Part shown: in pieces, positions 1 through 64,000 of the stretch
How the letters are laid out: each line of letters starts with the position of its first letter
How positions within the stretch are numbered: the stretch's first letter is position 1
Origin: Anaerolineae bacterium
GTDB lineage: Bacteria; Chloroflexota; Anaerolineae; Aggregatilineales; Phototrophicaceae
DNA: 64,000 bases
Assembly: GCA_030950085.1 (NCBI GenBank)
Contig: JAUZRW010000029.1
Coordinates: forward strand, 1 to 64,000
Reading direction: 5' to 3'
Program-made: the position numbers and the translations under genes
Notes under the pieces: generated by a model
The model's input: only the letters and a program-made list of their open reading frames with translations
Told to the model about the DNA's origin: nothing
The model's database searches: none

Positions 1-251
1 GGTGGACCACCAACTATTATATCAATAGCATTTTTATCTAGACCATCAAAAAGATGTTTTGGTACAGCGTCAGACAAATCATCTAATAAGGTCTTTGCGT
101 TTGAGTGATTATGCGAAAAAGTACACAGAGCATCTTCCCAATTATCTACACCCAAAATAATCTTAAAACCTGCATTTTGGAAACCCAAAGACAAGCCACC
201 GCAACCGCAGAACAAGTCAACAACAGTAGGTGATTGGCTATTATAATACAT
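1..251 (-). CDS. DNA (cytosine-5-)methyltransferase, N-terminal part (cut by window edge)
   Basis: Reading the minus strand from the ATG at 251 gives about 83 residues with the motif I signature DLFCGCGGLSLGF (SAM binding) near residue 13. It ends at the window edge in VGGPP, the beginning of motif IV, whose next residues normally include the catalytic PCQ cysteine. This order is diagnostic of C5 cytosine DNA methyltransferases. The product would methylate cytosine at a specific DNA site, either as the modification half of a restriction-modification system or as an orphan enzyme; the partner genes lie outside the window. An AAAGG ribosome site sits about 9 bases before the ATG. Confidence 0.9.
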   Translation of the reverse strand, partial: MYYNSQSPTVVDLFCGCGGLSLGFQNAGFKIILGVDNWEDALCTFSHNHSNAKTLLDDLSDAVPKHLFDGLDKNAIDIIVGGP

Positions 252-273
252 AGTTGGAATACCTTTATTAAGC

Positions 274-299
274 AAAACACCCCTAACGGGGCGCTTTTT
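274..299. terminator. Terminator hairpin between tRNA-His and the C5-methyltransferase
   Basis: A six-pair GC-rich stem (CACCCC with GGGGCG, loop TAAC) has T-runs on both sides, so it could stop transcripts in either direction. It probably ends the tRNA-His transcript before the methyltransferase gene. Confidence 0.55.
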
Positions 300-348
300 G
301 TGATATAGTGGGGTTGTCCCCCATAAATTTTTTAGCCTCTTAGCTGAG

Positions 349-421
349 GGTGGATGAAGGGACTTGAACCCTCAACCGCCTGAACCACAATCAGGTGCTC
401 TGCCATTGAGCTACATCCACC
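349..421 (-). tRNA. tRNA-His (anticodon GTG)
   Basis: The minus strand folds as a complete cloverleaf: acceptor GTGGATG with CATCCAC, a D-arm, an anticodon stem CCTGA/TCAGG around the loop TTGTGGT (anticodon GTG, His) and a T-arm with GTTCAAGTC. The extra 5' G (base 421) faces a C discriminator (base 349), as expected for tRNA-His, whose G-1 is the identity element for histidyl-tRNA synthetase. CCA is not encoded. Confidence 0.95.
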
Positions 422-437
422 ATATGAAGTTGTGCAT

Positions 438-446
438 AGTATAGCA
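438..446 (-). promoter_or_regulatory. Extended -10 promoter of tRNA-His
   Basis: The minus strand reads TGCTATACT, an extended -10 box, about 17 bases before the tRNA. No good -35 hexamer is seen. The same nine bases precede the tRNA-Pro gene at 11853. Confidence 0.55.
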
Positions 447-520
447 CGGTCACGTAATAAAGGCTAGGGGGAATTTCCGTAATTTTCAGCGCGTAACAGG
501 TCAAGACATGCCAGAAGAGA

Positions 521-1177
521 TTATTTTGTCTTTGTTAGAATCACCAGTTGGGCAATGCTATTGCGACAAGGTGTCTCGGTAGTCTGTACATCAAAACCAT
601 AGCCTTCAAAATAGGGTGCGGCGTTGGTCTGATTTTCGTCGCGCTGCCCTGTAATTTCATAGAGCCACTCCAAAAACGATTGCACAATACCACTTCCCGT
701 AAACATACCGTTCAGCACAATCACAAAACAGCCGTCATCTTGTAAAATACGATGTACCTCGCGCAATGTTGTCGCTTGCATAATAAAATCTGTCGGGAAG
801 GTCGTCACCACTGCAGCGAATGTTTCATCAGCAAATGGGAGTTGTTGCGCCATGCCCTGCGCCAATTGTGCTTGATAACCTCGTTTTCGTAATTTGCGCT
901 GCGTGATATGTCCCATCGCTGTGGATAAATCATAACCCGTCACAGTATATCCAGCTTCATGCAAATCGAGATGCAGATTACCTGTGCCGTGTGCAATTTC
1001 CAGAATCTGCCCTGATGATGGTTTAGGTAGATAACCGAGTGCTGAACGCTGCCAGCACTGCCACACCCCTAGCGAGACAATCCAACTCACCCAATCATAG
1101 GTAAAAGCCAATTCGTTATAGAGCAGCTGAAAGCCAAAGCGAATCAACCGCCACCACAGATTTTTCAAAGTTTGCAT
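521..1177 (-). CDS. Class I SAM-dependent methyltransferase
   Basis: A 218-residue protein with the SAM-binding motif I LEIAHGTGNL at about residues 59-68 and the acidic motif GYDLS about 20 residues later. This is the layout of Methyltransf_11/UbiE-like small-molecule methyltransferases. The substrate cannot be told from sequence. The hydrophobic N-terminus (residues 8-45) may contact a membrane or lipid substrate. Its ATG overlaps the stop of the upstream phosphodiesterase gene (TAATG), so the two are probably translated in a coupled way; a lipid substrate would fit that partner, but this is inference. Confidence 0.8.
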   Translation of the reverse strand: MQTLKNLWWRLIRFGFQLLYNELAFTYDWVSWIVSLGVWQCWQRSALGYLPKPSSGQILEIAHGTGNLHLDLHEAGYTVTGYDLSTAMGHITQRKLRKRGYQAQLAQGMAQQLPFADETFAAVVTTFPTDFIMQATTLREVHRILQDDGCFVIVLNGMFTGSGIVQSFLEWLYEITGQRDENQTNAAPYFEGYGFDVQTTETPCRNSIAQLVILTKTK

Positions 1178-1944
1178 TAACGCAGTGCCTTCAAAATCAC
1201 ATCGGGGTTATCTGTGATGATACAATGCACGCCCATTAAACGCAGTTGTCGCGCTCGTGCAGCCTCATTGACTGTCCAAGTATTGACGTATTTACCTGTT
1301 TCTTTGGCATATTCCATCTGCCGATTTTCAATCATGGTATGATGCCAATGTTCGGCATGATAATCTTCAGGAATGAGAATCGGTTGTGTGACTTCAAAGC
1401 GAGTATATGGAAATTGCAAATAGCCACGCGGAATATCTGGTGCGATGGTTTTCATGCGTTGGATATTAACAGGAGTAAAAGACGAAATAATCACTCGTTC
1501 TTGCATCTTATTTCGCAATATACAATCGGCAATAGCTTGTTCAATAGAGGCATCCGGCAAGTCATAGACCTTAATTTCCACGTTCACAATTAGCGATTGC
1601 CCCACCGCCTGAAACACCTCATCCAAAGTGGGGATTCTTAGTCCGGTAAATTTCGGGTCAAACCAACTACCAGCATCCAATGATTTCAATTCATCTAGTG
1701 ATTTTGAGACCACTTTGCCCGTACCATCAGTGGTCTCATCCACCGTGTAATCATGCAGAATGACCAATTCGCCATCGCTCGAAAATTGTACGTCTAATTC
1801 AATGCCGTGAGCGCCTTGTTCGGCAGCTAGTTCAAAGGCAGTAATGGTATTCATCGGAGCATAGGCTTTTGCTCCCCGATGTCCGAATACCAGTGTTGTA
1901 TCGCCATCCCCATATATTTGCCTTAATACATCCATTGCATCCAT
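1177..1944 (-). CDS. Glycerophosphodiester phosphodiesterase
   Basis: A 255-residue GDPD-family TIM-barrel enzyme that hydrolyses glycerophosphodiesters to glycerol-3-phosphate and an alcohol. It has the family markers in order: GHRG near residue 21 (catalytic His), the NT pair, ELDVQ (metal-binding Glu and Asp near residues 49-51) and LHD near residue 63 (second catalytic His). There is no signal peptide, so it should be cytoplasmic. The ATG at 1944 is preceded by GAGGAC at a good distance. It lies 45 bases upstream of the methyltransferase partner's reading direction and just downstream of the SUF genes, but its function is unrelated to SUF. Confidence 0.9.
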   Translation of the reverse strand: MDAMDVLRQIYGDGDTTLVFGHRGAKAYAPMNTITAFELAAEQGAHGIELDVQFSSDGELVILHDYTVDETTDGTGKVVSKSLDELKSLDAGSWFDPKFTGLRIPTLDEVFQAVGQSLIVNVEIKVYDLPDASIEQAIADCILRNKMQERVIISSFTPVNIQRMKTIAPDIPRGYLQFPYTRFEVTQPILIPEDYHAEHWHHTMIENRQMEYAKETGKYVNTWTVNEAARARQLRLMGVHCIITDNPDVILKALR

Positions 1945-1989
1945 CTAAAAGTCCTCATTTTTAAGTCATTCTGCACAAATTATACCCCG

Positions 1990-2310
1990 TTAATCCAAAT
2001 TCAAGCCAACTTGCACGTCATTACCTTCGACCTTGACTGGGAAAATGCGAATCGGTGAAAATGCCGGGGCTGTCAATGCCTCGCCAGAACGAATATCAAA
2101 GGTCGCACTATGTTTTGGACATTCTAGTATGCAACCATCCAATTCACCCTCATGGAGTTCGTATTCTTCGTGGCTACACATATTCTCAACAGCATAATAT
2201 GTGCCATTCACATTCATTAAAAGAATACTCATGGTTTCTAAATCGAAGACTTCACGGCTGCCGGATGGAAGTTCATCTACTGTACAAAACGTCACATATT
2301 GCAACGCCAT
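1990..2310 (-). CDS. Rieske-type [2Fe-2S] ferredoxin of the SUF operon
   Basis: A 106-residue single-domain Rieske protein. The cluster ligands are C45-x-H47 and C64-x2-H67 (CSH and CPKH), the usual CxH...CxxH pattern. Such small Rieske proteins are often encoded at the end of sufBDSU-type operons, annotated as non-haem iron oxygenase ferredoxin subunits. It probably carries electrons or supports the Fe-S assembly machinery, though its exact role there is not established. It starts directly after the sufU stop (TAA ATG) and is the last gene of the operon. Confidence 0.85.
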   Translation of the reverse strand: MALQYVTFCTVDELPSGSREVFDLETMSILLMNVNGTYYAVENMCSHEEYELHEGELDGCILECPKHSATFDIRSGEALTAPAFSPIRIFPVKVEGNDVQVGLNLD

Positions 2311-2709
2311 TTATTCTTCATCCTCAATTTTTTCCCACTGTTTCTGTCCCAATGCACCGACAATCAGCGTTTTCAGTGACAATGTAGCGCACTTCACGCG
2401 GTTAATCGTCAAGGGAATACCAATCATATCAAGTACAATCTGTTTATCCAATTTACGCGCTTCATCCATCGACATGCCGACTAATTCATCGCCCAACATT
2501 GAAGCCGAAGCCTGACTAATCGCACAGCCATCACCATCCCAGCCCACTTTGCGGATAATACCGTCTGCATCAATTGTAAGAGTCAGTTGCAGATGGTCGC
2601 CACATAGCGGATTGTCTTCGGCATGGTCAAAATCGGGATTTTCTAGCAAACCCCAATTATGTCCATTTTTGGCATGGTCGAGAATCATCTCACGATACAT
2701 ATCTTCCAT
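2311..2709 (-). CDS. sufU: SufU sulfur-transfer / scaffold protein
   Basis: A 132-residue NifU/IscU-fold protein. The three conserved cysteines are C36 (NPLCGD), C62 (DGCAIS) and C107 (KCATL), with D38 next to the first. In SufU-type systems this protein accepts persulfide sulfur from SufS in a zinc-dependent exchange and passes it to the SufBCD complex. It starts 16 bases after sufS and its stop abuts the Rieske start, so all three are one transcript. Confidence 0.93.
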   Translation of the reverse strand: MEDMYREMILDHAKNGHNWGLLENPDFDHAEDNPLCGDHLQLTLTIDADGIIRKVGWDGDGCAISQASASMLGDELVGMSMDEARKLDKQIVLDMIGIPLTINRVKCATLSLKTLIVGALGQKQWEKIEDEE

Positions 2710-2725
2710 GTTTTATCTTGCTCCC

Positions 2726-3973
2726 TTAGAAAATGAGCTTATCTTTCACTTTTTCCAGTGTTTCTGCAAGCATATCAATTTCTTCCAATGTGTTGTAGAG
2801 GTAGAAACTAGCGCGAGCAGTTGCATTGACATTGAGCAATTGATGTAGAGGCATGGCACAATGATGACCTGCCCGTACTGCAATGCCATAAGAGTCGAGT
2901 ACCTGTGCCACATCATGAGCATGTGCGCCATTTATAGTAAAGGCTGCAACTGCCCCTTTTTGTGTTGATGGGGGACCATAAACTGTCAAACCCGCTACTT
3001 CTGCCAATCTATCAAGCGCATATTCCGTCATGATTTGCTCGTGCTGATGAATCTTATCCATGCCAATACTGCTCAAGTAATCGACTGCCAATCCTAAACC
3101 AATCGCAGGTGCAATCGACGGTGTACCGGCTTCAAATTTGTACGGCAAATCATTCCATGTACTGCCTTCTAGTGTCACTCGCGCAATCATATCGCCACCC
3201 CCCATATACGGTGGCATATCGTCTAAGATATCGCGCTTGCCATAGAGAATTCCGATTCCAGTGGGTCCTAGCATTTTATGACCGCTAAAGGCGAAAAAGT
3301 CACAGTCTAAGTCTTGCACATTAACAGGCATGTGCGGAACACTCTGTGCCCCATCAATCAAAATCAATGCGCCTTGCTCATGTGCTAAGTGTGCCATTTC
3401 TTTAATCGGATTGATTGTACCGAGTACATTCGACGAATGCACGACTGTTACTAATTTCACGGAATTATCTTCCAGCAATTGGCGATAGGCTTCCATATCA
3501 AGTGTGCCATTGTCTAGTATTGGCACAAATTTCAGCATGAAGCCCTTTTCTTCTGCGAGGATTTGCCATGGAACAATATTGGAATGATGTGCCATAGCTG
3601 TCGATAATACAACATCCCCTACGCCGAGATTCTTGCGTCCCCACGTCATAGCAACGAGGTTGATACCCTCAGTTGTGCCGCGAGTATAGATAATCTCACG
3701 GTGGCTACTGGCATGAATGAAATCACGTACCTTCTTACGGGCATCTTCGTAGAGTTGGGTCGCTTGTTCGCTCAGTTGATAAATGCCCCGATGGACATTA
3801 GCGTGCGAGGTACGATAATAATTGGTCATGCCATCAATCACGAGATTCGGTTTCTGACTCGATGCGGCATTATCTAAGAATACAAGCGGTACATCATCAT
3901 GATGCGCTTGTTGCAAAATCGGGAAATCAGCCCTGATTGCCTCGACATCATATGGAAGTGTTGGTTTATTCAT
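2726..3973 (-). CDS. sufS: SufS cysteine desulfurase (PLP-dependent)
   Basis: A 415-residue class V aminotransferase-fold enzyme that removes sulfur from cysteine to form an enzyme persulfide and alanine. The PLP lysine is K233 in SGHKMLGPTG and the persulfide cysteine is C372 in AGHHCAMP, both as in group II desulfurases. Length is typical. It is followed at once by sufU, its sulfur acceptor. A strong terminator separates it from sufD upstream, so it may have its own promoter in 3974-4040; a TACAAT box with a weak -35 is there but not convincing. Confidence 0.95.
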   Translation of the reverse strand: MNKPTLPYDVEAIRADFPILQQAHHDDVPLVFLDNAASSQKPNLVIDGMTNYYRTSHANVHRGIYQLSEQATQLYEDARKKVRDFIHASSHREIIYTRGTTEGINLVAMTWGRKNLGVGDVVLSTAMAHHSNIVPWQILAEEKGFMLKFVPILDNGTLDMEAYRQLLEDNSVKLVTVVHSSNVLGTINPIKEMAHLAHEQGALILIDGAQSVPHMPVNVQDLDCDFFAFSGHKMLGPTGIGILYGKRDILDDMPPYMGGGDMIARVTLEGSTWNDLPYKFEAGTPSIAPAIGLGLAVDYLSSIGMDKIHQHEQIMTEYALDRLAEVAGLTVYGPPSTQKGAVAAFTINGAHAHDVAQVLDSYGIAVRAGHHCAMPLHQLLNVNATARASFYLYNTLEEIDMLAETLEKVKDKLIF

Positions 3974-4040
3974 AGACCATCCCTGCTATTTTCACACTTG
4001 GCATTGTAATAGTTTAATCATGGGTTATAAATTGCATGAA

Positions 4041-4073
4041 GAAAAAAGGCGTACCAGAATATTCAGTACGCCT
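4041..4073 (-). terminator. Intrinsic terminator between sufD and sufS
   Basis: On the minus strand an 8-bp perfect stem (AGGCGTAC/GTACGCCT, 11-base loop) is followed by a run of six T. It lies just after the sufD stop and would end, or attenuate, the sufCBD transcript before sufS. Confidence 0.85.
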
Positions 4074-4095
4074 CCAAAATTTGTACGAGGCAAAC

Positions 4096-5427
4096 TTAGC
4101 CTACGATTTTTGCTTCAATTTCCTCTGTTAAACGCTCACGCACTTTCTCAAACGGAATACGTTGTAACAGTTCATCGAAGAAGCCCGAAATCAGCATTAA
4201 TTGGGCATGTGGGCGTTCAATACCGCGACTCATCAGGTAGAAAATAGGCTGTTCTTCTAATGTGCCAAATGTCGCTGCATGAGAGCAAATCACATCGTCG
4301 GCTTCAATTTCTAAGCCGGGGATGCCATCCATACGGGCATCATCACTCAGCACGAGATTACGGCAAACCTGATAGCCGTCAATTTTCTGCATTTTGGGGA
4401 GCGACTTAATCATTCCCTGCCACAAAGTCCGAGCATTATCTTTCGCTGCCCCTTTGAACAACAAATCAGATGTTGTTAGCGGAGCATTATGATTCTGCTG
4501 TGTATCAAGGTCGAAAAATTGGTTCTTATCCGCAAAGAAGAAACCAGATACTCGTGCATTTGAGCCTTTGCCGACAATATCAACCTCGATAAAAGCCTTC
4601 GTTAGGCGGCTACCCATATTACCAATAACCCAATCCAGATTAGCATCGCGCCCAACAATTGCACGCTGATGACTGAAATCATAGGTCTCACGATTCCACT
4701 CTTGCAGCGAAACATAACGCAGATTCGCAGCATCACCAACAATGAGTTCTGTTCCACCAAAATATGCAGAGTGTTTTTCGGCTTCGGCGGAGGCATAATC
4801 GACTTGCACAGTACCTTGTGCATTTTCTTCGACAACGACCAGATTATGCAGCAGACTCGCGCCTTCTTTGGTATTGTAAATGACGACATGCAGGGGGAGT
4901 TCGGCAACTTTATTACGTGGCACATAGACAAAAACGCCGTTTTGCCATAATGCGGCATGTAAAGCAGCGAATTTGCCCATTTCTGCCTGAACTGCTTTGC
5001 CAAGATTAGCTTGTACAAGTTCACTATGTTCTTGAATAGCAGTGTTCAAATCAGTGAAAATCACTCCTTGTTCGGTCAATTCGGGAGCGACTTCATGGTG
5101 AACAACTTTGCCATCAACAAAAACAAGCAATCCGCCCTGTGTATCACCCACTAAGGGTTCGCGGTTTTTTGCAGGCACAACTTCTTCGCCGACACCATTG
5201 GCAGAAATCATCACATCTGCCTCCTGCCAGCGAATACTACGGTAATCTGTACGTCGCCACTCTTCTTCCATATGTGGCATCGGAGTCTGTTCATAGACAT
5301 CCCATGCAGCACGGCGAGCTTCGCATAACCATTGCGGCTCATTCTGTTTATCGCTCAGTGTCGTTACATCATCGCGGCTATAGCGCGGCTGTGTGAGTGC
5401 GTCGGAGCGTCTTTTAACAACAACCAC
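4096..5427 (-). CDS. sufD: SufD, Fe-S assembly scaffold subunit
   Basis: A 443-residue protein of the SufB/SufD beta-helix family and partner of SufB and SufC in the SufBC2D complex, where it is needed for iron entry. The C-terminal region has the family segment CSHAATFGTLEEQPIFYLMSRG-like (residues about 385-405, with the conserved Cys-Ser-His) and a helical end. It starts with GTG; an AAAGGAG ribosome site lies 11 bases upstream. It follows sufB after 77 bases that contain a palindrome. Confidence 0.93.
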   Translation of the reverse strand: MVVVKRRSDALTQPRYSRDDVTTLSDKQNEPQWLCEARRAAWDVYEQTPMPHMEEEWRRTDYRSIRWQEADVMISANGVGEEVVPAKNREPLVGDTQGGLLVFVDGKVVHHEVAPELTEQGVIFTDLNTAIQEHSELVQANLGKAVQAEMGKFAALHAALWQNGVFVYVPRNKVAELPLHVVIYNTKEGASLLHNLVVVEENAQGTVQVDYASAEAEKHSAYFGGTELIVGDAANLRYVSLQEWNRETYDFSHQRAIVGRDANLDWVIGNMGSRLTKAFIEVDIVGKGSNARVSGFFFADKNQFFDLDTQQNHNAPLTTSDLLFKGAAKDNARTLWQGMIKSLPKMQKIDGYQVCRNLVLSDDARMDGIPGLEIEADDVICSHAATFGTLEEQPIFYLMSRGIERPHAQLMLISGFFDELLQRIPFEKVRERLTEEIEAKIVG

Positions 5428-5464
5428 TGTTGTACTTTCTCCTTTATCTCATTCATTTAGGAAA

Positions 5465-5492
5465 GTAGAGGCATGGCGCACCATGTCTCTAC
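5465..5492. repeat. Palindrome in the sufB-sufD gap
   Basis: Twelve-base inverted arms (GTAGAGGCATGG / CCATGTCTCTAC, loop CGCA) form an almost perfect hairpin with one G-T pair. There is no T-run, so it is not a normal terminator. It resembles mobile intergenic palindromes of the GTAGxGxC type and may mark an mRNA processing or stability site. Confidence 0.6.
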
Positions 5493-5504
5493 GAAAATGT
5501 CAAT

Positions 5505-6960
5505 CTAGCCAATCGAACCTTCTAGCTGGATTTGAATCAGGCGATTCAATTCGAGTGCATATTCCATTGGTAATTCTTTCACGAGTGGTTCTAGGAAGCC
5601 GTTAACAATCATGGCATTCGCTTCATCTTCGCTCAAACCACGACTCATCAGATAGAAGAGTTGGTCTTCACCAATTTTGCTAACCGATGCTTCATGTCCC
5701 ATTGTGACATTTTGTGCATCAATTTCGATAGTGGGGTAAGTGTCGGAACGACTGATATCATCGAGTAGCAGCGCATCACAAACCACATTACTCTTGATAT
5801 TATCCGCGCCTTCCGCCACCTTGAGCAAACCGCGATAACTACCCCGTCCGCCATCTTTACCAATAGATTTACTGATAATCTGGCTAGTCGTATTCGGGGC
5901 AAGATGTGTAATTTTTGCACCTGCGTCTTGATGCTGTCCTTTACCTGCAAATGCAATAGATAACACTTCTCCGTGTGAACCCTCTCCCTTAAGTATTACT
6001 GCTGGATATTTCATTGTGAGCAAGGACCCAAGATTCGCGTCCACCCATTCCATTGTCGCATTCTTCTCAGCAACAGCACGTTTTGTTACAAGGTTGTAGA
6101 CATTATTTGACCAATTCTGAATCGTTGTGTAACGGCAGCGCCCACCATCTTTGATGATGATTTCCACCACTGCGCTATGAAGGCTATCACTGCTATAAGT
6201 CGGCGCCGTGCATCCTTCAACGTAATGAACATAGGCATCTTTATCAACAATAATCAGAGTCCGTTCAAACTGCCCCATATTTTGGGTATTGATGCGGAAA
6301 TAGGCTTGTAGGGGCATTTCGATATGCACACCGGGCGGCACATAAATGAATGAGCCACCTGACCACACTGCTGTATTGAGTGCTGAAAATTTATTATCGT
6401 TAGAAGGGATAATCGTACCAAAGTATTCTTTCACAATATCAGGATATTCGCGTAGGGCACTATCCATATCAAGGAATAGAACTCCTTTGGATGCCAAATC
6501 TTCCCGAAGATTGTGATACACAGATTCGCTATCGTATTGGGCGCTGACACCTTGCAGGTACTTCTGTTCCGCTTCAGGGATGCCAAGTTTATCAAAGGTA
6601 TCTTTGATTTCCGGTGGTACATCATCCCAATCACGTTCAGTTTTATCTGTCGCCCGCATATAATAGTAGATGCTGTCAAAGTCAAGTTGGTTCAAATCGC
6701 CGCCCCATTGTGGCGTGGGGCGTTCGAGAAATTCATGATAGGCTTTGACGCGAATTTCAGTCATCCACTCCGGCTCATTTTTCATGGCACTAATCTGACG
6801 GACTTTTTCCTCGTCCAATCCTTTTTCGCTGACGTAAGCATATTTCACGTCATCATCATGGAAACCATAGGTTTCATCATAAGAGGAACGAACGTCTTTG
6901 AGCGCACTTTCTTCGTCAGTTAATTGCTTTTCGCTCGGTACAAAATCTATATCTGTCATA
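5505..6960 (-). CDS. sufB: SufB, Fe-S assembly scaffold subunit
   Basis: About 484 residues, the usual SufB length, forming the central scaffold on which the cluster is built using sulfur from SufS/SufU and ATP hydrolysis by SufC. The C-terminal beta-helix half is recognisable ([21 protein letters not shown] region). I choose the ATG at 6960 rather than the GTG at 6968: GGAAGG lies 8 bases before the ATG, while it is too close to the GTG. It lies between sufC (41 bases upstream) and sufD. Confidence 0.95.
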
Positions 6961-7001
6961 GTTATCACCTTCCAGTCATTGGGGGATTAGTGTGCCATGG
7001 C

Positions 7002-7787
7002 TTATGCTTGTTCTGGCTGACCGTATTTTTCACGAAGCCAATCGTAGCCCTTTTCTTCCAATTGCAATGCCAACTCTGCGCCGCCGCTTTCCACAATCTG
7101 ACCGTGCATCATCACATGGACAAAATCGGGCGTAATATAGTCCAACATACGTTGATAGTGGGTAATGACAAGTGCGCCCATTTCGGGACCCGTCAGTTTT
7201 TGAATGCCCTCAGCAACAATCCGCAAGGCATCAATATCCAAACCAGAGTCGGTTTCGTCCATGATGGCGATTTTTGGTTCAAGAACAGCCATCTGCAACA
7301 CTTCGGCACGCTTCTTTTCACCGCCGCTAAAGCCTTCGTTGAGGTAACGTCCGGCAAAGGAATGGTCAACACCGAGGCTATTCATTTTTTCGCGCATCAT
7401 GCGAACAAATTTCGGGATAGGCATCCCTTTACTTTCGGGGTCTTCTGCTTTAAGACGAGCATTAATCGCGTGTCGCAAAAAGTTTGCCAGTGTCACACCG
7501 GGTATAGATACCGGATATTGAAAAGCAAGGAAAATACCGGCGCGGCTACGTTCGTCAGTATCCATTTCTAATAAGTCTTCACCATCTAGCAAGACTTCGC
7601 CAGCCGTAATTTCATATTGCGGATTGCCCATCAGCACATTTGCTAGTGTGCTTTTGCCAGAACCATTCGGTCCCATCAGAGCATGAACTTCGCCCTGTTT
7701 AATTGTCAAATTCACACCACGCAGGATTGATTCACCATTTGCTGCGACTTGTGCGTGTAGATTACGAATTTCAAGCGTTGTTACCAT
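7002..7787 (-). CDS. sufC: SufC, ABC-type ATPase of Fe-S assembly
   Basis: A 261-residue soluble ABC ATPase. Walker A is GPNGSGKST at residues 39-47, the signature is FSGGEKKR and Walker B is [12 protein letters not shown], the last two being the typical SufC wording. It energises SufB and SufD, not a membrane transporter. It is the first gene of the operon and sits behind a near-consensus promoter at 7863-7891. Confidence 0.96.
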
Positions 7788-7862
7788 GTAGGCTGTGCCT
7801 TTCTCTCATCTGATTTTAACGGAAGTTAACTTTTAGGTATACCCTACAGTCAAACTTTTGCT

Positions 7863-7891
7863 AGTATAGCAATCAGGGTCAAGGTTGTCAA
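7863..7891 (-). promoter_or_regulatory. Sigma-70-type promoter of the suf operon
   Basis: On the minus strand TTGACA, a 17-base spacer and TATACT are seen, a nearly ideal housekeeping promoter. It ends about 75 bases before the sufC ATG. No IscR- or SufR-like operator is recognised. Confidence 0.85.
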
Positions 7892-8049
7892 TAATGATGA
7901 TGAATATCTTTTATATTAATCTCATAAACTGTATAATACAGGGCATCAGCAGGATAGATATGTGATTAATGACAGTAAATTGACACTAAAATCAGCCTAT
8001 GATACGCTCCAATCATAAATGTACAATATAGTTGAGAAGGTAAGTTACG

Positions 8050-8355
8050 ATGACAGATGCAACAAGCAAAGTAGACGGTGTGCATGAAGCACTTCGCAGT
8101 GTGATTGACCCCGAAATTGGCATGAATGTGATGGAACTCGGTCTCGTCCGTGATGTCCAGATTATGGATGATAGCGCCCATGTCGTCATGATTATGACCA
8201 CACCATTTTGTCCGTATGCGCCGCAATTGCTTGAACAAACTCGGCGCACAGCACAAGATTTTCTCGGTGTTCCGACAACAATTGAAATGGGTATGGAGAT
8301 GTGGGACCCAAGCATGATGGAAGAAGGTGCGGCAAGCGATTGGGGACTCTTCTAA
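8050..8355 (+). CDS. sufT: SufT / PaaD-like MIP18-family Fe-S maturation protein (DUF59)
   Basis: A 101-residue single-domain MIP18 (DUF59) protein. It has the family features RSVIDPEIGMNVMELGLV near residues 15-33 and MTTPFCPYAP, with the conserved cysteine near residue 57. SufT proteins help deliver Fe-S clusters to client enzymes. It is transcribed away from the suf operon across a shared 262-base control region, which supports the SufT assignment over the phenylacetate-oxygenase PaaD role. A TATAAT box at 7932-7937 may serve it. Confidence 0.85.
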   Translation: MTDATSKVDGVHEALRSVIDPEIGMNVMELGLVRDVQIMDDSAHVVMIMTTPFCPYAPQLLEQTRRTAQDFLGVPTTIEMGMEMWDPSMMEEGAASDWGLF

Positions 8356-8422
8356 GATAAAAAGCGATTGGGCGCAGTATTATTCACCGCGCCCAAGAAT
8401 TTATTCTGAGTCTAGCCTCGCT

Positions 8423-10585
8423 TCATGGGCGGTTACGACGAATCCATGCCAGTGGGTCGATATAGTTTTTCAACAAAGATGCCTGATTTGTACCTGGCCA
8501 ATCACTCGGACGAATTTCAAGTACGGTTGTCGGGCTTAAGTCAAAGTGCAAATGCGGAACAAAGCGCCCGAAGCCATCCCCGATTTCAGCAACTTGTTGC
8601 CCACGTGTCACTCTATCCCCTGCCTGAACCATCAAATTCTGAACATGAGCATAACGACTATACAGCACCTGTCCGCTTGGGTCATATAGGGGGTCATGGC
8701 GAATGATGATGACATAACCCCAGACACGTAACGTTCCGGCAAATGTGACAACACCATTGGCGCAAGCATAAGTCGGTAAGCCCTTGTCAGCATAGGGACT
8801 CCCCCAATTCAAATCCGCACCAGTATGATAGGCTTCGCTGGGCGTGCCTACAAAGTACAAGCGTCCAAAAGGACTGGCATCCAACCAGCCATCAGGCCAA
8901 ACTTTAGCATCATCTAGTTGTTCAATTGTCCCAACAGGCGAATCATAACCATCCGCAACAGGAACACCATTGACCACACTTGGACATGTCGTTCCTGTAC
9001 CACCAGAGGATGAACCACCACCCGACGAGCCACCACTACCACCTGACGACCCACCGCCTGTAGATGGTACAGTCACAATACGGCGAAAGCGAATCGCATC
9101 AAAGGCAATTTCCTTACCTGTTTCGCCTGTCACATCATTAAGGAAGACTTTTCCTGCATTGTTTTGATTTTTATCTAGCTCAAAAATGCCGAGCGGCACC
9201 CAACGATTGCGATTAGCGTACTGGTTAATATCAATCACAACCTCTGTCGTTGTACCTTTAATGCCATGTACTTTGTAACGCGCTTTAGTGGTTGTTGCAT
9301 GACGCGCCGGAACAAATGTCGAAATTTCATAGCGCCCAGATTCAGGTAATGTTGTCTTCCACTCAGCCCAAACCGCGCTAGTGTTAACACTGGTAGATTT
9401 ATAAAGAACAGACCAATTCCATGTCCCAGCAAATTCTTGAAACTCTTGCTGTCCGGTATATGTGCCACTACGGAAACCGGCACCTTTTGGCACAATTAGC
9501 ACTTCATCAGCAAAATTGTCTGTGGGGTCAGTTGGATTGTTACCGGGATTGGACAATTCTATAGGTAGATTGACAGCACCATATTGTGAGATAACGCCAT
9601 AACGCCACCAACTCACACCCGTCGCAGCATGGCGTTGTGTTGCCAATGTATGCGCCGACTCTTGGTCAATAAGGGGCGCATCACCTTGTAGTGCCGGAAT
9701 CACAGGGCGACCATAGCCTCCCCATGTATCGTATGCCTGTTGCAAGGTCTCTTCTGGCGTATTACGGAAGGTATACCAATAACACTGCGGATGAATACTA
9801 TTTACAAATGGAAACCATTCTTCTGGGAAAACACTATTATAATGCCATGGGCGCGGGTCAATACTCATGCCAATATGGAAGCCGCCTCCGACTTGCTGAC
9901 GAATCTTCAGCATGAAAGGACGCACACCAGCAGAGCCGCCTTGCCAAAAGCCTGTATACGGTTCGATATCAAGAATCATGGACTTCACACCCGGACGCTG
10001 GCATACCGCAGAAATAATCGAGGTTTCAGCATCAACGTCAACCCCTTTTGGCACACACCACGCATGGAATTCCAAGCCTTCAGCCGCCAGTGCGCTTACC
10101 CAACGGTCAATATCATCTGGTCCATTAACCGCCATATCGCTACGGTCAAAACGCCCTTGCCAATCTGCACCGTCACTCGTTTTGACCCAGATTGCCTTAA
10201 GATTGGGCGCACGGTTTTTGAGGTTACGCGCCAATTCTTGAATTGAGGTTTCAGCAACCGCATCCCCTTTCCAATGCCACACAGCAACCTTACCATCATA
10301 AGGGGTTTTTGCCTGTTCGATTGTGCCGCCTACAGTCGCCTCAAATTCAGCGACACTACCAGCAATCCAACCGGACAAGCCACGATATTCCATCCAATAC
10401 CACGCATCACTTGTTTTGCTATTGGGATAGTAGACAACAAGGCTATTATCGCGCAAATCGCCTATATCACGATAATTCGTGCCGGGTCCACTGCGGACAT
10501 TCACATACGCCCGTTTAGTGTTGACAATTGCAGTCTGACCACTTCCTGCATCGGCAGGCTTCGGTACATTAATTGTACTACTCAT
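8423..10585 (-). CDS. Multidomain protein: SH3b, glycoside-hydrolase-like barrel, golvesin-like domain, M23 peptidase
   Basis: 720 residues. The order is an SH3b domain at about 25-75 (VNVRSGPGTNY), a TIM-barrel-like region at about 95-330 with the acidic strand MILDIEP, a golvesin/CBM-like beta domain at about 375-505, a Gly/Ser linker at about 508-535 and a C-terminal M23 metallopeptidase at about 560-710 with HTGADLN and HLHFDLS zinc motifs. The parts suggest cell-wall binding and cleavage. Oddly, the N-terminus (MSSTINVPKP) has no signal peptide, so export must use another path, or the protein acts after lysis or inside a particle. The start is supported by GAGG nine bases upstream. Confidence 0.8.
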   Translation of the reverse strand: MSSTINVPKPADAGSGQTAIVNTKRAYVNVRSGPGTNYRDIGDLRDNSLVVYYPNSKTSDAWYWMEYRGLSGWIAGSVAEFEATVGGTIEQAKTPYDGKVAVWHWKGDAVAETSIQELARNLKNRAPNLKAIWVKTSDGADWQGRFDRSDMAVNGPDDIDRWVSALAAEGLEFHAWCVPKGVDVDAETSIISAVCQRPGVKSMILDIEPYTGFWQGGSAGVRPFMLKIRQQVGGGFHIGMSIDPRPWHYNSVFPEEWFPFVNSIHPQCYWYTFRNTPEETLQQAYDTWGGYGRPVIPALQGDAPLIDQESAHTLATQRHAATGVSWWRYGVISQYGAVNLPIELSNPGNNPTDPTDNFADEVLIVPKGAGFRSGTYTGQQEFQEFAGTWNWSVLYKSTSVNTSAVWAEWKTTLPESGRYEISTFVPARHATTTKARYKVHGIKGTTTEVVIDINQYANRNRWVPLGIFELDKNQNNAGKVFLNDVTGETGKEIAFDAIRFRRIVTVPSTGGGSSGGSGGSSGGGSSSGGTGTTCPSVVNGVPVADGYDSPVGTIEQLDDAKVWPDGWLDASPFGRLYFVGTPSEAYHTGADLNWGSPYADKGLPTYACANGVVTFAGTLRVWGYVIIIRHDPLYDPSGQVLYSRYAHVQNLMVQAGDRVTRGQQVAEIGDGFGRFVPHLHFDLSPTTVLEIRPSDWPGTNQASLLKNYIDPLAWIRRNRP

Positions 10586-10685
10586 ATGCGTCGCCTCTCT
10601 TAACGTGAATCTAACCTATATGCGATAGTAGTACAGGTTGTGCAATCGCGCAAAGCCGATACGCTGATATTATGACAACGACAGC

Positions 10686-11756
10686 CTATATCATATGAAT
10701 TTGTCCACTTCCAGATTGAACAGTGCCAATGATTACCGCATCTTCACCTGCATTCTTGATGTCTGCCAAAAATGACTCTGCTTGCTGAGGTGCAATCGCA
10801 ATCAGCAAGCCACCAGAGGTTTGGGGGTCATAAAGCAGATCTTCTTTCCAATCTGGCAAGCTAGCATGGATATGAACCCATTGTTTGAAGTAGTCCTGAT
10901 TGCGCCAGAGACCGCCTGCAAAAATCTCTGCTTCAGCATATTGCAATGCGCCGGAATACCATCGCAAGTCATCTAGGCGAATCTGTAAATCGACATCGCT
11001 CAGATATGCCATTTCATGCCCATGCCCCATGAGACTGTAACCTGTTATATCGGTCATAGCATGGATACAGGAACGATATTTTTCATTATAAGATTGTGCC
11101 ATTTCAGCAGGGATACGATTCAAGTGACTCATCCCCGCGATGACCGCCTCAACATGCTCTGCATCAGCCTCTCCACGCTTGAGAGCAGTCGTAATCACAC
11201 CAGAACCCAGTGCTTTTGTTAAGATGAGAACATCGCCTTCTTTTGCCCCACTCTTAGCAATAATCTTATCAGGATGAACTTCACCTGTAACAGAAAGACC
11301 ATACTTCGGCTCTTTATCTGTGATGGTATGTCCACCAGCAATCACAGCACCGGCTTCACGTACTTTCTCAGCACCGCCGCGCAAAATCTCAGACATCGTT
11401 TCAATATCAAGATTCTCAGGGAACGCCGCGAGGTTAATTGCCATGATGGGCTTACCCCCCATCGCATAGACATCACTTAGAGCATTAGCCGCTGCAATCG
11501 CTCCAAATGCGTAGGGGTCATCGACAACAGGAGGGAAAAAGTCTGTGGTCGAAATGAGCGCACGATTATCATCTAATTTATAAACGGCTGAATCATCCGG
11601 TGAATCGAGACCAATCAGCAGATTAGGGTAATCTTTTTGTGGGAATATTCCCTTAAGTGGCTGCAAAACTTGCGCCAGAGCCTTGGGCCCTAATTTGGAT
11701 GCTCAACCTGCACAAGCAGCCATCGCCGTGAGTCGAATCCGTTCTTCTTTTGCCAT
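10686..11756 (-). CDS. selD: Selenophosphate synthase SelD containing selenocysteine (in-frame UGA)
   Basis: SelD makes selenophosphate from selenide and ATP. The open frame seen without recoding starts only at a TTG (11666) and lacks the catalytic N-terminus. Reading from the ATG at 11756 restores it: codon 18 is TGA (11705-11703) in the context CAG-U-ASKLG, exactly where SelD has its active-site Cys or Sec, followed by the lysine of the same motif. The full length is then 356 residues, normal for the family. Downstream the ATP-binding segments follow (STTDFFPPVVDDPYAFG, GGHTITDKEPKYG). A small GC stem (AGGGCC/GGCTCT) lies 11 bases after the UGA and could be the bacterial SECIS. No selA, selB or tRNA-Sec is in the window. 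Confidence 0.9.
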
Positions 11757-11852
11757 AAAAAAATCCCATCTACAAGTAAGTAGCAGTATATTGTGCAGTC
11801 GAATAGCTGGCAATAGTCACAAAATCCGCCCTTTATTTTGACTTGAATTGTA

Positions 11853-11861
11853 TGCTATACT
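11853..11861 (+). promoter_or_regulatory. Extended -10 promoter of tRNA-Pro
   Basis: TGCTATACT, an extended -10, lies 16 bases before the tRNA start; it is the same motif as at tRNA-His. The TTGACT upstream is only 12 bases away and too close to be the -35. Confidence 0.55.
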
Positions 11862-11877
11862 TGCTCCATATTAGAAA

Positions 11878-11951
11878 CGGGGCGTGGCGCAGACCGGTAG
11901 CGCGCTTGCATGGGGTGCAAGAGGTCGCAGGTTCAAATCCTGTCGCCCCGA
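11878..11951 (+). tRNA. tRNA-Pro (anticodon GGG)
   Basis: A complete cloverleaf of 74 bases: acceptor CGGGGCG/CGCCCCG, D-arm GCGC/GCGC, anticodon stem CTTGC/GCAAG around ATGGGGT (anticodon GGG, reading CCC and CCU) and a T-arm with GTTCAAATC. The discriminator is A and CCA is not encoded. Confidence 0.95.
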
Positions 11952-12100
11952 CTAGCTCTAAGCCCAAACAAGGTGAAGAGTTGAAACTTAATGCGTGCTC
12001 AGAACCAAGACGATTCTGCCAAGAAGAACGTATTCGATTATTAAACAGCATGGCAGAACTTATTCCTCTCTACTACTTACATTTTCCATTGTCTCATAAA

Positions 12101-12130
12101 AGGTCGCAGATTCAAATCCTATTGTTTTGA
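12101..12130 (+). repeat. Decayed copy of the tRNA-Pro 3' end
   Basis: These 30 bases match the last 30 bases of tRNA-Pro (11922-11951) at 23 positions, and all seven differences are C-to-T or G-to-A changes. The copies lie in direct orientation 179 bases apart. This could be an old attachment-site duplication left by an integrated element or the remnant of a second tRNA gene. The 149 bases between them hold no gene I can recognise. Confidence 0.6.
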
Positions 12131-12136
12131 CAAAGC

Positions 12137-12163
12137 AAATCTCCTCTATTTGGGGAGATTTTT
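12137..12163 (+). terminator. Terminator after tRNA-Pro
   Basis: An 8-bp stem AAATCTCC/GGAGATTT is followed by T residues. It ends the tRNA-Pro transcript. Bases 12164-12300 show nothing else recognisable. Confidence 0.75.
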
Positions 12164-12311
12164 GATTCACGACGGTTCAAATAAGTTACAACATTAAAAA
12201 TCCTTTGGTTAAAATGCCCAAAAATCCTCTCATTTCGTATTGATGTTAGAAATCTTCGCAAAAACTTCACATTTTTTCGCTAAGGTTGTCGTAGCTAGGT
12301 TAACCCTTTTG

Positions 12312-12320
12312 TGGTATAAC
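12312..12320 (+). promoter_or_regulatory. Extended -10 promoter before the ABC importer
   Basis: TGGTATAAC, an extended -10 box, lies about 65 bases before the substrate-binding protein gene. No clear -35 is seen. Confidence 0.45.
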
Positions 12321-12384
12321 TTTGGCGTGCGCTTGGCAAAGCGTAAAACATTTTTAAACGTTGTTCGTTAAGGAGAACTAAATA

Positions 12385-14271
12385 ATGAAGCAATTTTCTA
12401 AGCTTTTATTGCTTGGTATGATTGTTGCTGCGCTTGTGGCAATCGTTGTACCTGTCGGGGCGCAAGACGTGCCAGCCGGCGAAGGTGGTACAATCATCGA
12501 ATCCAATATCGGTGATGACCCAGCGACATTCAACCCAATTATCGGTAATGATACAGTATCCGATGCTGTGAGTAGTTGGATGTACCCCAACATCATTGCT
12601 TTAGATGATGTGACATTGGTAGAGGCTCCGGGCGCACCCGGCGGTCTGGCAGAATCATGGGAATATGATGAAACAGGAACAGTTCTAACACTTCACATTC
12701 GTCAGGATATGTTCTGGTCAGATGGAGAGCAAATTACTGCTGATGATTATATCTGGGCATATAATGCCATAAAATCCGGTCAAACAACCTCACCCCGTAC
12801 CGCACAACTCTATCAATTAGATGATGGTACAGTGACTGATGGGACTATCCATTCCATTACCAAAATTGATGACTTCACCATTGAGGTAGTCTTAGGAACA
12901 GTTGACCGCGATGAAGAAGGTAATCCCATCACTGATGACGATGGCAACTTAGTCCTGCTTCCTAACTGCGCTGCTCTTAGCGACCTCAATTCAATTGCTG
13001 TCGTACCGGAACACATTTACGCGGCTGCATTCGGCATGGATTATGCTGGAATGGATGCTGACCCTTACTTCGTTCCCGAAGGCGAAAATGGACTAGCAAC
13101 CTTCGGAGTATTCACCGACCCCTTCATTGAATTTGGTGTGCAAGTTAGTTTACTCGCTAACCAAGATTATATTGATGCAATTAGCGGTCAGGTGACACCG
13201 GGCGAATGGCTTATGCAGAATGTTGAAGACCAAACCGTTGAATATGAGCGTTTCCTCGCGGGTGATTTCACTACTATCGGTGTTAGTGCAGACAACCAGA
13301 ATGCGCTACGTGCAGATGGTAGCTTCCAAACAATTGAATATCCCAGCAATGGCTACACTTATATGGGCTTTAACCTCGCTGACCCCAGTAACCCACAACC
13401 GGGACGCGACGAAGATGGCAACCTAGTTGACCAAGGTATCCACCCCATCTTTGGTGATTTGCTTGTGCGTCAAGCGATAGCTCATGCCATTGACGTGCGT
13501 TCCATTATTGGTAGCCGCCCTGATGGCGACAATCCAGCAACCGGTATCCTTGAAGGCAATGGTTACCTCATCGCAACCCACAATCATCCGGGTCTTTCTA
13601 GCACCGATGACGAATTAGCAGATGCTGGTGTAGAGCCTTATGCCTTCGACCTTGAACTTGCAGCATCTTTGCTCGAAGAAGCAGGATGGGTTGATATTGA
13701 TGATGACGGTATCCGCGAATGTCAAGGTTGCCTCTATGCAACAGAAGTTGATGCTTCATTTGAAGGCAGCGAGTTTGAATTTGAACTGCTAACAAACGCT
13801 GGTAATAACATCCGCGAAGCCACTGGCGAAACAATCCGCGCACAACTGGCTGAAATCGGAATCGTTGTAGATTTCCAAGCAATTGAATTTGGTACGTTGG
13901 TTGATGAACTTGTTGGACAAGAGTTTGATGCTATCATCATTGGTTGGCGCTTAGGTCTACCGTTCAACGCTGGTGCAAAAGGTCTCTTCGGTGTGGGTGC
14001 AGATATCCCCGGTTCCGGCTTCAACTTCACGTCATATCAGAATGCGGACTATGAACGTCTAGTTGATGAAGGCGATGCTCTCGCAGGCTGTGACCCTGAT
14101 GCCCGTGATGCACTTTACGTTCAAACCCAGATAGCCCTTTGGGAAGACTTACCGTATGTGTGGCTTTTTGCTACCAACACCATGATAGCAGCACAGCCGG
14201 ATCTCGCAGGCTGGGATCCACTCCCATACAATACTCAATGGAATATTGACGCTTGGAGTACAAGTGACTAA
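12385..14271 (+). CDS. ABC importer substrate-binding protein, oligopeptide/dipeptide type (SBP family 5)
   Basis: 628 residues with a classic signal peptide (MKQFSKLLLLG..., likely cleaved after the VGA near residue 27); there is no lipobox cysteine. The mature part has the family-5 traits: the DPATFNPIIGND segment near the N-terminus, a long WSDGEQITADDYIWAYNA-type region near residues 110-130 and HAIDVRSI near residue 370. It captures a peptide or other solute outside the cell for the two permeases that follow. AAGGAG precedes the ATG by 10 bases. The ligand is unknown. Confidence 0.9.
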   Translation: MKQFSKLLLLGMIVAALVAIVVPVGAQDVPAGEGGTIIESNIGDDPATFNPIIGNDTVSDAVSSWMYPNIIALDDVTLVEAPGAPGGLAESWEYDETGTVLTLHIRQDMFWSDGEQITADDYIWAYNAIKSGQTTSPRTAQLYQLDDGTVTDGTIHSITKIDDFTIEVVLGTVDRDEEGNPITDDDGNLVLLPNCAALSDLNSIAVVPEHIYAAAFGMDYAGMDADPYFVPEGENGLATFGVFTDPFIEFGVQVSLLANQDYIDAISGQVTPGEWLMQNVEDQTVEYERFLAGDFTTIGVSADNQNALRADGSFQTIEYPSNGYTYMGFNLADPSNPQPGRDEDGNLVDQGIHPIFGDLLVRQAIAHAIDVRSIIGSRPDGDNPATGILEGNGYLIATHNHPGLSSTDDELADAGVEPYAFDLELAASLLEEAGWVDIDDDGIRECQGCLYATEVDASFEGSEFEFELLTNAGNNIREATGETIRAQLAEIGIVVDFQAIEFGTLVDELVGQEFDAIIIGWRLGLPFNAGAKGLFGVGADIPGSGFNFTSYQNADYERLVDEGDALAGCDPDARDALYVQTQIALWEDLPYVWLFATNTMIAAQPDLAGWDPLPYNTQWNIDAWSTSD

Positions 14272-14357
14272 TTAATTTGTTGTAGGACTGTCGGGGTACA
14301 CGTTGTACCTCGACAGATTTAAACATAAGGTAAATGTATTTTTATAGGTGTAGCTCT

Positions 14358-15422
14358 ATGACTAGGCATATTTTCCGACGTATCATCCAAAGTATCCCCA
14401 CAATTTTTGGGGTTACGATTCTTTCTTACCTCATCATGACAGCAGCGCCCGGTGGCCCGGCAGCTTTGCTGACATTTGGTAATATTGATGATGAGAATAA
14501 TATCCAGCGCCAACAAATTGAAGAACGCTATGGTCTCAATGACCCATGGATTATGCAATATGTTACATGGGTGGCTGGCAATGATTGGCAAGTGTGGAAA
14601 AATCGCACTATCATCAATGAAGATGGGGAAGAAGAGTTGGTGTTCCGCCATACGACGCAAGGTGTCATCCGCGGTGACTTTGGCGAATCATTCCGACAAC
14701 GTCGTCCAGCACTGGACATTATTCTCGAACGTGTTCCAGCAACCTTAGAACTTGGAATAGCATCACTGCTTGTAGCCTTATTAGTCGGTATTCCAATTGG
14801 CATTGTGGCTGCAATATGGCATGGTGGTATCTTTGATAACACATCCCGTATTCTGGCAGTGGTTGGCAACGCGATTCCCAACTTCTGGTTTGGTCTGATG
14901 TTGATTTTATTTGTTGGTGTATTTTTAGACCAACCATGGGCGCGTGGCAATCGCTGTGATTTGAGTGCAAACAGCCGAACGGGTTGTGGCTCTGTACCTA
15001 TATACCAGCGCATGGAATATCTGCTGCTGCCGACATTCGTACTTGCTTATGGTGGGATTGCTAACTTCTCACGCTTTATGCGAACATCAATGCTGGATAC
15101 AGTCAGTAGTGACTTCATCCGCACCGCCTATGCAAAGGGTTTGCGTAATCGCACTGTTTGGTGGCGACATGCCGCCCGTAATTCCCTCATTCCCATTGCA
15201 ACTTTCCTTGGACCAGCTATTGTCGGGGTGATTGGAGGTTCAGCAATTACCGAAGCGATTTTCACTTGGCCGGGCTTAGGGCGCGTATTTGTCGAATCGA
15301 TTAGTTCGCGTGATTATCCGGTGGTAATGGCTTCTGTCCTCATTGCATCATTACTCACAGTGGTTGGCTACATCATTTCTGATATTTTGTATGCCGTGTT
15401 TGACCCACGCATCCGCTTTTAG
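14358..15422 (+). CDS. ABC importer permease, DppB/OppB type
   Basis: About 354 residues with six predicted membrane segments and the EAA-type cytoplasmic loop AKGLRNRTVWWRHAARNSLIP that docks the ATPase. I prefer the ATG at 14358: AGGTG lies at good distance, and the protein then begins MTRHIFRRIIQ directly before the first membrane helix, as in DppB relatives. The ATG at 14334 would add eight atypical residues. It has an extended periplasmic segment between helices 1 and 2 (about residues 35-120). Confidence 0.9.
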   Translation: MTRHIFRRIIQSIPTIFGVTILSYLIMTAAPGGPAALLTFGNIDDENNIQRQQIEERYGLNDPWIMQYVTWVAGNDWQVWKNRTIINEDGEEELVFRHTTQGVIRGDFGESFRQRRPALDIILERVPATLELGIASLLVALLVGIPIGIVAAIWHGGIFDNTSRILAVVGNAIPNFWFGLMLILFVGVFLDQPWARGNRCDLSANSRTGCGSVPIYQRMEYLLLPTFVLAYGGIANFSRFMRTSMLDTVSSDFIRTAYAKGLRNRTVWWRHAARNSLIPIATFLGPAIVGVIGGSAITEAIFTWPGLGRVFVESISSRDYPVVMASVLIASLLTVVGYIISDILYAVFDPRIRF

Positions 15423-15439
15423 TTGAGGAGAATATCGTT

Positions 15440-16348
15440 ATGGCAACAGCCACTAATATTGCACAACTTCAAGATGGGGAAGAAGAACAACTCCGACGTT
15501 TGACCCATAATCAGCGTGCGTTGCGACGGTTGAAAAAAGATTATTTAACATTAGGTGGGCTTGGTATCTTGTTGTTATTGGTGCTAATTGTTATAACTGC
15601 ACCCGCTACAACTCGCATACTCGGTATTGACCACCTGACAGAAAATCTGTCGAAAATCTATGCTGACCCAGATAGTGAGAATTTATTAGGAACAGATGAT
15701 AAAGGGCGCGACCATCTCGCACGCTTAATGTATGGTGGGCAGATTTCACTGGCAATTGCCGTCACTGCATCCACGCTTTCGATGACCATTGGTATCTCGT
15801 TAGGTATGCTGACGGGCTATTATGGCGGCATAGTCGATGACATTCTCATTTGGCTTATCACGACACTCAATTCCATCCCCCAACTCTTCTTACTATTAAT
15901 CATCTCGTCTATCCTTAGCCCCAGTCCGATTGTTTTTATTGGTATTCTGGGCTTTTTAGGCTGGACAGGGATTATGCGGCTTGTACGAGGCGAAACATTA
16001 TCGTTGAGAGAGCGCGAATATATTATCGCAGCACGCGCAATGGGCGCATCTGATGCGAGGATTATGTTTCAGCACATCTTCCCGAACCTCATTTCAATTG
16101 TGGTGGTTACGATGGCAATTGATATTGGCGCTCTCATTTTGATTGAATCTGGACTGAGTTTTCTTGGTTTTGGTGTGCAACCGCCGACACCCACTTGGGG
16201 TAATATGCTGTCCGAATCACGAGCATTTTTCCGCAAAGCACCGCATCTGGTCATCGCACCCGGTTTGTTGATTTCCATAACTGTGCTTTGTCTCTACATT
16301 ATTGGTGATGGTTTGCGTGATGCACTTGACCCGACAACAGTAGATTAG
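15440..16348 (+). CDS. ABC importer permease, DppC/OppC type
   Basis: 302 residues, the second permease of the importer. An N-terminal amphipathic stretch (about 1-35) precedes six membrane helices. The segment GTDDKGRDHLARLMYGGQISL near residues 80-100 and the EAA loop AARAMGASDARIMFQHIFPN are typical of DppC. It lies 17 bases after the DppB-like gene with GAGGAG before the ATG. The two ATPase genes that normally follow are absent, so the ATPases must be encoded elsewhere. Confidence 0.9.
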   Translation: MATATNIAQLQDGEEEQLRRLTHNQRALRRLKKDYLTLGGLGILLLLVLIVITAPATTRILGIDHLTENLSKIYADPDSENLLGTDDKGRDHLARLMYGGQISLAIAVTASTLSMTIGISLGMLTGYYGGIVDDILIWLITTLNSIPQLFLLLIISSILSPSPIVFIGILGFLGWTGIMRLVRGETLSLREREYIIAARAMGASDARIMFQHIFPNLISIVVVTMAIDIGALILIESGLSFLGFGVQPPTPTWGNMLSESRAFFRKAPHLVIAPGLLISITVLCLYIIGDGLRDALDPTTVD

Positions 16349-16412
16349 TCTTGCCCATATTTTCATTGCAAGCGATAACTGCTGTGCTGATTCCCAAAAA
16401 AGTTATTTTTTT

Positions 16413-16442
16413 AGCCGAAGCTGTGATAAGTTTCGGCTTCTT
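16413..16442 (+). terminator. Terminator after the ABC importer
   Basis: The stem AGCCGAA/TTCGGCT is followed by TCTTT. It closes the three-gene importer transcript. Confidence 0.75.
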
Positions 16443-16548
16443 TACTTCATGATATAAAATTTCCTAACCAATTCCCGACCACATTAGAACCCGCTAGACG
16501 CTCTTTACTCTGTATGCTTATAGTATAGGCAATCAGGAGCAAACCGTT

Positions 16549-17016
16549 GTGCCGCTACTACGGAGTCAACAAGATTTTGCGAATTGGATTACACCATATC
16601 CCGATATGATTTTCTCGCATGACAGTGAGGCGTTAATCGCTGAGGAGCAAATCGAGCATATCCGACAGGTGATTGTAGAGGTTTTGAGTCCTATCAATAA
16701 CGATACGACGGTAGCATTAAACATGACCCATGAGGCAGAGATTACCGACACCCAAATAGCGTTAGAAGAGACAACAGCTATCGCAACCCAAGCGACAGGG
16801 ATATCAGAAGAGATTAGTATTCAGATGGATATGATTCGTCGCGCTCATGCCCTTGCATCTTATCTTGGATGGCTAGGGCGTGGTCCATTGATGGATATTC
16901 TAGGGTTTTCGTTACAGGAAACAGAATCGATTATTGCTATTTTGCAAGCACGACAAATTCTTGAGCGTAGTAACACGCCGACACCCCGATTGCGGTCATC
17001 ATCACAAGCAAGATAG
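16549..17016 (+). CDS. Hypothetical protein, mostly helical
   Basis: 155 residues, not recognised. It begins with GTG; AGGAG lies 9 bases before it and a TATAGT box about 30 bases before. The middle (residues 50-100) is rich in Glu, Thr and Ile and predicted helical or flexible; the last third (HALASYLGWLGRGPLMDILG) looks like a small globular helical unit, perhaps a winged-helix-like fold, but no motif supports a function. No signal peptide or membrane segment is seen. It stands alone between the importer and the convergent LCP gene. Confidence 0.6.
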   Translation: MPLLRSQQDFANWITPYPDMIFSHDSEALIAEEQIEHIRQVIVEVLSPINNDTTVALNMTHEAEITDTQIALEETTAIATQATGISEEISIQMDMIRRAHALASYLGWLGRGPLMDILGFSLQETESIIAILQARQILERSNTPTPRLRSSSQAR

Positions 17017-17025
17017 ACCGCATGA

Positions 17026-17049
17026 GCAAGGTAACGAGAAATACCTTGC
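17026..17049. terminator. Convergent hairpin between the hypothetical gene and the LCP gene
   Basis: A perfect 8-bp stem GCAAGGTA/TACCTTGC with an 8-base loop lies between two converging genes. There is no long T-run, so it is probably a weak shared terminator. Confidence 0.5.
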
Positions 17050-17072
17050 CCTTAAGCAACAAATGATAACTA

Positions 17073-18755
17073 TTATCCTTCGGCTTCTAAAACATTTCCT
17101 GCACAAGAATCATAGTTTGAGCCGACAATCACTTCATAATCGACTGTGCGCTGTGGGTCAGGTTGAACAGTCACATTCGCATTACTAATATTGAGTTCTT
17201 CCAGAATTAGCGGCAACGGACTCCCCCTATCTAATCCGGCATAGTCAATAATCTGTGTATCAGCCCTATTCGTCTGGTCAGCAACTCCGGCAGCATAAGC
17301 ATTTAATCCTGAAGCTCGCAAACGCTCAGATGCCACAATATCCCAATTCTCGTTGCTTGTGCCATTATAGACCGCTACCGTTGGTGCTGAGGCTTGTAGC
17401 TGACTTGATGTCGGTGGCTGATAAAAATCTTCAAACAATTGTCGAACAGGTTCATAGATTGGTAGTTGCACGAATTGTCCTGCAAAGGGTCCGCTAGGTG
17501 GTTGCCATGGTAGCGTATGATAAGTACGAATCAGGGTAAAGTTTTCAATTCGTCCTGCATCAAGGTTAAGTGCAATCGGCAATAAACCAGCCGCAACATC
17601 AAGTGGAATATCTGTTTCTACTACTGAGGTTAATTGCCCCCACAAATTCAGTAGATTCGCCAATTGTCCGTTATCTCGTCCAGCACGATATATGGCACGC
17701 AGTAATTGTTGCTGCCGACGACCTCTATCAAAATCTGTGGTGAGATTGCGCGTCCGTGCGAACCACAATGCCTCACCACCTGTAAAATGGTAATAACCGA
17801 CAGGCAGTGTATAGAGCAAAGCCTCTTCATCCGCTAATACTGCTTGACTAGGCACATCAGCACCAATTAAGGCATAGTCTTGATAATTACAATCCACAGC
17901 AATATCAACGCCTCCAAGCGTGTCAATAATCTCGCGCATCCCACTGAGATTGACTTTTGCATAATAATGCAATTGAATCCCGAAGTTGTAGAAAATCGTT
18001 TCGCGCATGAGTCCGAAACCACCCCCTGACCACCCAAAACTCTCGCCAATGCCAAAAACTGTATTTAAGCGTGTCATAGTCGGTGTCGGGGTGTAGATAA
18101 ACAAATCACGCGGTAGACTCATCATGGCGACTGATTCTGTTTCTGTATTGATGGAAACAATAATCATCGTATCAGTGCGGAGCGTATTATCATTCGTGAT
18201 TTCACCATCATCGCCGAGCAGCAAAATGTTGATGAGTTCATAATCACGCGGAATCACAGGCACACGAGTTGGGACGGCTGTTCCGGCAATCGTTTGTTCC
18301 GATGAATTAGCGGGTGGGAAGAAAGTCGGTAATACGATAGGAGTCTGTTGGCGCTCTGCAATATCCGTTGGCAGAATAGGCGTTGCTGTGATAGAAGGGG
18401 GTTCAGTGGCTATTGGTGTATTGGTCGGGAACCCGCCACCGCCGTTAGACACAGTTGCTTCTTCAACAGCATCTTGTGGCGTATTCGTCGCAAATTGCAT
18501 TAAGCGAATTTGTCCGTTACTACCCTGCTCATTATCATCAGATTGTGCTGCAATTGCTGATGCAGTTGCGGCATAATCGCCTTGTCGGGATGCAATTTGC
18601 GATTGTTCGATATAACTACTCCAAAGCACACCGATAATCTGAAACAGTGTCCATAGAATAGCCATTAGCAATAATGTTGGAATGATGCGAAAAGTGAAAA
18701 AGCTCAATATCCCACGCAGGGAGATTCTCTTGCGTTGTTGTAATTCGGTAGACAT
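17073..18755 (-). CDS. LytR-CpsA-Psr (LCP) family protein with LytR_C domain
   Basis: 560 residues. One N-terminal membrane helix (about 15-40) is followed by a Thr/Pro-rich spacer (about 85-165), then the LCP domain (about 175-420) with LLLGDDG, LRTDTMIIVS, SLPRDLFI and the Arg-rich FARTRNLTTDFDRGRRQQQLL motif that binds the polyprenyl-pyrophosphate substrate. A C-terminal LytR_C domain (about 455-545, VAVYNGTSNE) follows. LCP enzymes attach glycopolymers to peptidoglycan or other acceptors at the outer face of the membrane. It is the last of three minus-strand genes after the kinase and the LysM protein. Confidence 0.9.
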   Translation of the reverse strand: MSTELQQRKRISLRGILSFFTFRIIPTLLLMAILWTLFQIIGVLWSSYIEQSQIASRQGDYAATASAIAAQSDDNEQGSNGQIRLMQFATNTPQDAVEEATVSNGGGGFPTNTPIATEPPSITATPILPTDIAERQQTPIVLPTFFPPANSSEQTIAGTAVPTRVPVIPRDYELINILLLGDDGEITNDNTLRTDTMIIVSINTETESVAMMSLPRDLFIYTPTPTMTRLNTVFGIGESFGWSGGGFGLMRETIFYNFGIQLHYYAKVNLSGMREIIDTLGGVDIAVDCNYQDYALIGADVPSQAVLADEEALLYTLPVGYYHFTGGEALWFARTRNLTTDFDRGRRQQQLLRAIYRAGRDNGQLANLLNLWGQLTSVVETDIPLDVAAGLLPIALNLDAGRIENFTLIRTYHTLPWQPPSGPFAGQFVQLPIYEPVRQLFEDFYQPPTSSQLQASAPTVAVYNGTSNENWDIVASERLRASGLNAYAAGVADQTNRADTQIIDYAGLDRGSPLPLILEELNISNANVTVQPDPQRTVDYEVIVGSNYDSCAGNVLEAEG

Positions 18756-18827
18756 ACCGACTCCATCTCAAAATAAACCTGTGAAAACAGGCGATAGTTT
18801 AATAGATAGAAGCGGTTTAGGCGATAG

Positions 18828-20162
18828 TTAACCGAATATCACAGGGATTTCGCAAGTTGCTCCTGCCGGAATCTCGGCTCGTTGATTCACGACTGTCAAT
18901 AATATCCAATGCAATCCATTATCAAAAAGTTCAGCATTGATTGTTCCCAATACGCCATTATTGACTGGTAGGGAAGAATCTAGGTAAAAATTATAGATAG
19001 TTGCCCAATCTGGTCGGATTTCAATTTTGTAGTACAAGAAATCATCGCGGTCTGCCGTGCCATAGACAGTAAATGTACCAGACAAACGTTGAACACTTAT
19101 CGGACTTGTAATCTGTATCCGCGAGTCAGTGCAGCCGATACGATTTAACCCTTGTCGCGCTGATGCCGATTCGATAGTCGATACCGGACGGACAGGCAGA
19201 CGCGGTACAAATATCACATCATCTGTTGTGATATTATCAATATCTTCAATACAATTGATATACCGTAGCTCATCCACTGTTGAACCCGTCGCTAACGCAA
19301 TCGCAAATAGTGTATTTCCAGATTCAACACGGTACTCTCTCCAACCTTGCGGCAAACGACAAGTCGAGGGAGTACGGGTTGCATCATCGCGTTGGGCAAC
19401 CGTTGGTGTTGCAGGTGGCGTTGGAATAATCCCCATAAAGACCATAGACGACTCAGTAATCGGTTGCGTCGGTGTAGCAGTTGCCAATGTCGTTGGCGTT
19501 GGAAGCAATGTATCGGTTTCCGTCGCAAATGGTGTATTTGTCGGCACAAAAGTCTCTGTCGGTGGAATATCCGTTGCTGTTGACGTATCCGTCGGCACAG
19601 AAGTCTCACTCGGTGGAATATTCGTTGCTGCTGGTGTATCTGTCGGCACAGAAGTCTCGCTCGGTGGGATATCCGTTGCTGTCGGGGTATCTGTCCGCAC
19701 AGAAGTCTCGCTCGGTGGGATGTCCGTTGCTGTCGGGGTATCTGTCGTCACAGAAGTTTCGCTTGCTAGGATATCCGTTGCTGTCGGGGTATCTGTCGGC
19801 ACAGAAGTTTCGCTTGCTAGGATATCCGTTGCTGTCGGGGTATCTGTCGGCACAGAAGTTTCGCTTGCTGGGATATCCGTTGCTGTCGGGGTATCTGTCG
19901 GCACAGAAGTTTCGCTTGCTGGGATATCCGTTGCTGTTGCCGTCTCTGTCGGTGGAATGTCCGTTGCTGTTGGCGTATCTGTCGGTACAGAAGTCTCGGT
20001 TACTGTCGGCGTATCTGTCGCATTATCTAATGCCACCTGTGTCGCGGTTGCATCAGCCTCATCTTCAGTATCCGATAATAACACAGCCGAAGCAAGTGCA
20101 ACCATTATCACAGCGACAATGAGAAACGCGATAACTACTTCATTACCAAAATCCCGACGCAT
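18828..20162 (-). CDS. Membrane-anchored LysM protein with Thr/Pro repeat stalk
   Basis: 444 residues. An N-terminal membrane anchor (about 9-30) is followed by a long low-complexity stalk (about 40-240) made largely of a 17-residue repeat (ETSVPTDTPTATDIPPS and variants). A LysM peptidoglycan-binding domain follows at about 268-320 (YRVESGNTLFAIALATGSTV), and the protein ends in a beta-rich domain of about 100 residues (TFTVYGTADRDDFLYYKIEI) with two cysteines. It probably spans from membrane to wall. It lies between the histidine kinase and the LCP gene, so a wall-related role is likely. Confidence 0.85.
   Translation of the reverse strand: MRRDFGNEVVIAFLIVAVIMVALASAVLLSDTEDEADATATQVALDNATDTPTVTETSVPTDTPTATDIPPTETATATDIPASETSVPTDTPTATDIPASETSVPTDTPTATDILASETSVPTDTPTATDILASETSVTTDTPTATDIPPSETSVRTDTPTATDIPPSETSVPTDTPAATNIPPSETSVPTDTSTATDIPPTETFVPTNTPFATETDTLLPTPTTLATATPTQPITESSMVFMGIIPTPPATPTVAQRDDATRTPSTCRLPQGWREYRVESGNTLFAIALATGSTVDELRYINCIEDIDNITTDDVIFVPRLPVRPVSTIESASARQGLNRIGCTDSRIQITSPISVQRLSGTFTVYGTADRDDFLYYKIEIRPDWATIYNFYLDSSLPVNNGVLGTINAELFDNGLHWILLTVVNQRAEIPAGATCEIPVIFG
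19509..19997 (-). repeat. Tandem 51-bp coding repeats (17-residue units)
   Basis: Inside the LysM gene about nine consecutive units of 17 residues occur, one shortened to 11. Neighbouring units near 19740-19930 are almost identical in DNA, showing recent slippage or recombination. They encode the Thr/Pro stalk. Confidence 0.9.
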
Positions 20163-20170
20163 AAGTATTC

Positions 20171-20260
20171 CTTGTTTAACAAACTATCTGTGATAACACG
20201 CTAACACTTGTCTCACCTTGCCATGTTGTGTGAAGCACGATGAAACTCCGAAAGGGGCTT
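20171..20260 (-). repeat. 90-bp dispersed intergenic repeat, copy E
   Basis: A full copy of the element found also at 26991, 34865, 50467 and 62469. It opens with AAGCCCCTTTCGGAGTTTCA (hairpin), continues with a second inverted repeat and ends GTTTGTTAAACAAG. It lies just upstream of the LysM gene start, and its first bases overlap the stop codon of the histidine kinase gene. Confidence 0.9.
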
Positions 20261-23200
20261 ATTCTTCAATTTCAATGACTATATCAAGTGGGATAGCAAA
20301 GGCGAGTGTACTACCAACACCGACCTTGGTTTCAACCCACAAGCGCCCGCGATGTGCCTCAACTAGCGCCTTTGCAATCGACAAGCCAACGCCTGTATCT
20401 CCTAACCCTCTGACAAGTGGATTATTAGCCTTGTATTTCCGTGCAAACACACGCGGCACATCTTCAGGGTCAATGCCGCCACCCTTATCTTCAATGGCGA
20501 CATACAAACAGGGACGTGCATCTTCATCTTGTGATAATCGGACTGAACGCCGCCCAACGGTCACTAAAATTTCACTATCTGGTGGTGAGACGAGATAAGC
20601 ATTGGTTAAGAGTTGCCCGATGATTTGGTTCATCGCATCCTTGTCACCTGCCAAATCTGGCATATCATCTTCTAAGTCAAGGCTGACGACCAAACCTTTT
20701 TGTCGAAATTGGATTGCCGCATTAGTAATCGCATCTTCAACCAAACCCACAACATTAATGGGGCGCGGTTCAAGCTGATAATTACCGGTGTCTAATTCTG
20801 TCACATTAATAAGGCTATCAATCATCGTACCCAGTCGATTGATATTTGCCCGTACTCGCCGCAAGAAATCACGCTGCATCTCACCCAAGATACCCACTGT
20901 CTCACCTAAGAGTAAGTCAACATAGCCGGAAATAGATGTCATCGGGGTTCGTAACTCTTGGACAAGCCCAACCAACAATTCAGGTTGTTGTGGTTGATAG
21001 TGAGACAAACTACCATTAATCACTGCCGCATCGACTTGAACCTTTTCCAATTTCGTGTCTGCTTCTGCGAGGCGCGTTTTCATTTCATTGAGTTCTTGCG
21101 TTAAACGGTCACGTTCTTGTGATAAATCTTCTACCATTCGGCGCATTGAACCAATGCCCTCTTCATTCACTTGCTGTAATCGGCGTGTGTCGCCTTCGTT
21201 TTGCGCTAATAGTTGGTCACGCTCTGTCTTCAGTTCACGGCTACGGGCGGTTAGATTATCTCGTATAAGAACCAATTCACTACGCCCATCCGCCAATTCT
21301 TGGATTTCTGCGCGTAATGCCATCTGTTCTTCACGCGCTTCCATTAACTCAATTTCGTAACCACTCACTTCTGCCAGCAAGCGTGCGCGATGTTGTTTGA
21401 CAGCATTGAGTTTTTGCTCTAATTCATCGCGCTCTAGCCGCAATTTATTCCGTTGTTTGATAGCAGACTCACGGTCAGTCGCTAAATTTTCAAGTTCATT
21501 TTGTAAGGCTTGGACTTGTTCGTTCTGATTTTTGCTATCAACCATGTTAGCTGCAAATTTTTCGCGTTCGTGTAACAACATATCGCGCTCACTTTGCAAC
21601 AATTGATTTTGGTCGCGGAGTGTCGCTCGCTCTTCATATAATGCCCCTATCAATTGCGACAAGCCAGCCGTCGTACCCTCTTCAATACCGAGTGATTTCA
21701 ATTGTTCGTGGATTGACTCTAATTTATCGACCAACTGATAGCGGTCTTCTTCCAGCCGTCTTTTTTCTTCTATCATTTTGTTGAGTAGACGTTGCATATC
21801 GCCCGGAACAGACTCATCATCTTGGGCGCGAAATTCTGCTAATTGCCGTTCTAAGTGTTGTTTTTCGGCTTCCAGTTTCTCTTTTTCATTATTGAGTGCC
21901 TCAACCATATTATGGATAACCGACTCATTATCTGTGGCAATCGCACCACTCAATGCAGCCTCAGCTTCTTGCAAACGCGCTGCGAGGCGGTCTCGCTCAT
22001 CACGCAATTGTGTCTGTTCATCCGTAATTACCACAATACGCTGAGAAATACTCATGTCTTGTTCTGTATCGCCCAATAGAGACATGACACGCGAACGCTC
22101 ATGGTCTAATTGCATTTTCATTTCTGCAACTTGCCCACTGAGTTGTGTAATTTGGTCACGCGCAGATTTCAGGTTTTGCTGCATTTCCTGACGTGCTGCC
22201 AAAACCGAACTCTCTTGCATTTCACTTGGCGACACTCCTTCAACCATCGCCTGAATAACACGGTCTTCTGCGAGTAAGGCGGTCTCTTGAGCCTCATAAC
22301 TAATCGCCAGCAAATTACTTGAGACGATTCCCAATCCTTTTAATAATTCAATTTCGTCAGTCCGTAATTCACGATTGGTGTAGGGCAAAGCAATCATCAA
22401 GACTGCCACCACCTCGCGCCTGTGTACTAAAGGTTGAAAGTAAACGGGACCCATTTGCTCGATATCCATACGGGTGTATAAATCTTCTAGTTCGTCTTTG
22501 TTACGGTCAGGATAGAGCGCCCGTTGCAATTGTCGCTCGATAGCATTGACAAGTGTGGGTTGGTCATCAAGATTCAAAGATAGCCCAGCAGGTGTATTTT
22601 GCATCACTTGGTCATAGGCTTCTGTGATATCCGCATAATTCGCATCTTGCAAACGCAATAATGCCCCAACATCCCCATGAAGCGAATTAAGGGTTGTTCG
22701 GACAACTTGTGCTGGAATCTCATTGGGCGATGTTGATTCCAGAATCAGTCCCAATGCTTTCAATAACTGAACCGATTGGACTTCCATTGGTGAGAGATGT
22801 TGTACTGTGGGCGCGGATGCTGCTTTTACAGATGCTTGGCGTGAAGATGGTGTAGTCGGCACAGGTCGTTGTTGAATAGCTGTCTCATATTTCAAAACGA
22901 CGAGTCGATACATCAGCACAGGCACAATAAACAAAGCCAATGCAAAAGATAAGCGCATGATGCCCGAAGCATTTTGCTCAACAAGTCCGGCTTGCACGGG
23001 CTGATAAATGGTTTGATAGAGGGTAATGCCAGCACCCACACCGATGAGCAAGAAAAACACAATTTTCAATGGTGCATCAAGTACATTGCGGTAGAGGAGT
23101 ATCGCTAAAATGAGACCTAAGAAGGTCATGACGAGGGGTATAAAAACCCATGCCATACCATAAATTGTCGTATTAAACCCAGAAGATGTATCCGCTTGCC

Positions 23201-23654
23201 CAACCCAAGCCACACCTGTCATCGTGTATCCAGCAGTGACAAGAGCAAGTAATGTTAAAAGAACAAAATTAGATGAACGATGCCAGCGTTGATGGTCAGC
23301 CGTGAGCAATGCCCAACCGATCAATAAGATACTCGACGTGCTAACTGCCCGTTCAAGTGGCGGCAAAATAGCATCTAAGCCTTGCTGTGTCACACGCGAG
23401 TAAAAAACGCCTGCTAACATCAGCCCCCATGCAAAGGCAACCCCTGCCATCGCTAAGGTATATCGCTCACGACTATGATTTTCATCTGTATCGCTTAAGT
23501 TCATCGCCATCAATAAACTTGCAATACTTAGGATGATGACAAGCAGAAAATAGATGAAATCGCCGGGAAAATCAACAAAAATATTGTTTAGGATAGAAAA
23601 CGCACTCAACTTCGCACCGCCTACATCATTCCATTGTGACCCAATCTTGCACAA
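20259..23654 (-). CDS. Large membrane histidine-kinase-like sensor with coiled coil, lacking the H-box histidine
   Basis: 1131 residues. The N-terminus carries about eight membrane helices (residues 20-255), then GAF-like regions (about 300-480), a very long coiled coil (about 490-880) and a kinase core (about 890-1125). The H-box reads LVQELRTP: Q899 stands where the phosphorylated His should be, encoded by CAA. The ATPase half is intact: N-box QIIGQLLTNA, DKGGGIDPED, and DTGVGLSIAK. It can probably bind ATP but cannot autophosphorylate in the usual way, so it may act as an allosteric or scaffold protein. It heads a cluster with the LysM and LCP envelope genes. No response regulator is next to it. 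Confidence 0.85.
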   Translation of the reverse strand: MCKIGSQWNDVGGAKLSAFSILNNIFVDFPGDFIYFLLVIILSIASLLMAMNLSDTDENHSRERYTLAMAGVAFAWGLMLAGVFYSRVTQQGLDAILPPLERAVSTSSILLIGWALLTADHQRWHRSSNFVLLTLLALVTAGYTMTGVAWVGQADTSSGFNTTIYGMAWVFIPLVMTFLGLILAILLYRNVLDAPLKIVFFLLIGVGAGITLYQTIYQPVQAGLVEQNASGIMRLSFALALFIVPVLMYRLVVLKYETAIQQRPVPTTPSSRQASVKAASAPTVQHLSPMEVQSVQLLKALGLILESTSPNEIPAQVVRTTLNSLHGDVGALLRLQDANYADITEAYDQVMQNTPAGLSLNLDDQPTLVNAIERQLQRALYPDRNKDELEDLYTRMDIEQMGPVYFQPLVHRREVVAVLMIALPYTNRELRTDEIELLKGLGIVSSNLLAISYEAQETALLAEDRVIQAMVEGVSPSEMQESSVLAARQEMQQNLKSARDQITQLSGQVAEMKMQLDHERSRVMSLLGDTEQDMSISQRIVVITDEQTQLRDERDRLAARLQEAEAALSGAIATDNESVIHNMVEALNNEKEKLEAEKQHLERQLAEFRAQDDESVPGDMQRLLNKMIEEKRRLEEDRYQLVDKLESIHEQLKSLGIEEGTTAGLSQLIGALYEERATLRDQNQLLQSERDMLLHEREKFAANMVDSKNQNEQVQALQNELENLATDRESAIKQRNKLRLERDELEQKLNAVKQHRARLLAEVSGYEIELMEAREEQMALRAEIQELADGRSELVLIRDNLTARSRELKTERDQLLAQNEGDTRRLQQVNEEGIGSMRRMVEDLSQERDRLTQELNEMKTRLAEADTKLEKVQVDAAVINGSLSHYQPQQPELLVGLVQELRTPMTSISGYVDLLLGETVGILGEMQRDFLRRVRANINRLGTMIDSLINVTELDTGNYQLEPRPINVVGLVEDAITNAAIQFRQKGLVVSLDLEDDMPDLAGDKDAMNQIIGQLLTNAYLVSPPDSEILVTVGRRSVRLSQDEDARPCLYVAIEDKGGGIDPEDVPRVFARKYKANNPLVRGLGDTGVGLSIAKALVEAHRGRLWVETKVGVGSTLAFAIPLDIVIEIEE

Positions 23655-23809
23655 GATTAGTATATCATAACCAAGCGAATTGTATTGTAATATCCTGTTG
23701 ATTATCCGTTAAAGCGTGGTTGTGTTTGTGTTCTACGCTATCTAGTCGTGGGTTGACGACCTCGCGCCTCATCACTAAACTGATGCTTTGTTTACTTGTA
23801 GGGCATCTT

Positions 23810-24280
23810 ATGACACTACGTCGGCATCTCGCAACGCTCATTCGTCGCATCCCAAAATTGATGCTTATACCCTATTATACGTACCGATTTTTCCAGCCGA
23901 AGTATAGCATCGGGGTTGTCGGTATCGTGTTGAACGACAATCATGAAATACTGATTGTCGAGCATGTTTTTCATCCACGACTGCCATGGGGCTTGCCCGG
24001 TGGCTGGATTAACTTCAACGAAGACCCTGCCGATGCAGTGAGTCGGGAAATCCGCGAAGAACTCAGTTTGCCCGTTAAAATCAAACAGTTATTATTGGTA
24101 AAGCGTACACAATTCAATCATTTGGATATGGCTTATCTATGTTTAGCAAATGGCGAAATTGGCAAAATCAGTTATGAATTGCTGGGTTATCGCTGGTGCA
24201 AACGTGATGACCTACCCCACCTCCACACCTTTCATGCTCAAGCTGTTGAAAAAGCCTTCACAGATTTAGAGAAAGAGTAA
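23810..24280 (+). CDS. Nudix hydrolase
   Basis: About 156 residues from the ATG at 23810. The earlier in-frame ATG at 23720 would add 30 residues with little protein character and no ribosome site. The Nudix box is at about residues 67-89: G-x5-E-x7-REIREELSL, with the usual Gly near the end replaced by Ser. Nudix enzymes cleave nucleoside diphosphates linked to another group; the substrate is not predictable here. The N-terminus is basic and hydrophobic and may associate with the membrane. The next gene starts 6 bases later, so they share a transcript. Confidence 0.85.
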   Translation: MTLRRHLATLIRRIPKLMLIPYYTYRFFQPKYSIGVVGIVLNDNHEILIVEHVFHPRLPWGLPGGWINFNEDPADAVSREIREELSLPVKIKQLLLVKRTQFNHLDMAYLCLANGEIGKISYELLGYRWCKRDDLPHLHTFHAQAVEKAFTDLEKE

Positions 24281-24286
24281 ACTAGA

Positions 24287-25984
24287 ATGTCGCGCTTAAC
24301 TCGCCCTCGCCGCAATCAGCCATCCATTCTTCTATTTTTCTCCGTAATTATGATACTCGGCGCTATCATTTGGTTCATTTTTGAACTGGTTGGCTTTACC
24401 CAACGTGAAGACCGTCTCCCAGCAGGTATCACGGTTGCTGGACTCGCTGTCGGCAATATGACAGAAATCGAAGCCCAGTCCCGTATTGAAGAGGCTTATT
24501 CCACACCTATCACACTATATTATCAAGATTCACCGATTAATCTAAATCCAGATGCCATTGGCTTTGTATTAAATACACCCGTCATGTTAGCCTCAGCGCG
24601 TGCCGAAGGAGAGGCTGGTAGCGGTTTCTGGGGGCGCTTTCTCTTCTATCTACTGGGGCGCGAAGAGAGTGTCGTGGATGAAGTGCCTATTCTGTCTGAT
24701 TATCAGCGTAATGCGCTAAGAGAACAATTGCAAGAAATTGCCCGTATCTATGACCGTTCATCAGGGACAGCCGATTACAATCTGACAACACTGACCGTTG
24801 AATCTGGCGCAACGGGTTTTATTTTAGATATTGATGCCGCAATGGATGAAGTCGCCAATGCCTTAAATCGACCTGATAATCGTGCGGTTGATTTGCCAAT
24901 TATTGGAGGCGCAACAGCAACGACAAGTCTTGATGTACTGGAAGAGATGATTCTCGCTTTTCTTGATGCAGAGGGCTTTATCTATGATGGGCAAAGCAGT
25001 GTTGTTGGTATCTTCATTCTTGACCTGACAACAGGTGAAGAAATAAATATTCAAGGGGATGTTGCCTTTTCTGCTGCCAGCACTAACAAAGTACCCATTA
25101 TGATAGACCTATACCGTACCCTAAATCGTGAACCGAACCAAGACGAAGCATTCATCATGGCAAATTCGCTCTTATGTAGCGCCAACTCATCATCAAACCG
25201 CATTTTGGAGCTATTTTTAGGGAACGGCAATATTTTTTCTGGGATTGCCAGTGTGACAAACACAGTTCAGTATATTGGTGCCGAAAATACTTTCTTAACT
25301 GCTCCCTTTGTCGAGGGTGTGGTAGGTCAAGAACTCGGTTCAATCGCCGCACCAGAAACGAATCCAAATCCTAATTTTAACACCTTTGCCGATACCTATA
25401 ATCAAACAACAGCAGAAGACATGGGAACGTTATTTAGTTTAATTTACGACTGCGCGAATTATGGTTCTGGCTTGATGTCTGTTTACCCAAACGAAGAGTT
25501 TACGCCAAATGAGTGTCGCCAAATGTTAGAACTCACAAGTGCCAACGACTTACAGCGTCTTCTGCAAGCTGGGTTACCAACTGGTATACGAATCAGCCAT
25601 AAAAACGGTTGGATACCGGGGCAATTGGCGGGCGCACAGGGCGCGACAGTCGGCGATGCAGGAATTGTCTTTCCGCCAAATGGACGCGATTATGTTATTT
25701 CAGTATATTTGTGGGAAGAAACCGATGGCACAGGGTTTAACCGTTGGCATTTGATAGAAGAGATTTCACGGGCAACATGGAATTACTTCAATCCTGAAAA
25801 TCCATTATCTACCGAACGCAGTGATTTGCCCCCCGCAGCGCAAGAATGTTTCTCACAAGATAGTTCCGGCACTATCACCAGTTATAATTACTTGCCGCCC
25901 TATGGAGCTGTTGATTTAGATAACATCAATGGGTGGCGCGATGGCTCGCCAACCACACCGCAACCGTTACCCGGTGAGCAGTAA
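24287..25984 (+). CDS. Membrane-anchored serine hydrolase, class A beta-lactamase-like
   Basis: 565 residues. One N-terminal membrane helix (about 14-38) and a VanW/peptidoglycan-binding-type domain (about 45-215, ITVAGLAVGNMT) are followed by a serine hydrolase domain (about 240-500). The active-site motifs of the penicillin-recognising fold are present: S265-T-N-K268 (SxxK), S302-S-N304 (SxN) and HKNG in place of KTG. It probably acts on peptidoglycan or a related substrate outside the cell; beta-lactamase activity is possible but not implied. It is co-transcribed with the Nudix gene. Confidence 0.85.
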   Translation: MSRLTRPRRNQPSILLFFSVIMILGAIIWFIFELVGFTQREDRLPAGITVAGLAVGNMTEIEAQSRIEEAYSTPITLYYQDSPINLNPDAIGFVLNTPVMLASARAEGEAGSGFWGRFLFYLLGREESVVDEVPILSDYQRNALREQLQEIARIYDRSSGTADYNLTTLTVESGATGFILDIDAAMDEVANALNRPDNRAVDLPIIGGATATTSLDVLEEMILAFLDAEGFIYDGQSSVVGIFILDLTTGEEINIQGDVAFSAASTNKVPIMIDLYRTLNREPNQDEAFIMANSLLCSANSSSNRILELFLGNGNIFSGIASVTNTVQYIGAENTFLTAPFVEGVVGQELGSIAAPETNPNPNFNTFADTYNQTTAEDMGTLFSLIYDCANYGSGLMSVYPNEEFTPNECRQMLELTSANDLQRLLQAGLPTGIRISHKNGWIPGQLAGAQGATVGDAGIVFPPNGRDYVISVYLWEETDGTGFNRWHLIEEISRATWNYFNPENPLSTERSDLPPAAQECFSQDSSGTITSYNYLPPYGAVDLDNINGWRDGSPTTPQPLPGEQ

Positions 25985-26022
25985 AAAAACTGGTCAGTCT
26001 CTTTGACCTAGCCCAGTTTTTT
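25984..26022. terminator. Bidirectional terminator between the serine hydrolase and the RsbW-like gene
   Basis: The stem AAAACTGG/CCAGTTTT has A and T runs on both sides and an inner GGTCA/TGACC pair. It serves two converging genes and overlaps the last codons of the minus-strand gene. Confidence 0.8.
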
Positions 26023-26430
26023 TTCCAGAATCAAGCGATTCTTCTCGTTTTCGAGCTTATAACGAATGTCATCCATATATTTGCGGACGAAATACACACC
26101 CCAGCCGCCCGTATCCCGTTCCCATAGTGGGGTATTGGGGTCAGGGTCTTCTAATGATAAGGGATTAAATGGAGGGGCTTCATCAATGAGTGAGATGAGC
26201 AATAAATCATCGGATATTTCGCAGACCAGTTCAATAGACTTCTCAGCCCCATCGTGTCCATAACCATGTTCAACGATATTTGTGAAAATTTCTTCCACAG
26301 ACAACTGGCATTGGAATACGCCATCATCCCCCAAGCCAGCGTCGCTTGCAACATCCACAATAAATTCACAAGCAGCCCTCACCTGTGACAACTCACCGGG
26401 AAGGCGCAATTTGCGTACTTGCTTCACCAT
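26008..26430 (-). CDS. RsbW-like ATP-binding anti-sigma / switch kinase
   Basis: 140 residues of the HATPase_c_2 (GHKL) fold. The N-box is LSVEEIFTNIVEHGY at about residues 44-58, the DEAPPF segment is the G1 box and TGGWGVYFVRKY is the ATP-lid box. Proteins of this kind phosphorylate a STAS partner and hold a sigma factor. Here the STAS gene lies directly upstream, 26 bases away, as in partner-switching modules. No sigma factor or PP2C phosphatase is nearby. Confidence 0.88.
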   Translation of the reverse strand: MVKQVRKLRLPGELSQVRAACEFIVDVASDAGLGDDGVFQCQLSVEEIFTNIVEHGYGHDGAEKSIELVCEISDDLLLISLIDEAPPFNPLSLEDPDPNTPLWERDTGGWGVYFVRKYMDDIRYKLENEKNRLILEKKLG

Positions 26431-26455
26431 GATGCCCTGCCTTCCAATTCCTCGA

Positions 26456-26803
26456 CTAAGCTAAATAACTATTGATAGCGTCATCTTGTGTAGAATAAAT
26501 ACGGAAAATAGTATCTAAACCCGACATTTCTAATACTTCACGAACACGTTGCGATGGTTGCGCTAATCGCAAATCACCTTTGCCCTGTGCTTTTTTCGCC
26601 TTCTTCAAAGAAGTCACAATTTCACGCAAGCCGGCGCTACTCATATATTCGACACCGCTTAAGTCAAGTACAAGCAAAATCTTGCCATCATCAATTTGCT
26701 CTGTTAGCTTATCGCCGAATTGGTTCGCGCTCATACTATCAACACGACCACTTACCTCAACCAGCGTCACGGGGTCTCGATTAGAGACATTGATTTTAAT
26801 CAT
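26456..26803 (-). CDS. STAS-domain anti-anti-sigma factor (RsbV/SpoIIAA-like)
   Basis: 115 residues covering one STAS domain. The phosphorylation site context VEYMSSAGLRE at about residues 54-64 is the standard one, with a Ser at the regulated position. In partner switching, the unphosphorylated form binds the RsbW-like protein and frees its client. It is the first gene of a two-gene unit. Confidence 0.92.
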   Translation of the reverse strand: MIKINVSNRDPVTLVEVSGRVDSMSANQFGDKLTEQIDDGKILLVLDLSGVEYMSSAGLREIVTSLKKAKKAQGKGDLRLAQPSQRVREVLEMSGLDTIFRIYSTQDDAINSYLA

Positions 26804-26990
26804 CGTTTTTTTATACTCCTACATTTGAGACATGGGCGAATTATACCATATTCTGTATTTCGCGCTAAAACCTATACAAGTTATTCGCCAGCCTATCATA
26901 GAGCATTATCAATGATTCATTTTGAAGGCTGTCAATAAAACGGGTATTTCTAAGGCATAACCCATATTATAATGTAGTCTATAGGTACAA

Positions 26991-27080
26991 AAGCCCCTTT
27001 CGGGGTTTCACCGCGCCTCACACAAAATGGCAATGTGAGACAGGCGTTTGAGCATTATCACAGATAGTTTGTTAAACAAG
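26991..27080 (+). repeat. 90-bp dispersed intergenic repeat, copy A
   Basis: Hairpin AGCCCC-TTTC-GGGGTT, then inverted repeat CTCACA...TGTGAG flanked by CGCC/GGCG, then TTATCACAGATA and GTTT-GTT-AAAC. It ends 23 bases before the start of the small membrane protein. A TATAAT box (26968-26973) lies just before it. Confidence 0.92.
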
Positions 27081-27103
27081 TATCATTTTGAGGGAGCTTT
27101 TCA

Positions 27104-27379
27104 ATGGAAGCTGGTTACATTTCACTGGTTGCATTCGTTTTTTCGCTGTTGCTGATAGTATCACAACGAATTGTCGCTCGCCACCAGAAGGGGTTTCGTG
27201 GCTTCATCCTTTTTATGGTGATTTTACTATTTCTCCGCATGAATCGTGTGCAAGAGAATATGATTGGCTTGCTGATAGCCCTAATTATCAGTTACCTCTT
27301 CTGGGTACTGATTGGGCGTTATAATAAGGTCGGCAATGCCGATGATGAGGGAATCAAAGTTTTCGGTTTAGATGATTAA
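27104..27379 (+). CDS. Small membrane protein of unknown function
   Basis: 91 residues with about three hydrophobic segments (residues 5-24, 32-47 and 54-72) and an acidic tail (DDEGIKVFGLDD). GAGGGAG lies 8 bases before the ATG. No family is recognised. It follows repeat copy A at once, so its mRNA leader probably contains that element. Confidence 0.65.
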   Translation: MEAGYISLVAFVFSLLLIVSQRIVARHQKGFRGFILFMVILLFLRMNRVQENMIGLLIALIISYLFWVLIGRYNKVGNADDEGIKVFGLDD

Positions 27380-27421
27380 CAATGTGGGCGCGGCAAATTT
27401 GCTACGCCCATTGATTGCCAA

Positions 27422-28474
27422 CTATTTAATGACGTTTATCGGAATAACATCTGCACTTTGCAACATCAGAACACTAATACGTGCAGCAGCTTGTTTCGCA
27501 ATATCAGCAAAGGCATTGCCAGCATCACTATCCGGGTCATGCGATACTACCGGACGACCAAAATCACCGCCTTCGCGCACATTGGCAGATAGCGGCACAC
27601 GTCCTAAAAAGGGAATGCCTCTCTGTTCCGCGAGTTGTTCGCCGCCCCCTGTACCAAAGAAATCACCTGTCATATTCTCAACAATTCCGATAATCGGCAC
27701 ATTCAACTGGTCAAACATGGCAGAAGCCCGAATCGCGTCAGAAATCGCTACACTTTGGGGCTGTGTCACAATGATTCCACCAGCAAGTGGGAATTGTTGT
27801 GCAAGCGATAGCGGCGCATCCCCTGTACCGGGTGGCAAATCGACAATCATATAATCGAGGTTGCCCCAATTGACATCCGTGAAAAATTGACGAATGGCGC
27901 TATGTAACATTGGGCCCCGCATAATCATCGGCTTATCGGGCGAAGTCAGGAAACCTGTACTCATGACCTGTACACCGAAGATTTCAATCGGCTGCATTTT
28001 GTCGTTGATTACTTTTGGATGCCCTACTGATAATCCCATCATTTGTGGGATGTTCGGGTTGAGGATATCCGCATCAATTAAGCCAACTTTCGCGCCAGCT
28101 TCTGCTAATGCTACAGCAAGATTTGTGGAAACAGTGCTTTTTCCGACACCGCCCTTACCGCTTCCTACGGCGATGATACTTTTCATCGGCGCACTGAATT
28201 GTCCCATAATCCGACGGTCTGTTGGCACTTGTGCATCCCAACGAATATCGAGTTTATCAATACCTGCTACCTTGCCCACTACTGCATCATTGCATAGCCG
28301 AACAAATACATCTTTCAACGGACATGCGGGGGTCGTTAGGACAATTGTAAACTGAGCCATATTCCCATCGACAGTTAAATCCCGTACCATTTTTAAGGTT
28401 ACAATATCTCGATGCAACTCTGGTTCAATCACCGTACTCAGAGCCTGCATCACGAGTTCTTTTTGGTCACTCAT
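27422..28474 (-). CDS. mrp: Mrp/NBP35-type P-loop ATPase, Fe-S cluster carrier (ApbC-like)
   Basis: 350 residues. An N-terminal MIP18/DUF59 domain (about 1-90) is followed by the deviant Walker A GSGKGGVGKST at about 105-115 and the ParA/MinD-like core with VDLPPGTGD. It binds and delivers Fe-S clusters, for example to complex I. The longer ORF from 28585 would begin with an odd hydrophobic stretch; the ATG at 28474 has GGGAG seven bases upstream and gives the family's normal start. The C-terminal CxxC pair found in many relatives is missing (region NMTGDFFGTGGGEQ). It lies next to the nuo cluster. Confidence 0.9.
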   Translation of the reverse strand: MSDQKELVMQALSTVIEPELHRDIVTLKMVRDLTVDGNMAQFTIVLTTPACPLKDVFVRLCNDAVVGKVAGIDKLDIRWDAQVPTDRRIMGQFSAPMKSIIAVGSGKGGVGKSTVSTNLAVALAEAGAKVGLIDADILNPNIPQMMGLSVGHPKVINDKMQPIEIFGVQVMSTGFLTSPDKPMIMRGPMLHSAIRQFFTDVNWGNLDYMIVDLPPGTGDAPLSLAQQFPLAGGIIVTQPQSVAISDAIRASAMFDQLNVPIIGIVENMTGDFFGTGGGEQLAEQRGIPFLGRVPLSANVREGGDFGRPVVSHDPDSDAGNAFADIAKQAAARISVLMLQSADVIPINVIK

Positions 28475-28571
28475 CAAATTCTCCCAATAAGCTATTGGAG
28501 TTCGCAAACATACAAGAATAATTATAACGGTTATCTTCAAAATTATGGATAGTCGTTCTGACATGTGCAAC

Positions 28572-28605
28572 AAAAAACCCGACAAAGTACATACCTCATC
28601 GGGTT
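28572..28605 (-). terminator. Terminator of the iscX-nuoB-nuoCD-nuoI operon
   Basis: The stem AACCCGA/TCGGGTT with a 16-base loop is followed on the minus strand by TTTTT. It sits 27 bases after the nuoI stop. Confidence 0.88.
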
Positions 28606-28631
28606 AGATTCATCACTTTTATGGATAAGCG

Positions 28632-29483
28632 TTAGCCATCACCGCGTTTTGCTGCACGAATAGCTTTGCGTTGTAAGGCACCTAAGCGACGTTTTTCGCG
28701 GATTTCTTCGCTTTCTTCCCAGGGTGCTTTACCGGGTTGTCCCACGATAATCGGACCATCAGACACCGATGCTGCTGGTTTTTCATCGGCGGCGGCGGCC
28801 TTACGTGCGCGAACTTCATCACGTTTCGTATCTTTTTCAGCCTGTGCTGATTGAGCTTGCTCTTTAGTCGTATTCCAACTCTTTTTGAAGTTCTTATGTT
28901 CCCAACCACCACGTACATCGGCTTCTTCTGCGGCACGGGTTGGTGCAAGATTCTTCCAGTAGCGTTGTTCTTTGGACAACTTCTCTTTATCGAAAACATG
29001 ATTAGTGGTACGGTCATAACTTGCCAATTCGTAATCATGATCCATCTTAATGGCATCAAACGGGCAGTATTCCGCACAAAAACCACAATTCATACAAATA
29101 TCAATATCAATGAAGAAAGCCTCTGGTTCAGGAATAGGGCGACCTGTTACGGGGTCATCACCACGAACAATCCAGATACATTGTGGTGGACAGACTTTGG
29201 CACAAATACCACAACTCGTACACCAATCTTTACCGGGATTCAGTTCATCATCCCAATCTTCTACAACAAGGAAGGGTACGAAGCGAAAACGCTCTGGCAT
29301 AGCGAGTTTTTCATCAGGATATTGCACGGTAAAAACGCCGCGTGTTTGTGTCCCTTGCCGTGTTTCAAAGTTATCAACATCGGGTGAAAATTTCTTGAAG
29401 CCATACTTAATATCATCAGCATAAGACTCAACAAAATGACGTAATGTGAGTAACATGCCTTTCAGTAAACCTTGTCCGTTCAT
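28632..29483 (-). CDS. nuoI: NADH-quinone oxidoreductase subunit I (NuoI)
   Basis: 283 residues, longer than the usual 160-200. It has two [4Fe-4S] ferredoxin motifs: C88-x2-C-x2-C-x3-C98 and C130-x2-C-x2-C-x3-C140, the N6a and N6b clusters on the electron path to quinone. A charged C-terminal extension of about 110 residues ends in [16 protein letters not shown], a tail also present on NuoB from the same operon. It is the last gene of the cluster; the membrane subunits are not here. Confidence 0.94.
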   Translation of the reverse strand: MNGQGLLKGMLLTLRHFVESYADDIKYGFKKFSPDVDNFETRQGTQTRGVFTVQYPDEKLAMPERFRFVPFLVVEDWDDELNPGKDWCTSCGICAKVCPPQCIWIVRGDDPVTGRPIPEPEAFFIDIDICMNCGFCAEYCPFDAIKMDHDYELASYDRTTNHVFDKEKLSKEQRYWKNLAPTRAAEEADVRGGWEHKNFKKSWNTTKEQAQSAQAEKDTKRDEVRARKAAAADEKPAASVSDGPIIVGQPGKAPWEESEEIREKRRLGALQRKAIRAAKRGDG

Positions 29484-29540
29484 AAAAATTTCCTCATGTT
29501 AACAGGGCGAATTATCATCTCTCCCCATTATGTGATTATC

Positions 29541-31424
29541 TTAGCGGTCTGTTTCACCGAGAACGATATCAATACTGCCGAGAATACCGACGACATCGGC
29601 AACCTTCATGCCCTCGCTCATCGCACCGAGAGGTGTCAGATTGATGAAACTTGGGGCGCGAACATGATAACGCCATGGATTGGAAGTTGCGCGTTTATTA
29701 CCTGCCGAAACAACGTAATAACCGAGTTCACCCTTACCATTTTCAACACGTCCATATGCCTCACCTAATGGTGCTTTATCGCCATGCGAGCCATTGTTCG
29801 CAGTTGCTGATTCATTGGCTGTATATTCAAGGCGTGGCAAAATCTGTTTCAGAATACGTATACTCTCGCGCATTTCTTGGACACGCACCGAGTAACGGGC
29901 ATACATATCGCCTTCATTACGGACTGCAACATCAAAATCTAGCTCTGGGTAAATGCTGTACGGGTCGGCACGGCGAATATCATAAGCGACACCACTACCA
30001 CGTAACAAAGGACCGGCTGTACTATAATTAATTGCATCTTCTTTGCTGAGGATACCCACACCAATTGAGCGTACTTTGACAATTTCATTCTCAGTTAGCA
30101 ATTCTTCTAAGTCGTCAATGGTGCGCGGAATACGCTCATTAATCATCTCTGTCAAGAATTGCATGGTGTTGTAATCGCGCACACGGTCATTCATTAAATT
30201 TGCGGTACTACGGAGACGTTCCGGCAAATCAGCAAAAACACCGCCAAAGCGCATATAATTACACATCATGCGCGAACCAGCAACCGCCTCGAAGAAATCC
30301 ATCATGCGTTCGCGTTCTTCAATGAAGTACAACACTGGCGTAAAGAAAGCACCAATATCATTGAGCCAGAAACCAATCGCCCATAAATGATTAATAATGC
30401 GCGACATTTCCACCATCAGCACGCGCAAAACTTCGGCACGATATGTCGGTGGCTTCCACCGTTTGTTATGAGCCAGCAATTGTTCAACCGCTAAGACATA
30501 ACCATGATTATTCCCCATGCTCGAAATATAGTCGAGACGGTCTGTGAAGGGGATATTGTGCAACCATGTATTGCGCTCCCCAATTTTCTCATGATTACGG
30601 TGCAAATAACCCATAATCGGTTCTAAATCACGCACAGACTCACCATCAAGGCGCATAATCATGCGGAATACGCCATGGGTACTCGGATGATGTGGTCCCA
30701 TATTCACAATGAGTTGGTCAGTTTCGACACCATCATGTGTGACTTTCTGGACATCAACACCCATCCCGAAGCCTTCATAGAGCTTTGATTCCGATATATC
30801 AGTCAAGCGACTCAAATCAATGTCGGCGGGGTATTGTACATTCTTACCAAAAATCGTTTTTTCTTCGGCACGATGCACTTGACCACCGGGCCAACGGCTA
30901 CCAAATGGTTTCGCTTCTTCTTCGTAGTACGGCTCTTTCCAGTCTTTCCGCATTGGATGACCATGAAAACCATCCCAAAGTAAGATACGGCGCAAATTGG
31001 GGTGGTCAGTAAATTTTATACCAAATAAATCATAAACTTCTGATTCTTGGAAATCAGCACCCTTCCAAACTGGCACAAGCGATGGAACGACTGCATCGTC
31101 ACGGTCTGTTTGTGCCTTGAAAACTAAAGCACTGCCACCAGAAGTCCGATAAGCGTGATATACCATTTCTAGGTGGTCATCAGTGGTATGTTGACCTTCG
31201 CCTAGATAATCGACAGCCGTCGCACTGGACAGATAATCAAAGCCAAGATTTTGCTTAAGATACTGTGCAACTTCACGCAATTGTCCCTTATCAACAATGA
31301 CACCGCCATAACCAGCACGGGTATCATCACTGACAGCATCTGGGAATTTTTCTTTCAGATTAGCGATTGCATCATCAATGCTGCCAGTCTTCAAATCAAG
31401 ATCTGGCGCAGTCATATCAACCAT
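29541..31424 (-). CDS. nuoC: NADH-quinone oxidoreductase fused subunits C and D
   Basis: 627 residues joining NuoC (30-kDa subunit, about 1-180) and NuoD (49-kDa subunit, about 220-627). The NuoC part shows ATAVDYLG and the NLRRILLWDGF region; the NuoD part shows NMGPHHPSTHGVF and YLHRNHEKIGE, the quinone-site segments. Fusions of this kind occur in enterobacteria and some other lineages. The linker (about 180-215) is short and charged. It sits 5 bases after nuoB and 57 before nuoI. Confidence 0.94.
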   Translation of the reverse strand: MVDMTAPDLDLKTGSIDDAIANLKEKFPDAVSDDTRAGYGGVIVDKGQLREVAQYLKQNLGFDYLSSATAVDYLGEGQHTTDDHLEMVYHAYRTSGGSALVFKAQTDRDDAVVPSLVPVWKGADFQESEVYDLFGIKFTDHPNLRRILLWDGFHGHPMRKDWKEPYYEEEAKPFGSRWPGGQVHRAEEKTIFGKNVQYPADIDLSRLTDISESKLYEGFGMGVDVQKVTHDGVETDQLIVNMGPHHPSTHGVFRMIMRLDGESVRDLEPIMGYLHRNHEKIGERNTWLHNIPFTDRLDYISSMGNNHGYVLAVEQLLAHNKRWKPPTYRAEVLRVLMVEMSRIINHLWAIGFWLNDIGAFFTPVLYFIEERERMMDFFEAVAGSRMMCNYMRFGGVFADLPERLRSTANLMNDRVRDYNTMQFLTEMINERIPRTIDDLEELLTENEIVKVRSIGVGILSKEDAINYSTAGPLLRGSGVAYDIRRADPYSIYPELDFDVAVRNEGDMYARYSVRVQEMRESIRILKQILPRLEYTANESATANNGSHGDKAPLGEAYGRVENGKGELGYYVVSAGNKRATSNPWRYHVRAPSFINLTPLGAMSEGMKVADVVGILGSIDIVLGETDR

Positions 31425-31429
31425 AGTTT

Positions 31430-32317
31430 TTAACCTTCCTGTGTACGACGTGAGGCACGAATGGCTTTACGTCGCAAAGCGTTAATACGACGCTGTTCAT
31501 AGATTTCTTCACTCTCTTCCCATGGGGCTTTACCGCCGGGGATGGCAGTCAACTCGCCTGTTGCCTCTGCACTTGCTGTAGCAGTCCCTGAACCGCCTTC
31601 GGCAACAGCACCCGTCGCAAGTGCAGGTGAACGCCATGCCGGAAGCTCTCGGCTGACATCCATCACTGCCGTATCTGCCTGACGTGCGCCCGACTCAGCC
31701 CTGCGGCGAATCATATCCATTTGGCGTGGGTCGATAATGTCTGGTCCTAAAATCGGTACAGGTGTTGGTTCAGATGGACCAACTCCATACCATGGCACAT
31801 CGTCCATCAATGATAGACTCTCACCATCAATTTTCTTTTGTAAGGCAATCATGCCAAACAATAATGCTTGCGGCGTTGGAGGACATCCGGGGACATAAAC
31901 ATCCGTCGGGAGGTATTTATCAATCCCCGACACAACATTATACCCTTCTTTGAAGGGTCCACCCCCACTAGCACATGCGCCCATTGCCAGCACATATTTT
32001 GGCTCTGGCATTTGGTTATATAGGCGCACAATCGGCACAATCATCTTTTTTGTCACTGTCCCCGATACAATCATTAAATCGGATTGACGAGGTGTTGCAC
32101 GCATCACTTCCATACCAAAACGTGAAAAATCAAAACGCGACGATGCTGTAGCAATCATTTCAATCGCACAACACGCCAGCCCAAACAACATAGGCCACAT
32201 CGAGTTCCGCCGACCCCAGTTATATAATTTGCTCAAACTGGTAATGGCAACGTTATTAGCCATATCAGCCGGAACCGGATATTGCGTTGTGCTCAATTCT
32301 TGCAAATTCAGTTCCAT
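31430..32317 (-). CDS. nuoB: NADH-quinone oxidoreductase subunit B (NuoB)
   Basis: 295 residues from the ATG at 32317, which overlaps the iscX stop (TGATG). The upstream GTG at 32341 would add eight residues lying inside iscX. The N2 cluster ligands are all present: the adjacent pair in GLACCAIEM, one in GACASGG and one in PGCPPTP. The catalytic domain ends near residue 175; the rest is a low-complexity linker and a tail [16 protein letters not shown] that matches the NuoI tail. NuoB passes electrons to quinone. Confidence 0.94.
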
Positions 32318-32529
32318 CAGTTCGTATACTCCTCGTACCACTCCCGCAAAATATCGTTTAGAATGCCATCATTCACGACTGCGGGGTCGTCCGCGAAATT
32401 CGGCAATTCAATAATCATCTGATACAACTGTTGTGTACCAACATCTTCAATTTCAATCTTGGGATAAGTTTCGATAAGTACCATCACAATTTCGTAGGAC
32501 GCATCCCAATAAAGCGCATTTTCGCTCAT
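32317..32529 (-). CDS. iscX: IscX-like Fe-S assembly protein
   Basis: 70 residues matching the IscX/YfhJ pattern: [15 protein letters not shown] at the start, an acidic helix-turn region, then [13 protein letters not shown] and a C-terminal ILREWYEE. In E. coli IscX is a small acidic partner of the cysteine desulfurase IscS that binds iron and tunes cluster synthesis. Here there is no isc operon; the gene instead heads the nuo cluster and overlaps nuoB by one base, suggesting a link with complex I cluster supply. Confidence 0.82.
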
Positions 32530-32645
32530 ATCTCTGTCTTTAACTTTACCAGATTTCAGTGCAGATTTTGGTACTTTGCTTCAATGGCATCCAACTTATT
32601 ATCGAGATACGGTTTTTAGTGAAGTTATATCCAATAAACGTCTCA

Positions 32646-32674
32646 AGTATAAAAAGCCCTAGTCTGATTGTCAA
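32646..32674 (-). promoter_or_regulatory. Promoter of the iscX-nuoB-nuoCD-nuoI operon
   Basis: TTGACA, a 17-base spacer and TATACT on the minus strand, nearly the same as the suf promoter. It lies about 117 bases before the iscX start. Confidence 0.85.
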
Positions 32675-32780
32675 GAATTTCACAATCCATTTTGACACTG
32701 CACATAAAAAGCAGGCAACACCCTTATTTTATGACATCGCCTCGTGCCAATACTACCTTATTCGAGTTAAATTAGCGAAC

Positions 32781-33887
32781 CTAAATCATATCGTTTTTCT
32801 GTCTTTGCCGCACATGGATTTCTTCACGATACACATGCCAAACCAAAACAAGCCACATCACTATTAAAACAAGCGTAAAGTAGTATGAAAATATGTTGAT
32901 ATAAGCTGGGCGGTTGATAAAGTAGCCAATATCAATCAGCATAATGATGAGTACCGCGAAATATGGACGCTTGCTAAATAAGGGCATGATTCCAATGGCA
33001 AACGGAACAAGGATGCCATTGCCGCCCTGATAAGCAGCCAATAACATCGAAGTCGTGGTAAGCAGTGCCAATTTCTCACGCGACATTTCACGATTACCAC
33101 GCCATACAAGCCAAAAACAAGTCAGTAATATCCCAATCGACAAGATAACCAACACAATATTCGGCGCACCGAGACGATTAAGCGCACCACTTAAGCTAAT
33201 ATCAATTAAGGTGTTCGTAAATTGAAAATTGCTAACCGCAACGAGCCACTCGCGCCCTTTCCAGAGCATCATGAGTCCGACAACAGCAATGGTTATCGCG
33301 CCAAAAGTAAACCACTTGCGAACATGCCATGTTTGCAATAAATACACGCCAAGCACAAGCATCGTAATATGGACAGATTGTGGTTTAGCCGTCGCCAGCA
33401 AAACAGCGATTGCCAACAGCAACGGCGATTCTTTGTGATAAGCATAGTAAACAAGCAGTAATCCACCAATCACCAGTACATCAAGTTGGGCATCGGCGAT
33501 GATTCGCAAGGTTGGGAAAGCAGTAATCAGCAAAAGTGCTTGTAACCAGAAAAGCCAGCGTTTTTCAGTACGCGGCACACTCAACAACAAGACCCCAATT
33601 AAGCTAAATGTGAGCAAGCCCCAACCGGCTTTATCCGGCAAAAAGCCAAACGGAATTAAGGGTAGCACGCTCCATGGTGGATTGAGCAAGCCAAATATTT
33701 CGGCATAGTGTAAGCGTCCACCATCAAAAGCCGACATCAATAAATCGACCCCTAATGTCGTCCCTTCTATAGGCAGGCGCATGAAAAAAATCATCATGAG
33801 GATGGCACTCAAAACGACAGCTATTCCGAATATGATATATTCAACTAACCGAGGTACTCTCTTCTGCGCTTTAGGTGGTTTGTCCAT
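32781..33887 (-). CDS. Multi-pass membrane protein, glycosyltransferase family 87-like (DUF2029)
   Basis: 368 residues with about ten membrane helices. The early loop with LHYAEIFGLLNPPWSVLPLIPF resembles the DUF2029/GT87 pattern of mannosyltransferase-like membrane enzymes using polyprenyl-linked sugars, including the NPP motif before a helix. Assignment is from topology and this loop only. The gene starts six bases after thrB and is probably co-transcribed with it, though the functions seem unrelated. Confidence 0.6.
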   Translation of the reverse strand: MDKPPKAQKRVPRLVEYIIFGIAVVLSAILMMIFFMRLPIEGTTLGVDLLMSAFDGGRLHYAEIFGLLNPPWSVLPLIPFGFLPDKAGWGLLTFSLIGVLLLSVPRTEKRWLFWLQALLLITAFPTLRIIADAQLDVLVIGGLLLVYYAYHKESPLLLAIAVLLATAKPQSVHITMLVLGVYLLQTWHVRKWFTFGAITIAVVGLMMLWKGREWLVAVSNFQFTNTLIDISLSGALNRLGAPNIVLVILSIGILLTCFWLVWRGNREMSREKLALLTTTSMLLAAYQGGNGILVPFAIGIMPLFSKRPYFAVLIIMLIDIGYFINRPAYINIFSYYFTLVLIVMWLVLVWHVYREEIHVRQRQKNDMI

Positions 33888-33893
33888 TGCAGA

Positions 33894-34835
33894 CTACTCT
33901 GCTTTAAGCACTTGTGCGCCGTCTTTTAGCACTTTGCCGCTTCTGATACGACAGTCAATATTCACATTATCGTATATCGCCTTCATTGACATAGTGACTT
34001 GTTTGGCAACATCGGCATCATCGCAAATGGCACACAATGTTGGGCCCGCACCACTAATAACAACTGCCATAGCTCCGCCGCGTTTAGCCACAAATCGCAC
34101 TTCTTCTATCTGTGGGATTAAATGAGCGCGAGCAGGCTCAACGACCTTATCTGATTCCATTGCCTTTGCCAGCCGTTCCACATCGCCTCGATACAAGGCA
34201 TCGACTAATTCTGCAACTGCACCCGTTTGATGCACCATTATTTTCAGTGATATTTCTTGGGGTAATACAGCGCGTGCATCAGCAGTGGGAACGGCAACAT
34301 CTGGCGACACAAGCGCCAAGTATAAATTCTCAGGAATTGGCAACTTGCGAATCGCCTCAATTTCAGTGCCATTGGTGAGTGTGATTCCCCCTAGCAAACA
34401 AGGAGCAACATTATCAGCATGATAACCACTCACTGCTGCCTCGCCTTCTAATGTAAACGGGAGCAATTCTTCGCGTTTGAAGGGTTCGCCGAGTAACGCA
34501 TTGACCGCGACTGCTGCGGCTACCGAACTTGCAGAACTACTGCCGAGTCCACTAGCAAGCGGCAAACCTTTTTTGAGCCGAATCGCCACGCCAAAATCAG
34601 CTTGGACTGCTTTTAAGAGTGCGTTTGCTGCAATGGTCGCCACATTCTTGTCTGGCTCTATTGGTAATTTCCCATTATCGCCAATAATGCTGATGATAAT
34701 TGAATCTGGTTCAGCACGTCTTTCTACACTGATGACATCGCCGGATCCTTCAACTGCCATCCCTAGTATGTCGAAACCAACGCCTAAGTTGGCGACTGTT
34801 GCTGGTGCGAATGCCTCTGCTCTGGTATTTGCCAT
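33894..34835 (-). CDS. thrB: Homoserine kinase
   Basis: 313 residues of the GHMP kinase family. It has the ATP-binding loop PLASGLGSSSASS near residues 91-103 and a C-terminal GGAMAVVISGAGPT motif near residues 250-263. It phosphorylates homoserine to O-phosphohomoserine, the substrate of threonine synthase, which is encoded divergently across repeat copy B. AAGGA precedes the ATG. Confidence 0.94.
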   Translation of the reverse strand: MANTRAEAFAPATVANLGVGFDILGMAVEGSGDVISVERRAEPDSIIISIIGDNGKLPIEPDKNVATIAANALLKAVQADFGVAIRLKKGLPLASGLGSSSASSVAAAVAVNALLGEPFKREELLPFTLEGEAAVSGYHADNVAPCLLGGITLTNGTEIEAIRKLPIPENLYLALVSPDVAVPTADARAVLPQEISLKIMVHQTGAVAELVDALYRGDVERLAKAMESDKVVEPARAHLIPQIEEVRFVAKRGGAMAVVISGAGPTLCAICDDADVAKQVTMSMKAIYDNVNIDCRIRSGKVLKDGAQVLKAE

Positions 34836-34864
34836 CGAAAATCGCTATCCTTAACACGATATAT

Positions 34865-34955
34865 AAGCCCCTTATCGGGGTTTCATTGCGTCTCACACAA
34901 AATTACATGGTGAGCAAGAGTTTACAAGATTATCAAAGCTACTTTGTTAAATAAG
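34865..34955 (+). repeat. 90-bp dispersed intergenic repeat, copy B
   Basis: A full-length but more diverged copy (91 bases), with the first hairpin AGCCCCTTATCGGGGTTT and stem CTCAC/GTGAG kept. It lies in the thrB-thrC divergent control region and ends 24 bases before the thrC ATG. Confidence 0.88.
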
Positions 34956-34979
34956 CACTACTCAACTGAGGATAAAGCA

Positions 34980-36281
34980 ATGCAGAGCATACTACAATGT
35001 ATGGATTGTCAGCAACAATACCCAATTAACCAACTTCTCTACACATGCGAAAATTGTGGCGGCTTGTTAGATGTCATTCATGATTGGTCTGGCATGATGC
35101 TGACACATGAATTATTTGACAATCGACTTGGCTCGCTTGAATTTCCATACAATAGCGGTGTCTGGCGCTTCAAAGAACTGGTTTATCCCACCGTTGATAA
35201 TAGCATGATTGTCTCAAAGCCCGAAGGCAATACCAATCTCTATCCATTGCCGAAACTCGCAGATTGGGCAGGTGTCGAAAAACTCTATCTCAAACATGAA
35301 GGTGAAAATCCGACAGGTTCATTCAAAGATAGGGGCATGACAAGCGGTGTTACACAAGCGCAAGTATTGGGTATGGAGCGCGTGGCTTGTGCATCAACTG
35401 GCAATACGTCAGCAGCCCTCGCGTCTTATGCTGCCTTAGCCGATTTAGATGGTATCATTTTTCTGCAAAATCGCGCAATTGCACTCGGTAAATTGGCACA
35501 GGGTATCGCTTATGGCGCAACTTGTATCCGCATTGATGCTGATTTTGACCGTAATCTTGAACTCGTGCGCGAAGTCAGCAAACGCCTAAATATTTATGTC
35601 TTGAACTCTGTGAACCCTTTCCGACTTGAGGGGCAAAAGTCCATCATGTTTGAGGCGCTTCAACAGTTAAAATGGCAAGTGCCGGATTGGATTGTGTGTC
35701 CGGGTGGTAATCTCGGCAATAGTGCCGCATTCGGCAAAGCATTGAAAGAACTCTATGACCTTGGTTTGATTGATAAAATACCGCGTCTTGCAGTGATTCA
35801 GGCAAAAGGCGCGAGTCCTTTATACCAAGCCTTTACTAGAGAATTTGAAGACTTCGAGCCGATGAAGGCAGAAACAATTGCAACAGCTATCAAAATCGGC
35901 AATCCTGTGAATTACAAGAAAGTCGTGCGAGCAATTGAGTGGACAAATGGTTTTGTAGAAATGGTAACAGACCAAGAAATCATGGATGCGAAGGCACTGA
36001 TTGATAATAGCGGCATTGGCTGTGAACCTGCATCAGCAGCGACACTGGCTGGTACACGCAAACTCGCTGCAAAAGGCATCATTAAACCCCATGAAACAGT
36101 TGTCGGCATCTTAACCGGACACGTTCTCAAAGACCCTGATGCCACAATCGGCTATCATAGTGGCACATTAGAAGACATATCACCAAAGCACCCGAATTTG
36201 CTGCTTGAATCCAGAGATGATATAGAAGAAATCGTAGCCTTGCTGACAAATAAGAGTGATACAGTCAAAGCCAATCTGTGA
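34980..36281 (+). CDS. thrC: Threonine synthase
   Basis: About 433 residues. An N-terminal zinc-ribbon-like segment (CMDCQQQY...CENCGG) precedes the PLP fold. The PLP lysine lies in NPTGSFKDRGM near residue 116, and SAALASY and the glycine loop PGGNLGNSAAFGKA are present. It converts O-phosphohomoserine to threonine. The ATG at 34980 is chosen over a TTG at 34944 because GAGGAT lies 7 bases before it, and because the TTG falls inside the repeat element. Confidence 0.94.
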   Translation: MQSILQCMDCQQQYPINQLLYTCENCGGLLDVIHDWSGMMLTHELFDNRLGSLEFPYNSGVWRFKELVYPTVDNSMIVSKPEGNTNLYPLPKLADWAGVEKLYLKHEGENPTGSFKDRGMTSGVTQAQVLGMERVACASTGNTSAALASYAALADLDGIIFLQNRAIALGKLAQGIAYGATCIRIDADFDRNLELVREVSKRLNIYVLNSVNPFRLEGQKSIMFEALQQLKWQVPDWIVCPGGNLGNSAAFGKALKELYDLGLIDKIPRLAVIQAKGASPLYQAFTREFEDFEPMKAETIATAIKIGNPVNYKKVVRAIEWTNGFVEMVTDQEIMDAKALIDNSGIGCEPASAATLAGTRKLAAKGIIKPHETVVGILTGHVLKDPDATIGYHSGTLEDISPKHPNLLLESRDDIEEIVALLTNKSDTVKANL

Positions 36282-36316
36282 TAGGATAAAAAGGAAGCTA
36301 TGCTGGAGGTTAAGCT

Positions 36317-37186
36317 ATGGCAATCCTCAAGAATCCGTATGCAGGTATCAACCCACATTTGAATAGTCTCCTGCAAACATCGGGAACTGAAGAACAACCG
36401 TCACTTTGGCCCGGTTTTCATGCTGCACATATTGTCAATCTAATGGAAGGTCTCAATGGCGAGTTGCCTACAAACTACATTGCTATCAGTGAACATTCAC
36501 TACAATCGCGTGGGCAGAATATAGATGGTGGGCTGATTGTTAGCCGTCCACAACCCGACGTGACCATTTTCCAACAAAGTGAAAGTGTTGCATTAGCAGA
36601 AAAAGTCGCCACAAAACCCGCATGGCAGGTTACGATTGAGGAAGCGATTGACCCCGAAGATTTGATGACTGCTGTTGTCGTGCGAAAACTTAGCGGACAA
36701 TCGACACTTGGGACACCTGTTTTACGAATTGAGCTACTTTCGCCATCCAACAAACCCGGTGGTAGGCATTATTCCGCCTATCGCAGCCGCCGAATTGAAG
36801 CGATTGAAAGTAATATCCCATTAGTAGAAATCGACTATCTCCATGAGTCAGTCTCGCCAATTGTTGGATTACCCCATTATCCTGATAATGAGAATTCATA
36901 CCCGTACTATATCGCCATCCATGATAATCGTCCTACATGGCAAGATGGCTTCACAAAAGTATACGGCATCTCCATTGAACAAGCACTTCCAACGCTCTTG
37001 CTCCCTTTAGATAGCAAAAATGCGATTCAGTTTGATTTTGACCCACCATATCAGCATACTTACGAGCGCGGACGCTGGGGGCAATTGGTTCGGATGGATA
37101 AACATCCGATACGTTTTAACACCTATAATTCGACTGATAGAGAAATTATTGAAGCAAAAATGGCGACGATAGTGCAGATAGAATAA
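36317..37186 (+). CDS. DUF4058 family protein
   Basis: 289 residues. The N-terminus (NPYAGINPHL, then LWPGFHAAHI near residues 33-42 and LPTNYIA) is the DUF4058 pattern, common in cyanobacteria and Chloroflexota. The central part has ELLSPSNKPG and a WQ.TIEEA region, which suggest a nuclease-like or Uma2-like core (E and K in the expected region), but this is uncertain. The function is unknown. GGAGG precedes the ATG by 7 bases and the gene follows thrC after 35 bases. Confidence 0.8.
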   Translation: MAILKNPYAGINPHLNSLLQTSGTEEQPSLWPGFHAAHIVNLMEGLNGELPTNYIAISEHSLQSRGQNIDGGLIVSRPQPDVTIFQQSESVALAEKVATKPAWQVTIEEAIDPEDLMTAVVVRKLSGQSTLGTPVLRIELLSPSNKPGGRHYSAYRSRRIEAIESNIPLVEIDYLHESVSPIVGLPHYPDNENSYPYYIAIHDNRPTWQDGFTKVYGISIEQALPTLLLPLDSKNAIQFDFDPPYQHTYERGRWGQLVRMDKHPIRFNTYNSTDREIIEAKMATIVQIE

Positions 37187-37217
37187 ATTTCAAAATCAAA
37201 AAGGCGAAAGGTGAAAC

Positions 37218-37250
37218 GCATGAGGCGCGGTAAAACCCCGAAAGAGGCTT
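37218..37250 (-). repeat. Truncated copy F of the dispersed repeat, acting as terminator
   Basis: The minus strand reads AAGCCTCTTTCGGGGTTTTA and CGCGCCTCA, matching the first third of the 90-bp element; the rest is absent. The hairpin lies between the converging DUF4058 and metB-like genes and could end both transcripts. Confidence 0.7.
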
Positions 37251-37255
37251 TTTGC

Positions 37256-38527
37256 TTATAACCGGAAACGAATTTCCCAGATATCGCTCAATGCCCGTTC
37301 AGGGATACCAGCGAGGGCTTGCTCTAAGTCATCAATAATGTCGTCAACATCTTCAATACCAATAGCAAAGCGCACCAGATTATCATTGATGCCCAATTCC
37401 AAACGCTCCTGAGTCGTCTTCTCGTAGAAACTCATCAATGCCGGTTGTTCAATCAGGCTTTCGACTCCACCGAGACTAGGCGCAATATATGGAATCTGCA
37501 TCCGGTCAATAAAATCTCCCGTCGTTTGTAAATCACCTGCGACTTCAAAACTGACGACACCCCCGAAGCCTGTCATCTGTTTGGTAGCAATCTCATGGTC
37601 AGGATGCGAGGCTAAACCGGGATAGTACACACGGTCAATTTTCGGATGCGCTTCCAGATACTTTGCGACTTGATATGCTGTTTTATTCTGTTGTTTCACA
37701 CGCAAACCCAGTGTCTTGATACCGCGTTCAATCAAAAAGGCTGCGTGTGGGTCAAGCACGTTACCATAGACACCTCGCGCATCTTTGAGGGCTTTAATCC
37801 GCGCCGCATTACCACAAATGACACCTGCCATCACATCGTTGTGTCCACCGAGATATTTAGTAGCACTATGAATCACGAAATCAATACCCCATTCAAGCGG
37901 ACGCAAATTAATCGGCGTGGCAAAAGTAGTATCAATCATTGTCAGGCAACGATTTTTCTTCGCAATTTTCACTAAACGTTCCAAATCTGCAACACGCAGA
38001 TAAGGATTAGTCGGGGTTTCGCTAATGATAAAGCGGGTGCGTCCTTTTTCGACAGCCGCTTCTAACGCATCATAATCACCCACCGCAACAACGCTGGTTT
38101 CAATCCCAAATTTGCCAAGAATCGTCGTGCAGAATTGCCGTGTGCGACGATAGACATCATCTGTCATGACAATATGTTGCCCCGATTTGAGGACTGTCAG
38201 CAGCAATGTTGTAATCGCTGCCATCCCTGACGAATACAAAGCTGCATCTTCCGCGCCTTCAAGTTCAGCGAGACGGTCTTCAACTGCCATCACGGTTGGG
38301 TTGCCATAACGTCCGTATTCTTCACGACCATGAGCGCCATCACCCCATGTTTTAGATTCCATGAAGTCTATCAGGTCAGCCGTATTTTCAAATGTGTACG
38401 TTGCGGATTGTATAATGGGGGTTGTCAAAGAATTATGTGCCTTGCGACGGCTTGTTCCCACATGGACTGCACGGGTGCTATTGCCACTGTGATTGCGTTT
38501 ATTACCATTACCATTTTGATATGTCAT
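37256..38527 (-). CDS. metB: Transsulfuration-family PLP enzyme (cystathionine gamma-synthase / homocysteine synthase type)
   Basis: 423 residues of the Cys/Met metabolism PLP family. The PLP lysine is in HSATKYLGGHND near residue 224; YSSGMAAI and GRYGNPT are also typical. Members share one fold but differ in reaction: MetB, MetZ, MetC or gamma-lyase. The SAM riboswitch just upstream argues for a methionine-synthesis role (forming cystathionine or homocysteine from an activated homoserine) rather than degradation. GAAGGAG precedes the ATG. No other met gene is adjacent. Confidence 0.85.
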   Translation of the reverse strand: MTYQNGNGNKRNHSGNSTRAVHVGTSRRKAHNSLTTPIIQSATYTFENTADLIDFMESKTWGDGAHGREEYGRYGNPTVMAVEDRLAELEGAEDAALYSSGMAAITTLLLTVLKSGQHIVMTDDVYRRTRQFCTTILGKFGIETSVVAVGDYDALEAAVEKGRTRFIISETPTNPYLRVADLERLVKIAKKNRCLTMIDTTFATPINLRPLEWGIDFVIHSATKYLGGHNDVMAGVICGNAARIKALKDARGVYGNVLDPHAAFLIERGIKTLGLRVKQQNKTAYQVAKYLEAHPKIDRVYYPGLASHPDHEIATKQMTGFGGVVSFEVAGDLQTTGDFIDRMQIPYIAPSLGGVESLIEQPALMSFYEKTTQERLELGINDNLVRFAIGIEDVDDIIDDLEQALAGIPERALSDIWEIRFRL

Positions 38528-38696
38528 TGTTGATTTGTCTCCTTCGATTAGACAGGCTCAATGAACCTCAGATATAAGTATTAATCGATGGTCACAAATT
38601 TGGGTTTTAGTATCCGCACTCAGATGACAATAGTGGCACTTCCTCACCATTGTTTCAAGTTCGGTTGCTGATACAGTATGGCTGTATCAGTGTTTA

Positions 38697-38803
38697 CCCT
38701 CATCTGCCAGAATATCCACCTGCCGGAATTGGCACCTTCCCATCTATGAATGGGGGTTGCCGCAGGGTCATCGGGCCGTTCCCTCGCCTGCTCTGGATGA
38801 AAG
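38697..38803 (-). promoter_or_regulatory. SAM-I (S-box) riboswitch
   Basis: On the minus strand the RNA has the S-box core: P1 CTTTCATC/GATGAGGG closes the aptamer; CCAGAGCAGGCGAGGGA, then CGGCCCGATGA and CCTGCGGCAACC form P2 with its kink-turn and pseudoknot; P3 is CCCCAT/ATGGGA; GGTGCCAATTCC and GGCAGG complete J3/4 and P4. It senses S-adenosylmethionine and usually switches expression off. Downstream there are two hairpins (CTGATACAG/CTGTATCAG and ACAATGGTG/CACTATTGT), so the expression platform may be translational or an unusual terminator. The gene starts about 170 bases further on. Confidence 0.9.
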
Positions 38804-38838
38804 TAGAGCGTATGAAGTTGTTAACGTCTACAAATGGC

Positions 38839-38867
38839 ACTATATCATGTTTATCAACGAAATGCAA
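38839..38867 (-). promoter_or_regulatory. Promoter of the SAM-riboswitch transcript
   Basis: TTGCAT, a 17-base spacer and TATAGT on the minus strand, placed so that the transcript would begin about 30 bases before the riboswitch P1 stem. Confidence 0.6.
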
Positions 38868-38953
38868 CAACTCAAAACAGCGAGATTAGAGATTAACGAT
38901 ACAGGCAAAATTTCTTGTCTAAACATCTACGACACAGATTACAAGATATTGCT

Positions 38954-39357
38954 TTAGACAGTACGTTTAGTCGCAATGTACTGCGATAAAATCTGCTTTT
39001 GCGCTACTTCGCCAAGATGTTGCAGGGGTTTATCCGGTTGAATCCCGACATGAGAAAGCAAATAGTTCTGTGTACCGTGATAAATCTCTAAGGCTTTTTC
39101 GGGGTGATTTTGGTCTAAGCAAATTTCCATAATTCATTTTGCAATATCTTCATAGCCCTGATTGATTGCCCACACTCGAAGATACATTCTGAGAGTCTCA
39201 GAATATTCTCCCTTCGCGGACTTCATGCGTGTCAAAACGCGAATACAATCTTCGAATTTTGTTGCAATTATTTGCTTTCTAACTTGTCATCAAGAGCTTG
39301 GACCATCAGCATCTACGTATTGACCATACGCTAATCTTTGCCTCAGTGTCAATATAA
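38954..39357 (-). pseudogene. Decayed gene for a BTAD-like (bacterial transcriptional activator) domain protein
   Basis: The minus strand shows a coding trace in pieces: LRQRLAYGQYVDAD, then after a frameshift ALDDKLESK, another shift, then FEDCIRVLTRMKSAKGEY and YLRVWAINQGYEDIAK, a TGA stop, and then EKALEIYHGTQNYLLSHVGI to a TAA. The last part, with its TPR-like helices and VGIQPDKPLQHL, matches the end of BTAD domains of SARP/LuxR-like regulators (ELGVEPSPE-like). Two frameshifts and one stop make it non-functional. It lies upstream of the FHA and ClpN-kinase genes. Confidence 0.7.
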
Positions 39358-39388
39358 TTCAGTTATAATTTAGAAACACTTCAAAAAA

Positions 39389-39417
39389 TTGAGTCTTTTG
39401 TCAAGAAACTGTATACT
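39389..39417 (+). promoter_or_regulatory. Promoter of the FHA gene
   Basis: TTGAGT, a 17-base spacer and TATACT, about 40 bases before the FHA protein start. Confidence 0.75.
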
Positions 39418-39456
39418 TAACTTATAATGGTTTATTTGTGATGGAGTAGAAAGATA

Positions 39457-39819
39457 TTGTCCATAAAACCAATTACCCTCATGTATATGAGTGGGGTCGA
39501 AGATGGTACAACAATTGATTTAAACCCCAAAACAGACGGAAGTATCCGCGATGCCGATTGGATATTATCTATCGGGCGTAAAGATGATAATGATATCTGC
39601 CTTCGCAATGATACATTCGTGTCACGCTATCATGCACGACTGCTGTGGCGCGATGGCAAGTGGTGGCTTGAAGATATTCATAGTACGAACGGTAGTTTTA
39701 CCGAAGATGAAATGGATACGTTCCATGAAATTCGCTTTGAGGGGACAATCCCTGTAGAATGTGGGCAATTGTTTCGTTTGGGTAGAACTTGGTTACGGAT
39801 ACAACCCGATAACTATTAA
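39457..39819 (+). CDS. FHA-domain protein
   Basis: 120 residues covering a single forkhead-associated domain that binds phosphothreonine peptides. The key features are present: SIGRKDDNDI near residues 38-47 (the Gly-Arg of the binding loop), VSRYHARLLW near 55-64 (Ser-x-x-His) and the DIHSTNGS loop near 74-81. The TTG at 39457 is taken as start because GGAG lies 10 bases before it. It stands before the ClpN-kinase gene (190 bases, same strand), so it may read a phosphorylation signal made by it or by a serine/threonine kinase. Confidence 0.85.
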   Translation: MSIKPITLMYMSGVEDGTTIDLNPKTDGSIRDADWILSIGRKDDNDICLRNDTFVSRYHARLLWRDGKWWLEDIHSTNGSFTEDEMDTFHEIRFEGTIPVECGQLFRLGRTWLRIQPDNY

Positions 39820-39843
39820 CTCATATTACGCAAAAAATTCCTG

Positions 39844-39930
39844 CGTAGGGGCATACCTACGTGTGTGCCTATTTCAGTTGTAGTGTAGGTCATCCCACTA
39901 CGAGAATCAGGTTGAACTGTGTAACTATTA
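39844..39930 (+). repeat. GTAGGGGC-type dispersed element, copy 1
   Basis: CGTAGGGGCATACCTACGTGT then GTGCCTATTT, GGTCATCCCAC, and an end like that of the element at 49323 (GTAGGGGCGTACCCATGTGTG ... GGTCATCCC ... CAGATT). Inverted GGGGCATAC/GTGTGCC arms can fold. It separates the FHA gene and the ClpN-kinase gene. Confidence 0.7.
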
Positions 39931-40009
39931 ATTATATACAGTAGACAAATACAGCGTTTAATCATCTCAATAGTTTTACAACAGCGAGTCAATAGAGGTC
40001 GCACGACAT

Positions 40010-41935
40010 ATGGTAATCAATCAGATTCAACTTAAAGACATTATCATTAGCGCTCGACAAGAATCACACCGAATGCGTCACTACTATCTTGGTGTTGAGC
40101 ATTTATTTATTGCTCTACTAGAAATTCGTGGTGGATTAACCAGCAATATTCTATCCGACCAAGGACTTTCCTCAGAATATGTCATTGATGCGATTCGTCG
40201 TAAAATAGGAAAAGGCAGCAGTAAACATCGTCTGTGGCCTAATCTTCAAGAAACACCTCGTTCAGATATGGTCATGAGCATTGCACAAGATATCGCTAGT
40301 TCACATGGGCGAAAAAATATTCAAGAGCGCGATTTGCTCATCGCAATCCTAGAAGAAGATGACAATATCCCGATACGGGTTCTACGGGCGCTTGATATAG
40401 ACATGGACAAGTTACAGCAGCAATCGCGCACGAAACAAGCTATTCTGCCACAAACTCATTCTTTCATTCAGCTTGATTTCCCGTCTGATTTTGAGGGTGA
40501 ATTAGACCCCGACCAATTATCTATTTTGCGACGGATGTTTCATGGCTACTCAAAGGTGCGAATTGAAGCACAATTGACAGGCGGCTACAGTGGGTCAATT
40601 CTACTGGTTGTTACGCCTTTTGAACTGGATAAACGGAAAGCAGCATTGGTTGTCAAAATTGGACCAGCAGATATGATATTGGATGAGGCTAAACGCTATG
40701 AACGCTATGTGAAAGGTACATTGCCTCCCTTGACGGCTCGTCTAGAAGATAGACCAACAGCCCCTGATACGTCTGAATTAGCAGGCTTGAAATATACTTT
40801 TCTTGGCAATAATTCCGGTAATCCCACCAATATGCGCGGCATTGTGCATCAATGGTCTGGGGTGAAAATTGGTCATTGGCTTAATGAGCATCTTTACAGC
40901 GACTTTGGCGAAAATTGGTGGCGACAAAATCGTTCGTTCCGTTTTGAAGCATGGCTTGAATATGATTGGTTGCTGCCACCGATTCTAACGCTCGAACTTG
41001 AGCAAAATGAAAATCTGCTTGAGAATGCCAATATCATCAAATTTCCATTACGCCGTAAGCGCATTAACAAACTTGATTATGGCGATGTTGTTGTCATTGA
41101 CAACTTTGTCGTGCAAAAAGTCGATAAAGAAAAGAAGCGTATTCGGCTCGCATTAGGTCAAGGGTCGGAGGCAGCCCGCCCTTACCAAATTGAGATACGG
41201 GGCATAGATTTTGAGCAGGATACTTATTATCGCGGTGAAATTGTTGAAAATATTGGCGGCACTGTATTTAAGACACGCGATGAGCAATTGATGATGGCAG
41301 CACGGGCGCTTGAACCTGATTTTGATATTTCTAGTGATAGAATATCTATCCTCAACAAATCAATGCCTAATCCTATCAAGTGGTATCACAATATTCTTGA
41401 TATGCCTGTAGATGGTACATTAAGCACGATTCATGGTGATTTACATCTTGGCAATATTCTTATCGGACCGAGTGATAGTGCCTTGTTGATTGACTTCGCC
41501 CTGACTCGTGATGGACATACTATTTTTGATTGGGCAAACCTTGAAATGAGTATTATTAGCGAAACAATTGTGCCTCAAGTACCAGATAGTTGGGATGGGG
41601 CGCGATTACTCATTAATCACTTGGTCGCACTCAATAACCCCGGACGTACCTTGAGTGGCGCTCCTGAACTCCGTGAGGCATTACAAGCAATAGTCGCTTT
41701 ACGCGGAATAGCAAGCCAATGTTTAGCCCATAAAAACCGATGGACAGAATATCATATTTCATTGTCGATGTGTGCCTTGCGTGCCATGCAGTGGCATACG
41801 ATGACACTTGCTAGTCGTCGTGTCATGTTCTTACTGTCAGCCTTGTCGATGTTTGAGATTCAAAACAAACCGAGTCGAGAGATAAATGAAAACACACCAT
41901 CTCCCGACCCTGAATCAACAGAATTTGACCAGTAA
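40010..41935 (+). CDS. Double Clp-N domain fused to an APH/choline-kinase-like kinase
   Basis: 641 residues. Residues about 5-145 are two Clp N-terminal repeats (YYLGVEHLFIALLE and IQERDLLIAILEED), the peptide-adaptor region of ClpA/ClpC but here without any AAA+ domain. Residues about 165-600 form a large protein-kinase-like fold: Brenner motif H475-G-D477...N482 (HGDLHLGN), then LIDFALTRDG with D495 as metal ligand. A glycine-rich stretch TGGYSGS and VVKIG (Lys) fit the ATP site. A beta-rich insert lies at about 340-430. The layout resembles kinase-like domains described in NTP-dependent bacterial conflict systems (ternary-complex-associated domains), a comparison I cannot verify here. Substrate unknown. 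The stop lies 5 bases from the convergent leuB stop. Confidence 0.75.
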   Translation: MVINQIQLKDIIISARQESHRMRHYYLGVEHLFIALLEIRGGLTSNILSDQGLSSEYVIDAIRRKIGKGSSKHRLWPNLQETPRSDMVMSIAQDIASSHGRKNIQERDLLIAILEEDDNIPIRVLRALDIDMDKLQQQSRTKQAILPQTHSFIQLDFPSDFEGELDPDQLSILRRMFHGYSKVRIEAQLTGGYSGSILLVVTPFELDKRKAALVVKIGPADMILDEAKRYERYVKGTLPPLTARLEDRPTAPDTSELAGLKYTFLGNNSGNPTNMRGIVHQWSGVKIGHWLNEHLYSDFGENWWRQNRSFRFEAWLEYDWLLPPILTLELEQNENLLENANIIKFPLRRKRINKLDYGDVVVIDNFVVQKVDKEKKRIRLALGQGSEAARPYQIEIRGIDFEQDTYYRGEIVENIGGTVFKTRDEQLMMAARALEPDFDISSDRISILNKSMPNPIKWYHNILDMPVDGTLSTIHGDLHLGNILIGPSDSALLIDFALTRDGHTIFDWANLEMSIISETIVPQVPDSWDGARLLINHLVALNNPGRTLSGAPELREALQAIVALRGIASQCLAHKNRWTEYHISLSMCALRAMQWHTMTLASRRVMFLLSALSMFEIQNKPSREINENTPSPDPESTEFDQ

Positions 41936-41940
41936 GTCAA

Positions 41941-43002
41941 TTACAATTTGGCAAGAACAGCGTCCGTGAATTCTGTTGTGCTGACAACCTTGTCTGCTTG
42001 ACCAGCAATATCGCCTGTTCGCAAACCGTCAGCCAGAACAGCATCAATGGCGTTTTCAATGGTTTTTGCTTCATCTTCGAGTTGCAAACTATAACGTAGC
42101 AACATCGCCACACTTAAAAACATGCCAATTGGGTTAGCCTTGCTCTGTCCGACAATATCGGGGGCGCTACCATGAACAGGCTCATATAAGCCAAATGTAT
42201 CCGCCCCTAATGCAGCAGACGGCAACATGCCCAGAGAACCTGCCAAGACAGAGGCTTCATCGCTGAGAATATCACCAAACATATTGCCAGCGAGTACAAC
42301 ATCAAAACTTGAGGGGCGAGTCAGCATGTGCATGGTTGCCGCATCAACCAGTAAGTGTTCGAGTTCAACATCTTCATAATCTTCATGCAATTCAACCACT
42401 GTTTTACGCCATAAGCGCATTGAGGCTAAGACATTCGCCTTATCAATAGAGGTCAGTTTGCCCCGTCGCCCTTGTGCGGCACGAAAAGCAACATTAGCAA
42501 CTCGTTCAACTTCGGATTTGGTGTAAAGCATCGTATCATATGACGAGTCGCCATCGCCCATTTCTTGACGGTCTCCAAAGTAGATACCGCCTGTCAGTTC
42601 GCGCACAAAGAGAATATCGACATTTTCTAGCAAATCACGACGTAGGGGCGCGTGGTCAACCAATGCCGGATACACTTTAACCGGACGCAAATTAGCGAAT
42701 AATCCAAAATGCTGCCGAATTTGTAGCAAGCCTTGTTCGGGACGGACTGAGGCTGTGGGGTCTGACCATTTGGGGCCACCAACAGCCGCTAATAATATTG
42801 CGTCTGCTGCTTCGCATGTTTTGATGGTTTCATCCGGTAGTGATGTGCCAGTCGCATCAATGGCAGCACCGCCGATTAGACTCTCGGTGGTTATAAACTC
42901 ATGCCCGAATTTCTCGCCAATTTTATCCAGAACACGCAATGCCTCGACCATCACTTCGGGACCGATACCGTCACCCGGTAAAGTTGCTATTGTGGCTTTC
43001 AT
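41941..43002 (-). CDS. leuB: 3-isopropylmalate dehydrogenase
   Basis: 353 residues of the isocitrate/isopropylmalate dehydrogenase family. Markers: LPGDGIGPE near the N-terminus, the substrate loop VRPEQGLLQIR, VRELTGGIYFG near residues 134-144 and the NAD site GSAPDIVGQSKANPIG near residues 275-290. It oxidises 3-isopropylmalate in leucine synthesis and, with CimA present, 3-methylmalate for isoleucine. Last gene of the leu cluster. Confidence 0.96.
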   Translation of the reverse strand: MKATIATLPGDGIGPEVMVEALRVLDKIGEKFGHEFITTESLIGGAAIDATGTSLPDETIKTCEAADAILLAAVGGPKWSDPTASVRPEQGLLQIRQHFGLFANLRPVKVYPALVDHAPLRRDLLENVDILFVRELTGGIYFGDRQEMGDGDSSYDTMLYTKSEVERVANVAFRAAQGRRGKLTSIDKANVLASMRLWRKTVVELHEDYEDVELEHLLVDAATMHMLTRPSSFDVVLAGNMFGDILSDEASVLAGSLGMLPSAALGADTFGLYEPVHGSAPDIVGQSKANPIGMFLSVAMLLRYSLQLEDEAKTIENAIDAVLADGLRTGDIAGQADKVVSTTEFTDAVLAKL

Positions 43003-43042
43003 AACGAATTTCCTCTCCTATATAGACTATAGACATAAAATC

Positions 43043-43067
43043 AGGGCATGTGTGGGTAACATGCCCT
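43043..43067. repeat. Palindrome between cimA and leuB
   Basis: The arms AGGGCATGT and ACATGCCCT form a perfect 9-bp hairpin in the cimA-leuB gap. Only a weak T-run (GATTTTA) follows on the minus strand. It may slow or process the transcript. Confidence 0.6.
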
Positions 43068-43110
43068 ATCAATGGTTATAAATAATGCAAGTTATGTATT
43101 TTTCGGTGTC

Positions 43111-44709
43111 TCAATCCCCTACAGCAATCGCAGCCGTATTATTTTCATGGGCAACACAAATACCAAACTCGATACTATCTACAAGAGCTAACCAACTTGC
43201 ACGAATAATATTCGTCCCTGCACCGACGGTACTCCAACGTTTGCCATTCATTTGGGTGTCAATGAGAACGCGAGTCGTCGCGGCAGTTGCACTATCGCTA
43301 TCCAGAATACGGACTTTGTAATCTACCAGTTGGAAATCGGCAATTTGCGGATAATACGGCACAATGGCTTTGCGTAAGGCAAGGTCAAGTGCATTGACGG
43401 GCCCATTGCCTTCGGCGGCAGTATGAACCACATCACCATCAACATCTAATTTGACCATTGCTTCAGCAATAGAGCCGCGCCCTTGACGGTCTTCGACTAT
43501 CGTTGTGAAGTCAATCAGTTCAAAGATAGGTTTGTAATTTGGCTTGGCACGATGCAAGCGAATCGCAATCGAAGCCTCTGCGCCTTCAAAGACATAACCT
43601 TCGCTCTCTAGTTGCTTGATTTCTTCTAGCACCTGTAGCGCCTCATCTTTGGAAACATCTAAGCCTAATTCTTCAGCCTTACTGAGAACATTACCCCGTC
43701 CCGATAAATCTGATACGAGGACACGCATTTCATTACCAACCCGTGCAGGGTCAATATGCTGATAACTATCGACATTACGCCGAATCGCCGCCACATGAAT
43801 ACCGCCTTTATGGGCGAAGGCACTTTTTCCGACATATGCCAGATGTGTATCGGGTGCGAGATTGGCAATTTCGGCAACTGTTCGTGATAACTTCGTCAGA
43901 TGTTTGAGCAAACTCTCTTCTGGCAAACAGGGCGTATCCATCTTGAGAATTAAATCGGGGATGATGCTACACAGGTTGGCATTGCCGCAACGTTCACCAT
44001 AGCCGTTAATCGTCCCCTGCACATGACTCACACCTGCTTTGACAGCCGCAAGACTATTGGCGACTGCCATCTCGCCATCGTTATGGGTATGAATGCCAAT
44101 TTGCACATTAGGAAATAGCGATTGAATTTTATGCACATAATCGGCAATTTCCCATGGCATTGAACCGCCGTTGGTATCGCATAGCACAATCGTATCTGCC
44201 CCACCTTCCATTGCCGCTTTGATGGTATCGAAGGCATATTCCATATCGAGTTTCGCGCCATCAAAAAAGTGTTCGGCATCATAAATCACTTCTTTGCCCA
44301 GTGATTTCAGATAACGCAGACTCTCCCGAATCATACGTAAATTTTCTGGCGGAGTCGTTTGCAGTACATCGGTGACATGCAGCATAGATGTTTTACCCAC
44401 AACCGTTACAACAGGCGTTTGGGCATCAACCAGCGCCTTGATATTGGCATCATCGGCAGGGTCAGATTTTTTGCGACAAGTTGACCCAAAAGCCGTTATT
44501 TTAGCATGTTGAAAATTGAGCTTTTGCACTTCTTGAAAGTAGCCAGCATCTTTGGGATTGCTACCGGGCCAACCGCCTTCAATATAGGCAACACCCATTT
44601 CATCCAGCAAGCGCGTAATTCGTATCTTATCCGCCAATGACAGCGAAATACCTTCGCGTTGTGTCCCATCTCGGAGGGTTGTATCGTAGATATGCACATA
44701 CTTGTTCAT
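43111..44709 (-). CDS. cimA: (R)-citramalate synthase
   Basis: 532 residues of the isopropylmalate-synthase family. DTTLRDGTQREG at the N-terminus carries the catalytic metal site; EGGWPGSNPKD near residues 40-50 is the wording of citramalate synthases, differing from the leuA EAGFPAASP. HTHNDGEMAVAN is the second metal site, and a regulatory domain occupies about 390-530. It condenses pyruvate and acetyl-CoA to citramalate, giving 2-oxobutyrate for isoleucine through LeuCD and LeuB without threonine deaminase. GAGGAG precedes the ATG. Confidence 0.92.
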   Translation of the reverse strand: MNKYVHIYDTTLRDGTQREGISLSLADKIRITRLLDEMGVAYIEGGWPGSNPKDAGYFQEVQKLNFQHAKITAFGSTCRKKSDPADDANIKALVDAQTPVVTVVGKTSMLHVTDVLQTTPPENLRMIRESLRYLKSLGKEVIYDAEHFFDGAKLDMEYAFDTIKAAMEGGADTIVLCDTNGGSMPWEIADYVHKIQSLFPNVQIGIHTHNDGEMAVANSLAAVKAGVSHVQGTINGYGERCGNANLCSIIPDLILKMDTPCLPEESLLKHLTKLSRTVAEIANLAPDTHLAYVGKSAFAHKGGIHVAAIRRNVDSYQHIDPARVGNEMRVLVSDLSGRGNVLSKAEELGLDVSKDEALQVLEEIKQLESEGYVFEGAEASIAIRLHRAKPNYKPIFELIDFTTIVEDRQGRGSIAEAMVKLDVDGDVVHTAAEGNGPVNALDLALRKAIVPYYPQIADFQLVDYKVRILDSDSATAATTRVLIDTQMNGKRWSTVGAGTNIIRASWLALVDSIEFGICVAHENNTAAIAVGD

Positions 44710-44745
44710 TGTTGTTTCTCCTCAATGATAAGGCGGATAAAAAAT

Positions 44746-45354
44746 TTATCCGTGTGTATTGACACGCTTCGTGTTTGATTCTTCATAGGCAGTAATGTCG
44801 GCTTCTAAGTCCAACAAATAGCCGAGTTGGTCTACGCCTTTGAGTAGACATTCTTTGCTAAAGCTATCAATCGGAAATTTGACTTTGCGACCATCTGGCA
44901 AATGCAAGGTTTGTGATTCAAGGTCAATTGTGACCAATGTTTCAGGGTCTTCTTCGGCAAGGCTGATGAGTTGCGCCTGTGTTTCTTCATCGACGATAAT
45001 CGGTAGCAAACCATTTTTCAGAGAATTGCTGCGGAAAATATCAGCAAATTCAGTGCTAACTACCGCTTGCCAGCCCATACCCTGCAATGCCCACGGCGCA
45101 TGTTCGCGTGAACTGCCGCAGCCGAAGTTATTGCCAGCAATCAGTACCGATGCCTCTTGATATTGCGGCTGATTGAGTACAAAATCTGCTTTGTCACTGC
45201 CATCAGCCTCATAACGCCAGTCGAAAAATGCCTGTTTACCAAGTCCCTGCTTATCTGTTGTTTTCAGAAAACGCGCTGGGATAATCTGGTCGGTATCTAT
45301 GTCATTAATTGGCAATGGCGCTATCTTGCCCGTGAATTTCTTAATGGGTTTCAT
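44746..45354 (-). CDS. leuD: 3-isopropylmalate dehydratase small subunit
   Basis: 202 residues, a typical bacterial LeuD. Markers are NDIDTDQIIPARFLK at the start and NFGCGSSREHAPWAL near residues 77-91, the swivel-domain serine loop. It forms the isomerase with LeuC, moving the hydroxyl group of isopropylmalate (and of citramalate). It lies 15 bases after the nitroreductase gene. Confidence 0.96.
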   Translation of the reverse strand: MKPIKKFTGKIAPLPINDIDTDQIIPARFLKTTDKQGLGKQAFFDWRYEADGSDKADFVLNQPQYQEASVLIAGNNFGCGSSREHAPWALQGMGWQAVVSTEFADIFRSNSLKNGLLPIIVDEETQAQLISLAEEDPETLVTIDLESQTLHLPDGRKVKFPIDSFSKECLLKGVDQLGYLLDLEADITAYEESNTKRVNTHG

Positions 45355-45369
45355 GTTATCTTCTTGTCC

Positions 45370-45867
45370 TTACCAGTTATTCCAATGTGTAATGTCGTCT
45401 AGTGCTTGCCGTCCGCCCATTTTTGCAGCTTTATGTTCTGGCGATGGATAACCAAAGGAGATGCCAATGCGAACATATTTCACCTCTGGCACACCGAGTA
45501 TTTCTGCTGCTTGTTCCGCACGATGAAACGAAATCAAGCAGGAGCCAATTCCGACTTCCCATGCGGCAAGTTGCAAGGACATAGCAGTTTGTCCTAAATC
45601 GAATCCCACCATGTAATTATCGGAATCACCTACCAGTGCAATCGCAAACGCCGCACTTGGTAAATGTTTGGCAAAATCACCCGATTGACTCAATTCAGCA
45701 AGTAAGTCTTTGTCCGTGATAACAAAAAAGTCCCATGGCTGCGTATTTTTGCTACTCTGTGACCAACGCGCTGTTGCTAGAATCTGCCGTATCACATCAT
45801 CTGAGACTGATTCTTCAGTATATTGCCGAACTGCCCGTTTTGTGCGAATGGCTTTGCTTACGTTCAT
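45370..45867 (-). CDS. Nitroreductase-family protein
   Basis: 165 residues of the FMN-dependent nitroreductase fold: RAVRQYTEESV near the N-terminus, SQSSKNTQPWDFFVI near 38-52 and a C-terminal IGISFGYPSPEHK. These enzymes reduce quinones, nitro compounds or flavins using NAD(P)H. It is embedded between leuC and leuD, where no such step is needed, so its link to the pathway is unclear. Confidence 0.88.
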   Translation of the reverse strand: MNVSKAIRTKRAVRQYTEESVSDDVIRQILATARWSQSSKNTQPWDFFVITDKDLLAELSQSGDFAKHLPSAAFAIALVGDSDNYMVGFDLGQTAMSLQLAAWEVGIGSCLISFHRAEQAAEILGVPEVKYVRIGISFGYPSPEHKAAKMGGRQALDDITHWNNW

Positions 45868-45951
45868 TTTTCAGATAACCTAACTACTTCATAGTGGAAG
45901 CGCACACAAGCACTCCCCTACAAGAAATATATTTTTGTGGTTAAATTTTGC

Positions 45952-47388
45952 CTATGCCATTTCCGGCATCTGCATTTCACGCGGGTCACTGACAACACCA
46001 TTCACAGCAGACGCAACAGCCGTTAATGGACTAGCAAGGAAAGTCCGTCCACCTTTGCCTTGTCGTCCTTCAAAGTTGCGATTACTGGTACTGACGGCAT
46101 ATTGACCGGGAGACAGTTGGTCGCCATTCATGGCAATACACATCGAGCAACCCGCCTCACGCCATTCTGCCCCAGCCGCTTTGAAGATTTCATGCAGACC
46201 TTCGGCTTCGGCTTGTTTCTTCACCAATTGACTACCGGGAACAACCATCATTCGCACATCATCAGACACTTTGCGCCCATCAATCATTTTTGCCGCAAGA
46301 CGCAAATCACTAATCCGCGAATTGGTACAACTACCGAGAAAGACCACATCAATTTTCTTGCCGAGTAGTGGCTGATTAGGTTGCAGTCCCATATAAGTTA
46401 GAGCCTTATCGAGTGCCATGCGTTCATTGACATCCGCAAAATCCATCGGGTCAGGCACAGCACTATCAATCATCATGCCCATACCGGGATTTGTACCGTA
46501 GGTAATCATCGGCGGCAGCATATTGGCATCCAACACAATTTCTTGGTCATAAGTTGCGCCTTCATCAGATGGCAATTGTCGCCATGCTGCAACAGCATCA
46601 TCCCATGCGTCGCCTTTCGGTGCATAAGGACGACCTGACACATATTCAATCGTGATATCATCAGGTGCAACCATGCCAGCACGCGCACCGCCTTCAATGC
46701 TCATATTGCAAACGGTCATGCGCCCTTCCATATTGAGGCTGCGAATCGCACTGCCGCGATATTCAAAAACATGCCCCGTACCGCCGCCAATACCAATTTT
46801 AGCAATCACAGCCAGAATGATATCTTTCGCTGTCACACCTGCCGCAAGTTGACCATCCACTGTGACAGCCATTGTTTTTGGCTTATATTGCAACAGTGTT
46901 TGTGTTGAGAGAACGTGCGCCACTTCGCTTGTGCCAATACCAAACGCCAGCGCACCAAAAGCCCCATGTGTACTGGTATGGCTATCACCACATACGATGG
47001 TCATTCCGGGTTGTGTAAAACCTTGTTCGGGTCCAATTACATGGACAATCCCTTGATTTTCAGTCCCAAGCGAATACATCGGAATCCCAAAGTCATTGCA
47101 ATTTTGTGTGAAAATATCGAGTTGTTTGACAGCCATTGAGTCTAAAATAGGGATAATACCCTGTGCGTTGCGCGGAGTCGTCGGCGTGCTATGATCCATT
47201 GTGCCGAGCGTTTGGTCAGGACGACGCACCTTTAGACCACGTTCGCGCAATACCGTAAATGCCTGTGGTGATGTCACCTCATGAACGAGATGCAAATCAA
47301 TATATAATACCGCCGGAGTCGTATCTGTCTCTGGTTTGACAATATGCTTATTCCATACTTTTTCGAAGAGTGTCTTCGCTTGTGTCAT
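45952..47388 (-). CDS. leuC: 3-isopropylmalate dehydratase large subunit
   Basis: 478 residues of the aconitase family. The [4Fe-4S] ligands lie in [10 protein letters not shown] near residue 354 and in [10 protein letters not shown] near residues 415-424. [14 protein letters not shown] is the substrate-binding segment. Partner of LeuD. A hairpin with a T-run separates it from leuA. AAGGA precedes the ATG by 6 bases. Confidence 0.96.
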
Positions 47389-47405
47389 CGTGTTTCCTTC
47401 TCAAC

Positions 47406-47430
47406 AAAAAGGGCATGACGAATCACGCCC
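47406..47430 (-). terminator. Terminator between leuA and leuC
   Basis: The stem GGGCGTGA/TCATGCCC closes a TTCG tetraloop and is followed by TTTTT on the minus strand. It probably lets only part of the leuA transcripts read on into leuC, or ends them while leuC uses its own start. Confidence 0.8.
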
Positions 47431-47448
47431 TACTCATACTGTTTCTAT

Positions 47449-49065
47449 TTATTCTTGCGATGTTTTGACATTAATTGTGGCAGCATCACCTTCGGGTTGA
47501 ATCGTTTCGCCTTGCCCGAGTGCCGCAATCAGGCGATTGACTGCTGCCATATACGCTTTCACACTCGAAACAATGATGTCACTATCTGCTCCATAACCGC
47601 CGACAACGCGACTGCCATCAGGGGTTTGAATACGGACAGTCACTTCACCTAGCGCATCAATGCCTTCGGTCACACTATGAACATTGTATTCAATGAGTGT
47701 GTTGGGGCAGTTCGTAATTTGGTCAATAGCACGATACGCTGCATCAACTGGTCCCGTGCCAACTGCCGCTACGATGATTTCTTCACCTGCCCCACTCAGC
47801 AAGCGCACTGTCGCCGTGGGCATTCCCATCGTGCCGCATACAATCTGAATATCGCCCAATGTGAAAAATTCTTCTGGTTTGTGAAACTCATCGGTCATCA
47901 ATGCTTCTAAATCAGCATCCGTGACATTTTTCTTGGCATCTGCCAGTATTTTGAAGCGTCCAAAAATCTGGTTCAGAGCATCGCCTTCAACCTTATAACC
48001 TAGTTCTTCCAGACGTACTCGCAGTGCATGACGACCACTATGCTTGCCCAAAACCAACTTACTTTGATGCAGACCGACACTTTCAGGAGTCATGATTTCA
48101 AAGTTGTCGGCATCTTTTAGCACGCCATCTTGATGAATACCGGATTCGTGGGCAAAAGCATTCGCACCGACAATTGCTTTGTTCGGCTGAATAGGCATTC
48201 CCATATAATTACTGACCATGCGGCTTGTTTTCATGATTTGTGTGGAGTCGATATTACTACGCAGCTTGTAGAAAGATTTGCGCGTGTGCAGTGCCATCAC
48301 AACCTCTTCTAACGAGGTATTGCCTGCCCGTTCACCAATGCCATTAATCGTCACTTCGACCTGACGAACGCCAACTTTGACACCAGCCAATGTATTCGCT
48401 GTCGCTAGTCCTAAATCATTATGGCAATGAACTGACCACACAACATTGCTACCGGGTCCAGCACCGGGCGTTTCGCTAATCAGTTGTTCTAATTTTTCTT
48501 CCCACTCCGCAGGCATGACGTAACCCACTGTATCAGGAATATTCAGTGTTGTTGCCCCACATTCAACCGCAACTGTACACGCCTGAATCAGATATTCCAT
48601 GTCTGTACGTCCGGCATCCATTGGGCTAAATTCGACATCATCACACAGACTTTTTGCCAATGTAACACCCATGCGGATACGCTCTAAGCCTTCTTCTTGG
48701 GTGATACCGACCATCGCTAGATGTTGTGGCGATGTCCCTAGAAAGGTGTGAATGCGAGGTTTGGCAGCATCTTTCACGCCTTCCCATGCTGTGAGAATGT
48801 CACTTTCTACTGCCCGTGACAAGCCGCAAATTGTGGGACCATCTTCTGTGCCGATTTCTTGTGCGATACGTTGGACTGCTTTCAAGTCGTCAGGCGATGC
48901 CGCCGGAAAACCCGCTTCAATGACATCTACTCCCAAATTAGAGAGTTGACGAGCGATTTCCAGTTTTTCTGCACTGGATAATGTTGCGCCGGGACTCTGT
49001 TCGCCATCGCGCAGGGTTGTATCGAAAATGATAACGGTGTTATCGTCATATGTACGTTTGCTCAT
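47449..49065 (-). CDS. leuA: 2-isopropylmalate synthase
   Basis: 538 residues. DTTLRDGEQSPGATL at the N-terminus, EAGFPAASPDD near 46-56 and HCHNDLGLATANTLAG near 215-230 are typical LeuA sites; the C-terminal regulatory domain (about 395-520), which in relatives binds leucine, is present. It makes the first committed step of leucine synthesis from 2-oxoisovalerate and acetyl-CoA. The start codon region lies after a leader that may hold a short leucine peptide. Confidence 0.95.
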   Translation of the reverse strand: MSKRTYDDNTVIIFDTTLRDGEQSPGATLSSAEKLEIARQLSNLGVDVIEAGFPAASPDDLKAVQRIAQEIGTEDGPTICGLSRAVESDILTAWEGVKDAAKPRIHTFLGTSPQHLAMVGITQEEGLERIRMGVTLAKSLCDDVEFSPMDAGRTDMEYLIQACTVAVECGATTLNIPDTVGYVMPAEWEEKLEQLISETPGAGPGSNVVWSVHCHNDLGLATANTLAGVKVGVRQVEVTINGIGERAGNTSLEEVVMALHTRKSFYKLRSNIDSTQIMKTSRMVSNYMGMPIQPNKAIVGANAFAHESGIHQDGVLKDADNFEIMTPESVGLHQSKLVLGKHSGRHALRVRLEELGYKVEGDALNQIFGRFKILADAKKNVTDADLEALMTDEFHKPEEFFTLGDIQIVCGTMGMPTATVRLLSGAGEEIIVAAVGTGPVDAAYRAIDQITNCPNTLIEYNVHSVTEGIDALGEVTVRIQTPDGSRVVGGYGADSDIIVSSVKAYMAAVNRLIAALGQGETIQPEGDAATINVKTSQE

Positions 49066-49139
49066 TAGAAGGTTGCCTTTCAGTGATAGTTATGGATTCA
49101 AATGGGTTTACGGTATTAAGGTCACTAAGACCGCTAAGA

Positions 49140-49204
49140 TCAGATTCCATTCGCCACCACCCCCTTCCAGCTTACAGCAACGTCAACATCATCTTCCATG
49201 ACAT
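49140..49204 (-). promoter_or_regulatory. Possible leader peptide before leuA
   Basis: After a strong AAGGAG (minus strand) two overlapping short frames start: MSWKMMLTLL (49204-49172, three Leu in the last four residues) and MEDDVDVAVSWKGVVANGI (49199-49140). A small hairpin GGTC-TTAGT-GACC follows but no T-run terminator, so attenuation is not shown. The ribosome site is the only strong evidence that something short is translated here. Confidence 0.3.
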
Positions 49205-49322
49205 AAATCTCCTTCTCAATTAAGAGATAAAGAAAGACAAATTGCTCAAAACTTTGCAGTTCGCTATGTCGAACCACCTGCATCAGCTTACTAACTCACC
49301 TTACACAAAACGTATCTTGTGT

Positions 49323-49420
49323 GTAGGGGCGTACCCATGTGTGCGCCCGTTTAGGTTGCGGCGGGATGACACACGGGTCATCCCCTACCAAAGTCAGATT
49401 CCCCTGCATAACATAAGTTA
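49323..49420 (+). repeat. GTAGGGGC-type dispersed element, copy 2
   Basis: GTAGGGGCGTACCCATGTGT then GCGCCCGTTTAGG, ACACGGGTCATCCCCTAC and CAGATTCCCC. GGGGCGTAC/GTGCGCCC and GATGAC-ACACGG-GTCATC form two hairpins. It has the same order of blocks as copy 1 at 39844 and abuts the ilvC stop codon. Confidence 0.75.
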
Positions 49421-50431
49421 CTAATTCTCCTGCTTGATTCGTTTGGCATTGAGGAACGGCATCATATCGCGCAATTCTTCGCCCACTTTTTCCAACAGTA
49501 AGTCATGTTCGGTCTTGCGGCGTTGTGCAAAGTTCGGGCGACCTGTCTCATTCTCTTCAATCCAATTTTTAGCAAATTCGCCACTCTGGATTCTTTCGAG
49601 AACGCCTGCCATCTCTTCTTTGACCATACTCTCAAATTGGTCACCAATGGTATAACCACCGTATTCGGCTGTATCACTGACGCTGTACCACATATAACTG
49701 AGACCGCCTTCATACAGCAAATCAACGATGAGTTTCAGTTCGTGCATACATTCAAAATAAGCAATTTCTGGCTGGTAGCCCGCTTTAACAAGTGTTTCAA
49801 AACTAGCACGAACAAGCGCCGTCACACCGCCGCACAGCACCACCTGTTCACCGAATAAGTCGGTTTCAGTTTCTTCTTTGAATGTTGTTTCGATAACACC
49901 AGCGCGAGTACAACCAATCGCTTTAGCATAGGCGAGTGCTTTTTGTTTAGCTTCTTCTGTAGCATCTTGATAAACAGCGACAAGACCCGGTGTTCCTGCC
50001 CCTTCGGTATAAACTTCGCGCACACGATGTCCCGGTGATTTCGGTGCAACCATCGCCACATCAATACTTGCCGGTGGGACAATCTGCTTAAAGTGAATAT
50101 TAAAACCATGTGCAAACATCAGCATTGCACCATCTTTGAGGTTTGGGGCAACGTGTTCTTCATAAACTGCCCGTTGTCGCTCATCCGGTACGAGAATCAT
50201 CACAATATCGCCCTGTGCGGCTGCCTCTGCAACAGACGAAACTTGCAAACCTGCGGCTTTCGCCTTATCCACACTTTTGCTACCATCGCGCAGACCCACA
50301 ACAACATTCACCCCACTGTCTTTGGCATTGAGCGCATGAGCATGACCCTGACTCCCATAACCAATAACAGCAATCGTCTTGCCTTCAAGTACCGCTAAAT
50401 CCGCGTCATTATCGTAATACAGCTTTGCCAT
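49421..50431 (-). CDS. ilvC: Ketol-acid reductoisomerase
   Basis: 336 residues, class I length. The NADPH-binding loop is [18 protein letters not shown] near residues 23-40, and the knotted C-terminal domain holds the metal ligands in [13 protein letters not shown] near residues 184-196. It isomerises and reduces acetolactate and acetohydroxybutyrate for Val, Leu and Ile. It is separated from ilvH by repeat copy C. Confidence 0.96.
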
Positions 50432-50466
50432 GAAATTTGTTCTCCCTTATTGGGTTATCCGTTAAT

Positions 50467-50556
50467 AAGCCCCTTCCGGGGTTTCATCGCGCCTCATACA
50501 AAATTGCAATATGAGACAAGTGTTAGTGCATTATCGCTGATAGTTTCTTAAACAAG
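50467..50556 (+). repeat. 90-bp dispersed intergenic repeat, copy C
   Basis: A full copy in the ilvH-ilvC gap, opposite in direction to the operon. Compared with copy A the second stem changes from CTCACA/TGTGAG to CTCATA/TATGAG, a paired change that keeps the helix. Confidence 0.92.
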
Positions 50557-50599
50557 ATTTCGAGTGAGGAGAATAATTCCTCCTCACTAAGTTACAGGT

Positions 50600-51175
50600 T
50601 TACACTACATTTTTGTGAACATTATTGCCATTAATGATTGGCTGATATTCTGTATCTTGAATGCGAGTACCGCGCCCCATGGCAACCACACCAGTTCGCA
50701 CAAGTTCTACAATATCAAATTCGCGCAGTTCATCAATGAATTGCTCAACAAATTCCTCAGTCCCAGACATTTCGATAATGGCAAATTCGGGACCCATATC
50801 AATGATTTTTGCCGGATAGTGTTCGCAAACAGTCGTCACACCGTTAGAACGTTCTGCCCCATCTGTCCGTACCTTAATTAGCACAAGGTCACGGCTCACA
50901 TGCGGCGCTCGATTTAGCACTTGTACATCAATGACATTGACCAATTTTTCCAGATTTGCCTTAATCTTGAACGGACTCATACGTTCACTATCGACCACAA
51001 TCGTCATCCGCGAGACATGCGGCTTATGTGTGCGTCCAACTGTCAAACTATCCACATTGAATGCTCGCCGACGGAACAAACTAACGACCCGATTGAGAAC
51101 ACCCGGCTTGTTTTCCACTAATGCGACGATTGTTATTTTGCCGCTTTTGGTTTGCATATGGGTATCAGTTGCCAT
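50600..51175 (-). CDS. ilvH: Acetolactate synthase small (regulatory) subunit
   Basis: 191 residues. An N-terminal ACT domain (about 14-88, VALVENKPGVLNRVVSLFRRR) is followed by a C-terminal ACT-like half. It binds valine in relatives and raises catalysis by IlvB. It starts two bases after the ilvB stop. Confidence 0.95.
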   Translation of the reverse strand: MATDTHMQTKSGKITIVALVENKPGVLNRVVSLFRRRAFNVDSLTVGRTHKPHVSRMTIVVDSERMSPFKIKANLEKLVNVIDVQVLNRAPHVSRDLVLIKVRTDGAERSNGVTTVCEHYPAKIIDMGPEFAIIEMSGTEEFVEQFIDELREFDIVELVRTGVVAMGRGTRIQDTEYQPIINGNNVHKNVV

Positions 51176-51177
51176 AA

Positions 51178-52878
51178 TTATTTCTCTCCGGGTTTAGGTC
51201 GGCGTTTCATGTCGTGTAAGTCCGCACCCGCCGCGACCATCGGGTACACCATTTCTTCTTTTTCTACCATGTATTCAATCAAGACAGGACCATCAATACT
51301 GCGTGCAAATTCAACCGATTCTTGAACCTGTTCGCGTTTGGTCACGCGCATACTTGGGATGCCATAAGCCTCTGCCAATTTGCAAAAATCTGGTGTGAAC
51401 ATCGGTGTCGCATTATAGCGTTTGTCGTAGAATAACTCTTGCCATTGGCGCACCATGCCGAGAAAATTGTTATTAATTACGGCAATGTTAATATTGATAT
51501 TTTCCTGACGCGCTGTTGCCAATTCAACTAATGTCATCTGGAAACCGCCATCACCAACAATCGCCCATACTTCTTCATCTGGTTGACCAAATTTTGCCCC
51601 AATCGCTGCCGGAAGACCATAACCCATTGTGCCGAGTCCGCCACTCGTCAACATCATGGATGGGCGTTGATGCGGATAATATTGCGCTTCCAACATCTGA
51701 TGCTGCCCTACATCGGATACTGTGAGTGCATTGCCATCGGTATACTTCCACAAGTCATTAATAACCTGTGGCGTGAGTAATGGGTCGCTTATATCATGCT
51801 TGAGGATATCGCGCTCATCAGCATCTTCTTGCCAATCACGAATACGATTTATCCATGCAGCATGAGACCGTTGTTCCAGTTGTGACAACCATTGACGTAA
51901 TACAGTTTTCAAATCACCTGCAATAGGTACATCTGATGGCACATTCTTATTCAATTCAGACGGATCAATATCGACATGAATCTTTTTGCTGTTTGGCGAA
52001 TAAGTTTTAATATTGCCCGTCACGCGGTCATCAAAGCGCATTCCCAGTGCAATCAACAAATCAGCCTCTTGGATAGCATGATTGACACACGCATCGCCGT
52101 GCATTCCCATCCAGCCGATAACCAATGGGTGATTTTCAGGAACATTCCCCTTACCAAGCAGCGTTTGTGCAATGGGGATATTGCAGCGTTCGGCAAGTTC
52201 TTGTAATTCACGACTCGCGCCCGAAATTGTAACCCCATGACCAGCCAAAATGACAGGGCGTTCCGCAGTGTGGATGAGTTCTAGTGCTGCCTGAATTTCG
52301 TCCTCAGTTGCTGATGATTGTGGGCGATAGCCCGGCAAATGAATTTCTGCTTCTGGGTAGATGAATTCAGTTTTGGCATTCTGAATGTCTTTGGGAACAT
52401 CAATGAGTACGGGACCGGGACGACCTGACCGCGCAATATAGAAAGCCTCTTTAATCGTATAAGCCAATTCCTCAACATCCATCACCAGATAATTATGCTT
52501 GGTGACTGGCAGTGTTGCCCCTGTCACATCGGTTTCTTGAAACGCATCAGAACCAATTGCCGCAACTGGAACTTGCCCCGTTATAGCAACAATAGGCGAT
52601 GAGTCCATCATTGCAGTTGCCAGTCCTGTAATGAGATTGGTTGCACCGGGTCCGCTTGTGGCGATACACACACCAACTTTACCTGTCGCACGAGCATAGC
52701 CATCTGCCATATGCGATGCACCTTGTTCATGCCGTACCAAGACATGGTGAAGACGGTCAAGATATTTGGTCATGGCATCATACGTTGGGAGAATCGCACC
52801 GCCCGGATAGCCAAACATGACATCCACGCCTTCTCGCAACAGGCATTCCATAATAATTTCACCACCCGTGAGTTGCAT
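51178..52878 (-). CDS. ilvB: Acetolactate synthase large subunit
   Basis: 566 residues of the thiamine-diphosphate enzyme family. Markers: YPGGAILPTYDA with the catalytic Glu in VRHEQGASHMADGYAR, and the diphosphate-binding GDGGFQMTLVELATA...NNNF motif near residues 440-470. It makes acetolactate for Val/Leu and acetohydroxybutyrate for Ile. It follows ilvE by 3 bases and precedes ilvH by 2. Confidence 0.96.
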   Translation of the reverse strand: MQLTGGEIIMECLLREGVDVMFGYPGGAILPTYDAMTKYLDRLHHVLVRHEQGASHMADGYARATGKVGVCIATSGPGATNLITGLATAMMDSSPIVAITGQVPVAAIGSDAFQETDVTGATLPVTKHNYLVMDVEELAYTIKEAFYIARSGRPGPVLIDVPKDIQNAKTEFIYPEAEIHLPGYRPQSSATEDEIQAALELIHTAERPVILAGHGVTISGASRELQELAERCNIPIAQTLLGKGNVPENHPLVIGWMGMHGDACVNHAIQEADLLIALGMRFDDRVTGNIKTYSPNSKKIHVDIDPSELNKNVPSDVPIAGDLKTVLRQWLSQLEQRSHAAWINRIRDWQEDADERDILKHDISDPLLTPQVINDLWKYTDGNALTVSDVGQHQMLEAQYYPHQRPSMMLTSGGLGTMGYGLPAAIGAKFGQPDEEVWAIVGDGGFQMTLVELATARQENININIAVINNNFLGMVRQWQELFYDKRYNATPMFTPDFCKLAEAYGIPSMRVTKREQVQESVEFARSIDGPVLIEYMVEKEEMVYPMVAAGADLHDMKRRPKPGEK

Positions 52879-52881
52879 AAT

Positions 52882-53817
52882 TTACTTCTCCGAAACTTTC
52901 TGATGAACGTGTGTGAGCCAGCCGTGGCGGTCTGGTTTTTTACCGGACGTGATGGCGAAAAATTCTTCCTGCACTTGTTTTGTAATGGGTCCACGAGAGC
53001 CACTACCAATTGAAAGGCGGTCTACAGAGCGCACAGGGGTCACTTCGGCTGCTGTCCCAGTGAAGAAAATTTCATCTGCCATATACAGCATTTCGCGTGC
53101 AATCGGCTGATAACGAACTTCATAGCCATATTCATCAAGCAATGTGAGAATACTATCTCGTGTAATACCCATCAAAATAGAAGACCATGCGCCCGGTGTA
53201 TAGACAATGCCATCAACGATAACAAAGATATTTTCGCCCGCGCCTTCACTCACATAGCCACTGACATCTAGTGCAATGCCTTCACTAAAGCCATTATCAT
53301 GGGCTTCCATGCTGACAAATTGGCTGTTCACATAATTACCACCTGCTTTGACTAATGCAGGATGTGTGTCAGGAGCCATACGGCGGTAGGAACTAACCTG
53401 TACGTCAACACCTTGTTCTAGTGCTTCTTGTCCGAGATATGCGCCCCACTCCATTGTGAAAACAAAAAATTCAGTTTTGGTGCGTCCACGACCTTCTAAG
53501 CCGAGAGCGCCTGCGCCACGAAAAACAACCGGACGAATGTAACACGCCTTATGACCATTTTTAGAGATGGTTTCGACAATTGCGTTATTAATATCCTCAA
53601 CTGTGAATTCATGCTCAATTCGCATCACCTTAGCACCCTTCATCATGCGTTCGGTATGCGATTGAAGCCGAAAAACGGCGGGACCTTCATCTGTGGCATA
53701 AGCGCGAATGCCTTCAAAGACACTCGACCCATAATGTATTGCATGTGCGGAAACATGAACGGTAGCGTCTTCCCATTTCACAAATTCACCGTTACGCCAA
53801 ATCCATTCTGCGGGCAT
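52882..53817 (-). CDS. ilvE: Branched-chain amino acid aminotransferase
   Basis: 311 residues of the class IV PLP fold. HYGSSVFEGIRAY near residues 28-40, the PLP lysine in VKAGGNYVNSQ near residue 158 and SEGAGENIFV near 191-200 are all typical of IlvE. It performs the last step for Leu, Ile and Val. It follows the small unknown gene downstream of the attenuator. Confidence 0.95.
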   Translation of the reverse strand: MPAEWIWRNGEFVKWEDATVHVSAHAIHYGSSVFEGIRAYATDEGPAVFRLQSHTERMMKGAKVMRIEHEFTVEDINNAIVETISKNGHKACYIRPVVFRGAGALGLEGRGRTKTEFFVFTMEWGAYLGQEALEQGVDVQVSSYRRMAPDTHPALVKAGGNYVNSQFVSMEAHDNGFSEGIALDVSGYVSEGAGENIFVIVDGIVYTPGAWSSILMGITRDSILTLLDEYGYEVRYQPIAREMLYMADEIFFTGTAAEVTPVRSVDRLSIGSGSRGPITKQVQEEFFAITSGKKPDRHGWLTHVHQKVSEK

Positions 53818-53855
53818 AAGTTCTTAATCCTCTCCGGCTGTGTGTAGCCTATAAA

Positions 53856-54056
53856 TTAAAAACGCTTGCTTTGTGTATCCGTTTTTGTATCACGGTTGTA
53901 CACATCAGCAAGCGCATCGCGTGTCGGTTGTTGTTCGGCTTGAGTATCTTCTTGCATAGACATACTCTCTGCCATTTCTTCACGCTGGCAGTACATATCG
54001 AACATCTCAGTCCATGGGCTATTATGTGATTGAAATTCGTACAGTTGCGTTGACAT
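53856..54056 (-). CDS. Small hypothetical protein at the head of the ilv operon
   Basis: 66 residues from the ATG at 54056, which has GGAG 6 bases upstream; a longer frame to 54125 runs back through the terminator and is unlikely. It is hydrophilic, rich in Glu, Gln, Met and Thr, and without recognisable motif. It lies between the ilv attenuator terminator and ilvE, and should be co-transcribed with the operon. Confidence 0.55.
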   Translation of the reverse strand: MSTQLYEFQSHNSPWTEMFDMYCQREEMAESMSMQEDTQAEQQPTRDALADVYNRDTKTDTQSKRF

Positions 54057-54076
54057 GAAAATCTCCATAGATAAAT

Positions 54077-54103
54077 AAAAAAACCTCCACTTGGGAGGTT
54101 CAC
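54077..54103 (-). terminator. ilv attenuator terminator
   Basis: AACCTCC-CAAGT-GGAGGTT followed by a run of seven T, minus strand, 34 bases after the leader-peptide stop. The CCCAAG inside it (54095-54090) can instead pair with CTTGGG (54133-54128) just after the leader stop, which would break the terminator. Confidence 0.85.
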
Positions 54104-54136
54104 TGTGACCAAATCTGGTGTTCACTACCCAAGCAA

Positions 54137-54238
54137 TTATAACCCGCTTATAATAACGAGTACGAGGACAAGGATAATAATGCTAATGTTGGTATTGTTA
54201 GTACGCATTACAGTTTTTCGTCCACTGCTTAGGTTCAT
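54137..54238 (-). CDS. ilv operon leader peptide (Ile/Leu/Val-rich)
   Basis: A 33-codon frame whose residues 19-30 read SIIILVLVLVII, built from ATT, ATC, CTT, GTC, CTC, GTA, GTT and ATA codons, then SGL and a stop. It starts about 10 bases after the likely transcription start. A shorter start at Met11 is possible. Its place between promoter and terminator, and its codons for the three end products of the operon, fit ribosome-mediated attenuation as known for ilv leaders of enterobacteria and corynebacteria. A small membrane peptide is the alternative reading. Confidence 0.8.
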   Translation of the reverse strand: MNLSSGRKTVMRTNNTNISIIILVLVLVIISGL

Positions 54239-54254
54239 AATCAACTACGCCATC

Positions 54255-54283
54255 ACATTAACCCACACTTTGCATATTGTCAA
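54255..54283 (-). promoter_or_regulatory. Promoter of the ilv leader
   Basis: TTGACA, a 17-base spacer and TAATGT on the minus strand, directly before the leader peptide. Confidence 0.7.
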
Positions 54284-54350
54284 CTGATTGATTCTAAAAT
54301 TCATAAAATTGTGTAAAGTGACAAGTAAACACTGGTCATTTTGTACAGAG

Positions 54351-55733
54351 TCAGTCATCATTATTCACGGCGATAAGGTCTTTCGCGGCTTGTATCTGTT
54401 GCTTGACAGCTTGCGGTGCTGTACCGCCGGGCGCATTCTTTCGTTCGACAGCAAGGTCGAAATTGAAAACTTCGTTAACATCATCACTAAATAATACAGA
54501 GATAGTCTGTAAATCTTTAACTGGAATATCTGACATATTACAGTTACGTTCACTTGCAATCCGAACCACCTGCCCGACTGCGTGATGGGCTTCGCGGAAA
54601 GGCATTCCTTTTTTTACTAGATAATCAGCTAAATCGGTTGCTAATAATTCTTCTGCGAGTGCTGCACGCATTTTATCGGTGTTGAGTTTCAAGGTTTGGA
54701 TAATAGCAGCGACGACAGGCAAAAGCATGTTCATTGTGTCTATGGCATCAAAGAGAGATTCTTTGTCTTCTTGTAAATCTTTATTGTAGGTTGATGGCAA
54801 ACCTTTGAGTGTCGTTAAGATTCCAGTGAGATGCCCAACCAAGCGCCCGACTTTTCCGCGTGTGAGTTCCATGGGGTCAGCATTGCGTTTTTGTGGCATA
54901 AGGCTGCTACCCGTGCTGTAACGGTCATCAAGTGTGATGAAGCCGAAGAGTGGGTTACTGTAAATGATGACATCTTCTGCAAAACGGCTGAGGTGTGTTC
55001 CGGCGAGTGCAAGGGCAAATAGTGTTTCGGCAACAAAATCTCTATCACTCACGGCATCTAAACTATTTTGACTATGCGAATTAAAACCAAGTTCTTTGGC
55101 TAACCATGCACGGTCAACAGGAAACGGCGTTCCAGCTAATGCACCAGACCCTAGCGGTGATATAGCAGTACGCTCATAGGCTTGCTGAAGCCGTTCTCTA
55201 TCACGAGATAACATCCAGAAAAAACTCATCAACCAGTGGGCAACAGTAATCGGCTGTGCAGGTTGTAGGTGCGTATAGCCCGGAAGCAAACTTTCAGTAT
55301 GTTCTTCGGCTTGTGAAATGAGAGCAAGCTGAATATTGTGCAGTAATTTGTCTATTGTTTGGATAGCATCCATTGTCCACAAGCGAAAATCAGTTGCAAC
55401 TTGGTCATTGCGGCTGCGTCCGGTATGCAGTTTACCCCCAACAGCACCCACTAACTCTATCAAGCGCCGTTCTACTGCCGTGTGAATATCTTCATCACTT
55501 GCTTGAAAGTCAAACTGATTATTTTCGATTTCTTTGCGAACTAAATGTAGCCCACCACGAATCCGTCCGGCATCTTCTTCTGAGATGACTCCGGCTTTTG
55601 CCAGCGCCTCTGCATATGCCTTACTCCCTTTGATATCATATAGTGCCATCCGTACATCAAAACGCAAACTATCATTTAATGCTCGCATTGCATCATCCGG
55701 TGCATCTTGGAATCGCCCACCCCATAGTGCCAT
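54351..55733 (-). CDS. argH: Argininosuccinate lyase
   Basis: About 460 residues from the ATG at 55733, the usual ArgH length starting MALWGGRF; the longer frame to 55781 adds 16 unlikely residues. The fumarase-superfamily signature GSSLMPQKRNADP is near residues 277-289, and TGRSRNDQVATD near residues 106-117 is another substrate loop. It splits argininosuccinate to arginine and fumarate. It follows argG after 166 bases that contain inverted repeats. Confidence 0.95.
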   Translation of the reverse strand: MALWGGRFQDAPDDAMRALNDSLRFDVRMALYDIKGSKAYAEALAKAGVISEEDAGRIRGGLHLVRKEIENNQFDFQASDEDIHTAVERRLIELVGAVGGKLHTGRSRNDQVATDFRLWTMDAIQTIDKLLHNIQLALISQAEEHTESLLPGYTHLQPAQPITVAHWLMSFFWMLSRDRERLQQAYERTAISPLGSGALAGTPFPVDRAWLAKELGFNSHSQNSLDAVSDRDFVAETLFALALAGTHLSRFAEDVIIYSNPLFGFITLDDRYSTGSSLMPQKRNADPMELTRGKVGRLVGHLTGILTTLKGLPSTYNKDLQEDKESLFDAIDTMNMLLPVVAAIIQTLKLNTDKMRAALAEELLATDLADYLVKKGMPFREAHHAVGQVVRIASERNCNMSDIPVKDLQTISVLFSDDVNEVFNFDLAVERKNAPGGTAPQAVKQQIQAAKDLIAVNNDD

Positions 55734-55899
55734 TATCAACTCTTTCTCTATCTCGCAATGTGAATGAGAAGGGCGCAGCACACGACTAAGCGAGCAATTT
55801 AACTTTTGGAGATTGGCAAGACCTATAGTCCCTACGAAATCCCGAAAACTTTTTGCTCTTGTACTACTGCGCCCTAAATATAGTCAAAACCCTGTACAC

Positions 55900-57168
55900 T
55901 TAGTCGCGCTTGAACTTGCTATAATCTGGTTGTCGCCAACGAACCTCTTTGCCACCCTCAATATCTAGCAAAGCCTCGACCTTCATTGGGAGACCAAATA
56001 ATTGGATGAAACCATGGGCATCTTGCTGATTGTAAACATCTTCCTCGCCAAAAGACGCATAATCTTCACGGTAAAGGCTAAATGGACTTTTACGTCCAGC
56101 GATAATCACATTGCCTTTATATAACTTCAAACGCACCGTGCCAGATACCTGTTCTTGCGTGACCTGAACAAAGGCATCTAATGATTCACGCAGACGGGTG
56201 AACCACATACCGTTATAAACCAGTTCTGCATATTTGACCGCAATCGCATCTTTATAACCCATGGTATGTTTATCAAGGCAGATACTTTCTAGTGCCTGAT
56301 GTGCGCGATGTATCACCGTACCAGCAGGGGTTTCATAAACACCGCGACTCTTCATCCCCACGAGCCGATTTTCTACAATATCAATCCGCCCAATGCCATG
56401 TTTTCCGGCTAGTTCATTGAGATATTCAAATATCGCCACCGAAGACATTTCTTTGCCATTGACACTCATTGGAGACCCTTTTTCAAAGCCGATTTCGACA
56501 TACTCTGCTTCATCAGGCGCTTCTTCTGGGCTGACACTCAATTGGAACATAGAGGTTTCGGGTTCATTCCAAGGGTTTTCGAGCAAACCCCCTTCATGCG
56601 ATAAGTGGAAGATATTGCGGTCACGGCTATAAATATCTTTTTCAGTATGTGTGACAGGAATATTGAATTCAGTCGCGTAAGCCAGCGCATCTTCCCGACT
56701 GCGAATATCCCATTCACGCCAAGGAGCTATGACTTTTAGTTTAGGGTTGAGTGCCATTGTGGTCAATTCAAACCGTACTTGGTCATTTCCTTTGCCTGTA
56801 CAACCATGCGCCACGGCATCTGCTCCCTCAAGTTCCGCGATTTCAACCATATGCTTGGCAATAATAGGGCGTGCAAACGATGTCCCTAGTAGATACTCGC
56901 GTTCATAAACTGCGCCAGCTTGCATTGTAGGGAAAACATAATCATTGAGGAATTCTTCGCGCAAGTCGCGGACGTAAAGTTTGCTTGCGCCGGATGCAAT
57001 CGCCTTTTCTTCCAGTCCGTCTAACTCTCCCTGCTGCCCTAAATCTGCTGTAAAGCAGATAACTTCGCAATCGCCATAATTGTGCTTAAGCCAAGGAACA
57101 ATTACGGATGTATCTAGCCCACCGCTATAGGCTAAGACAACTTTTTTTACTGTGCCTTTGGATTGCAT
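55900..57168 (-). CDS. argG: Argininosuccinate synthase
   Basis: 422 residues. The N-terminal ATP loop [15 protein letters not shown] near residues 13-27 and [15 protein letters not shown] near residues 119-133 identify it. It joins citrulline and aspartate using ATP. CAGGAGAG lies 8 bases before the ATG. The transcript begins with the Arg-rich leader and terminator described next. Confidence 0.96.
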
Positions 57169-57271
57169 AGTTTTACTCTCCTGTTAAATGATAAATATGA
57201 GCCTAATCGTAACGCATACCCGTATTTTGTGCAGTTGTGCAATACAACAGAGTACGCTGTGCAACTTGCAA

Positions 57272-57306
57272 CAAAAAAACCCCCGACTAACTTCTAGGCG
57301 AGGGTT
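57272..57306 (-). terminator. arg attenuator terminator
   Basis: The stem AACCCTCG/CGGGGGTT, extended by CTA/TAG, ends in a run of seven T on the minus strand. It lies between the Arg-rich leader and argG. The 5' arm can also pair with CGGGAGTT (57362-57355) inside the leader frame. Confidence 0.85.
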
Positions 57307-57344
57307 ACTGCGTTTCTCAAAATTGGGTTACATGCCACAAACCG

Positions 57345-57422
57345 TCAACGCAAAAACTCCCGACTGATTGTCAGGCGACGACGGATACGACGATGACTAC
57401 TGATGTAGATATGCGTTTTCAT
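57345..57422 (-). CDS. arg operon leader peptide (Arg-rich)
   Basis: A 25-codon frame with residues 10-16 HRRIRRR and further Arg at 21 and 25, seven Arg in all, mostly CGT. The likely transcript start is only a couple of bases before the ATG, so it would be almost leaderless. The last third of the frame (CGGGAGTT) is the complement of the terminator's 5' arm: a ribosome stalled at the Arg block would leave it free to form an antiterminator, while a ribosome at the stop would cover it. This is the logic of ribosome-mediated attenuation for an arginine operon. Confidence 0.78.
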   Translation of the reverse strand: MKTHIYISSHRRIRRRLTISREFLR

Positions 57423-57430
57423 GATTGAAA

Positions 57431-57458
57431 ATCATAGCGCATGATTTGAAAATTGCAA
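57431..57458 (-). promoter_or_regulatory. Promoter of the arg leader
   Basis: TTGCAA, a 16-base spacer and TATGAT on the minus strand, ending 8 bases before the leader ATG. Confidence 0.6.
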
Positions 57459-57477
57459 CATACAAACCAAAAATTAG

Positions 57478-57505
57478 TTGTGCATATGGAAATTTATTAT
57501 ATAAT
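57478..57505 (+). promoter_or_regulatory. Promoter of the small membrane protein at 57552
   Basis: TTGTGC, a 16-base spacer and TATAAT, divergent from the arg promoter. Confidence 0.6.
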
Positions 57506-57551
57506 CTATGGTAACGCAATAAATATTCACTTTAATAGAAAGAGGGTTGAT

Positions 57552-57851
57552 ATGGATAACATTCGTTCCAATATGATTAGCCAATCTGATGTTGGTGCGC
57601 GGTTGCGCCTGTTCCGCTATGGTCTGGTCGTCATTACTGTTCTCACCTTTGTGCTGAGTATCATCTTGCCGTGGGGCATTCTTCGCACTGTTGAAGGCTT
57701 GGAAGACAGTGATCTTCCATCAATTGCGTCCTATCTGCCCTTCGCCTTGCTTGCGACGGTGGTTGTTGCTGTTGCGATGGTCATTATCTATTTCGTGTAT
57801 GCTGAAGTTCTCAAGCGTACTGTTGGCAAGGATACCGGAAGCGAAGGTTAA
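57552..57851 (+). CDS. Two-helix membrane protein of unknown function
   Basis: 99 residues from the ATG at 57552, with GAGGG 5 bases upstream; an ATG at 57453 falls upstream of the promoter and is rejected. It has two membrane helices (about 23-45 and 60-85) with a short acidic loop and a charged tail (KRTVGKDTGSEG). No family is recognised. It stands alone. Confidence 0.65.
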   Translation: MDNIRSNMISQSDVGARLRLFRYGLVVITVLTFVLSIILPWGILRTVEGLEDSDLPSIASYLPFALLATVVVAVAMVIIYFVYAEVLKRTVGKDTGSEG

Positions 57852-57910
57852 TGCTTCGACTTATCATATTGGGGGCGTGCAATACGCCCCTCTTTAACTC
57901 TGGCAAATCA

Positions 57911-59833
57911 CTACGGCAAATCGAAATCACAATTTCTAATGCGCGTTTCGCATGTCTGTAATACCTGTGCATTCCAGCGCACACGAAAACTATTCACATT
58001 GAGCCAAAATTGCTCATCAGGGCGCGCGGCAACCCACGCATGACGACCACTACATTCCGTCGGCGGTATTTCAAACTCGCCTCCCACAGACCAAATTTGT
58101 AAACAGTCACCCGATGGCAGCGCATTTAATGGGCGCGATAGAAATTCTGTATCCCAACGAGACGCGACAAAAACACCGCCATCACTTTCAAATGCCAGAT
58201 TAGACACATCTATTGAAGCCGATGATAAATTGAGCAATGTGACACTTGTTTCGGTAATAATCAAACGGACATCTGCAAAAATTGATGTTGTTACCTCATT
58301 TGTGCTTGTGGATGGTGTGCTGGAAGATGATGTTCCAAAATCCGCCGATAGTGAAATTTTGCAAACGCCATTAGCAGCATCACACAGAGCAATCCGTCGC
58401 CCATTCTGTTCAACAGTGAATAAGTCTGTATCACGCCAAAAATCAAAGTCATCGCCAACAGCTATCCAAGCATGGCGCGTTTCGCATTCTAGTGGCTTGG
58501 GATATAAATCAGTCGTGCCTAAACCCCAAACTTGTAAACAATCACCTGCGGTAAAGCCAGATAGTGATTGCGACAAAAATTCAGTATCCCAGCGTTCAAT
58601 TGGCATCAAACCAGAATTACTACGAAAAACGATGCCACGCAAATTCAAGACCCGCCCCGACACATTGACCATAGAAAGCGAATCAGCATTATAGATTAAG
58701 CGCAAATCCGCCGCCATTTGGGTTGCTGAAACAGGCTCAGGCAATCTGATTGTTGGCTCAGGGATAGGCGTAGAAATACTCACATCGCATACTTCGGCTG
58801 CAATAGAACAAATGCCGACAGGCTGTATGCCCATACGAACAATAAAATTTTCGACTCCACGCCAGAATTGGGCATCCGAACCCACCGTGACCCACACATG
58901 ACGAAAACGACAGTCCACAGGTTTAGCTTGATTCGCTTCACCGAAGCCCCATATTTGTAAACAATCGCCCACAGTAAAATTATTGAGAGCTTGTGTCAAA
59001 AACTCTGTATTCCACTGCGAAGCTGCAAACGTTCCACTTGTACTCTCAAAATTAAGTTCTGACAAATTCAATGACCTACCCGAAACATTGATAAGTGAAA
59101 AACTTGCAGGCGAATAAACAAGCCGAATATCAGGGTTGGGCGGCGTAGGCAACGGTGTATTCGTGGCAATGATATTCGTTGTGGCTACTATGCGAGTAGG
59201 TAGAATGGCAGTCGCTTGAATAGTCGGTAAAGGGGCAATCACTGTTGCCAACATAACATCAGTTGGCATCAATGTGCGCGTTGGAGTTGCCGTTGATAAC
59301 GGGGCTAGGGTATTTGTTGCTGTGGGAATCATCGGTATTGGTGTGGCACTCGCTTCAATTGGCTGGGCAGGTGGTGCAACAATACCGGGTTGATTTGCCA
59401 AAACCATCGTAAAATAGATATTGCCATCGGCTGCTTGTGCATAGGCAATCCCCACTTCAAGATAATCTCGATTAAGCATATTCGCACGATGCGGCGCACT
59501 ATTATTCCATTGTTGAAAAACGCTCTGTGGATTGGAATCATTGCGCTGCAAGACATTTTCTGCCCCCGTAGACAGATTATAACCCGTGCGCTGAATACGC
59601 TCCCAAAATTGTGAGCCATCAGAGCCAATATGCGTTAAGGTTGTCATCGTTGCCATATCATTACTATGATTTTGAGCCGTCGCAAGCAGTTGTGTATTGA
59701 ACAGCAATGGTGGAATACCTATCGCTTGGCGCTCTTGATTAACTAAAGCCAAAATCTGATTCGTCACGACATCTTGTGCAAAAACAGGTAAAATGCTGGT
59801 TGTTAGAAATAGTATCAATACTAATCGGCGCAT
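57911..59833 (-). CDS. Secreted CAP/SCP-domain protein with three repeated beta domains
   Basis: 640 residues with a signal peptide (about 1-19, ending VFAQ). A CAP domain follows (about 25-150) with its usual His and Glu sites (TAQNHSNDMA, GAENVL, and PHRANML), as in bacterial YkwA-like proteins. A Thr/Pro linker (about 155-230) leads to three related domains of roughly 110 residues, each with INVSGR or LNLSS, NFES, GDCLQIW and an RHAWV motif, and paired cysteines. These repeats may be lamin-tail-like, but this is uncertain. It probably binds the cell surface. The stop lies 60 bases from the neighbouring gene. Confidence 0.82.
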   Translation of the reverse strand: MRRLVLILFLTTSILPVFAQDVVTNQILALVNQERQAIGIPPLLFNTQLLATAQNHSNDMATMTTLTHIGSDGSQFWERIQRTGYNLSTGAENVLQRNDSNPQSVFQQWNNSAPHRANMLNRDYLEVGIAYAQAADGNIYFTMVLANQPGIVAPPAQPIEASATPIPMIPTATNTLAPLSTATPTRTLMPTDVMLATVIAPLPTIQATAILPTRIVATTNIIATNTPLPTPPNPDIRLVYSPASFSLINVSGRSLNLSELNFESTSGTFAASQWNTEFLTQALNNFTVGDCLQIWGFGEANQAKPVDCRFRHVWVTVGSDAQFWRGVENFIVRMGIQPVGICSIAAEVCDVSISTPIPEPTIRLPEPVSATQMAADLRLIYNADSLSMVNVSGRVLNLRGIVFRSNSGLMPIERWDTEFLSQSLSGFTAGDCLQVWGLGTTDLYPKPLECETRHAWIAVGDDFDFWRDTDLFTVEQNGRRIALCDAANGVCKISLSADFGTSSSSTPSTSTNEVTTSIFADVRLIITETSVTLLNLSSASIDVSNLAFESDGGVFVASRWDTEFLSRPLNALPSGDCLQIWSVGGEFEIPPTECSGRHAWVAARPDEQFWLNVNSFRVRWNAQVLQTCETRIRNCDFDLP

Positions 59834-59940
59834 CTTGATAGCCTATAATTAACGTGAATCTGTATTTGTTTCTTGTCGATTGTGACATGGAACGCTACAA
59901 TGCGCGAGTGTAGTTTGTCCTGATAATTGAGGAAAAAATA

Positions 59941-60282
59941 ATGGCGAATATAAGTACCAATACCCACACGGAGTTAATTGCCAAGCGCGACAAAAAAGTT
60001 CAACCGCATCTTGGACAATATGCTCCTGTGTGGCTGGCTGATGAAAAGGTGATTTTAGAAGACGAGGCTGTTCAATTTAATGTGGTTTTTCTGCATCCTC
60101 ACGGCGGGGCAGATAACAAACAAGTGTGGGTAAACCGTCGCTATCGTTACGACGGATTTAACAACACACTCTATCATAAAGGGCAAACGGTTCTTGCCGA
60201 AGAAGATGCGGTAGAATATGCGGAAAAAGACCCCTTCATTGATGCTACCGTGACCGATACAAGCAATTCTTACGGTGGCTAA
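59941..60282 (+). CDS. Hypothetical protein
   Basis: 113 residues, hydrophilic, no signal or membrane segment. The centre (FNVVFLHPHGGADNKQVWVN) suggests a small beta-rich fold. GAGG precedes the ATG by 9 bases. No family recognised; it is transcribed from its own control region opposite the CAP gene. Confidence 0.65.
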   Translation: MANISTNTHTELIAKRDKKVQPHLGQYAPVWLADEKVILEDEAVQFNVVFLHPHGGADNKQVWVNRRYRYDGFNNTLYHKGQTVLAEEDAVEYAEKDPFIDATVTDTSNSYGG

Positions 60283-60310
60283 CCCATTTACTGGAAAGGC
60301 GATTCGTTGT

Positions 60311-60339
60311 CAGATGGGATGTTACTTAAATCCCATCTG
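60311..60339. terminator. Perfect palindrome between converging genes
   Basis: CAGATGGGAT and ATCCCATCTG form a 10-bp perfect stem with a 9-base loop. There is no T-run. It separates the hypothetical gene from the GNAT gene and may stop both transcripts weakly. Confidence 0.6.
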
Positions 60340-60353
60340 TATGATTGTGAATT

Positions 60354-61388
60354 CTATACAGGTATTGCTACTGGCGATTTAGCCAGCAAATTATAGACTT
60401 CGGTAGTCTGCCCACCCATGCGATATTTGTATTGTTCATCGCCGCGCAAGAAATCGAATGTGGTTCGGTTGTGTTCAATTGCATGTTCAATATTGTACGA
60501 AAGCAACACAATACCGGGACTCAATGCGGCGGCTTTGCTAGGGTCTAAACCAGAGTTGTAAACGAGGATACGATTGTCATAATCAAAATTGACATAAGCT
60601 GCTACCGCCTCCCCTGCCACCTCAAGAAAATTCAGTTGTAACCAACCTGCTTTATATGCAGCAGGAACAATCGACTTGAAGAATTTGACATGATTTTCAT
60701 CTTGCAGAAATTGGGCTTTTTCAGGATGACTTGCAGCCATCAAAGCGAGGAATTTATCAACTTCGGCGTTGATATCTTGTTGTTCATCAACAATATACCA
60801 ATTGACAGCATCGCCTTGTGCCTTTGCCCGACGGAGCTTACGTTTTACCTCTTTGCCTTGTTTTTTGCCGAGCATTGTCAGGTATTCATCAAATGATTCC
60901 GGTAGTGGCACAATCGGACACACTTCTTGAACAATGGTTTCTACGCCTTCAAACCCTTTTTGTGCTAACAAATCCGGCAAAAGTGTCCGCGTCGGAGACT
61001 CCGCCGGGATGTTACACAAATCAAGCACATCAAATTTATCCCGATTATCATACAGCGTATCAGCAAGACCCTGATAGACTTCTGTAGCAAATTCAGCCTC
61101 AACAAGCAAATCAAGATAATCTGTCACATCTTCACAACCGACAAAATGAACAGCCCGTTCGCCTGATTCTTTGGTCTCAATAAAGAATGAGGCAATCCCA
61201 ACTAAACGATTGTCGTTAGTACGGAAAGTCATCACCCACAAATCACCGGGTTCGTAAGCCTCCCACCAGAGTTTATGCCACTCATAGGTACTAAAGGGAT
61301 AATTGGTAATACTACAAGATAGTAGCATATTCCATTCTTGTTCCAGCACACTAAAAGCATCCGTGTTGGTAAACGAATGAATATTCAC
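60354..61388 (-). CDS. GNAT-type acetyltransferase, CelD/BcsL family (Acetyltransf_6-like)
   Basis: 344 residues. The layout is that of CelD/FemAB-like two-domain acyltransferases: an N-terminal part with NYPFSTYEWHKLWWEAY near residues 29-45 and a C-terminal GNAT core with SPGIVLLSYNIEHAIEHN near residues 290-307 and the closing FDFLRGDEQYKYRMG motif near 312-326. These enzymes modify polysaccharides or peptidoglycan precursors; the substrate here is not known. Confidence 0.8.
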   Translation of the reverse strand: MNIHSFTNTDAFSVLEQEWNMLLSCSITNYPFSTYEWHKLWWEAYEPGDLWVMTFRTNDNRLVGIASFFIETKESGERAVHFVGCEDVTDYLDLLVEAEFATEVYQGLADTLYDNRDKFDVLDLCNIPAESPTRTLLPDLLAQKGFEGVETIVQEVCPIVPLPESFDEYLTMLGKKQGKEVKRKLRRAKAQGDAVNWYIVDEQQDINAEVDKFLALMAASHPEKAQFLQDENHVKFFKSIVPAAYKAGWLQLNFLEVAGEAVAAYVNFDYDNRILVYNSGLDPSKAAALSPGIVLLSYNIEHAIEHNRTTFDFLRGDEQYKYRMGGQTTEVYNLLAKSPVAIPV

Positions 61389-61565
61389 AGATATTGTCTC
61401 TCTTCTCTAATATAAAAGCTATGCAGATAAGGGTTTGCATAAATAGGCTGATTTTTACAGCGACGCTCTTGATTAGACTGTATGAAGTATTTCATTCTTA
61501 CCACCATCACCCAATAAAACGGGTTAAGCGCAACAATTTTAATCTAACATTCATACACATAATAC

Positions 61566-62402
61566 CTATTCTACCAACTTAGTGTCGTCATTACCCCAAT
61601 CTTTCCATGACCCATCATAGACACGCCCACCACTCAACCCTGCCTTTTGCAGTGCAATCAGACCATAACTCGCAGAAACACCCGAATTGCAATAAACCAC
61701 AACATCTGCTGCATCTAACGATAATCCAGCATCGGTGAAAATCTGCTGGAGTTCATCGACTGGACGTAATGTGCCATCTGTCGCAACAAGTTTGCTGCGT
61801 GGAATATTAATCGCATTTGGAATATGCCCTTTGCGTTTTGCGCGTGATGCTTCACCAGCAAATTCTGTGCGTGATCGCACATCCAATAAAATAGGCTTGT
61901 TGCTGATAATTTCACTTGCTGTACTATTCCATTGTGCTTGTGGTTTAGGTGTAAAAGTCGTGGGGCTTATGTCTGGCTTATCAGATGAAACAGGTTGATT
62001 CTCGGCTATCCATTTTTGCCATCCACCATCAAGAATAGCCACCTGCTCATGTCCGTAATATTTCATCGTCCACCAGAAGCGCGCCGCAAACATCCCATTG
62101 GCATCATCGTAGGCGATAACAAAATGTTCATCACCTATACCGAGTGCTTCCATCAAATTTTGATAGCGTTGCGGATTGGCAACATCATAGGACGGCGAGT
62201 TTGGTTCGACGATGTCACTTGCCCAATCGACAAAGACAGCGTGTGGAATGTGAGATTCTTCGTATTCAGAACGATGCGCGTAATAGTGTGGCGGCGGTTC
62301 ATTCGCAGGTAATACATGCCCACGAATATCAACAATCCGCAAATCATCATCACTGAGATGTTCCATTAACCACGCCGTTGTCACCAATAAATTATCAGCC
62401 AT
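61566..62402 (-). CDS. sseA: Thiosulfate/3-mercaptopyruvate sulfurtransferase, two rhodanese domains
   Basis: 278 residues from the ATG at 62402, which has GAGGGA 8 bases upstream; the frame to 62492 would run back into repeat copy D. Two rhodanese domains follow: the first without a catalytic cysteine, the second with the active loop YCNSGVSAS near residues 232-240. The CNSGVSA loop fits the six-residue active sites of this family. It moves sulfane sulfur to cyanide or thiols and may feed sulfur metabolism. Confidence 0.9.
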   Translation of the reverse strand: MADNLLVTTAWLMEHLSDDDLRIVDIRGHVLPANEPPPHYYAHRSEYEESHIPHAVFVDWASDIVEPNSPSYDVANPQRYQNLMEALGIGDEHFVIAYDDANGMFAARFWWTMKYYGHEQVAILDGGWQKWIAENQPVSSDKPDISPTTFTPKPQAQWNSTASEIISNKPILLDVRSRTEFAGEASRAKRKGHIPNAINIPRSKLVATDGTLRPVDELQQIFTDAGLSLDAADVVVYCNSGVSASYGLIALQKAGLSGGRVYDGSWKDWGNDDTKLVE

Positions 62403-62468
62403 CTTATGTCCCTCTTGTTTCAATATTCTGGAGTTATACACTTTGAATTTGATAGCATCCTGCCCCAA

Positions 62469-62558
62469 AAGCCCCTTTCGGGGTTTCACCACGCCTCACA
62501 CAAAATGACAAGGTATAACAGGCGTTAGAGTGTTATCACAAATAGTTTATTAAACAAG
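62469..62558 (+). repeat. 90-bp dispersed intergenic repeat, copy D
   Basis: A full copy with the first hairpin AAAGCCCCTTTCGGGGTTTC intact and the second stem partly degraded (CTCACA opposite GTATAA). It lies upstream of sseA in the opposite direction. Confidence 0.9.
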
Positions 62559-62804
62559 CTAAAGCACTTGGCAAATTTTGTCGAAGCGCAGTAAAAGGCG
62601 CTCTGACCTGCTTTTTTGATAGTAAAGTCTGTACGAGTAAGTCTGTTTACGTTCGGCGGCTGGCATCACTGACTGCTTCATGGACAGTCTGTGCATTTTC
62701 GGGCAGATTCGTCGTGAAAAAAGGTGGCTTACCTTGCCCATACTGTCCTCGCCGAGTTCATCTTTTAACTGATAGCGATTAAGAATTACCGTAGTTTCTG
62801 CCAT
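62559..62804 (-). pseudogene. Frameshifted remnant of an unrecognised gene
   Basis: An ATG at 62804 with GGAAG 8 bases upstream opens a frame MAETTVILNRYQLKDELG that looks like real protein, but after about residue 20 the frame becomes Arg/Ser-rich and unlikely. A neighbouring frame from the same spot reads GQGKPPFFTTNLPENAQTV before a stop, which looks more like protein. A frameshift plus a stop would explain this. The start slightly resembles a kinase glycine loop, but I do not assign it. It ends against repeat copy D. Confidence 0.45.
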
Positions 62805-62908
62805 GTCTGCATCTTCCCCATTATTCCCCTGCCGCAAAACATTCGTCATGCTTCCACTATAACGCTATAATAGCAGTGTATCCATACAAATGATTTTTGA
62901 TAGCGACC

Positions 62909-64000
62909 ATGAAAAAACGATTACGTGGCATCAAGCGTCAAACATTTTTATACGATTATAGTCTTTATCGGACTAATGTTCCCATTCCTGATACCCCTGA
63001 CCAGTCGGTGAGTGTCATTGATATGCACCCCGAAGGTGTTGAGCAAACCATACTCTTCCAACATGGTTTTGCGGGTGCTGCCGAATCATGGGAATTTCAG
63101 ATTAATCACTACGCCCCAAATTACCGCGTTGTCGTGCCAGATTTACGGGGACATGGGCAAAGCGATGCACCTTACTCTGACTATACGATGGAAGAGTTAG
63201 TAGCCGATATGCACGCTATTGTCGAGCATCTAAACTTGCCTGAAAAGTTCATTCTAATCGGGCATTCATTTGGGGGTTCAGTGAGTGTGGAATATGCGAA
63301 TGCCTATCCTGAACGTATCGAAAAATTGGTACTGATAGCGACGGCTGCTGAGTGGCCTGCTCCGTGGTATGCACATTATCTAGCGCGAATCCCTCTCCGC
63401 ATCATCAAGCCGCTCTGGAAATATCGTCCGCGCTTTGATGCTGAAGCGCATGTGCTGAAACGCATGTTTCTAAATAATCTCCACATATGGCAGGGATGGT
63501 CATTATTGCGGAATATCACCATGTCCACACTTGTTATCACAGGTGAGCGTGATTTTGTGTTTCCACGCCATGTATACGAGGAAGTCGGGAAGTTAATCCC
63601 CAATGCTGAGGTGTATGATGTCGGCGTATCCAAGCATAAAGTCCAATTAGAGCGCCACCAAGCCGTCAATCGGATAATTGACCGCTTTATTAATGAAAAA
63701 CGCTCGTCTTGGCGCGAAGATGGTAATAGCAATCAGCAGGCACGCCCTTGGCTCGCCCATTATGGCAAAGATATACCATCCTCTATTCCGATTCCGCGTC
63801 ATCCCCTATATAAATTTCTTGAAGGTGCGGCTGATTGGCGACCTCGCCAGACTGCAATTATCTTTTACGGTCAGAAAATTAGTTATGAAGAACTGAATGA
63901 AAAGGTCAATCAGTTTGCCTATGCACTGCGAAAACTCGGTGTAGAGCAAGGTGATAGGGTGATGCTTGTCTTGCCCAACTGTCCACAAATTGTCATCGCC
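62909..64000 (+). CDS. Alpha/beta hydrolase fused to an AMP-binding acyl-CoA ligase-like domain (cut by window edge)
   Basis: An open frame of 364 codons runs to the window end. Residues about 35-265 are an alpha/beta hydrolase: FQHGFAG (oxyanion loop), GHSFGG (nucleophile Ser), GERDFVF (Asp) and SKHKVQLE (His). From about residue 310 an adenylate-forming enzyme begins: PLYKFLEGAADWRP, then YGQKISYEELN and ALRKLGVEQGDRVMLVLPNC, the usual N-terminal segments of long-chain acyl-CoA synthetases. A hydrolase could release an acid that the ligase then activates. The AMP-binding signature lies past the edge. Confidence 0.85.
   Translation, partial: MKKRLRGIKRQTFLYDYSLYRTNVPIPDTPDQSVSVIDMHPEGVEQTILFQHGFAGAAESWEFQINHYAPNYRVVVPDLRGHGQSDAPYSDYTMEELVADMHAIVEHLNLPEKFILIGHSFGGSVSVEYANAYPERIEKLVLIATAAEWPAPWYAHYLARIPLRIIKPLWKYRPRFDAEAHVLKRMFLNNLHIWQGWSLLRNITMSTLVITGERDFVFPRHVYEEVGKLIPNAEVYDVGVSKHKVQLERHQAVNRIIDRFINEKRSSWREDGNSNQQARPWLAHYGKDIPSSIPIPRHPLYKFLEGAADWRPRQTAIIFYGQKISYEELNEKVNQFAYALRKLGVEQGDRVMLVLPNCPQIVIA

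What the first reader, a model, noticed from the sequence alone, without database searches (positions are those of the whole stretch)
57272..57458. Arginine leader-peptide attenuator before argG
Seen: a promoter (TTGCAA, 16 bases, TATGAT), a 25-codon frame with HRRIRRR, a terminator with seven T, and an arm (CGGGAGTT) inside the frame that can pair with the terminator's 5' arm AACCCTCG at 7 of 8 positions. The leader copy and the terminator 3' arm are related sequences (CAGTCGGGAG and TAGTCGGGGG). Known: ribosome-mediated attenuation is described for many amino-acid operons, but arginine operons are usually under ArgR repressor control. Inference: argG (and perhaps argH) is switched by charged tRNA-Arg in this bacterium, with an almost leaderless leader mRNA.
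Basis: partly seen in the sequence, partly recalled or inferred. Interest (0 to 1): 0.82.

Follow-up and report, generated by a model that had tools for sequence, protein, structure and literature searches.

The report
Arginine-sensing leader peptide before argG
Just before an arginine-making gene, this bacterium has a tiny arginine-rich reading frame and an RNA off-switch that together appear to sense whether arginine is running short; many relatives have the same arrangement, and it seems to do the work that other bacteria give to a repressor protein called ArgR.

Summary
Upstream of argG (57168-55900, -) lie a promoter, a 25-codon frame that should be leaderless (HRRIRRR), and a terminator with seven T. 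Of 89 argG upstream regions in the same GTDB family, 28 carry the architecture. An automatic test for promoter, Arg-rich frame and terminator together finds 22, against none on the reverse strand and none in shuffles; other amino acids give at most 3. In all 27 mapped copies the best complement of the terminator's 5' arm starts within -6 to +10 nt of the edge of a ribosome stalled on the last clustered Arg codon, and own pairing beats swapped pairing (0 of 20,000 permutations). The same layout precedes argG in other families of the order, class and phylum, and in Desulfobacterales whose ArgG nests inside the window's family. ArgR was found in none of 98 family genomes, nor in 12 of those Desulfobacterales. 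Most likely it is a classical ribosome-mediated attenuator with arginine specificity, taking the place of ArgR. I found no earlier description in the papers held. In this genome a possible second promoter behind the terminator could bypass it.

The parts
57431..57458 (-). Promoter P1: TTGCAA, 16 nt, TATGAT; -10 box ends 8 nt before the leader ATG, so the mRNA should start at or next to the ATG
   Evidence: in relatives mostly TTGACA-16-TATGCT at the same distance
57345..57422 (-). Leader-peptide ORF, 25 codons: MKTHIYISSHRRIRRRLTISREFLR*
   Evidence: counterparts in 27 other genomes of the family
57375..57392 (-). Control codons CGT CGT ATC CGT CGT CGC (Arg codons 11-12 and 14-16)
   Evidence: CGT/CGC/CGA make up 163 of 170 leader Arg codons in the family
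57347..57362 (-). Antiterminator 5' strand (segment 2): CGGGAGTT TTT GCGTT, starting just beyond the edge of a ribosome stalled at Arg16
57299..57314 (-). Antiterminator 3' strand (segment 3): AACGC AGT AACCCTCG; AACCCTCG is also the terminator's 5' arm
57278..57306 (-). Intrinsic terminator hairpin (8-bp stem plus inner 3 bp)
   Evidence: -12.9 kcal/mol
57273..57279 (-). T7 tract of the terminator
57206..57216 (-). Possible second promoter (extended -10 TGCGTTACGAT) between terminator and argG, would bypass the attenuator; weak
   Evidence: TGCGnTAnnAT-like box in the same place in several relatives
55900..57168 (-). argG, argininosuccinate synthase, the controlled gene
   Evidence: NF001770 624 bits (cut-off 334), TIGR00032 487 bits
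54351..55781 (-). argH, argininosuccinate lyase, 118 nt after argG, probably co-transcribed
   Evidence: TIGR00838 613 bits; no terminator-like site found in the gap on this strand

Best explanation
A ribosome-mediated transcription attenuator that senses charged tRNA-Arg and controls argG, probably with argH. Transcription starts at or next to the leader ATG. If charged tRNA-Arg is scarce, the leading ribosome stalls on the Arg cluster (codons 11-16). The segment just past its 3' edge (CGGGAGTT...GCGTT) stays free and pairs with AACGC..AACCCTCG as that emerges, so the terminator cannot form and argG is transcribed. If arginine is plentiful, the ribosome runs on to the stop codon and covers that segment; AACCCTCG then pairs with CGGGGGTT and transcription ends in the T tract. 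Shown: sequence, conservation, alternative pairing, its position relative to the Arg codons, absence of ArgR. Inferred: translation, stalling, termination, the arginine response, co-transcription of argH.
For: (1) 22 of 89 family upstream regions hold promoter, ATG-initiated frame with at least 4 Arg in 8 codons, and terminator in the right order; 0 on the reverse strand, 0 in shuffles; other amino acids give at most 3. With hand-checked weaker cases the count is 28. (2) The best complement of the terminator 5' arm starts at -6 to +10 nt from A-site+13 of the last clustered Arg codon in 27 of 27 copies; chance product for 23 representatives 2e-18, ignoring kinship. (3) Own segment-2/5'-arm pairing averages -13.1 kcal/mol against -10.7 when swapped, 0 of 20,000 permutations as good. 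(4) 17 distinct 5' arms among 23 terminators, kept paired by compensatory changes. (5) -10 to ATG distance 6-8 nt in 26 of 27. (6) 163 of 170 leader Arg codons are CGT/CGC/CGA against 129 of 156 in ordinary genes of the window, p 1e-4. (7) ArgR found in 0 of 98 family genomes while controls ring. (8) Same architecture in families f93 and f95 of the order, f2 (13 of 13 examined) of the class, f25 and f64 of the phylum. (9) Desulfobacterales with ArgG nested in the window's family keep the switch with different leader peptides, and 12 of 12 lack ArgR.
Against: No expression data. In the window's own copy the antiterminator has an A.C mismatch and the terminator state is more stable at equilibrium (-22.7 against -17.4), so it must act by forming first, as in textbook attenuators. 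In the swap test the window's own leader arm is not a specially good fit to its own terminator arm (20 of 22 other arms pair better over the 22-nt stretch). 61 of 89 family genomes, including nearly all of the largest genus (g22), do not show the element at argG. A possible second promoter may lessen control in this genome. No such leader was found before argJ or carA in relatives, so only the argG step would be switched. Kinship between genomes inflates the statistics.
Confidence: 0.87

Rival explanations
1. The short frame and terminator are real, but the frame encodes a small basic protein or belongs to an upstream sRNA, and the terminator only ends that transcript; argG is driven by its own promoter P2.
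For: A possible second promoter lies between terminator and argG in this genome and some relatives; the leader is Arg-rich like a nucleic-acid-binding peptide.
Against: In most copies the terminator sits 23-40 nt before argG with little room for a promoter. Peptide length (16-33) and flanks vary; only the Arg run is kept. A protein function would not place the terminator complement at the stalled ribosome's edge.
Confidence: 0.06
2. Arginine-attenuator-peptide type control: the nascent peptide, not codon starvation, stalls the ribosome in response to free arginine (as the fungal AAP does).
For: The stretch RRIRRRR is similar at the peptide level in many relatives.
Against: A stall at high arginine would free segment 2 and switch a biosynthetic gene on, the wrong sign. 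Other peptide sequences (RVRRLR, RNRRRR, PRTRRPKP) sit in the same architecture, so Arg codons matter more than a fixed peptide.
Confidence: 0.03
3. General sensor of slow translation (antibiotic or ribosome stress) rather than arginine-specific.
For: Any stall over codons 11-16 would give antitermination.
Against: Specific Arg enrichment (22 for Arg, at most 3 for any other amino acid) before an arginine gene, in genomes without ArgR.
Confidence: 0.03
4. Chance: a random Arg-rich frame next to an unrelated terminator.
For: The whole leader fold is not exceptional (z -0.51) and the promoter scan finds no excess.
Against: Comparative controls give zero in shuffles and on the reverse strand.
Confidence: 0.01

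Closest known systems
Classical amino-acid leader-peptide attenuators (trp, his, thr, leu, ilv, phe operons)
   Same: Leader ORF with a run of codons for the pathway's amino acid, mutually exclusive antiterminator and terminator, stalled-ribosome geometry.
   Different: Arginine is the sensed amino acid. The survey of Actinobacteria (PMC1262725) lists arginine under T-boxes and found no RNA element at arginine operons there; the premature-terminator survey (PMC2965389) stated in 2010 that leader-peptide systems were known only from Proteobacteria and Actinobacteria before its Bacillus hisS case.
Salmonella speF / orf34 leader
   Same: Bacterial upstream ORF with consecutive Arg codons whose ribosome pausing depends on arginine (PMC6386406).
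   Different: Controls ornithine decarboxylase through Rho, RNase G and RBS masking, not arginine biosynthesis through an intrinsic terminator; long mRNA leader with a Shine-Dalgarno site.
Sinorhizobium meliloti trpL (rnTrpL)
   Same: Leaderless leader-peptide attenuator: the RNA starts at the ATG (PMC7298713).
   Different: Senses tryptophan; Alphaproteobacteria.
Pseudomonas aeruginosa carA leader peptide
   Same: Leader peptide before a gene of arginine/pyrimidine synthesis; attenuation suggested (PMC4997734).
   Different: Attenuation there is ascribed to pyrimidines, with arginine control at the transcriptional level.
ArgR/AhrC repressor control of arginine operons
   Same: Same biological job; in some Chloroflexota (f31) argR lies directly upstream of argG.
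   Different: DNA-binding protein; not found in any genome of the window's family nor in any class member of the sample.
Arginine-specific T-box riboswitch
   Same: Senses tRNA-Arg charging upstream of arginine genes (T-boxes for arginine are cited in PMC1262725).
   Different: No T-box hit in the window at Rfam's gathering score; sensing here uses a translating ribosome.

Membership tests
Classical ribosome-mediated transcription attenuator | Short leader ORF with clustered codons for the end product of the controlled pathway | tested here: met
Classical ribosome-mediated transcription attenuator | Intrinsic terminator between leader ORF and first structural gene | tested here: met
   conserved in relatives with compensatory changes
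Classical ribosome-mediated transcription attenuator | Antiterminator pairing that excludes the terminator, left free by a ribosome stalled on the control codons | tested here: met
   position -6 to +10 nt in 27 of 27, swap test 0 of 20,000
Classical ribosome-mediated transcription attenuator | Leader is translated and the ribosome stalls when the amino acid is scarce | not testable with these tools
   needs ribosome profiling or reporter mutants
Classical ribosome-mediated transcription attenuator | Terminated and read-through transcripts change with amino-acid supply | not testable with these tools
   needs RNA measurements
ArgR regulon | ArgR repressor encoded in the genome | tested here: not met
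   PF02863: 0 of 98 family genomes, own genome included; 8 of 14 controls ring
T-box riboswitch | T-box covariance-model match upstream of the gene | tested here: not met
   Rfam at gathering threshold: only SAM riboswitch and two tRNAs in the window
Leaderless mRNA | Transcription start at the start codon | tested here: inconclusive
   -10 to ATG distance 6-8 nt in 26 of 27 predicts it; the 5' end was not mapped

The most novel reading that the evidence does not exclude
Arginine-sensing attenuation at argG is the ancestral control in a large part of Chloroflexota, standing where other members of the phylum carry an argR gene. It was later carried as a unit, with argG, into Desulfobacterales, where the leader exchanged leaderless initiation for a 5' UTR while keeping the Arg run and the alternative hairpins: a self-contained arginine switch that crosses phyla.
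Probability: 0.5. Interest if true: 0.72.

Novelty: new member of a known kind. Interest (0 to 1): 0.6.

Why it matters
Arginine is the textbook case of an amino acid controlled by a repressor protein, and I found no described bacterial leader-peptide attenuator for its biosynthesis in the papers held. This one recurs across Chloroflexota lineages that lack ArgR, and in Desulfobacterales, so it fills a gap in how these abundant, mostly uncultured bacteria control arginine. It also makes a regulator swap (repressor against ribosome) and a regulator's transfer between phyla directly testable.

Tried and rejected
A genome-wide pattern search for the Arg core gave exact matches only at argG among the rows listed, but 3-mismatch hits in GC-rich genomes are noise, as the reversed-pattern control shows. 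Searching upstream of argJ and carA in relatives for further Arg leaders gave only three hits that do not look like leaders. The energy of the whole leader and the promoter scan do not discriminate. A peptide-protein reading and an AAP-like reading were rejected (see rivals). In f9 (L121, L123) the Arg frame and terminator are there, but the antiterminator register is unclear, and in f5 (L126, L137) the Arg cluster is weak; for several f25 members the automatic best complement lay elsewhere in GC-rich sequence, although CTGGCT/AGCCAG is visible by eye; these are not counted as strong cases. Literature: ten searches of the PMC library, none describing an argG attenuator; subscription journals are not covered.

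Full report
OBSERVATION. The window is part of contig C189 of a 5.09 Mb draft genome. The region upstream of argG was read on the - strand. argG (57168-55900) and argH (55781-54351) are secure by NCBIfam. Taken alone the sequence is only suggestive: the whole leader is not exceptionally stable (z -0.51) and promoter-like sites are no more frequent than in shuffles.

COMPARISON WITHIN THE FAMILY. ArgG was found in 91 of 98 genomes of the same GTDB family. Upstream regions of 89 were examined, and 28 carry the architecture (27, plus L067). Leader peptides vary in length (16-33 codons) and in flanks, but share an Arg cluster, most often RRIRRRR. In 26 of 27 the -10 hexamer ends 6-8 nt before the ATG, and the -35/-10 spacer is 16 nt in 25 of 27, which predicts a leaderless leader mRNA. 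The terminator usually stands 23-40 nt before argG. In an automatic test that asks for promoter, frame with at least 4 Arg in 8 codons, and terminator, 22 of 89 pass; the reverse strand gives 0 and ten dinucleotide shuffles per sequence give 0. For the other nineteen amino acids the same test gives at most 3 (Gly 3, Pro 1, Thr 1).

GEOMETRY. For each leader the stretch most complementary to the terminator's 5' arm was sought between the leader ATG and the terminator. In 27 of 27 it starts between -6 and +10 nt of the position 13 nt after the first base of the last clustered Arg codon, that is, at the 3' edge of a ribosome stalled there. The chance product for 23 dissimilar representatives is 2e-18 if positions were free; shared ancestry makes this too optimistic, but the terminator arms themselves differ (17 distinct arms among 23), and on average a leader pairs with its own arm better than with swapped arms (-13.1 against -10.7 kcal/mol; 0 of 20,000 permutations). 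This holds for the set, not for every member: the window's own leader arm is among the weaker fits. Once a ribosome is at the stop codon, the remaining RNA folds into the terminator in nearly all copies (in L014, L068 and L072, whose stop codon lies before segment 2, this simple model does not separate the two states). In the window's own copy the terminator state is more stable at equilibrium (-22.7 against -17.4), so the switch must be kinetic, as in textbook attenuators (my knowledge).

CODONS. 163 of 170 leader Arg codons are CGT, CGC or CGA, against 129 of 156 in seven ordinary genes of the window (p 1e-4). These three codons are read by a single inosine-containing tRNA-Arg in most bacteria (general knowledge), so the leader may watch one tRNA.

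REPRESSOR. ArgR (PF02863) is absent from all 98 family genomes, although the same search rings in 8 of 14 control genomes. In a 400-genome sample of the phylum it occurs in 97 genomes, none in the window's class and none in the leader-bearing families f25 and f64. In several f31 genomes argR lies immediately upstream of argG (for example G473: argR domain ends at 17236, argG match starts at 17259): repressor gene and attenuator occupy the same place in different branches of one phylum.

WIDER DISTRIBUTION. Arg leaders with terminators also precede argG in families f93 and f95 of the same order, in all 13 examined genomes of family f2 of the same class (MFSLFALPRTRRPKP..., again with the -10 box about 10 nt before the ATG), and in f25 and f64 of the phylum; weaker cases are f5, f9, f12 and f13. 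Some relatives with argG inside other gene clusters show no leader.

TRANSFER. The nearest ArgG proteins outside Chloroflexota (77-83% identical) belong to Desulfobacterales and other deltaproteobacterial bins. In a 67-row tree they form one clade inside the window's family, next to the window's own lineage (SH-aLRT 97 for the clade, 82 and 90 for the forks above it; quick tree only). Of 13 with a readable upstream region 11 carry an Arg leader (such as MVLYSSNTRIRIRNRRRRIRQAPGCFLCWI) with terminator and leader complement. There the -10 box lies 28-33 nt before the ATG, so initiation seems to have changed from leaderless to leadered. All 12 genomes of this group that were searched lack ArgR. 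Transfer of argG together with its switch is the simplest reading. Bin contamination is unlikely for a coherent clade from so many separate assemblies, but was not tested gene by gene.

LIMITS. 61 of 89 family genomes do not show the element at argG, including nearly all members of the largest genus. No convincing Arg leader was found before argJ or carA in the relatives' loci examined. In the window's genome and a few relatives a TGCGnTAnnAT box with TTGCACA motifs lies between terminator and argG and may be a second promoter that bypasses the switch. No transcript or translation data exist.

LITERATURE. Ten searches of the PMC library found no argG or arginine-biosynthesis leader-peptide attenuator in bacteria. 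The nearest cases are Salmonella speF orf34 (PMC6386406), leaderless trpL of Sinorhizobium (PMC7298713), the Actinobacteria survey that found nothing for arginine (PMC1262725) and the premature-terminator survey (PMC2965389). Subscription journals were not covered, so 'undescribed' is provisional.

VERDICT. A real, conserved arginine attenuator of the classical kind: new in specificity and lineage, ordinary in mechanism.

Noticed in passing
window 54238-54077, - strand: Second leader-peptide attenuator candidate: MNLSSGRKTVMRTNNTNISIIILVLVLVIISGL* (run of Ile/Leu/Val codons) followed by terminator AACCTCCCAAGTGGAGGTTTTTTT, upstream of a small ORF, a branched-chain aminotransferase-like gene (53817-52882) and an acetolactate synthase-like gene (52878-51178).
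   Followed up: partly
window 57260-57206, - strand: TTGCACA motifs and an extended -10 box between attenuator and argG, shared with relatives that have lost the leader; possible promoter P2 or operator.
   Followed up: partly
L268, L269, L271, L280, L298, L301, L316, L320-L324, L330: Desulfobacterales argG apparently acquired from the window's Chloroflexota family, in most cases with its Arg leader; the leaders gained a 5' UTR of about 25 nt.
   Followed up: yes
L076, L080, L083, L084, L268, L271: Relatives that keep a promoter and a terminator directly before argG but have no Arg-rich leader frame: decayed attenuators or another kind of control.
   Followed up: no
Family f31 genomes, e.g. 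G473:C28:17051-17259: argR lies immediately upstream of argG in ArgR-bearing Chloroflexota, where other branches have the attenuator.
   Followed up: partly
window 38697-38803, - strand: SAM riboswitch (RF00162, 88 bits).
   Followed up: no
G000 contigs C175 and C7: The genome's argJ matches in two pieces on two contigs (profile positions 1-221 and 195-377), probably an assembly break.
   Followed up: no
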